Of a DNA stretch of 39,584 nt, positions 1 to 39,584 are shown piece by piece (position 1 is the first letter of the stretch; the number at the start of each line of letters is the position of its first letter). The notes beneath the pieces were generated by a model. That model worked only from the letters and a program-made list of their open reading frames with translations. It ran no database searches and was not told the DNA's origin. The translations under genes and the position numbers were made by a program. Origin of the DNA: Egibacteraceae bacterium (lineage in GTDB: Bacteria; Actinomycetota; Nitriliruptoria; Euzebyales; Egibacteraceae); NCBI GenBank assembly GCA_040905805.1, contig JBBDQS010000165.1, forward strand, positions 23,407 through 62,990, read 5' to 3'.

Positions 1-2
1 CG

Positions 3-131
3 GGTGACGGCGCCCGTGAAGATGCGACGCAGGCCCGGGACGGCGCGGTGGTGCCCGCAGAATCGGACGATGGCGCCCGTGAAGATGCGACGCAGGCCCG
101 GGACGGCGCGGTGGCGCCTGCAGAACCGGGC
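3..131 (+). repeat. 63-bp tandem repeat inside the parA N-terminal tail
   Basis: Bases 6-68 and 69-131 are near-identical 63-bp units (each starts GAYGGCGCCCGTGAAGATGC). The period equals 21 codons, so the frame is kept, and the array may continue left of base 1. It encodes an acidic, low-complexity segment ahead of the ATPase fold. Confidence 0.9.
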
Positions 132-1049
132 GATGGCGCTCCCGTGGATTCGCCGCCAGCGCACGATGAGCCGCCTCCGGCGGCCTATGAGAGCCCCGGG
201 GAGGCCATCGCTGCGGGTGTCCTCTCCCCTCACTTCGACCGCGCGCGGGTCCTGACCATCGCGAACCAGAAGGGCGGTGTGGGCAAGACCACCACCGCCG
301 TGTCCGTCTCGGCAGCCTTGGCGGAACTCGGCTCCCGGGTCCTGCTGGTCGACCTGGATCCGCAGGGCAACGCCACGTCCGGCGTGGGCGTCAAGGTGGG
401 GCCGACCCACCCGACCATCTACGACGTGCTGGTGGGGGGGGTGGACCTCGAGGATGCCATCGAGGCGACCAGCGTCCGGAACCTCTTCGTCGTGCCGGCC
501 AACCTGGACCTCGCCGGCGCCGAGATCGAGCTGGTCAGCGCATTCAGCCGTGAGCAGAAGCTCCGCAACGCGCTCGAGCCGATCCGCTCGGAGTACGACA
601 TCGTCCTCATCGACTGCCCCCCGAGCCTGGGCTTGCTCACCGTCAACGCCCTCTCGGCTGGCGACGGCCTCTTGGTCCCGATCCAGTGCGAGTACTACGC
701 CCTCGAGGGTTTGGGGGCCTTGCGCCGCAACGCGGACCTGATCCGCGCCCAGCTCAACCCCGATCTCGATATCACCGGCTTCGTGCTCACGATGCTGGAT
801 GCGCGCACCCGGCTGAGCCAGCAGGTGGTCGACGAGGTCCGCACGCACTTCGGGGACAAGGTGTTCAACAGCCGGATCCCGCGCTCCGTCAGGCTCGCGG
901 AGGCTCCCGGCTTCGGGCAGCCGATCACGGTGTTTGACCCGGGTTCCCGGGGCTCCATGGCCTACCGTCGCCTGGCCGCCGAGCTACTTCAGCGCCTCGT
1001 CACCAATGGACCACCGCCTGACCGGCGGACGGAAGGAGCACCGGCATGA
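3..1049 (+). CDS. parA: ParA chromosome-partitioning ATPase (5' end outside window)
   Basis: Deviant-Walker ATPase that works with ParB and parS to segregate replication origins. Counting from the in-frame GTG at 48, the Walker A motif KGGVGKTT is at residues 75-82, DLDPQGNAT at 102-110, and the Walker B-type IVLIDCPPSLG near 182. The ATPase body is complete and ends normally. The reading frame stays open to the left edge, and a 21-residue repeat (GDGAREDATQARDGAV and variants) spans the edge, so the true start is probably upstream; GTG 48 lies inside that repeat. The N-terminal tail is acidic, Ala/Pro-rich and probably disordered. The stop overlaps parB by ATGA, so the two are translationally coupled. 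Identity is certain; only the start is unknown. Confidence 0.96.
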   Translation, partial: GDGAREDATQARDGAVVPAESDDGAREDATQARDGAVAPAEPGDGAPVDSPPAHDEPPPAAYESPGEAIAAGVLSPHFDRARVLTIANQKGGVGKTTTAVSVSAALAELGSRVLLVDLDPQGNATSGVGVKVGPTHPTIYDVLVGGVDLEDAIEATSVRNLFVVPANLDLAGAEIELVSAFSREQKLRNALEPIRSEYDIVLIDCPPSLGLLTVNALSAGDGLLVPIQCEYYALEGLGALRRNADLIRAQLNPDLDITGFVLTMLDARTRLSQQVVDEVRTHFGDKVFNSRIPRSVRLAEAPGFGQPITVFDPGSRGSMAYRRLAAELLQRLVTNGPPPDRRTEGAPA

Positions 1050-1948
1050 GCAGCAGACCGAGTGGGCTGGGCCGGGGCCTGGGAGCCCTGATCCCTTCCG
1101 CAGCACCGGGATCAAGCGGTCTGCTGAGCCTGCGGTTGACCGCGATCGTGCCGAATCCGCGCCAACCGCGGGGGGTCTTCGACGACACCGCGCTGGAGGA
1201 GCTCGCGCACTCCCTGCGGGAGATCGGGGTGTTGCAGCCGGTCCTGGTCCGCCCCGCCGGGGAGGGACGCTTCGAGCTGATCGCCGGGGAGCGGCGCGTT
1301 CGTGCCGCCCGGTTGGCCGGGCTGGAGGAGATCCCCGCGGTCGTGCGCGACTCTCGGGACAACGACCTGCTCACCGAGGCGCTGGTGGAGAACCTCCATC
1401 GCAGTGACCTCAACCCCCTGGAGGAGGCGGCCGCGTACCAGCAACTGCTCGATGACTTCGGCATGACCCACGACGCGCTCGCCGGGAAGCTCGGCAAGTC
1501 CCGGTCGGCCATCTCCAACGCCCTGCGGCTCCTGAATCTGCCTGTCGGGCTGCAGCAGGCGGTCGCCGGCGGCGCGCTGTCCGCCGGCCACGCCCGTGCG
1601 ATCCTGGGTCTTGATGACCGTGACCGCCAGGAGCAGGTGGGACGGCGGGTCGTGGCCGAGGGGTTGTCGGTCCGTGCGACCGAGGACCTGGTCCGTGCTT
1701 TGCTCGCTGCGGCTGTAGCCGACGACGCGGGCGAGGAGGATCAGGGCACGGGGCGGCGGCAGTTCCCCTCCCCCTATGACGGGCTCCAACGCCGGTTGAG
1801 CGATGTCCTCGCGACACGGGTTCGCATCGCCGGGACGCCGTCACGGGGCACGGTCGTCATCGACTACGCCGGGCAGGAGGATCTGGAGCGTCTCCTGGGC
1901 GTGCTCACTCGCGGGACAGGCGAGGACCTCCTCAGCGAACCAGCCTGA
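1046..1948 (+). CDS. parB: ParB chromosome-partitioning protein
   Basis: CTP-dependent DNA clamp that loads at parS and spreads along origin DNA. The 300-residue length is normal. Features in order: an N-terminal ParA-contacting peptide (GLGRGLGALI, residues 7-16), PNPRQPR at 36-42, the box II/CTP-binding motif ELIAGERRVRAARL near 78-90, ENLHRSDLNPLEEA at 115-128, a helix-turn-helix (LAGKLGKSRSAISNALRLL, about 145-163), and a C-terminal dimerisation region. The ATG overlaps the parA stop. A consensus parS lies about 525 bp downstream. The last codons (TRGTGEDLLSEPA) reappear in degraded form at 2790-2853, part of a local duplication. Confidence 0.97.
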   Translation: MSSRPSGLGRGLGALIPSAAPGSSGLLSLRLTAIVPNPRQPRGVFDDTALEELAHSLREIGVLQPVLVRPAGEGRFELIAGERRVRAARLAGLEEIPAVVRDSRDNDLLTEALVENLHRSDLNPLEEAAAYQQLLDDFGMTHDALAGKLGKSRSAISNALRLLNLPVGLQQAVAGGALSAGHARAILGLDDRDRQEQVGRRVVAEGLSVRATEDLVRALLAAAVADDAGEEDQGTGRRQFPSPYDGLQRRLSDVLATRVRIAGTPSRGTVVIDYAGQEDLERLLGVLTRGTGEDLLSEPA

Positions 1949-1951
1949 GAC

Positions 1952-2040
1952 GTGAACCGCCGGAGCGCCAGCGGAGGCGATTCTCCGCTGTGCGGGGTGT
2001 GGCGGTCGTGCAGCGACCGCCCTGGATGCTGACCCCGGGA
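1952..2040 (+). repeat. Dispersed hairpin repeat, copy A
   Basis: First of four related copies in the window. The hairpin at 2001-2021 has 9-bp arms (GGCGGTCGT / GCGACCGCC, one G-T wobble) around a GCA loop. The left flank reads GATTCTCCGCTGTGC and the right flank GGATGCTGACC, both shared with the reverse-oriented copy B. It begins a few bases after the parB stop, a terminator-like position, but there is no T-run. Confidence 0.8.
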
Positions 2041-2200
2041 CGTTCGGTTGCGCTGGACGAGAAGGGGCCTTTGACCAGGCAGAATGCGCTCAGACGGCCG
2101 CTGTGGCCCGCTGAGCGACCGTCTTGGGTGATGGGATGGCTGCGGTGGGCCCCTGCGACCTCGTTCCCGGCCCACTGTCGGCTGGTGCGGCTGGCTCGGT

Positions 2201-2311
2201 GGGCGGATGGCGGTCGGCGCGGTGGGCGGATGGCGGCGGGCGGATGGCGGTCGGCGCGGTGGGCGGATGGCGCGGCGGGCGGCGGGCGGATGGCGCGGCG
2301 GGCGGATGGCG
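2201..2311 (+). repeat. GGGCGGATGGCG degenerate tandem array
   Basis: Six copies of the 12-mer GGGCGGATGGCG begin at 2201, 2224, 2238, 2261, 2284 and 2300. Most spacings are 23 bp, filled by GGTCGGCGCGGT-like sequence. The array abuts the ddl 3'-end remnant. It is G-rich on the plus strand and non-coding. Confidence 0.85.
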
Positions 2312-2317
2312 GCCGGC

Positions 2318-2449
2318 GCCACCGGCGCGGTCGGTCGGCGCCGAGGCGGATTGATACCGCTCGCACAGTGCGGAGAAGTCCCAACCCCGGCCTGGGCAGC
2401 CATGGCAGCAGGGAGGTCTCGGTCATGCCGGGGCAGATGTCAACCTCCA
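2318..2449 (-). pseudogene. Degraded copy of the ddl 3' end
   Basis: This segment aligns by eye over its whole length with 3024-3154, the last ~45 codons of ddl. On the minus strand one frame still reads VDICPGMTETSLLP, matching LDTCPGMTETSLLP of the intact ligase, and a shifted frame continues MAAQAG. Small indels break the frame, there is no upstream ligase sequence, and the end runs into the GGCGGATGG array. It is a non-functional fragment left by local duplication. Confidence 0.85.
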
Positions 2450-2472
2450 CCTGAGGTGCAGGCCGCGCCGTC

Positions 2473-2486
2473 GTTTCACGTGGAAC
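2473..2486. promoter_or_regulatory. parS centromere site
   Basis: GTTTCACGTGGAAC. Its reverse complement, GTTCCACGTGAAAC, is identical to the 14-bp core of the well-known Bacillus subtilis parS and is one base from the symmetric GTTTCACGTGAAAC. It lies downstream of parAB, where ParB loading sites are expected. It is the only match I found in the window; the other CACGTG hexamers lack the flanking bases. Confidence 0.9.
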
Positions 2487-2789
2487 GAGATGGCCGTGGC
2501 CGCGCCCAGTGCCGTCGGCACATGGACAATCCGGCGTGGCACGCAGGACCGGGCGAGAACTCCCGAGGGGCGCCGGGTATAGCTGGACCCGCAGGGCACA
2601 TCTGGGGTCAGCATGGCGCCGAGCCATCCGACCGCTCCGCGCCCTGGTGGGTGCAGGGATCCGAGGTGCAACCGGACCCCGCACCCGACGGAGCCACCAG
2701 GTGGGCAAGGCCCATGGACTGCTTCGGAAACCAGCGTGCGCACCAGCCGGATGCACCACCGGCATGAGTTCACCCGAGTGGGTTCGGTG

Positions 2790-2853
2790 GGACTCACGCG
2801 CGGGGCCGGCGAGGCTCTCCTCAGTGAGCCCGGCCTGGCGCCACGGGAACCGC
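2790..2853 (+). pseudogene. Degraded copy of the parB 3' end
   Basis: Translates in one plus-strand frame as GLTRGAGEALLSEPGLA, compared with GVLTRGTGEDLLSEPA at the ParB C-terminus (nt 1903-1948). Similarity continues past the parB stop into GGGAACCG. No start or upstream parB sequence is recognisable. With the ddl remnant at 2318-2449 it defines the two halves of the tandem duplication. Confidence 0.7.
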
Positions 2854-2910
2854 TCCTGCGCGGCACCCGAAGGTCAGCTGACCAGCGAGAACGCACTCAG
2901 ACGGCTGCCG

Positions 2911-2985
2911 TGGCCCGCCGGGCGACCGCCCGGGGTTCATGGGTGGCCCCTGCGGCCCACCGTGTGGCCCGCCGGGCGACCGCCC
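2911..2985 (+). repeat. Direct repeat of TGGCCCGCCGGGCGACCGCC, 54 bp apart
   Basis: The 20-mer TGGCCCGCCGGGCGACCGCC occurs at 2911 and again at 2965, just beyond the ddl stop. Each copy is partly self-complementary (CGGGC/GCCCG). A diverged relative is at 2104-2120 in the other duplication half. Confidence 0.7.
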
Positions 2986-2998
2986 CGGTCGGGGAGAG

Positions 2999-3970
2999 CT
3001 ACGAGCGGCTGATGACGCGCGCCTGCGGCGCGGTCGGCTGGGCGACGAGGCGGATGATCCGCTCGCACAGCGCGGCGAAGTCCCAGCCTCCGGCTTGGGC
3101 GGCCATCGGCAGCAGGGACGTCTCGGTCATGCCCGGGCACGTGTCGAGCTCGAGGAGCCATGGCTGCCCAGCCTCGTCCACGATCATGTCGGCACGGCTC
3201 ACGTGACGGCAACCCACCATCTCGTAGGCCGCGACCGCGACCTCGCGGCATCGTTGCAGCACCGGCTCGTCCAGACGTGCCGGGGCGAAGAACTCCGTGG
3301 CGCCGTGGGTGTAGCGCGCGGCGAAGTCGTAGGTGCCCGCCCGCGGCACGATCTCCACTGCGGGCAACGGCTCGCCGTCCACGACCGAGACCGCAACCTC
3401 GGCTCCCGCCACGAAGCGCTCGATGAGGACCACCTCGTGGTAGCTGAAGGCGGTGACCAGAGCCGCGGCCAGGTCGCCGCCCGCTTCGACCCGGCGCACC
3501 CCCATGGAGGCCCCGCCCTGGGAGGGCTTGACCACCAGGTCGTCGCCCAGGCGCTCCGCGACCCGTCCCAGGGCGCGGGCAGCGCCCATGTCCTGGATGG
3601 CGTCGGCGGACACCGCCACCCAGTCGGGGGTGGGGATGCTCGCCCGAGTGAGCAGCCCCTTGCACACGCCCTTGTCCCAGGCGATCGCGGACGCGATCGT
3701 GTCGGGGCCGGTGTAGGGCAGGTCGAGCAGCTCCAGCAGGCCCTGGATGGTGCCGTCCTCGCCGGCCTTGCCGTGCAGGGCCAGGTAGCAGACGTCGACG
3801 TCGGCCTCCAGCAGGCGGTCGACCAGGCCCTCGTCCAGGTCCAGCCGGGTCACGTGGTGGCCGCGGTCCGCGAGCGCCTCGGCGACACGGCGGCCCGAAC
3901 GCAGGCTGACCTCCCGCTCGAGGGAGAGCCCGCCGGCCAGGACGGCCACGCGCAGCGCCGCGGAGCTCAT
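2999..3970 (-). CDS. ddl: D-alanine--D-alanine ligase
   Basis: ATP-grasp ligase that makes D-Ala-D-Ala for peptidoglycan precursors in the cytoplasm. Visible motifs: GGLSLEREVSL near residues 13-23, LHGKAGEDGT at 65-74, the ATP-binding KPSQGGASMGV at 148-158, and ELDTCPGMTETSLLP at 274-288. Length (323 aa) is normal. In most Ddl enzymes the last motif reads E-x-N-T, where Asn helps bind Mg2+; here residue 276 is Asp. The ATG overlaps the stop of the upstream aminotransferase by ATGA, so they are co-translated. The 3' end is duplicated as a remnant at 2318-2449. Confidence 0.93.
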   Translation of the reverse strand: MSSAALRVAVLAGGLSLEREVSLRSGRRVAEALADRGHHVTRLDLDEGLVDRLLEADVDVCYLALHGKAGEDGTIQGLLELLDLPYTGPDTIASAIAWDKGVCKGLLTRASIPTPDWVAVSADAIQDMGAARALGRVAERLGDDLVVKPSQGGASMGVRRVEAGGDLAAALVTAFSYHEVVLIERFVAGAEVAVSVVDGEPLPAVEIVPRAGTYDFAARYTHGATEFFAPARLDEPVLQRCREVAVAAYEMVGCRHVSRADMIVDEAGQPWLLELDTCPGMTETSLLPMAAQAGGWDFAALCERIIRLVAQPTAPQARVISRS

Positions 3971-5250
3971 CGCCGGCCTCCCCGGCCCGGCGGGGGCTCG
4001 CGATGCGGTGGCTCGGGGTGCAGCGCCCGGACGAGTCCGACCTCGGCACGGATGACCTCGGCGAGACGCCGGACGCCCTCGCGGATGCGCTCGGGATTGG
4101 AGAACCCGAATGACAGCCGCACGTGATCCCCACCGCCGCCGTCCGCGTAGAAGGCCTGGCCGGGGACGTAGGCCACGCGGGCCCGGATCGCCCGGGCGAG
4201 CAGCTCGCGGGCGTCCAGCCCGTCGGGCAGACGGACCCAGACGAAGAAGCCACCCGCGGGCGCGCTCCAGCGGCAGTCGCTCGGCATCTCGCTGGCCAGG
4301 GCGTCCAGCAGCGCCTCACACCGCTCCCGGTAGACCTCGCGCGAGCGATCGACGTCGTCCAACCACGCGTGGGCGGTCAGCCAGCGGTGCGCCACGTACT
4401 GGGTGAAGTTCGAGTGACAGAGGTCGGCGGCCTCCTTCAGCAGGATCAGCTTGTCGCGGATGGGCCCCTCGGCAGCCACCCACCCGATGCGGATACCCGG
4501 CGCGAACACCTTGGACAAGGTGCCCACATAGACGACTCGTTCGGGGTCTAACGACTTGAGCGCGGGCCGCAGCTCCCCCTTGAAGTCGAGCAACCCGTAC
4601 GGGTTGTCCTCCACCACGAGGAGGTCGAACTGCTCGGCCAGCTCGAGGATGCGCTCCCGTCGGGCCGTCGACAGGGACACGCCAGCGGGGTTCTGGTGGT
4701 TCGGCACGGTATAGAGGAACTTGGCGGTGCGCCCCGTGTCCACCAGCCACTGCAGGGTCTGCTCCAGCGCCTCGGGGATCAGCCCGTCGGCGTCGATCGG
4801 GACGTGGACCACCGCCGCCTGGTAGGCGGAGAACGCGCCGAGGGCCCCGACGTAGGACGGCCCCTCGGCCAGCACGACATCCCCGGGGTCACAGAACAGC
4901 TTGCCGACGAGGTCCAGCCCCTGCTGGCCGCCGCTGGTGATGACCAGGTCGTCGGCGTGGGCGGGGATCGACTCGGCGCCCATGACCTGCACCAGCGCCT
5001 CCCGCAGCTCCGGGAGCCCCTGGCCGCCGCCGTACTGCAGGGCGGTCGCGCCGACGTCGCGGATCACCGACTCGGTGACCTCGGAGAAGGCGTCGTAGTC
5101 GAGCCCGGCGGTGTGGGGCATGCCGCCGGCCAGGAACACGACCTCCGGGCGGCTCGCCACGGCGAACAGCGCCCGGATCTCCGAGGCCGTCATGCCCCGG
5201 GTGCGCTGGGCGTACCGGGCGCGATAGCGGTCCATCTGAATCTCGCTCAC
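3967..5250 (-). CDS. PLP-dependent class I/II aminotransferase (LysN/MocR-type fold)
   Basis: Fold-type I aminotransferase of 427 aa, resembling 2-aminoadipate/aromatic transaminases. It has the substrate-arm and cofactor motifs LQYGGGQGLPELREAL, ITSGGQQGLDL, TVPNHQNPAG and the DNPYG loop. The PLP-binding lysine is in GTLSKVFAPGIRIGW, and the carboxylate-binding Arg is in HVRLSFGF. The GTG start at 5250 follows a good GGGAGGGGAG ribosome site. A Pro/Arg-rich tail at the C-terminus runs up to the 4-bp overlap with ddl. Coupling to ddl suggests a role near D-amino-acid or cell-wall metabolism, but the substrate cannot be read from sequence. Confidence 0.9.
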   Translation of the reverse strand: MSEIQMDRYRARYAQRTRGMTASEIRALFAVASRPEVVFLAGGMPHTAGLDYDAFSEVTESVIRDVGATALQYGGGQGLPELREALVQVMGAESIPAHADDLVITSGGQQGLDLVGKLFCDPGDVVLAEGPSYVGALGAFSAYQAAVVHVPIDADGLIPEALEQTLQWLVDTGRTAKFLYTVPNHQNPAGVSLSTARRERILELAEQFDLLVVEDNPYGLLDFKGELRPALKSLDPERVVYVGTLSKVFAPGIRIGWVAAEGPIRDKLILLKEAADLCHSNFTQYVAHRWLTAHAWLDDVDRSREVYRERCEALLDALASEMPSDCRWSAPAGGFFVWVRLPDGLDARELLARAIRARVAYVPGQAFYADGGGGDHVRLSFGFSNPERIREGVRRLAEVIRAEVGLVRALHPEPPHREPPPGRGGRR

Positions 5251-5289
5251 GCCACTCCCCTCCCACCGTGTCCGACGACTCCAGACTGC

Positions 5290-5336
5290 TTTGCAGGCTA
5301 CACCTGCCCAGGCAGGCGGCGGCTACACTCTCGGAC
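5290..5336. promoter_or_regulatory. Palindrome in the divergent aminotransferase/membrane-protein promoter region
   Basis: A perfect inverted repeat CCTGCC-CA-GGCAGG is flanked on both sides by GGCTACAC. It sits in the 126-bp gap between the divergent starts at 5250 and 5377, so it may be an operator or the core of overlapping promoters. No regulator is assigned. Confidence 0.35.
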
Positions 5337-5376
5337 ACCCCTCGGTTTCCCGCGGGGTGGTGAGGAGACCCACCCG

Positions 5377-5589
5377 GTGCACCACACGCACGCGCCACCG
5401 CACGACGCGGGCCCGCCCACGCCGTTTCGGGCCACGCCGTTTCGGGCCACGCCGGTCCGCGCCACGACGGTCCGGGCGCTGACCGGCCTGCTCCTGGGCG
5501 CCGCCGCCGGCGCCGCCGCCGCACTCGCGACCCCTCGTCGATCCACCACGGCAGGCGACGAGGAAGGCCCCGTCCCGCCGCCGTCATGA
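5377..5589 (+). CDS. Small single-span membrane protein
   Basis: 70 codons from a GTG preceded by TGAGGAGACC, a strong ribosome site 9 nt upstream. The His/Pro/Thr-rich N-terminus contains a tandem FRATP repeat. One hydrophobic segment follows (ALTGLLLGAAAGAAAALAT), then a polar tail. The glycine/alanine-rich helix resembles YtxH-type small membrane proteins, but that is only a resemblance. The stop overlaps the following GNAT start by ATGA, which supports real translation. Function unknown. Confidence 0.5.
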   Translation: MHHTHAPPHDAGPPTPFRATPFRATPVRATTVRALTGLLLGAAAGAAAALATPRRSTTAGDEEGPVPPPS

Positions 5590-6212
5590 CCCGCCGCCTG
5601 CACGACCTCACGCTCGCCGCTCTCGACGACCTGCCCGCGTCCTGCCGCAGCTGCCTGTTCTGGGAGGTGCACGGGGCCCCGCGCGGACCCGCCGACGAGC
5701 CCGGCCAGGCCCGGGACCGCAAAGAGGCCTGGTGGCAGTCGACCCAGCTGGAGTGGGGCACCCCGGGCAAGGCGGTCTACGGGGACGGCCATCTGGTGGG
5801 GTTCGCCATGTTTGCCCCGGGCGCCCACTACCCCAGGGCGCGCCAGCTCGGCGGCGTGTCCGACGACGCCCTGCTCCTGGCCACCCTGTGGGTCGACCCC
5901 GACTACCGGGAGGCGGGCCTTGGGCGGGTGCTGCTGCAGAGCGCGCTGCGGGAGACCCACCAGCGGGGGAGCCGGGCGCTGGAGGCGTTCGCGGACCGCC
6001 GGTCCTCGCAGGGTTCCCGGTGCGTGCTGCAGGAGGACTTCCTGTTGGCCAACGGCTTCACGGTGGTGCGCGAGCACCCGCGGACCCCGCTGCTGCGGAT
6101 CGACCTGCGCCAGACCGTGCGGTGGCAGGAGTCGCTGTCCTCCGCGCTGGAGGGCGTCGCCGCGGCCCTCAGCCGCCGCGAACGCGTCCCCGCTCCCGCC
6201 CGGTCGGGGTGA
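5586..6212 (+). CDS. GNAT-family acetyltransferase
   Basis: 208-aa GCN5-related acetyltransferase. The acetyl-CoA-binding part is LATLWVDPDYREAGLGRVLLQSALRE (about residues 97-122, containing the R-x-x-G-L-G-R turn). The N-terminal third has a CRSC pair near the start and a Trp-rich stretch (KEAWWQ). A similar acetyltransferase sits next to parB in many actinobacteria. It is translationally coupled to the small membrane protein upstream. The substrate is unknown. Confidence 0.85.
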   Translation: MTRRLHDLTLAALDDLPASCRSCLFWEVHGAPRGPADEPGQARDRKEAWWQSTQLEWGTPGKAVYGDGHLVGFAMFAPGAHYPRARQLGGVSDDALLLATLWVDPDYREAGLGRVLLQSALRETHQRGSRALEAFADRRSSQGSRCVLQEDFLLANGFTVVREHPRTPLLRIDLRQTVRWQESLSSALEGVAAALSRRERVPAPARSG

Positions 6213-6303
6213 GCGCCCCGGGTCAGCATCCGGGGCGGTCGCTGCGCGACCGCCTCACCCGGCACAGCGGAGAATCGTCCTCGCCGGCTCGGAACGATTC
6301 ACG
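6213..6303 (-). repeat. Dispersed hairpin repeat, copy B
   Basis: Reverse-oriented relative of copy A between two converging genes. The hairpin at 6234-6254 has perfect 9-bp arms GGCGGTCGC/GCGACCGCC. On the minus strand the flanks GATTCTCCGCTGTGC and GGATGCTGACC match copy A. It could act as a bidirectional terminator for the GNAT and the CwlM-like gene. Confidence 0.85.
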
Positions 6304-6305
6304 GG

Positions 6306-7412
6306 TCAGACGGCCGCGGCCTCGTCGACGGTGTAGTAGGCGGCCACGGACTCGGTCAGCGCGGCGGCGAGCCGCTCCTGGGCGGCGGGGTCGGCGAGCC
6401 GGGCCTCGTCGACGGGATTCGTGATGAAGCCCGGCTCCACGACGATGGCGGTCATCCGCGTCTCGCGCAGCAGCGCCCAGGTCATCGGGTGGACCCTGCA
6501 GTCGGGCACCCACCCGGCGGCGACCATGTGGTCGCTGGCGAGCTCGGCCAGGCGCTGACCGGCCTCCGAGACGAAGTGGGGGGCGCCGAAGTAGTAGGCG
6601 GCGGACCCGGCGGCTGCCGGGGTGCCCACGGCGCCGACGCCGATCGACAGCACGACCTCCGCGCCCTGGTCGTTGCCCAGGCGGGCGCGGGCGCTCTGGC
6701 TGGGGTTGTTGCCGGGGCCCCGGGCGAGGGTGACCTGCGCGCCGCGGGCGCCGAGCCGGGCGGCCAGGCGCGAGGCGATCTGCCAGCTCACGTCGGCCTC
6801 GGTCACACCCGAGGGACCGACGTGACCGGGGTCGCCGGGGCCGTGGGAGGGGTCGACCAGGATCCGGGCGCCGACCAGGCCCCGGCCCGACAGCCGGCGC
6901 AGGGCCTCGCGTTCGCGGGCCCGGATCCCCGCGCCGGAGGTCTGGTGGTCGCGGCGCATGCGGCGCAGCAGGTCGATGGTCGCGGGCCCGGCGACCCCGT
7001 CGACCTCGAGGCCCACGTTGCGCTGGAAGTCCTCGACGGCGGCGTGGGCCAGCGGCCCGAAGATGCCGTCCTCGCTGCCGGCGTCGAAGCCGAGCTGGTT
7101 GAGGCGGTGCTGCAGGTCGCGGACGTCGTCACCGCGCATCATGATCCGGGTGCGCCACAGCAGCCGGTCCCCGAGGGTGTAGCCGGCCTCCACGAGGATC
7201 CGCCACGTCTCGGTCCCCACGACCCCGTCGGCGGCGAGCCCGCGGTGGCGTTGGAAGCGCTGCACCGCCTCACGGGTCGCGTCCCCGAACACCCCGTCGA
7301 TGCGGAGCGTGGGGTCGTCGACAGCCGCGAGGCGACGCTGCACGTCCTCCACCGCGGGACTGGCGTCGCCGTGGCGGATGAGGAAGGTCACGTCGGGCAG
7401 TGTACGGACCAC
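6306..7412 (-). CDS. cwlM: CwlM-like protein: two peptidoglycan-binding domains plus degenerate amidase_3
   Basis: 368 aa with two PG_binding_1 repeats (about residues 17-75 and 95-150: VFGDATREAVQRFQRHRGL and IFGPLAHAAVEDFQRNVGL), then an N-acetylmuramoyl-L-alanine amidase type 3 domain (about 183-355). Of the zinc ligands, His190 (DPSHG) and Glu205 are present, but the usual SIH motif reads SIG at 256-258. Catalytic Glu326 (VVEPGF) remains. There is no signal peptide. This fits CwlM of mycobacteria (beside trxB/trxC), a cytoplasmic, kinase-regulated activator of MurA rather than a hydrolase. It starts with GTG 23 nt after trxA, so it is probably in the same transcript. A Ser/Thr kinase is encoded 4 kb away. 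Confidence 0.85.
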   Translation of the reverse strand: MVRTLPDVTFLIRHGDASPAVEDVQRRLAAVDDPTLRIDGVFGDATREAVQRFQRHRGLAADGVVGTETWRILVEAGYTLGDRLLWRTRIMMRGDDVRDLQHRLNQLGFDAGSEDGIFGPLAHAAVEDFQRNVGLEVDGVAGPATIDLLRRMRRDHQTSGAGIRAREREALRRLSGRGLVGARILVDPSHGPGDPGHVGPSGVTEADVSWQIASRLAARLGARGAQVTLARGPGNNPSQSARARLGNDQGAEVVLSIGVGAVGTPAAAGSAAYYFGAPHFVSEAGQRLAELASDHMVAAGWVPDCRVHPMTWALLRETRMTAIVVEPGFITNPVDEARLADPAAQERLAAALTESVAAYYTVDEAAAV

Positions 7413-7435
7413 CCCTTCGCCCGCCCGCGCCGGGG

Positions 7436-7765
7436 TCAGGCGGGGAGGAACTCGTCGACCTCGGCCAGGAGCTGGCTCTTGCCGCGGGCCCCCACGATGC
7501 GCTTCTTCTCGACCCCGTCCGCGAACACCATGAGCGTCGGGATGGACATCACCTTGTAGGAGCGGGCGGTCTCGGGGTTGTCGTCCACGTTCAGCTTGAC
7601 GACCTTCAGCGTGCCTGCCTTCTCACCGGCGATCTCCTCGACCACGGGGCCGACCATCCGGCAGGGGCCGCACCACTCCGCCCAGAAGTCCACGAGCACT
7701 GGCTGCTCGGAGCCGAGCACCTCGGTGCTCCAGTCCTGGTCGGTCACGGCCTTGACGTCACTCAT
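7436..7765 (-). CDS. trxA: Thioredoxin
   Basis: 109-aa cytoplasmic thioredoxin reduced by TrxB. The active site is FWAEWCGPCRM (about residues 28-38), followed by the cis-proline motif SIPTLMVF and GARGKSQL. Length and motif order are canonical. The ATG has AAGGA 8 nt upstream. It has its own exact GGAAT-N18-GTT promoter, and a terminator separates it from trxB. The CwlM-like gene follows closely on the same strand. Confidence 0.97.
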   Translation of the reverse strand: MSDVKAVTDQDWSTEVLGSEQPVLVDFWAEWCGPCRMVGPVVEEIAGEKAGTLKVVKLNVDDNPETARSYKVMSIPTLMVFADGVEKKRIVGARGKSQLLAEVDEFLPA

Positions 7766-7814
7766 GTCGGGATCCTTCTCGAGATCGTGGGAACCACCGG
7801 CTTGCTCCTGTCAA

Positions 7815-7840
7815 AACCAGCATGGCACACGTGGTATTCC
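7815..7840 (-). promoter_or_regulatory. Sigma-R/SigH-type promoter of trxA
   Basis: On the minus strand GGAAT (7840-7836), exactly 18 bases, then GTT (7817-7815). This is the consensus GGAAT-N18-GTT of actinobacterial disulfide-stress sigma factors. The predicted transcription start is about 40 nt before the trxA ATG. Confidence 0.85.
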
Positions 7841-7883
7841 CGGCCGGCGCCGCCCCCTAACCCGGCGGCGGCGGCGCCGGCCG

Positions 7884-7919
7884 CAAAAAGCAGCGAGGGG
7901 CGCGAGAACGCGCCCCTCG
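7884..7919 (-). terminator. Rho-independent terminator between trxB and trxA
   Basis: A perfect 11-bp stem (7894-7904 with 7909-7919, CGAGGGGCGCG arms) closes an AGAA loop. On the minus strand it is followed within 4 nt by five Ts (7889-7885). It would end trxB messages before trxA. A second, 6-bp hairpin (CAGTGT/ACACTG, 7993-8009) lies just after the trxB stop. Confidence 0.85.
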
Positions 7920-8033
7920 CGCGCGGTTCGGATGACGGGGGGACAGCCGAACCGCGGGCTTGAACTGTCACCTAGCGTACACGGAAAGTGCTCAGTGTGC
8001 GAAACACTGACTGAGCCCGGTCGGGTCGGCCCC

Positions 8034-8981
8034 TCACCACGTGCTGGAGTCGGGCGGCGCCCCGAGCCAGCGCTCGGCGTCGATCGCCGCCTTGCAGCCC
8101 ATGCCGGCGGCGGTCACAGCTTGGCGGTAGATGTGGTCGACGACATCCCCGGCCGCGAAGACGCCGTTGACGCTCGTGGCGGTCGTCGGCTCGGCGACCG
8201 TGATGTAGCCCTCGTCGTCGAGGTCGAGCTGGCCGCGGAACAGCTTGGTCGTGGGGTCGTGGCCGATCGCGACGAAGACCCCGTCGGTGCGCATCTCCTC
8301 GCGCTCGCCGGTGTCGACGTTCTCGAGGATCACGCCCTCGACAGCCTGCTCGCCGAGGATGTCGGCCACCTTCGTGCCCCACACGAACTCGATCTTGTCG
8401 TTCTTGAAGGCCCGCTCCTGCATGATCTTCGAGGCGCGCAGCTCGTTGCGGCGGTGCACGATCGTGACCTTCGACGCGAACTTGGTGAGAAAGCCCGCTT
8501 CCTCCATCGCCGAGTCGCCGCCGCCCACCACGATCAGCTCGCGGTCGCGGAAGAAGAACCCGTCGCAGGTCGCGCAGCTCGACACGCCCCGTCCGGTGAG
8601 GCGGCTCTCGCTCTCCAGGCCGAGCCAGCGGGCGGTGGCGCCCGTGGAGACGATGACGGTGCGCGACCAGTAGGTGTCGTCGCCGACGACGACCTTGAAC
8701 GGTGACCCGTGCGTGAAGTCGACCTCGTCGACGTCGTTGGTCACGTAGCGGGTGCCGAACCGCTCGGCCTGTCGGCGTAGGTCGGCCATCATCTCCGGCC
8801 CCATGCGGCCGTCGGGGTAGCCGGGGTAGTTCTCCACATCGGTGGTGAGCATGAGCTGCCCACCTGCGTCGCGGCCCTCGATGACGATGGGCTCGAGGTC
8901 GCCGCGCGCCGCGTAGAGGGCTGCGGTGAGACCCGCGGGTCCGGATCCGATGATGACGACGTCGTGGTCGGCCGTGGGCAT
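8034..8981 (-). CDS. trxB: Thioredoxin-disulfide reductase
   Basis: 315-aa FAD/NADPH flavoenzyme that reduces thioredoxin. Features: FAD-binding IIGSGPAGLTAALYAARG near residues 10-27, the redox motif CATCDG (about 137-142), NADPH-binding VVGGGDSAMEEA, and the C-terminal FAD motif GVFAAGDVVDHIYRQAVTAAGMG. Length is normal. It diverges from the B-box protein gene and is preceded by an exact sigma-R-type promoter with a palindrome over its -10 element. Confidence 0.97.
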   Translation of the reverse strand: MPTADHDVVIIGSGPAGLTAALYAARGDLEPIVIEGRDAGGQLMLTTDVENYPGYPDGRMGPEMMADLRRQAERFGTRYVTNDVDEVDFTHGSPFKVVVGDDTYWSRTVIVSTGATARWLGLESESRLTGRGVSSCATCDGFFFRDRELIVVGGGDSAMEEAGFLTKFASKVTIVHRRNELRASKIMQERAFKNDKIEFVWGTKVADILGEQAVEGVILENVDTGEREEMRTDGVFVAIGHDPTTKLFRGQLDLDDEGYITVAEPTTATSVNGVFAAGDVVDHIYRQAVTAAGMGCKAAIDAERWLGAPPDSSTW

Positions 8982-9042
8982 GGTGGCGGTCTCCTGGATG
9001 TGCGGGGGTGTGCGGGGCGGTGCCGGTGCCGTGCGGGTGTCA

Positions 9043-9076
9043 GGACGGTGAACCGTCCGGCTGGTCTGGGTATTCC
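9043..9076 (-). promoter_or_regulatory. Sigma-R/SigH-type promoter of trxB with overlapping palindrome
   Basis: Minus strand: GGAAT (9076-9072), 18 bases, GTT (9053-9051), the same perfect consensus as the trxA promoter. An inverted repeat GGACGGT-GA-ACCGTCC (9043-9058) covers the -10 element and the presumed start site, so it may be an operator or a 5' hairpin. The leader to the trxB ATG is about 65 nt. Confidence 0.85.
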
Positions 9077-9082
9077 GACACT

Positions 9083-9094
9083 TAGACTAACCCC
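9083..9094 (+). promoter_or_regulatory. -10 element of a leaderless start
   Basis: TAGACT (TANNNT form) at 9083-9088 ends 6 nt before the ATG at 9095, so transcription would start at or near the A of the start codon. No Shine-Dalgarno sequence is present. Leaderless genes are common in Actinobacteria. Confidence 0.55.
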
Positions 9095-9592
9095 ATGCCC
9101 TCGACGAGCCGATGCGTGAACCACCCGCGTGAGGAGACACGGGTGTCGTGCACGACCTGCGAGGCCCCCATCTGCCCGCGGTGCATGCACCAGAGCGCGG
9201 TGGGTCACAAGTGCCCGGCGTGCGCGCGCCCGCCCCGCGGCAGCCGCCTGCGCGGCAAGCCCATCCACTACGTGAAGGCGGTTGGTGCCGGGCTGCCCGT
9301 GGCGGCGGCCGGTGGCCTGGTGATCCTGCAGCTGGTCGCCGTCGTGCGGTTCGGGATCGTGATCTTCTCGGCCCTGCTGGGCGCCGGGGTGGGCATGGTG
9401 GTCCGCTGGGGGGCGAACGGCCAGACCCAGCCGCCGTTTCCCGCCGTGGCCGTCGGCTGCGCGGTCGGCGGCCTGCTGCTGGCGTTCTGGATCGGGCTGG
9501 GCACCCCGATCCCCCTGGGCCCCCAGGGCCTCTGGTTCGCCCTCGGTCTGGCGGCCGCGGGCTACTTCGCGGTGCGGGGCCTGCACCGCTAG
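9095..9592 (+). CDS. B-box-type zinc-finger membrane protein
   Basis: 165 aa. The first ~45 residues form a B-box-like zinc-binding module with regularly spaced Cys/His (CVNHP, CTTC, CPRCM, HKCPAC). Three to four hydrophobic segments follow (about residues 63-85, 88-102, 115-135, 142-160). This layout is common in actinobacterial proteins annotated as B-box zinc finger or rhomboid-like, but no rhomboid catalytic Ser/His is visible. It diverges from trxB. Function is unknown; a zinc- or redox-sensing role is only suggested by context. Confidence 0.75.
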   Translation: MPSTSRCVNHPREETRVSCTTCEAPICPRCMHQSAVGHKCPACARPPRGSRLRGKPIHYVKAVGAGLPVAAAGGLVILQLVAVVRFGIVIFSALLGAGVGMVVRWGANGQTQPPFPAVAVGCAVGGLLLAFWIGLGTPIPLGPQGLWFALGLAAAGYFAVRGLHR

Positions 9593-9635
9593 GGCGCCGA
9601 CGGGTCAGGGCCGGGGCGGTCAGGCCCCCGGCTGG

Positions 9636-10667
9636 TCAGGGGCCGGGCGCCGCAAGCTCCAGCGCCAGGACGCCGGTGCAGTCCGACACGGTATGCGCCT
9701 GGACCGTGACGCGGTCCAGGGTGGTGGCATCCGGGCTCGCGCCGACCAGGACGTAGACCAGCAGGGAGCGACCCTCGAGCACCGCGGACTCCACCAGCAC
9801 CGGGACCGCGGGGGGGACCGCGCCGGCCTCGTCCAGGCAGGCCCCCGGGGCGGTGCCCCCCTGGAAGGTGGGGGCCGCGGCGAGCACCGCGCGGGCGGCC
9901 GTGGCGGGCTCCTCCGCCGCGTCCAGGGACCGCCCGAGCAGCGCGGCGGCCTCCGCCAGGTCCGTGTAGCGCGCCCGGACCGCCGCCTCGTCGGCCAGGA
10001 CCACCGCCTCGTCGCGCAGGACCGGCAGCCCGTCGCCCGCCTGCCCCTCCAGGGCCTCCCCCGACGGCGCCGGCGCCGGGGCGCGGCCGGTCGCGTCGTC
10101 GTCCGCCTGCTCGTCGGCGAGGCCCGACTCCTCGGCCCCTTCGAACTGGCGCATGTCCCCGCCGTCGGCCGGGGGCGCCTCCGCGGCGCTGTCGGCGGTC
10201 TGCTCGTTGCTGCCCCCGAAGCCCTGGATCAGCCCGCCGCCCACCAGGGCCAGGGCCGCCAGCCCGGCGGCCACGCCCGCCACCGCCGACCACGGCGTGC
10301 GCCGTCGGGATGCCAACGTGGTCACCGGCGCGGGCGCCGGCGTGTCGGCTGCGTCCGCTGTGCCGTCGGACCGGTGCGCCGGCGCCGACCGGTCGGCCGG
10401 GTCCGCCGCGGCGCCCGCGGCGTGCGGGGCGCCCGCCTCGGCCAGCCGCCGGCGCAGGCGCTCGGCGGCCCCCGGCGGGGGCTCGACCTCCTCCACGCCG
10501 CGCAGCGCGCCGAGCATGCGGGCGGTGGTGTCCAGGCGCCGGCCGAGCGCATGGTCGTGGGCCAGGCGCGCCTCCACCGCGGCCGCGGTGTCGGCGTCGA
10601 GCTCGCCGGTCAGGTACGCGGACAGGACCGCGCCGTCGAAGGGGTCGGGGGTGGGGGCGTCACTCAT
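9636..10667 (-). CDS. Membrane-anchored anti-sigma-like protein
   Basis: 343 aa. The N-terminal cytoplasmic part (LSAYLTGELDADTAAAVEARL) looks like an anti-sigma zinc-finger-fold helix bundle but lacks the HxxxCxxC motif. One membrane segment follows (SAVAGVAAGLAALALVGGGLI, about residues 133-153), then an acidic, low-complexity linker and an extracellular domain with two cysteines (CLDEAG, DCTGV). The ATG at 10667 overlaps the sigma-factor stop by ATGA, which fixes the start. In mycobacteria the gene beside trxB2 and sigM encodes the SigM anti-sigma factor, so the same role is inferred here. Confidence 0.7.
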   Translation of the reverse strand: MSDAPTPDPFDGAVLSAYLTGELDADTAAAVEARLAHDHALGRRLDTTARMLGALRGVEEVEPPPGAAERLRRRLAEAGAPHAAGAAADPADRSAPAHRSDGTADAADTPAPAPVTTLASRRRTPWSAVAGVAAGLAALALVGGGLIQGFGGSNEQTADSAAEAPPADGGDMRQFEGAEESGLADEQADDDATGRAPAPAPSGEALEGQAGDGLPVLRDEAVVLADEAAVRARYTDLAEAAALLGRSLDAAEEPATAARAVLAAAPTFQGGTAPGACLDEAGAVPPAVPVLVESAVLEGRSLLVYVLVGASPDATTLDRVTVQAHTVSDCTGVLALELAAPGP

Positions 10668-11311
10668 GGCGTGGAGGTAGGAGGTCGAGCGGGCGCCGAG
10701 GGTTCCCCGGGGGTGCCACGCCCGCCGGCCTCGTCGGATGCGGCCAGCGCGGCGGCGAGCCGGCCGTGCGCGCGGTGGATCCGCGACTTGACGGTCCCGA
10801 CGGCCACGTCCCAGCGCGCGGCGATCTCGTGGTAGGGCACCCCGTAGACGTCGTGGAGCACGACCGCCTCCCGCTGCGCGGGCTCCAAGGTGCGCAGGGC
10901 CGCGACCAGCTCCGCGCCGAGCTCGCGGGTGGCGAGCACATCCTCCACCGCCGGCTCGTCCAGGGCGGGGGCCTGGCCGGGCGGGCCGTCGTCGCGCGAC
11001 TCGGGGCCCAGCGGCACGGTCTTCGGCCGGCGGCTGCGCTTGCGGGCCAGGTCGTTGCAGGCGTTGGTGGCCACCCGGTAGAGCCACGTCGAGAACGCCG
11101 CGGTGCCCCCGAACGTGTCCGCGCGGCGCAGGAGCGCGACAAAGGTGTCCTGCAGGGCGTCCTCGGCGTCGGCGGCGTTGCCGAAGTAGCGGTAGCAGAT
11201 GCCGTACACGCGCCGGCGGTGGCGGGCGACGAGGGCATCGAACCCGGCGGGGTCGCCGCCGACGAACGCCGCGACCAGCGCCTCGTCGCTGTCGGCCTCG
11301 GGGGGCGTCAC
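10664..11311 (-). CDS. sigM: ECF RNA polymerase sigma factor, SigM-like
   Basis: 215 aa from a GTG at 11311 that overlaps the kinase stop by GTGA; longer upstream starts would overlap the kinase heavily. Region 2 covers about residues 12-80 (FDALVARHRRRVYGICYRYF, then DAEDALQDTFVALLRRADTF and FSTWLYRVATNACND). Region 4 ends with YGVPYHEIAARWDVAVGTVK and SRIHRAHGRL. It is followed with overlap by a membrane anti-sigma-like gene. The name follows position next to trxB. Whether it reads the GGAAT-N18-GTT promoters nearby is not known; those are typical of sigma-R/SigH rather than SigM. Confidence 0.88.
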   Translation of the reverse strand: MTPPEADSDEALVAAFVGGDPAGFDALVARHRRRVYGICYRYFGNAADAEDALQDTFVALLRRADTFGGTAAFSTWLYRVATNACNDLARKRSRRPKTVPLGPESRDDGPPGQAPALDEPAVEDVLATRELGAELVAALRTLEPAQREAVVLHDVYGVPYHEIAARWDVAVGTVKSRIHRAHGRLAAALAASDEAGGRGTPGEPSAPARPPTSTP

Positions 11312-13020
11312 GCCCGCTCCCCCCGCACGGCCACCTCCGACAGCTGCACGCGGAACCGTCCCGACCCGTCGGGCTGGAGGTTGCCGGTCACCCACACGAG
11401 CACGTACTGGCTGACCACCGGGCTGGAGAAGACGACCTGGCTGAGCTCGTCGGCGTCGGTCCGGGTCCCGGCCTCGAGCCATCCCTCAAGGGTGCCGGCG
11501 GGCTCGGAGGCGGTGCGGACCTCGTAGGTGATGCCCGGGGTGTCGGTGCGCAGGGCGACGCTGTCCACCTGGTGGGGGGCGCCGAGGTCGAGCCAGAAGC
11601 CCAGCCCGGCCTTCAGGCCGCCGAAGTCCGGCGTGTTGTACCCCACCGACTCCCAGCTGGTCGTCGGGTCGCCGTCGAGCAGCGCAGGGAGCTCGGCACC
11701 CGACTCGCTGCCCGTCCCGCCGGGGTCGAACAAGGTCATCGAGGCGGGGGCGACCAGCTCCACGTCGGGCTCGGCGCGCTCCTCGGGGGCCGGGTCGGTG
11801 CCCCGGGCGAGCAGCGCCACGCCCGCCGCCCCGACCGCGAGCACCGCGATCCCCAGCAGTGCCCAGGCCACGCCGGCGCGCCGCCGCGGCCGGGACGGCT
11901 GGGGCCCGGAGGGCTCGCGGCCCGCGGGTCGCAGGTCCGAGGGCCGGGGGCCCGGGGACGGGGGGCCCGGGGGCGGGGTCCGATGCCGGCCCGAAGGCGG
12001 TGCGAGCTGCGGTTGCCGCGGCGGGCCGGTGGCACGGGCGCTCCCGGTGGCACGGCCCCCCCGGGCGGCCCCCGGGGGGGGGGCCGGGGGGGGGCGGGCG
12101 GCGGGGCGCCGCCCGGGGGGCGCGGGGTCGTCGGGGTGCCCGGCGAAGGAGGCGAGCGCGTCCGCCAGGTCCTCGGCGGTGGGGAAGCGGTCGGTGGCCT
12201 CGCGCGCCAGCGCCCGCTCGATCACGGCTCCCAGCGCGGCGGGCAGGTCGGGGCGCACCGAGCACAGCGGCGCGGGGTCGTCGGTCAGGCGGCGCGCGGC
12301 CGTCTCCACGGCGGTGGTGCCGCCGAACGGCCGGCGCCCCGTCAACGCCTCGTAGAGCACGCAGCCGAGGGCGTACTGGTCGCAGGTGCCGTCGAGTGGC
12401 TCGGAGCGGATCTGCTCGGGGGCGACGTACGCGGCGGTGCCGAGCACCGTGCCGGTGCCGGTCAGGTCGGCGCCGGCCCCGGCGACCTTGGCGATCCCGA
12501 AGTCGGTGACCTTCACCGACCCGTCGTCGCCGAGCAGGATGTTGGCCGGCTTGACGTCCCGATGCACCAGGCCCTGCGTGTGGGCGAAGCCGAGCCCCCG
12601 GGCGACCTGCTCGCCGATGCGGGCGGCGTGGGCGACGTCGAGGGTGCCCTGCTCGTCCATGAGGTCACGCAGGGTCGCCCCGTCGATCAGCTCCATGACC
12701 AGCCAGGCGCGGCGCCCGTCCAGACCCGTGTCGTAGATGCCGACGACGTGGGGGTGGGCGAGCTTGGCTGCGGCGACCGCCTCGCGGCGGAACCGCTCCA
12801 GGAACTCGTCGTCCTCGGCTAGGTGGTCGTGGAGCATCTTGACGGCCACGTCGCGGGCCAGCTCCTCGTCGCGGGCCCGCCACACCGACGCCATCCCCCC
12901 GTTGGCGATCAGGTGCATGAACCGGTAGCGGTCCTGCAGCGTCGCTGGCGGGGCGTCGCCCCGCGCGTCGCCCCCGGCCCCGTCGGGGGCCGGGGCCGGC
13001 CGATCAGTGGGTTCACGCAT
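11308..13020 (-). CDS. Membrane Ser/Thr protein kinase with C-terminal discoidin-like domain
   Basis: 570 aa. Kinase domain about residues 31-290: Gly loop IANGGMASVW, Lys61 (AVKML), catalytic loop HRDVKPAN (Asp155), DFGIAK at 173-178, APEQ. All catalytic residues are intact. A Pro/Arg-rich linker (300-380) precedes one membrane helix (about 382-406), then an extracellular beta-rich domain (DGDPTTSWESVG, FWLDLGAPHQVDSVALRTD) like the sugar/discoidin-type tail of mycobacterial MviN (Rv3910). In that protein a MurJ flippase and an inactive kinase precede the tail; here there is no flippase part. It overlaps the sigma gene by GTGA. A G10/G9 run in the linker (about 12074-12095) is a possible slippage site. 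Confidence 0.88.
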   Translation of the reverse strand: MREPTDRPAPAPDGAGGDARGDAPPATLQDRYRFMHLIANGGMASVWRARDEELARDVAVKMLHDHLAEDDEFLERFRREAVAAAKLAHPHVVGIYDTGLDGRRAWLVMELIDGATLRDLMDEQGTLDVAHAARIGEQVARGLGFAHTQGLVHRDVKPANILLGDDGSVKVTDFGIAKVAGAGADLTGTGTVLGTAAYVAPEQIRSEPLDGTCDQYALGCVLYEALTGRRPFGGTTAVETAARRLTDDPAPLCSVRPDLPAALGAVIERALAREATDRFPTAEDLADALASFAGHPDDPAPPGRRPAARPPPAPPPGAARGGRATGSARATGPPRQPQLAPPSGRHRTPPPGPPSPGPRPSDLRPAGREPSGPQPSRPRRRAGVAWALLGIAVLAVGAAGVALLARGTDPAPEERAEPDVELVAPASMTLFDPGGTGSESGAELPALLDGDPTTSWESVGYNTPDFGGLKAGLGFWLDLGAPHQVDSVALRTDTPGITYEVRTASEPAGTLEGWLEAGTRTDADELSQVVFSSPVVSQYVLVWVTGNLQPDGSGRFRVQLSEVAVRGERA

Positions 13021-13129
13021 GGGCAGGAGGTCGGCACCCGCGGACTGGTTCGAGGACGAGACGTCACGACGCCGGGTTGGCGCCGCGCGGTCGAGTGTAC
13101 GTGCGGCGGCGGGGCATGCGCCGGGCCGG

Positions 13130-15295
13130 CTAGCGGCGTTCTTGGGCCCGTGCCTGCGCCGGCGGGTGGGGGGCGGCCTCCTCGCCGGTCTCCGGTCGCC
13201 CCCGCCGCCGGTGCGTCACCTGGCGCACGCCCCACACGAGCAGGAACAGCCCCGCCCCCACGGTGACGACCAGGGCGGCGATCGACACGGCGGTGGAGCG
13301 CACCACCAGCGTCTCCTCGGCCAGGGTCACCGCCCCGTCCACGTCCTCGACGAAGACCCTGACGGGCGCCCGGCCTCCCGGGGTGACCGCCGTGGCCTGG
13401 AAGGTCAGGGTGCGGGTGCCGCCCGCGGGCAGCACCCATCCGCCGAGCTCGTCGGGTGGCTGGCCGATGGGCTCCTCGTCGAAGATGAACCGCTGGCTCT
13501 CCAGCCGGACCCGGATCCGCACCGGCACCTCCGCGTCGTTGGTCACCGTCACGGGCACGGGGCCCTCGGCCTCCATCCAGACCTGCGGCCCCTCCTCGAT
13601 GCTGACCGCGGAGTAGAGCCCGGCGGCGGTGCCCGCCACCGCGGCGATCATCTCCCGGCCCTCCGCCGACTCCGGCGGGGTGCGGTAGCTGACGGACGCC
13701 GCCGCCCGCAGCATCAGGTCGAAGCGTCGCGGCGTGCGGTCGTCGACCCCGGCGAGCACCGTCGCCAGCGACCCGAGGGCGTGGCGCGCCTGCTCCAGCG
13801 CGGTGACGTAGGTGGGCGACAGCTGCCGGGACCGGCGGGCCGCAGCGACGTCCAGGCGCGCGGGGGTGGGCTCGGGGTCCACCGTCCGGGCCAGCTGCGA
13901 GAGGGTGGCCGGCTCGGTCCAGGGCGCCGCCTCGAGGGCGTCCATCAGCGCCCCGGCGAAGCCGCGCACGGGGTTCCACGTCTGCGGGGGTGCGAGCACG
14001 AGGCCGCGGACGTCCTCGGTGAACGGGCGCTCGAAGTAGACCGCCGCGGTCTCGGCCACGATGCGCTGGACGCCGATGGCCACGCCGTCGGGCGCGCCGT
14101 CGCGGGCCAGGACCGCCTCCAGCCACGGATCAGGGACGAGCACCGTCGGCGCCCAGCCGGCCGTGGAGGCCAGCTCGCGCACCGGCGAGGGCGTCAGGCC
14201 ACGACCATCGGGGATGTCGAGGGACAGCTCGCTCAGGACCACGGTGTCGACCGCGACGTCGTCCAGCAGGGATGCGGTGGCGGGGGTGGGCGCGGCGGCA
14301 GGCCAGATGGCCCCGGCCAGCGGCTCCGCGCCGGTGTGGTCGGCGACCGCCCGGCTGCCCTCCGCGACGTGGCGCGCCGCCTCGAGATCCATCCCGCCGT
14401 CGAGCAGCGCCCCGAGGTCGGCGCGGGCGTAGGGCATGGCGAGCACGTCGACGTCGGCGCGGGTGGCGACCGCACGGGTGCGCTCCAGCAGCCGTGCGGC
14501 CTGGGCGGGCAGGTGGTCGTCCGGCGCGAGGTCGGTCGTGCCGCGCTCGTCGCGGGCCGCGAAGCCCCCGCTGAGGGCGCTGGCCGTGTCCAGCAGCAGC
14601 GCGTCGGGGACGACGGTGGCGGGGAACCCCTCGCGTCCGGCCAGGCTGCCGATCAGGCCCTGCAACCGCCCGGCCTGCCCCAGCTCGTCGAGCAGCTCCT
14701 GCCGGTCGTAGGTGCCGTCCGCGCGCAGCATCGGCGGTGCCGTGACCGGCAGCAGCAGGGCCGTGCGCACCGGGCTCTCGACCTCCTCGCCGGCGAAGAC
14801 CACGGCGGTGCGCACCTCGTCCAGCACCGCGCCCCCGTCCTGGAGCTGCAGGCGCAGGGGGTACACGCCGAACTGGTCCACGCGCCGCAGGCCGAGCTCC
14901 GCGGCCGTGTGCGTCACGTCCGCCTCGGTGCTGTCGCCCGCCCGCAGCAGGTCGATCTCCTCGGAGAAGCCCTCGACGACCGCGCCGAGCTGCCCGTCGT
15001 CCACGGCCATCTGGAACGCGAAGCGGCTCGCGACCGCGCTGTGCACCGTCCCGACGACGCGCAGGCCCTCGGCCTCGTCGGCGCCGGGGTTGGCCACCCG
15101 CACACGCATCTGGAGCTCGCCGCCCGGCGCGAGGACGCCCCGCAGGGCCGTCACGGACAGCGACGGGTCGTCGTCGCGGTCGAGCTGGGCGCTCGCCGGC
15201 GGGGCGGACAGCACGAGCGCGGCGGCAGCCAGCGCCACGAGCACGGCGGCCGCCGGGCCGGCGCCGCTGCCAGGCCAGACCCGGGGGTGGGTCAC
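13130..15295 (-). CDS. DUF6049-family exported membrane-anchored protein
   Basis: 721 aa from a GTG at 15295 overlapping the NUDIX stop by GTGA. A signal peptide (hydrophobic AAAVLVALAAAALVLSA, cleavage near ASA-QL at about 36) leads into a large extracytoplasmic region with Ig-like beta stretches at both ends and a central alpha/beta part. A membrane anchor (STAVSIAALVVTVGAGLFLL) and a short basic tail end the protein. The position between NUDIX/pcnA and the MurJ/sigM locus matches Rv3909 and its actinobacterial homologues, thought to act in envelope assembly. Molecular function is unknown. The 109-bp gap that follows is where MurJ is usually encoded. Confidence 0.8.
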   Translation of the reverse strand: MTHPRVWPGSGAGPAAAVLVALAAAALVLSAPPASAQLDRDDDPSLSVTALRGVLAPGGELQMRVRVANPGADEAEGLRVVGTVHSAVASRFAFQMAVDDGQLGAVVEGFSEEIDLLRAGDSTEADVTHTAAELGLRRVDQFGVYPLRLQLQDGGAVLDEVRTAVVFAGEEVESPVRTALLLPVTAPPMLRADGTYDRQELLDELGQAGRLQGLIGSLAGREGFPATVVPDALLLDTASALSGGFAARDERGTTDLAPDDHLPAQAARLLERTRAVATRADVDVLAMPYARADLGALLDGGMDLEAARHVAEGSRAVADHTGAEPLAGAIWPAAAPTPATASLLDDVAVDTVVLSELSLDIPDGRGLTPSPVRELASTAGWAPTVLVPDPWLEAVLARDGAPDGVAIGVQRIVAETAAVYFERPFTEDVRGLVLAPPQTWNPVRGFAGALMDALEAAPWTEPATLSQLARTVDPEPTPARLDVAAARRSRQLSPTYVTALEQARHALGSLATVLAGVDDRTPRRFDLMLRAAASVSYRTPPESAEGREMIAAVAGTAAGLYSAVSIEEGPQVWMEAEGPVPVTVTNDAEVPVRIRVRLESQRFIFDEEPIGQPPDELGGWVLPAGGTRTLTFQATAVTPGGRAPVRVFVEDVDGAVTLAEETLVVRSTAVSIAALVVTVGAGLFLLVWGVRQVTHRRRGRPETGEEAAPHPPAQARAQERR

Positions 15296-15756
15296 CGGGG
15301 GGCGTCCGGGGGAGCGGCGGCGGCAACGGGGTCGGCTCGGGCGACCAGGTGGCGCTCGTTGGCGTGGGACAGGCGCTCGAGCGCCTCGTCGAAGCGCAGC
15401 CAGACCACGTCCTCGGCCTCGTCGTCGCGGGTGTGTGGCGCCCCGCCGCTGTGCCGCATGAGGTAGTAGTGCACGAACTTGTGGTAGCGCACCTGGTCGG
15501 GCTTCCACACGAACCAGTAGTCCACGACCCCGAGCTTGTCCGTGATGGTGCAGGCCAGGCCGGTCTCCTCGCGCACCTCCCGCACCGCGGCGTCGGTCAG
15601 GTCCTCCCCGTCCTCCAGGCCGCCTTTGGGCAGGGTCCACTGCAGCTCTCCGGCAGCGTTGCGTCGGGAGATGAGCACCACCCACCGCCCCTCGGGCCGA
15701 TCGTCGCAGACCAGCCCACCGGCGGACACTGCCCGCTTCGTGGGATACCGGGCCAT
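15292..15756 (-). CDS. NUDIX hydrolase (MutT4-like)
   Basis: 154 aa. The Nudix box is complete: GGLEDGEDLTDAAVREVREE followed by TGL (about residues 45-67), with the REVREE metal ligands. These enzymes hydrolyse nucleoside-diphosphate-linked substrates. The N-terminus (KRAVSAGGLVC) and the position upstream of DUF6049 match the mutT4-type gene of mycobacteria (Rv3908). A 4-bp overlap with the DUF6049 gene indicates co-translation. The substrate cannot be predicted. Confidence 0.9.
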   Translation of the reverse strand: MARYPTKRAVSAGGLVCDDRPEGRWVVLISRRNAAGELQWTLPKGGLEDGEDLTDAAVREVREETGLACTITDKLGVVDYWFVWKPDQVRYHKFVHYYLMRHSGGAPHTRDDEAEDVVWLRFDEALERLSHANERHLVARADPVAAAAPPDAPR

Positions 15757-15811
15757 GGGGTGAGCATATCGCCGGTCAAGGGATCACCTCGGCCGGCCGA
15801 TACCCACCGCA

Positions 15812-16948
15812 ATGGACATCCACGATTACTTGCGACTGCTCGTCGAGCGCGAAGGCTCCGACCTGCACCTGAAGGCCGGGGGCCCGGCGTTCATCCGCAT
15901 CGACGGCGACCTCGAGCAGTGCGACGGGCTGCCGGCGCTCACCCCGGCGATCACCGAGGGCTTCGCCCGAGCCATGCTCGAGGGCGACCCGTTGACACTG
16001 TTCGAGGCCGGCGCCGAGGCCGACTTCGCCTACGCCGTCCCGGGTCTCGGGCGCTTCCGGGTGGCGGTGTTCCGCCAGCGGGGGTCGGTGGGGCTCGTGC
16101 TGCGCCGGGTGCTGGCCGGGGCGCTGTCCTTCGACGAGCTCGGGTTGCCGCCGGCTGTGCGCAAGCTGGCCGAGGAGCACCGCGGGCTCGTGCTCATCAC
16201 CGGACCGACGGGGTCGGGCAAGACCACCACGACCGCGGCGATGATCAGCCACATCAACGCCACCCGGGCGTGTCACATCGTCACCGTCGAGGACCCGATC
16301 GAGGTCATGCACACCGACCAGCGCGCCATCATCGACCAGCGCGAGGTCGGGGTGGACACCGTGGACTTCGTCTCGGCACTGCGCTCGGTCGCCCGCCAGG
16401 ACCCCGACGTGATCTTCATCGGCGAGATGCGCGACATCGAGACCGTGACCGCCGCCCTGCAGGCCGCCGAGACCGGGCACATGGTCATCTCGACGCTGCA
16501 CACCACCGACGCGACCGAGACGGTCAACCGCATCATCGACATGTTCCCGCCGTTCCAGCAGGGCCAGGTCCGCCTGTCCCTGGCCAACTCCTTGAAGGGC
16601 ATCGTCTGCCAGCGCCTGCTCCGGCGGGCCAACGGCGGCCGGGTGGCCGCCATCGAGTGCATGGTCATGACCACCCGCCTGCGCGAGTTCGTGCTCGACG
16701 CGGACAAGACCGACGAGATCGTCGACGCCATCGCCGAGGGCGCCTACTACGGCATGCAGACCTTCGACGCCCACCTCCTCGAGCTGGTCCGCGACGAGGT
16801 CATCACCATGGCCGAGGCGCTCGACGCCGCCACGAGCCCCCACGACCTGCGCATCGCGCTGCGGGCGGCGGGCGTGGTCGCCGCACCGGCCCCGGCGCCC
16901 GCACCGGCCGCCGTGCCCCCGCCCGCGGCGAGCGCCGTGGGCCGCTAG
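15812..16948 (+). CDS. pilT: PilT-type twitching ATPase
   Basis: 378-aa secretion ATPase of the PilT/PilU class, which retracts type IV pili. An N-terminal PAS-like half (DIHDYLRLLVEREGSDLHLK) is followed by the Walker A box GPTGSGKTTT (131-140), Asp box VEDPIEVMH, Walker B-like DVIFIGEMRD and the His box ETGHMVISTLHTTDA. The C-terminus (AAPAPAPAPAAVPPPAA) is a low-complexity tail. No pilin, PilC or PilB gene is in the window, so it stands alone here. It diverges from NUDIX by 55 bp and converges on the response regulator. Confidence 0.92.
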   Translation: MDIHDYLRLLVEREGSDLHLKAGGPAFIRIDGDLEQCDGLPALTPAITEGFARAMLEGDPLTLFEAGAEADFAYAVPGLGRFRVAVFRQRGSVGLVLRRVLAGALSFDELGLPPAVRKLAEEHRGLVLITGPTGSGKTTTTAAMISHINATRACHIVTVEDPIEVMHTDQRAIIDQREVGVDTVDFVSALRSVARQDPDVIFIGEMRDIETVTAALQAAETGHMVISTLHTTDATETVNRIIDMFPPFQQGQVRLSLANSLKGIVCQRLLRRANGGRVAAIECMVMTTRLREFVLDADKTDEIVDAIAEGAYYGMQTFDAHLLELVRDEVITMAEALDAATSPHDLRIALRAAGVVAAPAPAPAPAAVPPPAASAVGR

Positions 16949-16967
16949 CGCGTCCACACCTGCGGCG

Positions 16968-17648
16968 TCACGCGTCCCCCGGCGGCAGCGGCCCGTCGGT
17001 GTGGCCCGGCTCGACGAGTCCTTCCTCGTAGGCGACGACCACGGCCTGGGCCCGGTCTCGGACGTCGAGCTTCGCGTAGATCCGACTGACATGGGTCTTC
17101 ACGGTCGCCTCGGAGAGGTGGAGCTCGGCCGCGATCTCCTGGTTGGAGCGACCGCCCGCGAGCGACCGCAGCACGTCGTGCTCCCGCTCGGTCAACCGCT
17201 CCAGCGCGCTCGACCCGCTGGGGCGCGACCGGTCGACGAACGCCGCGATCAGCCGCCGGGTGATCGCGGGGGCGACGAGGGCCTCGCCGGCCGCGACCAT
17301 CCGGATCCCGGACACGAGCTGCTCGGGGGGCGCGTCCTTCAGCAGGAACGCGCTTGCCCCTGCCGTCATGGCCTCGTACAGGTGCTCGTCGAGGTCGAAG
17401 GTCGTGAGCACGAGCACGCGCGTAGCGGGATTGGCGCGGACGATCCTGCGGGTCGCCTCGATGCCGTCCAGCCGCGGCATCCTGATGTCCATCACCACCA
17501 CGTCGGGCGTGAGCCGGCGGGCCCGCTCGATGGCGCCGAGACCGTCTCCGGCCTCCCCGACGACCTCCATGTCCGTCTGCGACCCGACGATGTAGACGAA
17601 GCCGGAGCGGACGAGCTCCTGGTCGTCGGCGATCACGACGCGGATCAT
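16968..17648 (-). CDS. NarL/FixJ-type response regulator
   Basis: 226 aa. The receiver domain (1-120) has the acidic pair ADDQ, phospho-acceptor Asp54 (VVMDIRMP) and Lys in FLLKDAP. A LuxR-type helix-turn-helix at about 150-210 (LTEREHDVLRSLAGGRSNQE, then LHLSEATVKTHVSRIYAKL) follows. The start codon overlaps the histidine kinase stop by ATGA. With the divergent membrane protein at 18982 as neighbour, that gene is a plausible target. The signal is unknown. Confidence 0.94.
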   Translation of the reverse strand: MIRVVIADDQELVRSGFVYIVGSQTDMEVVGEAGDGLGAIERARRLTPDVVVMDIRMPRLDGIEATRRIVRANPATRVLVLTTFDLDEHLYEAMTAGASAFLLKDAPPEQLVSGIRMVAAGEALVAPAITRRLIAAFVDRSRPSGSSALERLTEREHDVLRSLAGGRSNQEIAAELHLSEATVKTHVSRIYAKLDVRDRAQAVVVAYEEGLVEPGHTDGPLPPGDA

Positions 17649-18802
17649 CGCCGGTCCTCCGTCGTCGGCACGATCGCCTCGAGCGCGAAGCCACCGCGCG
17701 GGCCGGGACCGACGCGGAGCTCGCCACCGTAGAGCGCGACCCGTTCCCGCATGCCGGGTAGTCCTTGCCCGTCGCGGGGGCGCCCGCGGTGACCGGGCCC
17801 CTGGTCGTGGACCGCCACCTCGACGGCCTGGGGGCGGTAGCGAAGCGTCACGTCCGTCCTCGGGGCGCCGGCGTGCTTCCGGACGTTCGTCAGGGCCTCC
17901 TGGACGATGCGGTAGACCGCCAGCGCGACGCCGGCCGGGACCGCCCGTGGCTGGCCGTCGTGGTGCAGGTCCACGGGCAGGCCCGCCCGCCGGTGCTGCT
18001 CGACCAGGTCCTCCACCGCCTCGATGCCGGGCTGGGGGGCAAGGCCCGCCTCCCCGTCGCCACCGGGCGTCTGGAGCATGCCGAGCACGCGCCGGAGCTC
18101 GTCGAGCGCCTGGCGACCCGCGGTCTCGACCGCGCCGAGAGCCTCCCGTGCCCGGGGGGTGTCGTTCCCGTCGACCGCAACGCGCGCGACGCCCGCCTGC
18201 ACGGTCATGAGGCTCACCGCATGGCCCACCAGATCGTGCAGGTCACGGGCGATGCGGGTGCGCTCCTCCATGGCTGCCCGTCGTGCGCGCTCCTCGATCT
18301 CGCCCCGGCGTCGCCGGACGAACAGGCCGATGCCCGCCCACACGCCCAGCACGACGATCGTGGAGAGCGCGTCGAGAACCGACTCCGTCATCGGGTCGCG
18401 GGCCAGGAACACCCCGATCGCCACCGCCACCGACGTGCCGCCCACGAGGGCCTCCCGGGGGGAGGCGTGGACCGCGAGCGAGTACACGGCGAGCATCGCC
18501 GCCATGAACTCGCCGAAGGAGCTGGCCGGCACCGTGAGGACGGTGTCCAGGAGCATCGCCGGCAGGAACGCCACCCCCGGCAGCCACGGGACGGTTCGGC
18601 GCAGTGCGAGCGGGAGCGTCATGAGCGCCCCACCAGCCAGGTGCAGGGCGAGGACCCCCTCATGGGCGTCTGCGCCAGCGATCAGCTCGATCGCGGTGTA
18701 CGCGAAGAGGAACGAAGCGACGGAGAGGTCGCCGACCACAGTGGTCCGGTGTCCGGCCAGCCTGCCGAGGTCAACACGCACGGGAGCCTCCGTTCGAGTC
18801 AC
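17645..18802 (-). CDS. Two-component sensor histidine kinase (HisKA_3, NarX/DesK-like)
   Basis: 385 aa from a GTG at 18802; the open frame continues upstream, but that part looks non-coding and would run into the divergent promoter region. Four to six hydrophobic segments lie between about residues 25 and 160. The dimerisation/phospho-acceptor helix is IARDLHDLVGHAVSLMTVQA with His189. The ATPase motifs are ALTNVRKHAG, DQGPG and GQGLPGMRERV. This is the usual partner of NarL-type regulators. It overlaps the regulator gene by 4 bp. Confidence 0.92.
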   Translation of the reverse strand: MTRTEAPVRVDLGRLAGHRTTVVGDLSVASFLFAYTAIELIAGADAHEGVLALHLAGGALMTLPLALRRTVPWLPGVAFLPAMLLDTVLTVPASSFGEFMAAMLAVYSLAVHASPREALVGGTSVAVAIGVFLARDPMTESVLDALSTIVVLGVWAGIGLFVRRRRGEIEERARRAAMEERTRIARDLHDLVGHAVSLMTVQAGVARVAVDGNDTPRAREALGAVETAGRQALDELRRVLGMLQTPGGDGEAGLAPQPGIEAVEDLVEQHRRAGLPVDLHHDGQPRAVPAGVALAVYRIVQEALTNVRKHAGAPRTDVTLRYRPQAVEVAVHDQGPGHRGRPRDGQGLPGMRERVALYGGELRVGPGPRGGFALEAIVPTTEDRR

Positions 18803-18981
18803 GTGACCGTAACGCGCCGGGCTGTCCGCGTCCGCCCTCCCGGGGACCACCCGCGTCCCCCTGGGGATGTACACGGCTGCTCGGCGCGTCATCCCCCAGG
18901 GATCCGATCGGGCACCGGGGGAGGACGACGTGGGGCAGGGATCGATCGAGGCTGGAGCCACCCCGATCGAAGGAGCACCCC

Positions 18982-20322
18982 GTGACGACCACGCGCCCCA
19001 CCGACACCGTCCCCCCGACGACCTCCCGACCACGCCGCATCGGCTACCGGATCCTGCTCAGCCTGCCGGCCCTCGCGGTCGCCCTGACGGGCGGTCACCT
19101 CTTGGTGACCGGCTGGGTCAGCACCCTCGACGGCGGCTCTCACCGCTTCCACGACCTCGCCTGGGGCACCCTGGAGGGCGTCGTCATCCTCGTGGGTCTG
19201 CTCGTCTCGCTGCGGCGACCGACGCAACGCCCCGGGGCGTACCTCCAGGTCCTGGTCGGCTTGGGAGCGCTCATGGCGACGATGGCGATCATCGTTGAGA
19301 CCGACATCGCCACATTCGTCGTCGTCGCGCTCGTCGCGATCGCCGGTGTCCTGCACCCCGCTCGTGACCGGCTGTTTCCGGCTGGGACGTGGGACGGGTT
19401 GGGCTTGATCGTGGGAGCGGTCGTGGCGGCGCCCCTCGTCTGGTACGCGTTCGAGCAGGCCGCGCTGCACCGCGGGGGACTTCCGACCGATCCCCATGTC
19501 GAGATGGCGCACTACGCCGGGACGACCGCCGCCGCACTCGCCCTTGCCGGCCTTGCGCTGCTGAGCGCTGCGCAACGTCCCGGCCGACACATCACCGCCG
19601 GGTCAACGGCGGTCGGCCTCTCGATCCTCGGGGTGTCCTCTCTGCTGTGGCCCCACGTCTCATCCAGCTTCGGTGTCGCGGGCGGCATCGCCGCGCTCGC
19701 CGGCGCCGCCGCCGTCGCCTGGACGGGCCTGCGCCCGGGACCGGCCACGCGGGATCGGACAGCCACCCGCATCGTGACGTCCGTCCTCGTCGTAGCACTC
19801 GCGCTGCTGACCGCCTGCTCGGGCGACGATGGGGCCAGCCCCGACGCCGACGACGCTGCGCAGACCGACACCGACGGCTCGGCGATGACGGTCACGGGCG
19901 TCGACTACGCCTTCGAAGCTCCCGAGGAGGTCGCCCCCGGCACGACCCTGACCTTCACCAACGGCTCGGATGCGGAGGTCCACGAGATGCTCGTTCTGCG
20001 GGTCGACGACGACGAGACGCGCCCGCTCGACGAGCTGATCGGGCTGTCCGACGCCGAAGCGCAGGACGTCACGGAGTTCCGCGGCATGCTCTTCGCGCTC
20101 CCTGGCGAGGAGGGCATCGACCCGGAGGCCCCGGACGCGGACGGCTCGGTCACCCTCGACGAGCCCGGTCGCTATCTCCTGCTGTGCTTCATCCCCGAGG
20201 GCGCCGACCCGGCCGCGTACGAGGAGGCGCTCACGGGGGAGGGCGAGGGCCCGCCTGAGGTCGAGGGCGGCCCGCCCCACGCGGAGCTGGGCATGGTGCA
20301 CGAGCTCACCGTGAACCCCTGA
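18982..20322 (+). CDS. Multi-span membrane protein fused to a lipobox and cupredoxin-like domain
   Basis: 446 aa from a GTG with GAAGGAGCACCCC upstream. Residues 22-250 contain about seven hydrophobic segments. At 265-279 a complete second export signal appears in frame (SVLVVALALLTAC, lipobox LTAC with Cys279), followed by an acidic linker and a beta-rich domain like plastocyanin/azurin-type exported proteins (LTFTNGSDAEVHEMLVLR, GRYLLLCFIPEG, PHAELGMVHELTV) with His, Cys and Met that could bind copper. An in-frame GTG at 19774 opens the lipoprotein part and might be a second start. It is transcribed away from the two-component genes. Whether this is one polypeptide or two is unclear. Confidence 0.7.
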   Translation: MTTTRPTDTVPPTTSRPRRIGYRILLSLPALAVALTGGHLLVTGWVSTLDGGSHRFHDLAWGTLEGVVILVGLLVSLRRPTQRPGAYLQVLVGLGALMATMAIIVETDIATFVVVALVAIAGVLHPARDRLFPAGTWDGLGLIVGAVVAAPLVWYAFEQAALHRGGLPTDPHVEMAHYAGTTAAALALAGLALLSAAQRPGRHITAGSTAVGLSILGVSSLLWPHVSSSFGVAGGIAALAGAAAVAWTGLRPGPATRDRTATRIVTSVLVVALALLTACSGDDGASPDADDAAQTDTDGSAMTVTGVDYAFEAPEEVAPGTTLTFTNGSDAEVHEMLVLRVDDDETRPLDELIGLSDAEAQDVTEFRGMLFALPGEEGIDPEAPDADGSVTLDEPGRYLLLCFIPEGADPAAYEEALTGEGEGPPEVEGGPPHAELGMVHELTVNP

Positions 20323-20714
20323 CCAACTTCTCGGCATGCCGTCCCGTCGACCTGGCTCGCGGCCGGTCGAGGGGGCGGCGCGGCCGTCTTCGCCCCTTTT
20401 GACCCTCGACAAGCGGCTCGCGCGCAGCTCGCCCGTGCCGATCGAGGCCGTGACGTGAACGGGTTCGGCGGCGCGCTGCAACAGCGCGGTGGTTGGGTCG
20501 GGGGATCGGTGAAGTCCACACAGGCCCCCGCGCGGCCCGCTCCAACCCTTCCCGGCTGCCTCTGCGCCCCCTAACCGGGCAGGTCCCGACCACGATCCCC
20601 GATGAGACACCCCCCCAAAGGTGACCAAGCGGGAACGAGGCCGACGACAAGCCCTGATGCCCCACCCAGACCCTTGCGTCCGGGATAGCGGGACATCTCT
20701 TAGCATGAGCGGCG
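20323..20714. other. Intergenic region before pcnA
   Basis: 392 bp with no convincing gene on either strand. An imperfect hairpin with GTCGAGGG (20366-20373) pairing to CCCTCGAC (20403-20410) and an interrupted inner GGCG/CGCC stem lies about 45 bp after the upstream stop; it may be a terminator but has no T-run at its end. No tRNA cloverleaf or T-loop sequence is visible. The right edge carries the pcnA promoter. Confidence 0.5.
20701..20714 (+). promoter_or_regulatory. -10 element of pcnA
   Basis: TAGCAT (TANNNT) at 20701-20706 ends 8 nt before the ATG at 20715. There is no ribosome-binding sequence between them, so the message is probably leaderless or nearly so. Confidence 0.5.
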
Positions 20715-22136
20715 ATGGCCTCCTCCGATCCGACCGCTGACCAGCACCGTCGCCTGGCGGAGCTCGTGGCGGTGTACCCGGTCGCCGACGAGCTCGCCCA
20801 CCGCATGGCGGCGGCCGGGCACGAGCTGTACCTCGTCGGTGGCACCGTGCGGGACACGCTGCTGCACGGCGAGGCCCCCGGCGACCTGGACTTCGCGACC
20901 TCCGCCCCGCCGGAGGAGACCGAGCGGCTCGTGGACGGCTGGGCCGACGCGGTCTGGCTGACCGGCGCGCGGTTCGGCACGGTCAGCGCCCACAAGGGCG
21001 GCTGGAACCTGGAGGTCACCACCTTCCGCGCCGACGTCTACCAGCCGGGGTCGCGCCACCCCGCGGTGACCTACGGCACCGACATCGAGGGCGACCTCGC
21101 CCGCCGCGACTTCACCTGCAACGCGATGGCGGTGCGCCTGCCCGAGCACCGCTTCGTCGACCCGTTCGGCGGCCTGGCCGACCTGGCGGCCCGCGTGCTG
21201 CGCACGCCCGTGGACGCCGAGATCAGCTTCGGCGACGACCCGCTGCGGATGGTGCGCCTGGCGCGGTTCGCCGCGGTGCTCGGCGCGGAGCCCGACGACG
21301 CGGCGCGCAAGGCCGCCACGGTCATGGCCGCCCAGCTCGACGGCATCAGCCGCGAGCGCATCCGCGCCGAGCTCGACAAGCTCGTCACCGCGGCCGAACC
21401 CCGCCGGGGCATGGACCTGCTGTGCGACACGGGCCTGGCCGACCGGTTCCTGCCGGAGCTGCCCGCGCTGCGCATGGAGCGCGATCCGAGCCACCACCAC
21501 AAGGACGTCTACGCCCACACCATGGCCGTCGTCGACAACTGCCCGCGCGAGGACCGCATCCTGCGCCTGGCCGCGCTGCTGCACGACATCGGCAAGCCCG
21601 CCACCCGCGAGTTCCACCCCGACGGCAAGGTCACGTTCCACCACCACGAGGTCGTCGGGGCGCGCATGGCCCGCCAGCGCCTGCGCGCGCTCACCTACTC
21701 CAACGACGACGTCGACGCGGTCGCCGAGCTCGTCTACCTGCACCTGCGCTTCCACGGCTACTCCGACCAGGCGTGGTCGGACTCCGCGGTGCGCCGCTAC
21801 GTCCGCGACGCCGGCACCCGCGAGCAGCTGGTGCGCCTGAACCTGCTGACCCGCGCGGACGTCACCACCGCCAACAAGGCCAAGGCCCGCCGCCTCGCCG
21901 AGGCGATGGACGACCTGGAGGCGCGCATCGCCAGGCTCGACGCCGAGGAGTCGATCGCCCAGATCCGCCCGCCCCTGGACGGCAACCAGATCATGGCCCA
22001 CCTCGACCTCGCACCCGGTCCGGCGGTGGGCCAGGCCCGCGAGATGCTGCTCGAGGCCCGCCTGGACCAGGGCCCCATGAGCGAGGAGGAGGCCTACCGC
22101 CTGCTCGACGAGTGGGCCGCCTCCGAGGATCTCTGA
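20715..22136 (+). CDS. pcnA: CCA tRNA nucleotidyltransferase with HD domain
   Basis: 473-aa class II nucleotidyltransferase that adds or repairs the 3' CCA of tRNAs (the family also includes poly(A) polymerases). The catalytic head has LVGGTVRDTLL (about residues 40-50), the metal-binding GDLDFATSA and the RRDFTCNAMAV motif. A metal-dependent HD domain follows (LAALLHDIGKP, with HHHEVVGA). The C-terminal part is helical. The place after the sigM/DUF6049/NUDIX block matches other actinobacteria, although here 5 kb of other genes intervene and the strand is opposite to NUDIX. Confidence 0.93.
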   Translation: MASSDPTADQHRRLAELVAVYPVADELAHRMAAAGHELYLVGGTVRDTLLHGEAPGDLDFATSAPPEETERLVDGWADAVWLTGARFGTVSAHKGGWNLEVTTFRADVYQPGSRHPAVTYGTDIEGDLARRDFTCNAMAVRLPEHRFVDPFGGLADLAARVLRTPVDAEISFGDDPLRMVRLARFAAVLGAEPDDAARKAATVMAAQLDGISRERIRAELDKLVTAAEPRRGMDLLCDTGLADRFLPELPALRMERDPSHHHKDVYAHTMAVVDNCPREDRILRLAALLHDIGKPATREFHPDGKVTFHHHEVVGARMARQRLRALTYSNDDVDAVAELVYLHLRFHGYSDQAWSDSAVRRYVRDAGTREQLVRLNLLTRADVTTANKAKARRLAEAMDDLEARIARLDAEESIAQIRPPLDGNQIMAHLDLAPGPAVGQAREMLLEARLDQGPMSEEEAYRLLDEWAASEDL

Positions 22137-22159
22137 GAACCTACCCGGGTTGCCCGTTG

Positions 22160-22195
22160 GTAAGGTTCGCCTTACAGTGGTGAGGAGAACCTAAG
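22160..22195 (+). promoter_or_regulatory. DtxR/IdeR-like iron operator(s) upstream of bfd-bfr
   Basis: A perfect palindrome GTAAGG-TTCG-CCTTAC (22160-22175) fits 14 of 19 positions of the DtxR/IdeR box TWAGGTTAGSCTAACCTWA when aligned at 22161-22179. A second half-site, GAACCTAAG, is at 22187-22195. The position just before two iron-storage genes supports iron-dependent control; activation or repression cannot be told from sequence. Confidence 0.65.
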
Positions 22196-22210
22196 GGAAG
22201 GCAGCGCCTG

Positions 22211-22435
22211 GTGCTGGTCTGTCACTGCAAGGTGGTCTACGAGCGGGGGATCCGCGAGGCGATCGCCCTGGGCGCCCGCGACGAGTTCGACGTCGCCGAG
22301 GCGTGCGGTGCGGGCACCGGCTGCGGCGGCTGCGTCCCGGCCATCAGCCGCCTGCTCGGCGACTGCGCGGACTGCCCCCTGGCCGCGACGTCGGCGGCCA
22401 CCCCGGCGGGGAGGACGGCAGCCGTTTCGCGCTAG
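22211..22435 (+). CDS. bfd: Bacterioferritin-associated ferredoxin
   Basis: 74-aa [2Fe-2S] protein of the BFD-like family. The four cluster cysteines are in CHC near the N-terminus and CGAGTGCGGC (about residues 32-41). Bfd proteins dock on bacterioferritin and reduce it to release stored iron. A GTG start follows GGGAAGG. An extra cysteine pair (DCADCP) lies near residue 52. It is 37 nt ahead of bfr on the same strand, forming a store/release pair behind a DtxR/IdeR-like box. Confidence 0.92.
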   Translation: MLVCHCKVVYERGIREAIALGARDEFDVAEACGAGTGCGGCVPAISRLLGDCADCPLAATSAATPAGRTAAVSR

Positions 22436-22472
22436 GGTGTGGGCTCCCCCGCTGGCGAGAACGGAGACCCCC

Positions 22473-22940
22473 ATGCAAGGCAGCCCGCAGGTCATCGAGA
22501 TCCTGAACGAGGCGCTCACCGCGGAGCTCACCGCGGTCAACCAGTACTTCATCGCCTCGAAGATGGCCGATGACTGGGGCTACGCCAAGCTCGCCAAGGA
22601 GTACTACGACGAGTCCATCGGCGAGATGAAGCACGCCGAGACGCTCATCGAACGGATCCTGTTCCTCGAGGGCGTGCCCAACATGCAGCGGCTGTCCACC
22701 GTGGCGGTCGGCGAGTCGGTCATCGAGCAGTTCCGCGCCAACCTCGAGATGGAGGTCGCCGCCGTGGAGCGCTACCGGCGCGGTGTGTCCATCTGCCACG
22801 AGCAGGGCGACCCGGGCACCCGCACGCTGCTGGAGGGGTTCCTGCGCGACGAGGAGGCCCACGTCGACGAGGCGGAGAGCGAGCTCGTCCTCCTCGACCA
22901 GCTCGGCGAGCAGCTGTGGCTCGCCAAGTGGGTCAGCTAG
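22473..22940 (+). CDS. bfr: Bacterioferritin
   Basis: 155-aa haem-containing ferritin that stores iron in a 24-mer shell. The ferroxidase ligands fit the family: Glu in EALTAELTAVNQY, Glu and His in GEMKHAETL, Glu in LEMEVAAVERY, and Glu/His in DEEAHVD. Met52 in GEMKHAE is the expected haem ligand. The start is the ATG at 22473 (CGGAGA 8 nt upstream); the longer open frame before it overlaps bfd and is not credible. Length is typical. Confidence 0.96.
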   Translation: MQGSPQVIEILNEALTAELTAVNQYFIASKMADDWGYAKLAKEYYDESIGEMKHAETLIERILFLEGVPNMQRLSTVAVGESVIEQFRANLEMEVAAVERYRRGVSICHEQGDPGTRTLLEGFLRDEEAHVDEAESELVLLDQLGEQLWLAKWVS

Positions 22941-22944
22941 GCGG

Positions 22945-23529
22945 TCAGCGCCGCGGGAGCAGCTCGGCGACGGGCACGGCTAGACCGGCTGCGACCGCAG
23001 GGGTGAGCGTGGTGCCGGCGGTGTGCTCGGTGACGGCGTAGGCGCCGTCGTCAGCCGGGCCGGCGACCGCGGGGTCGCGTCGGTGCACGAGCACGATGTC
23101 GCGGTGCAGGTCCACCACCCAGTACTCGGGCACGCCGAGCTGCTGGTAGATGTCGTGCTTCTCGTGCAAGTCGAGGCTGCGGGTCCCCGGTGAGGTCACC
23201 TCGACGACCAGGTCGGGCGGCACGTGGAAGCCGTCCTCGGCGAGCTCGTCGACCCGGTCGGGGCCGATGACCGTGCAGTCGGGGATCGGCCGCTGGTCGC
23301 CGATCTCGATGCCGAGGCCGGCGAACACCTCACCGCCATGGTCCCGGGCCCATGTCGTGAAGTAGTACATGAGGGCACTGACGGCGCGCTCGTGACGGGT
23401 ACGGGGCACGCCGCGGATCACGAGCTCGCCGTTGAGGATCTCGTAGCGCAGGCTCTCGTCGAGCTTGCCCTCGGCTTCCAGTTTCTCGAGCACCGCGTGG
23501 GCCATGCGGGCGCCGGTCGCCACCGCCAT
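22945..23529 (-). CDS. Uma2-family (DUF820) putative nuclease-fold protein
   Basis: 194 aa from the ATG at 23529, chosen because AGGAGG lies 7 nt upstream. It has the Uma2 layout: YEILNGELVIRG, then IPDCTVIGPDR, PDLVVEVTSPGTRSLDLHEK and VPEYWVVDLHRD. The Asp, the Glu in VEV and the Lys in HEK fit the PD-(D/E)xK endonuclease fold. The biological role of this family is unclear; it is often found as isolated genes. It converges on bfr with a 4-nt gap. Confidence 0.88.
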   Translation of the reverse strand: MAVATGARMAHAVLEKLEAEGKLDESLRYEILNGELVIRGVPRTRHERAVSALMYYFTTWARDHGGEVFAGLGIEIGDQRPIPDCTVIGPDRVDELAEDGFHVPPDLVVEVTSPGTRSLDLHEKHDIYQQLGVPEYWVVDLHRDIVLVHRRDPAVAGPADDGAYAVTEHTAGTTLTPAVAAGLAVPVAELLPRR

Positions 23530-23704
23530 CGTGCACCTCCTGGGTCCATAGGTGGACGCTACCGCCATGCTCGCCGCGCGGGCGCCGGTTGTCCACAGTG
23601 ATCGGGGCCGCTTGCGCGGCCATCTGCGGACCGGAAGATGCGCTCAGTGGTGAGCCGACTACACAGCGCCTTTTCCCAGCGGACCGCCGGTCCGACGCTC
23701 GAGG

Positions 23705-25849
23705 TCAGGGGCGGCGCAGGGTGGTGGCCAGTCGGCGGGTGGTGCGGCGGTCGAGCAGCTCGTCGAGCAGGACGACCTGCCCGTCGGCGTCGGCCAGCGG
23801 CAGGCGCCAGTTGGGATAGGCGTCGGTGGTGCCCGGCAGGTTGGGCTGGCGGGTGTCGCCGACGGCGTCGCCCAGGGCGGCGGCCACCAGCAGCGCGGGG
23901 CCGGCGGCGAGGAAGGCGTGCATGGCCACGACCAGCTCCTCGACGGTGGGGTCGTGGCCGACCAGGCCCTCGGCGCGCAGCATGGCGGCCAGCTCGTCGC
24001 GCTGGCGGGCGGCGCGGGCCTGCTCGGCCGCGGGGTCGTCGAGCAGCCCGAGCTCGGCCTGGACGCGGACCGCCTCGCCGCGCCACCAGCCGGCGGCGGT
24101 GGGCAGGTCGTGGGTGGTGACGCTGGCCAGCGCCAGGGCGGGGTAGTCGGCGGCGGGCAGGGGCGCGCCGCCGTCGGCGGTGCGCTCGAAGTACAGCACG
24201 CTGGAGCCGAGCACGCCGGCGGCGCGCAGCCGCTCGCGCACGCCCTCCTCGACGGTGCCGAGGTCCTCGCCGACGACCAGCGCGCCGGCGCGCTCGGCCT
24301 CCAGAGCCAGCACGCCGAGCAGGGCGTCGCCGGGGTAGCGGACGTAGGTGCCGGCCGCGGCGGGGGCGCCCTCGGGGATCCAGTACAGGCGGAACAGGCC
24401 GAGGACGTGGTCCACGCGCAGGCCGCCGGCGTGGCGTGCGACGCCGGCGAGCATGTCGCGGAAGGCGGCGTAGCCGGTCGCGGCCAGGCGGTCGGGGCGC
24501 AGCGGCGGCAACCGCCAGTCCTGGCCCTGGCGGTTGAACGGGTCGGGTGGCGCGCCGACGGTGACGCTGCCCGCCAGGTCGTCCTGCAGCGCCCACGCGT
24601 CCGCCCCGCCCGGGTCCACGCCCACGGCGAGGTCGTGGACGATCCCGATGGGCATGCCCGCAGCCTCGGCGGCGGCCTGGGCGGCGGCCAGCTGGGTGTC
24701 GCACAGCCACTGCAGCCAGGTGTGGAAGGCCACGCGGTCGGCCAGCTCGCCGCGCGCGGGCTCCACGCCCGGGGCGGCGGGGTGGCGCAGGTCGGCGGGC
24801 CAGCCGGTGTAGGGGGTGCCGTGGCGCTCGGCGAGGGCGCAGAAGGTCGCGAAGTCGACCAGGCCCCGGCCCTCCTGGTCGCGGTAGTCGGCGAACGCCT
24901 GCTCGCGGGCGGGTGAGCGGGGGACGGTGTGCAGCAGCTCCAGGGCCCAGGTCTTGGCGCGGAAGACGGCGTCGCGGTCGATGCGGTCGGGTGTGCCGGC
25001 GTCGCGGGCGGCGCCGGCCAGCCCGGTCACGCGCTCGCGGACGCCCGGGTCGGCCGCGTCGAGCTCGTCGACGTCGGTGACCGACAGGTACAGCGGGTTG
25101 GAGAAGCGCCGGCTCGACGGGTAGTACGGCGAGGGCTCGACGGGCAGGACCGGGGTGGCGGCGTGCAGCGGGTTGGCCACCACGAAGCCGGCGCCGAGCT
25201 CGGCGGCGCTGCGGGCGGCGAGCCGGCCCAGGTCCGCCAGGTCGCCCATCCCCCAGCTGTCCGCCGAGCGCAGCGCGTACAGCTGCACCATCCAGCCCCA
25301 CTGGCGGTCGAGGTCCGCCGGAAGCGGGCACCGTCCCGGCGCCACGATCAGGTGCGCCTGCTCGTCGCCGGCCTCCAGGCGGTGGTAGCCGAGCGGCAGG
25401 TCGACGGGCAGCGCGCGGCCGGGGCCGGGCAGGTCGACGGGCGGCGCGCGGCCGGGGCCGGGCAGGTCGACGGGCGGCGCGCGGCCGGGGCGCGGCAGGT
25501 CGACGGGCAGCGCGCGGCCGGGGCGCGGCAGGTCGACGGTGGTGCCGTCCTCCAGGTGCACGCGTGCGGCGACGCCGTCGAGCGGGGGCAGACCGAACGT
25601 GTCGGGGTGCCCGCGGCGGGCGACGACGGTGGCCGGCAGACGGCGGGCCCGCGCCGCATCGGTGGCCCGTTGCAGCGATCCGGTGACCTCGTCCTCGGCG
25701 GCGGGGACGTCCATGGCCGCGAGCACGGCCCGCACCGTCGCGGCCGGGACGGTGACCGCCCGGCCGTCGGCGCCGGTGTAGGCGGTGGCGACACCGTGCC
25801 GCTGGGCGAGCTCGGCCAAGGCCGGGCTGACGTCAGCGGAGGCGGGCAT
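23705..25849 (-). CDS. malQ: 4-alpha-glucanotransferase (amylomaltase)
   Basis: 714-aa GH77 enzyme that transfers alpha-1,4-glucan segments (maltodextrin/glycogen metabolism). Catalytic motifs: nucleophile Asp in GGLRVDHVLGLFRL, acid/base Glu in VVGEDLGTV, and TTHDLPTAAGWWRG. The start at 25849 follows GGGGGAGG. An N-terminal extension with a beta domain (residues ~1-170) is typical of actinobacterial/MalQ-long enzymes. Inside it a 33-bp unit is repeated four times, adding VDLPRPGRALP-type 11-mers. It lies 43 nt downstream of sodN on the same strand, probably by chance of location. Confidence 0.93.
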   Translation of the reverse strand: MPASADVSPALAELAQRHGVATAYTGADGRAVTVPAATVRAVLAAMDVPAAEDEVTGSLQRATDAARARRLPATVVARRGHPDTFGLPPLDGVAARVHLEDGTTVDLPRPGRALPVDLPRPGRAPPVDLPGPGRAPPVDLPGPGRALPVDLPLGYHRLEAGDEQAHLIVAPGRCPLPADLDRQWGWMVQLYALRSADSWGMGDLADLGRLAARSAAELGAGFVVANPLHAATPVLPVEPSPYYPSSRRFSNPLYLSVTDVDELDAADPGVRERVTGLAGAARDAGTPDRIDRDAVFRAKTWALELLHTVPRSPAREQAFADYRDQEGRGLVDFATFCALAERHGTPYTGWPADLRHPAAPGVEPARGELADRVAFHTWLQWLCDTQLAAAQAAAEAAGMPIGIVHDLAVGVDPGGADAWALQDDLAGSVTVGAPPDPFNRQGQDWRLPPLRPDRLAATGYAAFRDMLAGVARHAGGLRVDHVLGLFRLYWIPEGAPAAAGTYVRYPGDALLGVLALEAERAGALVVGEDLGTVEEGVRERLRAAGVLGSSVLYFERTADGGAPLPAADYPALALASVTTHDLPTAAGWWRGEAVRVQAELGLLDDPAAEQARAARQRDELAAMLRAEGLVGHDPTVEELVVAMHAFLAAGPALLVAAALGDAVGDTRQPNLPGTTDAYPNWRLPLADADGQVVLLDELLDRRTTRRLATTLRRP
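25397..25539 (-). repeat. 33-bp in-frame tandem repeat inside malQ
   Basis: Four 33-bp units (starts at 25397, 25430, 25463, 25496) plus a partial fifth. Each contains CAGGTCGACGG and encodes VDLP(R/G)PGRA(L/P)P. The array adds Pro/Arg-rich 11-mers to the N-terminal beta domain of MalQ; the reading frame is preserved. Confidence 0.93.
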
Positions 25850-25892
25850 GGCGACCGGCCTCCCCCGCCGGGGTGGTGGCGATACCCGAGCT

Positions 25893-26336
25893 CTAGCCCG
25901 GGCGGCCGTTCGCACGGGTGGTGGCGGGGCCGTCGTTGGCCTTCCAGAGCTCATCGATCTGGTCGATCAGGTCGAGCATCTCCTTGGCCTTGGCCTCGTC
26001 CATGGAGGCCTTGACGGCCGACCCGGCCTTGACGGCCTTGTTGAACAGGGCGTGGTGCTCGGCGCCGTGCTTGTCGGGCTTGTACCAGTCGCTCCAGAGC
26101 ACGTCGATGTGGTGCTTGGCGAGCTCGGCGCGCTCCTCCTTGACGACCACGCAGCGCTGGCGGAAGACCTCGTCGTCGGAGGCGTGGTACTTGCCGATGA
26201 TCTTGAGGCAGGATTCAGCCTCGATGCGCGCCTGTTCGGGGTCGTAGACCCCGCAGGGGATGTCGCAGTGGGCGTGCACGGCCCGGGGCGCGTGCACACG
26301 GTCCAGGAGGGTCAGCAGGCGGGTGGGCAGGGGCAT
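25893..26336 (-). CDS. sodN: Nickel superoxide dismutase
   Basis: 147 aa. The nickel hook HCDIPCGVYDP starts at residue 23, preceded by a 22-residue propeptide (MPLPTRLLTLLDRVHA...), which must be removed so that His becomes the N-terminus and Ni ligand with the two cysteines. The rest (QARIEAESCLKIIGKY, WSDWYKPDKH) is the NiSOD four-helix bundle. AAGGAG lies before the ATG. Its maturation peptidase sodX is divergent, instead of directly downstream as is common. It removes superoxide in the cytoplasm. Confidence 0.96.
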   Translation of the reverse strand: MPLPTRLLTLLDRVHAPRAVHAHCDIPCGVYDPEQARIEAESCLKIIGKYHASDDEVFRQRCVVVKEERAELAKHHIDVLWSDWYKPDKHGAEHHALFNKAVKAGSAVKASMDEAKAKEMLDLIDQIDELWKANDGPATTRANGRPG

Positions 26337-26393
26337 CGGAGCACTCCTTTGACAGCAGAGGCGAACGAACACGCGAACGCTCGTGGCGGACTC

Positions 26394-26399
26394 TATAAC
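26394..26399. promoter_or_regulatory. Shared divergent promoter of sodN and sodX
   Basis: CTCTATAACC at 26391-26400 offers TATAAC as a plus-strand -10 and TATAGA on the minus strand, so the two divergent promoters would overlap. The 58 bp to the sodN start contain repeated GCGAACG (26361, 26373), a possible operator. I could not find a clear Nur box. Confidence 0.45.
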
Positions 26400-26483
26400 C
26401 CCTACCCACGGCACGAAACCGCATGCGGGCGACCATGGGGTGCCGCGGGCCGGGCGATCGCGGCGATCGCGGCCGCTCTGGCG

Positions 26484-26834
26484 GTGGCCGCCCACCAGCG
26501 GCTGGTCGTGCACGGGGCCAGCATGGCGCCGACCCTCGCGCCCGGCGACCGGCTGCTCGTGCGGCGCTGGCCGAGGGCGCTGGCGCCCGGCGTCCTGGTC
26601 GTGGTCGCCGACCCCCGCGCCCCCGGCCGGCTGGTGGTCAAACGGGTCGCGGCGGTGGACGCCGACGCGGTGACCGTGCTGGGCGACAACCCCGCGGCCA
26701 GCACCGACAGCCGCGCCTACGGGGCGCTGCCGCGATCCGCGGTGCGCGGCCGGGTGGTGTACCGCTACGCGCCCGCGGGCCGCGCGGGCCGCATAGCGCG
26801 CATAGCGCGCATGGGGCGCATGGGGCGCCCCTGA
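26484..26834 (+). CDS. sodX: S26-type peptidase for NiSOD maturation
   Basis: Signal-peptidase-like serine protease expected to remove the SodN propeptide. The nucleophile Ser is in VVHGASMAPTLAPGD, the general-base Lys in LVVKRVAAV, and LGDNPAASTDSRAYGALP is the typical third box. The C-terminus ends in repeated RIARMGR. The start is uncertain: GTG 26484 is the first credible in-frame codon, but a hydrophobic anchor (AIAAIAAALAVAA) is encoded just upstream in the same frame. An ATG at 26423 would reach it if one G of the run 26436-26439 were absent. So either a non-standard start or a frameshift is possible. Confidence 0.75.
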   Translation: MAAHQRLVVHGASMAPTLAPGDRLLVRRWPRALAPGVLVVVADPRAPGRLVVKRVAAVDADAVTVLGDNPAASTDSRAYGALPRSAVRGRVVYRYAPAGRAGRIARIARMGRMGRP

Positions 26835-26944
26835 CTTGCCCGGTCGTGTGGCCCGGCCAGGCCACCACCTCCAGGGTGGTCGTGTGGCCCGGCGACTTGC
26901 CCGGTCGTGTGGCCCGGCCAGGCCACCGCCTCCAGGGTGGTCGC
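26833..26944 (+). repeat. 61-bp tandem repeat between sodX and ino1
   Basis: GACTTGCCCGGTCGTGTGGC begins at 26833 and again at 26894; the two units (61-bp period) agree at nearly every base. Each contains GGTGGTC complements that can fold. The second unit runs straight into hairpin repeat copy C. Confidence 0.9.
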
Positions 26945-26980
26945 GCAGCGACCGCCCTTGGGATGCTGACCGGTCGCGGG
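26931..26980 (+). repeat. Dispersed hairpin repeat, copy C
   Basis: Hairpin 26936-26956 with arms GGTGGTCGC/GCGACCGCC; the changed base still pairs (G-T wobble), so the fold is kept. It is followed by GGATGCTGACC as in copies A and B, and lies between the convergent sodX and ino1 stops. The left flank of the other copies is replaced by the 61-bp repeat. Confidence 0.8.
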
Positions 26981-26986
26981 GCTGGG

Positions 26987-28168
26987 CTAGCCGCGGGGGA
27001 CGGTGGCGGCGTCGCGGGTGCGCTCGGGCGCGTCGGCGACCCGCACGGACTCCGCAGGGGGCCACTCCGGTCCGGCGATGAACTCCGCGACCATCTCGCG
27101 GCACACGTCGTCGGGGAACTGGGCCGGGGGGGACTTCATGAAGTAGCTGGACGGGCCGAGCAACGGGCCGCCGATGCCGCGGTCCATCGCGACCCTGGCG
27201 CAGCGCACCGCGTCGATGACCACGCCGGCGGAGTTCGGCGAGTCCCAGACCTCGAGCTTGAGCTCGATGTTCAGGGGCACGTCGCCGAAGTTGCGTCCCT
27301 CCATGCGGATGTAGGCCCACTTGCGGTCCTCGAGCCACGGCACGTGGTCGCTCGGGCCGATGTGGATGTTGTCCTTGCCGATCCCGTTGGACATCTGGCT
27401 CGTGACCGACTGGGTCTTCGACACCTTCTTCGAGTCCAGCCGTTCGCGCTCCAGCATGTTCATGAAGTCCATGTTGCCGCCGAAGTTCAGCTGGTAGGTG
27501 CGGTCGATCGTGACCCCCCGGTCCTCGAACAGGCGCGTCAGCAGGCGGTGGGTGATCGTCGCGCCGACCTGGCTCTTGATGTCGTCACCGATGATCGGCA
27601 GCCCGGCCTTGGCAAAGCGCTGCGCCCACTCGGGGTCGGTGGCGATGAACGCGGGCAGGCAGTTGACCAGCGCGCACCCCGCGGCCAGCGCCTCACCGGC
27701 GTAGAACCGGGCGGCCTGCTCGCTGCCGACCGGCAGGTAGCACACGAGCACGTCGGCGCGGGCCTCGCGCAGGGCCGCCGCCACGTCGACGGGCTCGGCG
27801 TCTGACTCCTCGCACGACTCGGCGTAGAACTTGCCGAACCCGTCCATGGTCGGGCCCCGCAGCACCTCGACGCCCAGCGGCGGCACGTCCGCGAACTGGA
27901 TGGTGTTGTTGGGCGGGGCGACGATCGCCTCGGAGAGGTCGTGGCCGACCTTCTTCGCATCCACGTCGAACGCGGCCACGAACTCCAGGTCGCGCACGTG
28001 GTAGCCGCCGAGCTCGACGTGCATGAGCCCGGGGACGCGCGCCTCGGGGTCCGCGTCGGCGTAGTACTGCACGCCCTGGACGAGAGAGCTGGCGCAGTTG
28101 CCCACGCCGACGACCGCGACGCGGACTCCTCCGTGCCGGGTCGAGTTGCTCGGTGCAGGGCCACTCAT
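26987..28168 (-). CDS. ino1: Myo-inositol-3-phosphate synthase
   Basis: 393 aa. It converts glucose-6-phosphate to inositol-1/3-phosphate for phosphatidylinositol and mycothiol. NAD-binding [16 protein letters not shown] is at the N-terminus. The catalytic core shows [40 protein letters not shown] and [20 protein letters not shown]. Two starts are possible: ATG 28195 overlaps the padR stop, but ATG 28168 has AAGGAG 7 nt upstream and is preferred. Coupling to padR suggests joint control. The ino1-padR-DUF5318-ponA order is conserved in actinobacteria. Confidence 0.96.
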
Positions 28169-28191
28169 CAACGTCTCCTTGTCGGTACCGC

Positions 28192-28818
28192 TCATTGGTT
28201 CTGCAGTTCTGTGCGCACGATGTCGTCGCCGGGCGGGGCCGGGGCCGACGGGGGCGTCGGCGGAGGCGTCGGCGGGGGGTCGTGCTCGCCGCGCTCGGCC
28301 AGGGCGGTGCGCTCGGCGACGATCAGCTCGTCGAGCCAGGCGATGTCGGCGGCGGTCGTGTCCACCCCGTGGCGCACCAGCGACATCGTGTAGGTGTCCG
28401 CCCGGGTGACGCGCGCACGGCCGAGTGACCGGCGGCCCTCGTCCAGCTTGTCCTCCAGGTAGGCCTTGCGCCGCTCCAGCAGCTTGATGCGCATCTCGGG
28501 GCGCAGGTAGCGGAAGAAGGCCAGGCGCAGGGAGAACTTCTCCTGCTCGGCCCCGGTGCCCGCGCTCTCCTCGAGCAGCTCGAGGAACTCCTGCTCGCCG
28601 ATGTCGGTGATCCGGTACTCCTGCTTGCGCCGGGACGTCTGCGGCTCGGCGTGCACCTTCTCGGCCGCGCCGCGCTTCTCCAGGCGGCGCAGGGTGGGGT
28701 ACAGCGAGCCGAACGACACCGTCCAGAAGAGGCCGAGCTTCTGCCCGAGCTGCTTGCGCAGCTCGTATCCGTGCATCGGACGCTCTTTCAGCAAACCGAG
28801 GATCGCGAGCTCAAGCAT
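28192..28818 (-). CDS. PadR-family transcriptional regulator
   Basis: 208 aa. The N-terminal winged helix is typical: [20 protein letters not shown], then [14 protein letters not shown], and the wing with [17 protein letters not shown] long C-terminal helical dimerisation region follows, ending in a Pro-rich tail. It directly precedes ino1 with a 4-bp stop/start overlap, so it may control ino1. The five 13-bp iterons just upstream are a likely binding site for autoregulation. The ligand is unknown. Confidence 0.93.
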
Positions 28819-28885
28819 GGTGACGTCCTTGCGGGTCAGAGTCGGTCGGTTCGGTCGGTGCGGTCGGGCGGTGGTGCAGCTGGCC

Positions 28886-28950
28886 GATGCATCCGGACGA
28901 TGCATCGGGGCGATGTATCCCCACGATATAGCGGGATGATACATGCGCGC
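28886..28950. promoter_or_regulatory. Five 13-bp iterons between padR and DUF5318
   Basis: Exact 13-bp steps: GATGCATCCGGAC (28886), GATGCATCGGGGC (28899), GATGTATCCCCAC (28912), GATATAGCGGGAT (28925) and GATACATGCGCGC (28938). The first eight bases are palindromic GATGCATC or close variants, followed by a G/C-only linker. The fourth unit, read on the minus strand (GCTATATC), contains a possible padR -10. The array would let a dimeric regulator occlude the promoter. Confidence 0.8.
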
Positions 28951-28995
28951 TGGACCCGGGCCAGAATGGGCCGCCGTTCCCAGCTGGCCAGCCAC

Positions 28996-29001
28996 TACAA
29001 T
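28996..29001 (+). promoter_or_regulatory. -10 element of the DUF5318 gene
   Basis: TACAAT matches the TANNNT consensus and ends 12 nt before ATG 29014, giving a very short leader. No clear -35 is seen 17 nt upstream. The iteron array lies about 45 bp upstream, so this promoter might also respond to the PadR protein. Confidence 0.5.
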
Positions 29002-29013
29002 CGGCACCCGACC

Positions 29014-29415
29014 ATGAAGGGGCAAATCGATTACCGGATGGCCAAGCGTGCGCTGGTGCGCAAGGTCTCGCGCGGCGCCGTGGCGCTCACCGACGTCTGC
29101 GACGCCCACCCCGAGCTGCTGCGCGCCGCCCGCAACATCGGCGAGGCCACGGAGCGGGCCTGCCCGATCTGCGCGCTCGCCGACGATCGGGCGGCGGTGC
29201 CCCGCGACCCGGCCAGCACGCTGCGGCTGGTGACCTACGTCTACGGTGACGACCTGAAGCGCAAGTCCGGCCAGGTGGTCTGGAACCGCGACGAGCTGGC
29301 GGGGCTGGCGGCGACCCACCGCTCGTTCACCGCCTACGTCGTGGAGGCCTGCCTGGTCTGCGGGTGGAACCACCTGGTGGAGAGCTACCTGCTCGGGCGG
29401 GCGCACGCCGGCTGA
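29014..29415 (+). CDS. DUF5318-family zinc-ribbon-like protein
   Basis: 133 aa. It begins with the conserved YRMAKRALVRKV basic segment, then two CxxC pairs far apart (ACPICAL near residue 50, ACLVCGWNH near 112), which probably form one zinc site. The start ATG 29014 is chosen because TACAAT (28996-29001) forms a -10 ending 12 nt before it. A longer frame runs upstream through the iterons and is unlikely. Homologues (e.g. Rv0049) sit next to ponA in mycobacteria. Function unknown. Confidence 0.82.
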   Translation: MKGQIDYRMAKRALVRKVSRGAVALTDVCDAHPELLRAARNIGEATERACPICALADDRAAVPRDPASTLRLVTYVYGDDLKRKSGQVVWNRDELAGLAATHRSFTAYVVEACLVCGWNHLVESYLLGRAHAG

Positions 29416-29417
29416 CC

Positions 29418-29470
29418 GGTTGTGCCGGGTGGGGCGGTCGCGCAGCGACCGCCTGCGTGCTGAGGCGGGC
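29418..29470 (+). repeat. Dispersed hairpin repeat, copy D
   Basis: TGTGCCGGGTG followed by a perfect 9-bp hairpin (29433-29453, arms GGCGGTCGC/GCGACCGCC), starting a few bases after the DUF5318 stop. The right flank GCGTGCTGA is a diverged form of GGATGCTGA. It lies between co-oriented genes, so it might attenuate read-through into ponA. Confidence 0.8.
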
Positions 29471-29533
29471 CGAGGCCGTCCGGCCACCCGGTCCCCGGCC
29501 CACCCCCGGACCGGGCATGGCAGACTGCGGGGT

Positions 29534-32038
29534 ATGAGCAGGCGGCCGCCCCCCGGCCGCTCGGACGGCACGAGGCAGCGCCAACCCGCTGCCAGACGTG
29601 GTCTCCGTGCGCGCGTCAGCCCCCGACCACGCCCCGCCCCTGGCGGTGCGTCGCGTGCGCGCGCCCGGACGCCGAGCGCCTCGCCTGCCCGCCCCGGGCC
29701 CCGGCGCGCGTCGCGGCCGACCCGGCGGCCGAGCCCGAACACGCCGCCGTCCGGGCGCACGGGCGCCGCTCGCGGTGGTCGCACCGGTGCAGGTCGGCCG
29801 GGCGATCGAGGCGGTGGCGGGCACGCCGCGCGGCGCGGGCGTGCGCCGCGTCCGGTGCCCCGGCGCCGACGGTGGTGCCGCCGGCCCATCGCGCTGCTGC
29901 TGCTCTTCCCGGGCCTGGCGCTGGCGTTCGCGGGGCTGGTGCTGTTCTTCTACTTCTTCACCTCGGTGCCGCTGCCGGAGGACATCGGCGAGGCCGGCAC
30001 CGTCATCTACGACGCCAACGGGACCGAGATCGCGACGCTGCAGGCCGAGTCCAGCCGTGCGGACATCGCGCTCGACGACCTGCCCCCGCACGTGATCGAC
30101 GCGGTGCTCGCCGCCGAGGACGCCGAGTTCTACTCCCACCCGGGCATCAGCCTGCCGGGGATCTTCCGCGCGGCGGTGGTGAACGTCACGAGCGGGCAGG
30201 TCAGCCAGGGCGGGTCGACGATCAGCCAGCAGTACATCAAGAACGTGACCACCGACGACGCCCGCACGGCGCTGCGCAAGGTCCGGGAGGCGGCGCTCGC
30301 GGTCAAGCTGGAGCAGCAGTTCACGAAGGACGAGATCCTCGAGTTCTACCTCAACTCCATCTACTTCGGCCGGGGCGCCTACGGCATCCAGGCCGCCGCG
30401 ACCGCCTACTACGGCAAGGACGCCGTCGACCTGTCCGGTGCCGAGGCGGTGCAGCTCGCCGGCATCATCCCCTCGCCCTCGCGCCTGGACCCGCTGGAGC
30501 ACCCGGAGGACGCGGAGCGGCGGTACCGCTACGTGCTGAGCCAGCTCATGACCCTCGGGCAGATCGAGGCCGCCGACGCGGGGATGCTCGCCGCGGAGAT
30601 GCCCGAGCCGCTGCCGGTGCGACCGATCCAGTTCCGCGACGCGCCGTTCTTCCTGGACCTCGTGCAGCGCGACCTCGCCGCGCACGTGGGTGTCGACCGG
30701 ATCTACCACGGCCTGGAGGTCACCACCACGCTGGACCTGGGGGTCCAGGCCGCCGCCGAGGCCGCGTACACCGACGTGCTCGAGGCCGGGGTGCCCGAGG
30801 GCGCGACCGGGGCCCTGGTCGCCCTGGACCCGGCCAGCGGGGGTGTCCGGGCCCTGGTCGGCGGCCCGGACCACGCCGCGGACCAGGTGAACATGGCGTT
30901 GGCCGCGCGCCAGCCCGGGTCGACGTTCAAGCCGTTCGCGCTCGCGGCCTGGGTCGAGCAGGGCAACTCGCCGGAGAGCTACTTCCCCGCGCCGGCGAGC
31001 TACGAGATGGCGGGCACCCGGGTGGACGGACGGCCCTACGAGATCAGCAACTTCGGCGGCGCCGCCTACGGCGAGCTGAGCCTGCGGGAGGCGACCTGGC
31101 GGTCGGTCAACACCGTCTACGGGCAGCTGTACGAGGAGGTCGGTGGGGAGCCCATGGTCGAGCTCGCCCGCCGGGCCGGCATCGACGGGGAGATGGACCC
31201 CCACGACTCCTCGACGGTGCTCGGCACCGCGGAGGTCTCCCCCTTGGAGCTCGCGGAGGCGTACAACACCTTCGCGGCCGGCGGCCTGCACCACGAGCCC
31301 ACCACCATCCAGCGCGTGGAACACGACGGCGAGGTCCTGTTCGCCGCGCCCGACAGCGCCGGGCGCGCCTTCAGCGAGCAGGTCGCCTGGACGGTGACCG
31401 ACGTGTTGCAGGGCGTGCTGCGCACCGGCACCGCTCGCGGCGCCGACCTGGGGCGGCCAGCCGCCGGCAAGACCGGGACCACCACCAACCACGCCGACGC
31501 GTGGTTCGCCGGCTACACCCCCCAGCTGACGGCGGTGGTGTGGATGGGCAACCGCGACAACAACCGCCGGATGCCCGGCGACCCGACCGGTGGGGACCTG
31601 CCCGCGGAGGTCTGGCACGCGTTCATGTCGACCGTGCACTCCGGGCTCGAGGTGGCGCGGTTCCCCACGGCCGGCGGCTCACTGCAGGTCGTCAACCCCA
31701 GCCCGTCCCCGGTGCCCACCACCCCGAGGTGCGGGACCGGTGAGATCCTGGCCGCCTCGGGCGGCAGGTGCGTCGACGCCGAGCCCGACCCGGACAGCGA
31801 GGACGACAGCGAGAACGACCGCGAGGACGACCGCGAGGACGACCCCGACGGCGACGACGGGCCGGCGCCGGCGCCGACCGCGCCCCCCACCTCACCGCCC
31901 GGTGACGACCCCCCGCCTCCGCCTCCGCCTCCGCCGTCCCCGACGCCGTCGCCCGCGCCCACCGCCCCACCGGGTGACCCGCCCGCCCCGCCGCCGGAGC
32001 CGGACCCCACCCCGGCGCCGGCGCCCCCGCCCGAGTAG
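29534..32038 (+). CDS. ponA: Class A penicillin-binding protein (PonA-like)
   Basis: 834-aa bifunctional peptidoglycan synthase. An Arg/Pro-rich cytoplasmic tail (1-118) precedes a membrane helix (119-142). The GT51 glycosyltransferase shows AAEDAEFYSHPG (Glu195), GGSTISQQYIKN and VKLEQQFTKDEILEFYLN. The transpeptidase motifs are GSTFK (Ser463), SVN (524-526) and KTGTT (646). An acidic then Pro-rich tail (from about 750) is extracellular. ATG 29534 has a poor ribosome site; a GTG near 29858, just before the membrane helix, is an alternative. The 3' end is duplicated in tandem, and the last 526 nt are also open on the opposite strand as part of the GT87 frame. Confidence 0.94.
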   Translation: MSRRPPPGRSDGTRQRQPAARRGLRARVSPRPRPAPGGASRARARTPSASPARPGPRRASRPTRRPSPNTPPSGRTGAARGGRTGAGRPGDRGGGGHAARRGRAPRPVPRRRRWCRRPIALLLLFPGLALAFAGLVLFFYFFTSVPLPEDIGEAGTVIYDANGTEIATLQAESSRADIALDDLPPHVIDAVLAAEDAEFYSHPGISLPGIFRAAVVNVTSGQVSQGGSTISQQYIKNVTTDDARTALRKVREAALAVKLEQQFTKDEILEFYLNSIYFGRGAYGIQAAATAYYGKDAVDLSGAEAVQLAGIIPSPSRLDPLEHPEDAERRYRYVLSQLMTLGQIEAADAGMLAAEMPEPLPVRPIQFRDAPFFLDLVQRDLAAHVGVDRIYHGLEVTTTLDLGVQAAAEAAYTDVLEAGVPEGATGALVALDPASGGVRALVGGPDHAADQVNMALAARQPGSTFKPFALAAWVEQGNSPESYFPAPASYEMAGTRVDGRPYEISNFGGAAYGELSLREATWRSVNTVYGQLYEEVGGEPMVELARRAGIDGEMDPHDSSTVLGTAEVSPLELAEAYNTFAAGGLHHEPTTIQRVEHDGEVLFAAPDSAGRAFSEQVAWTVTDVLQGVLRTGTARGADLGRPAAGKTGTTTNHADAWFAGYTPQLTAVVWMGNRDNNRRMPGDPTGGDLPAEVWHAFMSTVHSGLEVARFPTAGGSLQVVNPSPSPVPTTPRCGTGEILAASGGRCVDAEPDPDSEDDSENDREDDREDDPDGDDGPAPAPTAPPTSPPGDDPPPPPPPPPSPTPSPAPTAPPGDPPAPPPEPDPTPAPAPPPE

Positions 32039-33318
32039 GGCGCCCCGCCGGCCCGGCCGCCGGAGCCGGACCCCACCCCGGCGCCGGCGCCCCCGCCCGA
32101 GTAGGGCACCCCGCCCGCCGCCGTCCGCGCCGGCTGCCCCCGGACCGCCGCCAGGATCACCCAGACGAGCACGGCGGCGCGCACCACCACCGCCGCGCCG
32201 AACCACGCGTAGTCGGGCGCCGGTTCCAGACCGGTCAGGCCGCCGAGGAACGGGAAACGCACCGCGAACACCGCGACGTCGGCGGCCACGAACGCCACGA
32301 ACGGCCCGGCCCGGGGTAGGGCCAGGGCCATCAGCGGCAACAGGAACAGGCTGAACTGGGGCGAGTACACCTTGTTGGTGAGCAGGAACCAGGCCATGAG
32401 CGGCAGGACGAGCTCCCACCAGCGGGCCGGCTCGCGCCGGCGGGCGCCGACGACGGCGATGGCGGCCGCCCCGGCGACGAGCAGTGCCGCCGAGGCCGCG
32501 TTGACGGTCGGGACGGCGAACGCCGACCCGCGCAGCTGCTCGGCGAGGTACCAGAGGCTGTCCCAGTCGGCGGGCCGCTCCCGGTTGAGGTCCAGGAACC
32601 GCCGCCAGCCCTGCGGCGCGGTCACCAGGACGGGCAGGTTGACCGCGAGCCAGGCCGCGGCGGCGGCCCCGGCGTGCGCGGCGGCGTCGCGGCGCCGGCC
32701 CTGGGCGAGCCGGGTGGCGACCACCAGGGGCACGAGCAGCCCGGGGAACAGCTTGGCGGCGGCGCCGAGCCCCGCCGCCACGCCGGCCAGCCCGTCGCGG
32801 CCCCGCCGGTGGGCCACCACCCCGGCGACCAGCAGGGCGACGGGCACCGGGTCCCAGTTCACGAACGCCAGCAGGGCCAGCGTCGGCGCGCCCGCCCACC
32901 ACAGCAGTCGCCGGGGCGGCCGGCCGGCCGCTGCCAGCAGCCCCAGGGTGGCCAGGGCCGCGGCCGCGCCGAGCGCCGCGGTGGCGTGGAAGAACGCCGC
33001 CGCGCGCTGTGCGGGTGGGGTCAGGGCCGCCACCCGCGCCGCCGCCCACATCTGGGCGCCGGTCAGCACCGGGTACTCCACGGCGTGCTCGCGGCCGGGG
33101 TGGTCGGCGTAGAGGGGCGCGCCCTCGCTCAGCCCGCTGGAGAACCACAGGGCGTACACGTCGGTGTAGCACCACTGCGTGTACTGCTCACCGCCGGACC
33201 AGGCACCCTCGCCGAGGCAGCGCGCCTTCGACCACCACCCGAGCGCCAGGACGGCACAGCACACCACGACGACGCCGACGAGCACGGCGGGGCGCGATGA
33301 CGACGGCCGGGGGTGCAC
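31513..33318 (-). CDS. GT87-type (DUF2029) membrane mannosyltransferase-like protein
   Basis: 601 aa as read, from GTG 33318. About ten hydrophobic segments, with the extracytoplasmic acidic pair region near the start (WCYTDVYALWFSSG) and WDSLWYLAEQLRG, TNKVYSPQFSLFLLPL, AKLFPGLLVPLVVATRL, typical of polyprenol-phosphate-dependent glycosyltransferases of family 87. The recognisable domain ends near residue 405 (VWVILAAVRG, nt ~32105). The frame then continues without a stop for ~195 Gly/Ser-rich residues antisense to ponA. The original stop was probably lost in the 66-bp duplication. In mycobacteria the homologue follows ponA1 on the same strand (Rv0051); here it converges. Confidence 0.85.
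   Translation of the reverse strand: MHPRPSSSRPAVLVGVVVVCCAVLALGWWSKARCLGEGAWSGGEQYTQWCYTDVYALWFSSGLSEGAPLYADHPGREHAVEYPVLTGAQMWAAARVAALTPPAQRAAAFFHATAALGAAAALATLGLLAAAGRPPRRLLWWAGAPTLALLAFVNWDPVPVALLVAGVVAHRRGRDGLAGVAAGLGAAAKLFPGLLVPLVVATRLAQGRRRDAAAHAGAAAAAWLAVNLPVLVTAPQGWRRFLDLNRERPADWDSLWYLAEQLRGSAFAVPTVNAASAALLVAGAAAIAVVGARRREPARWWELVLPLMAWFLLTNKVYSPQFSLFLLPLMALALPRAGPFVAFVAADVAVFAVRFPFLGGLTGLEPAPDYAWFGAAVVVRAAVLVWVILAAVRGQPARTAAGGVPYSGGGAGAGVGSGSGGRAGGAPYSGGGAGAGVGSGSGGGAGGSPGGAVGAGDGVGDGGGGGGGGGSSPGGEVGGAVGAGAGPSSPSGSSSRSSSRSFSLSSSLSGSGSASTHLPPEAARISPVPHLGVVGTGDGLGLTTCSEPPAVGNRATSSPECTVDMNACQTSAGRSPPVGSPGIRRLLSRLPIHTTAVSWGV
31991..32122 (+). repeat. 66-bp tandem duplication of the ponA 3' end
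   Basis: CCGCCGGAGCCGGACCCCAC starts at 31991 and again at 32057, 66 bp apart. Both copies include the stop codon (TAG at 32036 and 32102). On the minus strand the duplication is read in the GT87 frame as PYSGGGAGAGVGSGSGG twice. Confidence 0.93.
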
Positions 33319-33383
33319 CGGCCGACCCTAGCCCGCCGCCGGCGATCGCTCGCTGCCGGGAGCCGGGCGGGCTGTGCCGGCGG

Positions 33384-33545
33384 CTAGACGCGACCGCGAC
33401 CCCGGAAGCCGAAGACGGCCCCGAGGACGACGAGCACCGCGGCGATGACGAGGAGCCAGAGCAGCCCCTCCACCAGCAGGCCGATGCCGCCGAAGATCAG
33501 CGCGAGCAGGACGAGTGCGATGACGATTCCCATGCAAGCAGTCAT
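33384..33545 (-). CDS. Small hydrophobic membrane protein
   Basis: 53 codons from ATG 33545 (or 49 from ATG 33533). Nearly the whole protein is two membrane helices (GIVIALVLLALIFGGIGLL and LLWLLVIAAVLVVLGAVFGF) with a basic RGRGRV end. Such small hydrophobic proteins are widespread in actinobacteria without assigned function. It lies 31 nt downstream of qcrB on the same strand and could ride on that operon. The ribosome site is weak. Confidence 0.6.
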   Translation of the reverse strand: MTACMGIVIALVLLALIFGGIGLLVEGLLWLLVIAAVLVVLGAVFGFRGRGRV

Positions 33546-33576
33546 ACCCGCGTCCGCCACGGTTACACCAGGGTGG

Positions 33577-34929
33577 TCAGCCGAGTACGGCCTCCGCGTC
33601 GGCCTCCGACGACGCCACCACCCGGCCACGGCGGGCCAGGCGGCGGCGGGTGAGCGTCCAGACGCCGGCGGCCAGGAGCGGTGGCACGACCACGCACGTG
33701 ATGCGGAAGAACCAGGTGATGGTCTCGATCGGCACGCCCGTCAGGCTGGACAGGATGTCGTTGGTGGCCGCCGCCGACAGCAGCAGCACGAAGCTGAACG
33801 TGCCCAGCGCCACGGCCGCGCGCAGCGGGACGTCCAGCGGGTTCTGCAGGACGTGCCAGTCGCCCTCGAGGCGGTAGACCCGCCGCTCGAGGAACGGGTA
33901 GGCGATCAGCACGACGAAGATCCCGGCGGGCAGCAGCGCCCCGGCGACGAACACGCCCGACACGGTCATGCCGAGCATCCGGAACTCCAGCGGCGGGAAG
34001 ATCCGCAGGGCCCCCTCCAGCCAGAACAGGAACCAGTCGGGCTGGGCCTGGTTGCCGACCTCCCCGGCGACGTAGGGGCCGATCAGCAGCACGTCGCTCC
34101 ACGGGATCAGCACCGCAGCGGTCGCCAGCAGCCCGCCGATCCACAGCATGAGGGTCGTCGAGGCGGAGAACTGGTGCGGCCACAGCGGCTTGCCGAGGAC
34201 GAACCGGTGCCCGTCGATGCCCGACCGCGGGAACTGCGTGTGGCGCTGGCGGGTCATGACCGCCAGGTGCACGCTGATCAGCCCGATCAGCAGCGCCGGG
34301 ATCCACAGCACGTGGAAAACGTAGAAGCGCGGGATCAGGTTGGCGGTCAGGAAGTCGCCGCCGAAGATCCAGAAGGCCATCTGGTCGCCGACGTAGGGCA
34401 CGGCGAGCAGCGACGAGTAGGCGATGCGCAGGCCGATGCCGGCCAGCGCGTCGTAGGGCAGCGAGTACCCGGTGAAGCCCGACGCGAACGTGAGCAGCAG
34501 CAGGCCCACCCCGACGTGGTAGTTGATCTCCCGGGGCCGGCGGAACGCCCCGGTCAACAGGATCCGCAGCATGTGCAGCACGGTCGCGGCGATGAACAGG
34601 TGGCTGGCACCGCGGTGCAGCCGCCGGAAGAACAGGCCGCCGGGCACGTCGTGGGACAGCCGCACGATCGACTCGAACGCCCCCGGCAGCTCCCGCCCCT
34701 CGTACAGCGGCATGGCCCCCGTGTAGGTGACCAGGTCCGAGGAGGGGCGGTAGAACATCGTCAGGAAGACCCCGGTGACGACCAGCACGAGGAAGCTGAA
34801 CAGCGCCACCTCGCCGAGCAGGAACGACCAGTGGTCGGGGAACACCTTGTTCAGGACTTTGCGGCTGGGCTTGCGCAGCCGCAGGCGCTCGTCCAGGGCG
34901 TCGAACAGCAGCGCGAACAGCGGCGTCAC
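33577..34929 (-). CDS. qcrB: Cytochrome bc1 complex, cytochrome b subunit
   Basis: 450 aa, membrane subunit that oxidises menaquinol. Eight or more helices; the haem-ligand histidines are in RRLHRGASHLFIAATVLHML and FYVFHVLWIPALLIGLISVH. The PEWY-equivalent in the Qo site appears as PDWF (QAQPDWFLFW). The GTG start overlaps the qcrC stop by GTGA. It is shorter than mycobacterial QcrB because the C-terminal extension is brief. Confidence 0.95.
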   Translation of the reverse strand: MTPLFALLFDALDERLRLRKPSRKVLNKVFPDHWSFLLGEVALFSFLVLVVTGVFLTMFYRPSSDLVTYTGAMPLYEGRELPGAFESIVRLSHDVPGGLFFRRLHRGASHLFIAATVLHMLRILLTGAFRRPREINYHVGVGLLLLTFASGFTGYSLPYDALAGIGLRIAYSSLLAVPYVGDQMAFWIFGGDFLTANLIPRFYVFHVLWIPALLIGLISVHLAVMTRQRHTQFPRSGIDGHRFVLGKPLWPHQFSASTTLMLWIGGLLATAAVLIPWSDVLLIGPYVAGEVGNQAQPDWFLFWLEGALRIFPPLEFRMLGMTVSGVFVAGALLPAGIFVVLIAYPFLERRVYRLEGDWHVLQNPLDVPLRAAVALGTFSFVLLLSAAATNDILSSLTGVPIETITWFFRITCVVVPPLLAAGVWTLTRRRLARRGRVVASSEADAEAVLG

Positions 34930-35825
34930 GGTGTCGCCTCGCTCGCGTGGCCCTCGTCGGCGTCGGGGTCGGCGTCGGGGTCGGCGTCGGGGTCGGCGGG
35001 CCGGTCGGGGAACATCGCGACTCGCCCGGCGATGAACATGCAGGAGAAGATGGTCGCCAGGGCCAGCAGTGCGACGAACCCCGCCAGGTACACGGGGTGC
35101 AGCTCGCCGAGGCCGATCGGGGTGGTGTCCTCGTGGGCGATCTCGTCGAGGTAGGCGACGAGGTGCCCGAGCCCCTCGTCACTGATCTGCTCCTCGGCGA
35201 AGCGCGGCATCTGGAACGGCCCCACCCGGACCGCCTCGGCGATGACGGTTGGCTCCCGGCCCAACACGTTCGGGGTGATCGCGCCGCCGCCGGCCACCCC
35301 ACCGCCCGCGGTGTAGCCGTGGCAGGCCGCGCAGTGCGTGGCGTACAGCTCGCGGCCCACCGGCGCCTGCCCGCCCTCCGGTTCGGGCACGTCGCCCTCC
35401 AGGTCGAACCGCTCGGTCAGGTAGGAGACCAGAGTCTCGCGCTCGCTGTCGTTCCACCGGCGCCCCCGGCCCGAGCCGTCGACCCGCGCGGGGGGCATCC
35501 GACCGGTGCGCAGCGCGAGGTCGACGCGGGCCACCTCCATGCCCACCAGCGCCGGCGCCGTCTCGGCGGGGTCGGCGCCCCCCGTGCCGTCGGCGGCGTG
35601 GCAGCGGGCGCAGTGCACCGTGTAGAGGGTGTCGCCCCGCCCGCCCTCCCCGGCGGGCGGATCGGCGTCGGCGTCGCCGGTGTCGGCCCCCGCGATCCCC
35701 AGTCCCCCCGCGCCCCCCGCGACGAGCAGCCAGGCCACCGCGGCGGCAGCGATGACGGTCGCCCAGGAGGCCACGGGCAGCAGGGTCCGCCAGCGCGTGG
35801 TCGTCGCCGCCTTCGCCAGCCTCAC
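34926..35825 (-). CDS. qcrC: Cytochrome bc1 complex, dihaem cytochrome c subunit
   Basis: 299 aa from a GTG at 35825. A membrane/signal segment (VASWATVIAAAAVAWLLVAGG) precedes two cytochrome c domains with CARCH (with GRMPPAR as Met side) and CAACH (with FQMPRF). A C-terminal anchor (LAGFVALLALATIFSCMFIA) is followed by a (PDAD)n tail encoded by 12-bp repeats at about 34955-35000. Two haems in one chain is the actinobacterial CC-type QcrC, which passes electrons directly to the aa3 oxidase. An in-frame ATG overlapping the qcrA stop would add ~90 low-complexity residues; the GTG start, coupled to the ORF ahead, is preferred. Confidence 0.92.
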   Translation of the reverse strand: MRLAKAATTTRWRTLLPVASWATVIAAAAVAWLLVAGGAGGLGIAGADTGDADADPPAGEGGRGDTLYTVHCARCHAADGTGGADPAETAPALVGMEVARVDLALRTGRMPPARVDGSGRGRRWNDSERETLVSYLTERFDLEGDVPEPEGGQAPVGRELYATHCAACHGYTAGGGVAGGGAITPNVLGREPTVIAEAVRVGPFQMPRFAEEQISDEGLGHLVAYLDEIAHEDTTPIGLGELHPVYLAGFVALLALATIFSCMFIAGRVAMFPDRPADPDADPDADPDADEGHASEATP

Positions 35826-36070
35826 CCGGAGACCCGATCGCCTGCCATGTGCGCGTCCCGCGCGTCGGTCCCCCCGCCCCCCGCCGCCCGCCCCCGGGCA
35901 CGCCGGCGCCCCAGGGCGCGCACCGTCGCGCCGAGCACCGGGCGCGCGCGGACCGCCACCTCCAGGGGTCGGGAGCACACGTCGCTGTCGATGGCGGGAT
36001 CGTAGGCCACCAGCCGGCGTTCGACGAAGGGTCGGCGCAACAGCGCCGTGAACGGCGCGGTCCCCCGCAC
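35822..36070 (-). CDS. Small basic ORF between qcrA and qcrC
   Basis: 82 aa from GTG 36070, 15 nt after the qcrA stop, and ending with a GTGA overlap into qcrC. Its third codon positions are overwhelmingly G/C, as in real genes of this window. The middle (FVERRLVAYDPAIDSDVCS) looks like folded protein, the C-terminal third is Arg/Gly-rich. No domain is recognised. It may be a complex-associated small protein or a translational coupler. The alternative is that qcrC starts earlier in another frame across this stretch. Confidence 0.5.
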   Translation of the reverse strand: MRGTAPFTALLRRPFVERRLVAYDPAIDSDVCSRPLEVAVRARPVLGATVRALGRRRARGRAAGGGGTDARDAHMAGDRVSG

Positions 36071-36085
36071 GCGGCGGCGGTGCGC

Positions 36086-37006
36086 TCATCCGAACGCCGG
36101 GCCGACCTGCTCGACGAAGTCGCCCATCGCCACCAGGAAGCCGTCGTCGTCGACGCCCAGCGGCAGCTGCGGCAGCGCGCGGGCCGTCGGCCCGAAGGTC
36201 GGCACCGCGCCGCGGGCCGCGTCGAACGTGGACTGGTGGCAGGGGCAGAACAGCGCGTCGTCGCGCTCGCGGAACAGCCCCACGGGGCAGCCCGCGTGGG
36301 TGCACACCTTGGAGTAGGCGACCAGCTCGCCCTGCACGACCCAGTCCGGGTTGGTGGGCTCCTGGGGAGGCCCCGAGGACAGGCGCACGAGCACGACCGC
36401 GGAGTTCTCGACGCCGATGGCGTCCTCGGGCCACACCGTGGATATACCGCCGAGGGCGACGTCGTCGGGCCGCAGCGGCGCCCCGTCGGTGGTCACCAGG
36501 CGCTGACCGGCCTCCCACGCGGTGCGCCGCAGCGCGTCGCCGGGTTTCGGCCCGAGCGACGCCACCGGTGCCGCCAGGCTCAACCCGAACAGCGCCGCCG
36601 CGCCGATCAGCAAGCGCTGCAGCAGGCTGCGCCGGCCCACGGGGCCGACCTCGGCGACGGGCTCCTCGGCGCCCTCCTCCCGGGTCGGTTCCGCCTCCGG
36701 GACCTCGCGGGGCTCCAGGCCCTCGATGTCGGGGTAGGCGGAGGCGAAGTAGCGCCGCACGGCCACCGCCAGCGCCAGCAGCCCGAGCGCCAGCGCGCCG
36801 CCGTACAGCCACAGCGGCGCCCCGGCCAGCAGGCCCGCGGCGAACACCAGGGCGCTGGCGCCGGCGACCAGCGCCGCGCCGGCGTCGATCGTGTCGTTGA
36901 CCTCGCTCGGCGGCGGGAGGCGCTGGCCGACCACGTACAGGCCGTCGTGGGCCTGCTCGGCCTCGGCCTCCTCCGCAGGGGGCGCGGGCTCGGGCGGGTC
37001 GCTCAC
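36086..37006 (-). CDS. qcrA: Cytochrome bc1 complex, Rieske iron-sulfur subunit
   Basis: 306 aa from a GTG with AAAGGAACC upstream. Three hydrophobic segments (about residues 42-60, 66-84, 130-150), as in other actinobacterial QcrA, are followed by the Rieske domain. Cluster ligands are in CTHAGC and CPCHQSTFD, with a PLPQLPLGVD-type Pro loop after it. It is first of the qcrA-ORF-qcrC-qcrB operon. The usual actinobacterial order is qcrC-qcrA-qcrB, so the order is altered here. No oxidase gene (ctaC-F) is in the window. Confidence 0.94.
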   Translation of the reverse strand: MSDPPEPAPPAEEAEAEQAHDGLYVVGQRLPPPSEVNDTIDAGAALVAGASALVFAAGLLAGAPLWLYGGALALGLLALAVAVRRYFASAYPDIEGLEPREVPEAEPTREEGAEEPVAEVGPVGRRSLLQRLLIGAAALFGLSLAAPVASLGPKPGDALRRTAWEAGQRLVTTDGAPLRPDDVALGGISTVWPEDAIGVENSAVVLVRLSSGPPQEPTNPDWVVQGELVAYSKVCTHAGCPVGLFRERDDALFCPCHQSTFDAARGAVPTFGPTARALPQLPLGVDDDGFLVAMGDFVEQVGPAFG

Positions 37007-37162
37007 GGGGTGGTTCCTTTGGGTGTCGTGGTCCCCGCTCGGGGCGGCGGCGTGCCGGCGCCCTTTCCTACCACGGATCGCCGGGATCCACGTGTCGGGC
37101 ATGGGGCGCGCGTCGGGGGGTCGGGGTGGCGCGGGATGGCGCCGGCCTGCGATGCTGCCGGT

Positions 37163-37669
37163 ATGCACGCCGACGTCACCATCCGGCCCGCCCGGGACGA
37201 CGAGCTCGACCGGGTCGCGACGCTGCTCGTCGACGCCTACGCCGAGTACGCCGCGCGCATGTCCCCCGACGCCTGGGCGTCGTTCGCGCAGGACATCGGC
37301 AACGTGCGCGGCCGCATGATGGAGGCCGAGGTGGTCGTCGCCGACCGCGATGGGCGCCTGGTCGGGTCGGTGACGCTGTTCACCCGCCACCGGGGCGTGC
37401 GGGGCGGCACGGTGGGCGTGCGGCTGCTGGCCGTGCACCCCGACGCGCGCGGCACCGGCGTGGGCCGCGCCCTGATGGAGTACGCGATCGCGCATGCGCG
37501 CGAGGAGCAGCAGCAGCGGGTGGTCCTGTCGACCGCCCAGGAGATGGAGAGCGCGCGCGACCTCTACGAGAAGCTCGGGTTCCACCGCGAGCCCGACTTG
37601 GACCACGAACCCGCGCCCGGCGTCCGGCTGCAGGGCTACGCGCTGGACCTGGACTCGGCGCTCGGGTAG
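37163..37669 (+). CDS. GNAT-family acetyltransferase
   Basis: 168 aa. A typical single GNAT domain: N-terminal IRPARDDELDRVATLLVDAY, beta4/acetyl-CoA loop RLLAVHPDARGTGVGRALME, and C-terminal ARDLYEKLGFHREPD. It diverges from qcrA across 156 bp. No ribosome site is obvious before ATG 37163. Substrate unknown. Confidence 0.88.
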   Translation: MHADVTIRPARDDELDRVATLLVDAYAEYAARMSPDAWASFAQDIGNVRGRMMEAEVVVADRDGRLVGSVTLFTRHRGVRGGTVGVRLLAVHPDARGTGVGRALMEYAIAHAREEQQQRVVLSTAQEMESARDLYEKLGFHREPDLDHEPAPGVRLQGYALDLDSALG

Positions 37670-37727
37670 CGAAGCGGCAGCGCCCCCACCAGGCGCTCGA
37701 GTCGCGAAGCGGCAGCGCCCCCGCCAG
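37669..37727 (+). repeat. 35-bp-period direct repeat after the GNAT gene
   Basis: GCGAAGCGGCAGCGCCCCC occurs at 37669 and 37704, starting at the GNAT stop codon. The following ~200 bp to the next gene hold a short GGGGTACAG direct repeat (about 37870-37890) and no other recognisable feature. Confidence 0.8.
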
Positions 37728-37930
37728 CCCGGCGTCGGCCCGCTCCACCGCCAGGGCGCCGGAGTCACCCGCCCGCGGGCCGGTGCGTTGCGGATCAGGG
37801 CCGTGGCGTGGTCCCGATCCTGCACGCGCCCGGTACCCCCGGTCAGCCCGGGTCAAGGATGGGTCGCGCGGGGTACAGCGGGGTACAGGAAGACGGGCCA
37901 ACCCGTTTCGCGACCCCCCTCGAGGACCGC

Positions 37931-39460
37931 ATGGACCTGCCCGGAGCCCACGGCTCGTACTGGATCGACTCGACGCCCCATCCCGGTTTCCCAGCCCTTG
38001 CCGGCGACGAGGCCGGCGACGTCGCGGTCCTGGGCGCCGGCATCGTCGGCTTGACCGTCGCGTTGCTGCTGGCCGAGGCCGGCCGCTCGGTGGTGCTCGT
38101 GGACGCCGGCCCTGTGGCTGGGGGGGTGTCGGGGCACACGACCGCCAAGGTCACGGTGGGCCACTCGACGATCTACTCGACGATCACGAAGCGCATGGGC
38201 GCCCCGGCGGCGCGGGTGTACGCCGAGTCCAACAGCGCCGCGCTGGCGCACATGGCCACGACCGTCGAGCGGCTCGGCATCGACTGTGACTGGGAGCCCG
38301 CCGACAGCTACCTGTGGGCGCAGACCCCGGACCAGGCGGACACGCTGCGCGCAGAGGCCCAGGCCGCCACGGCGGCCGGGCTGCCCGCGACGTACCTGGC
38401 CAAGGCGCCGCTGCCGTGGCCGACCACCGGGGCGGTGCGGCTGACCGGCCAGGCCCAGTTCCACCCCCGCCGTTACCTGCTCGGCCTCGCCGACGCGCTG
38501 GTGGCCGCCGGCGGGCGGATCTTCACGGGCTCCCGGGCCACCGACGTCGACGACGCCAGCCCGTGCACGGTCACGACCGTCGGGGGGCGGGTGAGCGCCG
38601 CGCACGTGATCGTGGCCACCCACATGCCGTTCCTCGACCGGGGCGGGTTCTTCTCCAAGGTCCATCCCTATCGCGAGCACGTCGTGACCCTGCGGGTGCC
38701 ACCCGGCGCGGTGCCGCGCGGGATGTTCCTGTACGCGGGCTCGCCGACACGCTCGCTGCGCACGATCCCCGACGGGGACGGGGCGCTGCTGCTGGTGTCG
38801 GGCGAGAAGCACCGCACCGGCGAGGAGCCTCGCACCGACGAGCGCTACCGCCGCCTGATCGACTGGGCCGGCGAGCACTTCCCCGTCGGCGCCGTGACCC
38901 ACCGCTGGTCGACCCAGGACAACTACTCCCTGGACGGGCTGCCCTACGTGGGTCGGCTGACCCGCCGCAGCGACCGGCTGCTGACCGCCACCGGCTTCAA
39001 CGCCTGGGGCATGACCGGCGGCACCCTGGCGGCGATGCTGCTGGCCGACCAGGTGGCCGGGCGCGACAACCCGTGGGCGAGCCTGTACGACGCGAACCGG
39101 ATCGGCGCATCCACCGCGGTCAAGACGTTCGTGACCGAGAACGTCGAGGTCGGCAAGCACTTCCTCATCGACCGGCTGTCCAAGGAGGGTCCCGACCGGG
39201 TCGAGGATCTCGGCCCCGGCGATGGCGCGGTGATGAAGGTCGACGGCGACGACGTGGCCGTGTGCCGCGACGCCGACGGCGCGGTGCACGCGGTGTCGGC
39301 GACCTGCACCCACCTCGGCTGCCTGGTGTCGTGGAACCGCGGCGAGACCAGCTGGGACTGCCCCTGCCACGGCTCGCGGTTCGCTCCCGACGGAGCGGTG
39401 CTACACGGTCCGGCGGTGCGCGACCTGCAGGTGCTCCAGCCGCCGGCCGACGGCAGCTGA
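37931..39460 (+). CDS. FAD-dependent oxidoreductase with C-terminal Rieske domain
   Basis: 509 aa. A DAO-type FAD domain (about 1-390): dinucleotide-binding VAVLGAGIVGLTVALLLAEA near residue 34, the GVSGHTTAKVTVGHS segment, and WSTQDNYSLDGLPYVGR and GFNAWGMTGGTLA near its end. A Rieske [2Fe-2S] domain follows (about 420-505) with CTHLGC and CPCHGSRF. Such fusions are thought to pass electrons from flavin to the cluster; the amine or other substrate is unknown. ATG 37931 is chosen because residues before it (from 37808) look non-coding. Confidence 0.9.
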   Translation: MDLPGAHGSYWIDSTPHPGFPALAGDEAGDVAVLGAGIVGLTVALLLAEAGRSVVLVDAGPVAGGVSGHTTAKVTVGHSTIYSTITKRMGAPAARVYAESNSAALAHMATTVERLGIDCDWEPADSYLWAQTPDQADTLRAEAQAATAAGLPATYLAKAPLPWPTTGAVRLTGQAQFHPRRYLLGLADALVAAGGRIFTGSRATDVDDASPCTVTTVGGRVSAAHVIVATHMPFLDRGGFFSKVHPYREHVVTLRVPPGAVPRGMFLYAGSPTRSLRTIPDGDGALLLVSGEKHRTGEEPRTDERYRRLIDWAGEHFPVGAVTHRWSTQDNYSLDGLPYVGRLTRRSDRLLTATGFNAWGMTGGTLAAMLLADQVAGRDNPWASLYDANRIGASTAVKTFVTENVEVGKHFLIDRLSKEGPDRVEDLGPGDGAVMKVDGDDVAVCRDADGAVHAVSATCTHLGCLVSWNRGETSWDCPCHGSRFAPDGAVLHGPAVRDLQVLQPPADGS

Positions 39461-39461
39461 C

Positions 39462-39584
39462 CGGGCCCCGGTCGTTCGGTGACGGCCCGGCAGTGCCCCG
39501 GCCTGGGCCCGGTCGGTCGGTGACGGCCGGGCAGTGCCCCGGCCTGGGCCCGGTCGGTCGGTGACGGCCGGGCAGTGCCCCGGC
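39462..39584 (+). repeat. 41-bp tandem repeat running off the right edge
   Basis: GTGACGGCC begins at 39479, 39520 and 39561; the 41-bp units (GGTCGGTCGGTGACGGCC, then GGGCAGTGCCCCGGCCTGGG) are nearly identical. It starts right after the oxidoreductase stop and continues beyond the window. Each unit contains GCCCGG/CCGGGC-type complements, so it can fold. No spacers, so it is not a CRISPR array. Confidence 0.93.

Follow-up and report, generated by a model that had tools for sequence, protein, structure and literature searches.

Introduction

One operator comparable to the array reported here is that of cdPadR1 from Clostridium difficile, whose promoter carries two inverted repeats of a 21-bp motif. 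They lie 25 and 52 bp ahead of the gene, and one overlaps the -35/-10 region; on this promoter the protein yields several shifted complexes (PMC5050560). The form ATGT-N8-10-ACAT is typical of PadR operators but not universal, as cdPadR1 also departs from it (PMC5050560). The orthologous protein in mycobacteria is Rv0047c. It was earlier termed an uncharacterized PadR-like regulator suspected of controlling ino1 (PMC3899939), and in Mycobacterium smegmatis padR and ino1 drop together upon zinc addition (PMC7174638). In 2026, the structure 8JXK was named as M. tuberculosis NapM, in a study in which deletion of napM in M. smegmatis raised ino1 and derepressed inositol phosphate metabolism more than any other pathway; the authors also note that NapM is about 800-fold scarcer than classical nucleoid proteins (PMC13340245). 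The same deletion altered 1,512 genes (PMC13340245), so the effect on ino1 may be indirect. In addition, earlier work, as cited in PMC13340245, counts 573 ChIP-seq sites in M. tuberculosis and calls NapM a nucleoid-associated protein, which is at odds with a single-target regulator. In the literature searched, we found no operator for NapM, and nothing relevant joining the motif described below to PadR.

Results

A phased array in front of padR

The window, that is, the whole stretch of 39,584 nucleotides analysed here, comes from an Egibacteraceae bacterium. Pfam matches near the array are PadR (PF03551 and PF10400), DUF5318, inositol-1-phosphate synthase and a class A penicillin-binding protein. 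The genes and signals on which the argument depends are the following:

26987..28195, minus strand: ino1, inositol-3-phosphate synthase, directly downstream of padR; it begins over the padR stop or a little beyond it
28192..28818, minus strand: padR, with a PadR N-terminal winged helix-turn-helix and Vir_act_alpha_C; orthologue of mycobacterial NapM (Rv0047c)
28827..28830, minus strand: likely ribosome-binding site of padR, AAGG, from the sequence
29014..29415, plus strand: DUF5318 gene, divergent; judged to lie outside the conserved context of the operator

The product of ino1 is the source of inositol for phosphatidylinositol, its mannosides and mycothiol. Two tandem repeats lie within the neighbouring genes. 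One of 33 bp (25394-25539, 4.4 copies, 95% matching) is in frame within the minus-strand ORF 23705-25954, which looks like a 4-alpha-glucanotransferase, and the repeat encodes repeats of DLPxPGRAxPV. The other, of 66 bp (31978-32128, 2.3 copies), covers the place where the penicillin-binding protein gene ends, proline-rich tail and stop codon included, and a change in copy number could therefore alter the C-terminus. Judged by eye only, the minus-strand product of 25893-26830, with its HCDIPCGVYDP, is presumably a nickel superoxide dismutase, and the small divergent signal-peptidase-like ORF adjoining it would presumably complete the usual sodN-sodX pair.

Between padR and the DUF5318 gene, five 8-bp units start at exact 13-bp steps (28886, 28899, 28912, 28925 and 28938), possibly preceded by a degenerate sixth:

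28873..28880, in phase: possible degenerate sixth unit, GGTGCAGC; two mismatches, weak
28886..28893, strand not applicable: unit 1, GATGCATC, padR-proximal, a perfect palindrome; the sister species is without it
28899..28906, strand not applicable: unit 2, GATGCATC, a perfect palindrome
28912..28919, reads GATACATC on the padR strand: unit 3, GATGTATC; kept in relatives
28925..28932, reads GCTATATC on the padR strand: unit 4, GATATAGC, over the likely padR +1; kept in relatives
28938..28945, reads CATGTATC on the padR strand: unit 5, GATACATG, overlapping the likely padR -10; kept in relatives

The perfect five-unit phasing that the original prediction had proposed is confirmed. Compared with GATRYATC, the phased units sum to two mismatches, a score that none of 20,000 mononucleotide shuffles of the region between the genes could equal. 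Self-similarity at 13 bp, scored without any consensus, reaches 87/130, whereas the best of 3,000 shuffles reached 66. Single words resembling GATGCATC are not enriched across the window; what is unique there is the phased pair. The same prediction had the GATGCATC palindrome repeating with the last two units diverging; only units 1 and 2 carry it perfectly. The padR leader beside the array also holds short repeats of GGTCGGT type (28841-28873), detected by a tandem repeat finder and absent from the aligned relatives.

A putative operator motif is conserved at all sampled padR-ino1 promoters

Related genomes and the named genome collection supplied PadR relatives, and about 100 genomes from across the phylum supplied DNA upstream of ino1; padR stands directly upstream of ino1 in 72 of 96 ino1 regions. 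Once near-identical leaders were removed, 122 padR-ino1 leaders from many families of Actinomycetota were available, with M. tuberculosis represented by genomes whose NapM is 97-98% identical, and with the Streptomyces loci L072-L110 left out, as they encode other PadR proteins without ino1. Every one of the 122 leaders contains TATCG-N3-CGATA, exactly in 95 and with a single mismatch in 27, where shuffled leaders give about 0.02 loci at that threshold. Conservation in relatives, which had been proposed as a check on the array, thus holds at every padR-ino1 promoter of the set. The motif also follows padR closely: its long form is found at 135 of 141 loci with padR and at 0 of 24 where ino1 has no adjacent padR (Fisher P about 1e-23, relatedness being ignored and some genomes being counted twice). 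The six padR loci without the long motif each have a perfect core, and four of them encode NapM-like proteins.

The information in these leaders peaks on the TATCG...CGATA core, which is 13 bp long, and GATATATC is what forms where the right half of one core runs into the left half of its neighbour, so that an array with a 13-bp step is a row of abutting dyads. Pairs of GATRYATC-like units 13 bp apart occur 154 times in the 122 leaders against 0.05 expected, with echoes at 26, 39 and 52 bp and minor classes at 17 and at 30 or 31 bp; dyads that do not abut are shifted by about 30 bp. The longest phased runs comprise two units at 55 loci, three at 39, four at 19, five at 3 and six at a single locus, the window itself if its weak sixth unit is counted. 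Unit number therefore ranges from 2 to 6 across the phylum, most arrays having two or three. The minimal natural element is one dyad of two octamers rather than a single repeat, and lengths form a continuous range with the window at its long end. The dyads of the window differ from the TATCG-N3-CGATA core by 1-3 bases, a point against the operator reading given below. Another long phased array precedes padR in a distant family (L271:660-725, genome G187), with strong end units and a weaker middle one.

The element is local. In the 3.6-Mb genome of the window, GATRYATC-N5-GATRYATC with up to two mismatches matches only in and at the edge of the array, so that no other promoter shows a paired site; the reversed control pattern has no match in this genome. 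At up to two mismatches, neither single nor double sites were found elsewhere in this genome, so the search for single sites at other promoters suggested with the original prediction reveals no such regulon there. Across 198 genomes, 62 of 65 sites are located at padR-ino1, and the reversed control gives no site. The other three (in G079, G089 and G232), each with one mismatch, lie away from any PadR gene and are probably due to chance. In 6 of 7 genomes of 7-10 Mb, even the bare 13-bp core has just one occurrence, the one at padR-ino1; some NapM-bearing genomes have a few extra copies of it.

The conserved units lie over the probable padR-ino1 promoter

A consensus promoter scan of the window gave no hit and its -35 is not recognisable, so the -10 of padR-ino1 is placed from its relatives:

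28936..28941, minus strand: probable padR-ino1 -10, TATCAT

The promoters of the closest relatives read TTGACG-N16-TAGCAT (L005) and TTGAAC-N17-TATCAT (L007), and the TAGCAT or TATCAT overlaps the counterpart of unit 5 of the window. More generally, recognisable TTGAC boxes lie 5-41 bp upstream of the first unit, so that the dyads occupy the -35/-10 spacer, coincide with the -10 or fall at +1; the clearest case is TTGACA-tatatatcgaatcgata-TATAGT (L045) and its relatives. An inverted repeat is hence present over the regulator's own promoter, that of the window being read by comparison.

An alignment of eight related promoters has its invariant columns in units 5, 4 and 3, with one stray column in unit 2. 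The two perfect copies of GATGCATC, units 1 and 2, show no conservation as units. The degenerate-looking units are therefore the constrained ones. The last two units do diverge from GATGCATC, as originally described, but nothing supports reading this as decay.

The adjacent PadR is an orthologue of NapM

The protein encoded next to the array belongs to the PadR family, with 70.3 bits to the N-terminal PadR winged helix-turn-helix (PF03551, cut-off 27) and 32.3 bits to Vir_act_alpha_C (PF10400, cut-off 22.4), the dimerisation domain of the larger PadR subfamily. Its best solved relative is PDB 8JXK, which it resembles over its full length (E 2.7e-33, 41% identity over 174 aa); together with ino1 directly downstream, this identifies it as an orthologue of NapM/Rv0047c. 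Its sequence also matches other PadR structures. The recognition helix is nearly invariant, with S35, G37, Y40 and P41 in 122/122 proteins, and so matches the constancy of the operator site.

Discussion

The array is very probably a multi-site operator of the adjacent PadR, through which padR-ino1 would be subject to negative autoregulation. The original prediction of a cooperative PadR operator fares well in its first part, the assignment to PadR being very probable given the 122/122 leaders with the motif and the 0/24 loci without padR that have it; cooperative multi-site binding is plausible. A PadR dimer would read TATCG-N3-CGATA, in full GATRYATCG-NNN-CGATRYATC, and head-to-tail dyads whose outer halves fuse would build a lattice with a 13-bp step, roughly 1.24 helical turns. 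The five octamers of the window would then provide four abutting dyads, centred at about 28896, 28909, 28922 and 28935. This lattice extends over the likely -10 and +1 of padR-ino1 and into the start of the leader, a placement in which bound PadR would block RNA polymerase. Repression would follow from occupancy of the units, and extra units may raise occupancy or cooperativity. By acting on padR together with ino1, such autoregulation could tune the inositol supply.

Other readings of the array have to be weighed against this one. It had been proposed that the array coordinates both divergent transcription units, PadR also controlling DUF5318-ponA and tying inositol lipids to wall synthesis. 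The divergent arrangement is indeed common (62 motif loci), and in M. smegmatis the loss of napM lowers peptidoglycan synthesis genes and increases carbenicillin sensitivity (PMC13340245). However, at 70 loci without DUF5318 in the stretch examined the motif is equally present (both counts include some genomes twice), and the distance from array to DUF5318 varies from 52 to 777 bp. In the window, the array lies at least about 63 bp upstream of the likely DUF5318 start and sits on the padR promoter, away from the likely promoter of the divergent gene:

28996..29001, plus strand: likely DUF5318 -10, TACAAT, 12 bp before the ATG and about 50 bp beyond the array; TACACT conserved in relatives

The closeness of TACAAT/TACACT to the start codon suggests that the DUF5318-ponA transcript is leaderless or nearly so. 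We find the proposed coordination unsupported and consider it unlikely; from the distribution of the motif, the predicted operator is one that belongs to padR-ino1, and nothing points to control of DUF5318-ponA.

A different DNA-binding protein could also use the array, for instance a LacI-type inositol regulator such as IpsA, which controls corynebacterial ino1 and for which, in M. tuberculosis, a site falls within Rv0047c (PMC3899939). Yet the IpsA-controlled ino1 of corynebacteria stands without padR (PMC3899939), while our motif is present where padR precedes ino1 and absent where it does not, and the recognition helix of PadR is nearly invariant along with the site, all of which makes this reading very unlikely. 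That the units work in the leader RNA, as palindrome hairpins instead of protein-binding DNA, is harder still to believe: most units of the window do fall within the presumed leader, but in other lineages, such as that of L045, the dyad lies between -35 and -10 and is not transcribed. As for replication-type iterons, the term used in the original prediction, short and exactly phased direct repeats are what would recommend them, and we regard their probability as close to nil. The context is chromosomal and that of padR-ino1 throughout, no Rep gene was seen nearby, unit count varies from 2 to 6 across the phylum and inter-unit spacing may also be 17, 30 or 31 bp. The minimal recurrent element is a dyad of two half-sites, and the 13-bp step is the half-site spacing inside the TATCG-N3-CGATA dyad, so the name finds no support.

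Returning to the PadR operator, a bolder version would make the phased array a lattice for side-by-side dimers of PadR/NapM type, each palindromic octamer being shared by adjacent dimers; a short nucleoprotein filament would then act as the switch of the promoter. What has been reported as bridging and aggregation by NapM would be this same activity away from its target, and the ancestral job of the protein would be local control of ino1. We hold this version to be doubtful, although less so than the alternatives above. In either version, a regulator that has been called uncharacterized, or else nucleoid-associated and a DnaA antagonist, gains a precise predicted site and a single ancestral target, and this site bears on the choice between a global role for NapM on the chromosome and one as a dedicated repressor. 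Arrays of 2-6 units in otherwise equal promoters also constitute a natural series for studies of cooperativity.

PadR operators as such are a known kind of element. What appears to be undescribed in the literature searched is the half-site, together with the strictness of the 13-bp lattice and a link to ino1 throughout the phylum. With canonical PadR/LmrR operators (PMC3506622, PMC5050560), the element shares a short A/T-rich inverted repeat, a winged-helix dimer as its probable reader and predicted autoregulation. It differs in that the canonical sites are ATGT-N8-10-ACAT, whereas here the inner TATCG/CGATA holds most of the information: the dyads of the window are of TATCG-N3-CGATA type, and the ATGT/ACAT of relatives (GATGTATCGAGTCGATACATC) has a spacer of 11. 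The operator of cdPadR1 likewise consists of tandem inverted repeats on the promoter of its own PadR-family gene, but follows TACT-N11/12-AGTA, with a spacing reported as flexible and two sites 27 bp apart (PMC5050560); the present operator has instead TATCG/CGATA half-sites at a strict 13 bp, octamers shared by neighbouring dyads, up to 5-6 units and the link to ino1. The IpsA operators at corynebacterial ino1 are also palindromic and serve ino1 transcription, but IpsA is of LacI type, responds to myo-inositol and acts where no padR lies beside ino1 (PMC3899939). Finally, NapM (Rv0047c/MSMEG_6903, 8JXK) is an orthologous dimeric PadR with ino1 as its neighbour, and its deletion derepresses ino1. 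It differs in its description, which is that of a nucleoid-associated protein with many ChIP sites and of a DnaA antagonist, and in its DNA: where PadR is 97-98% identical to 8JXK, the genome carries one dyad in place of an array.
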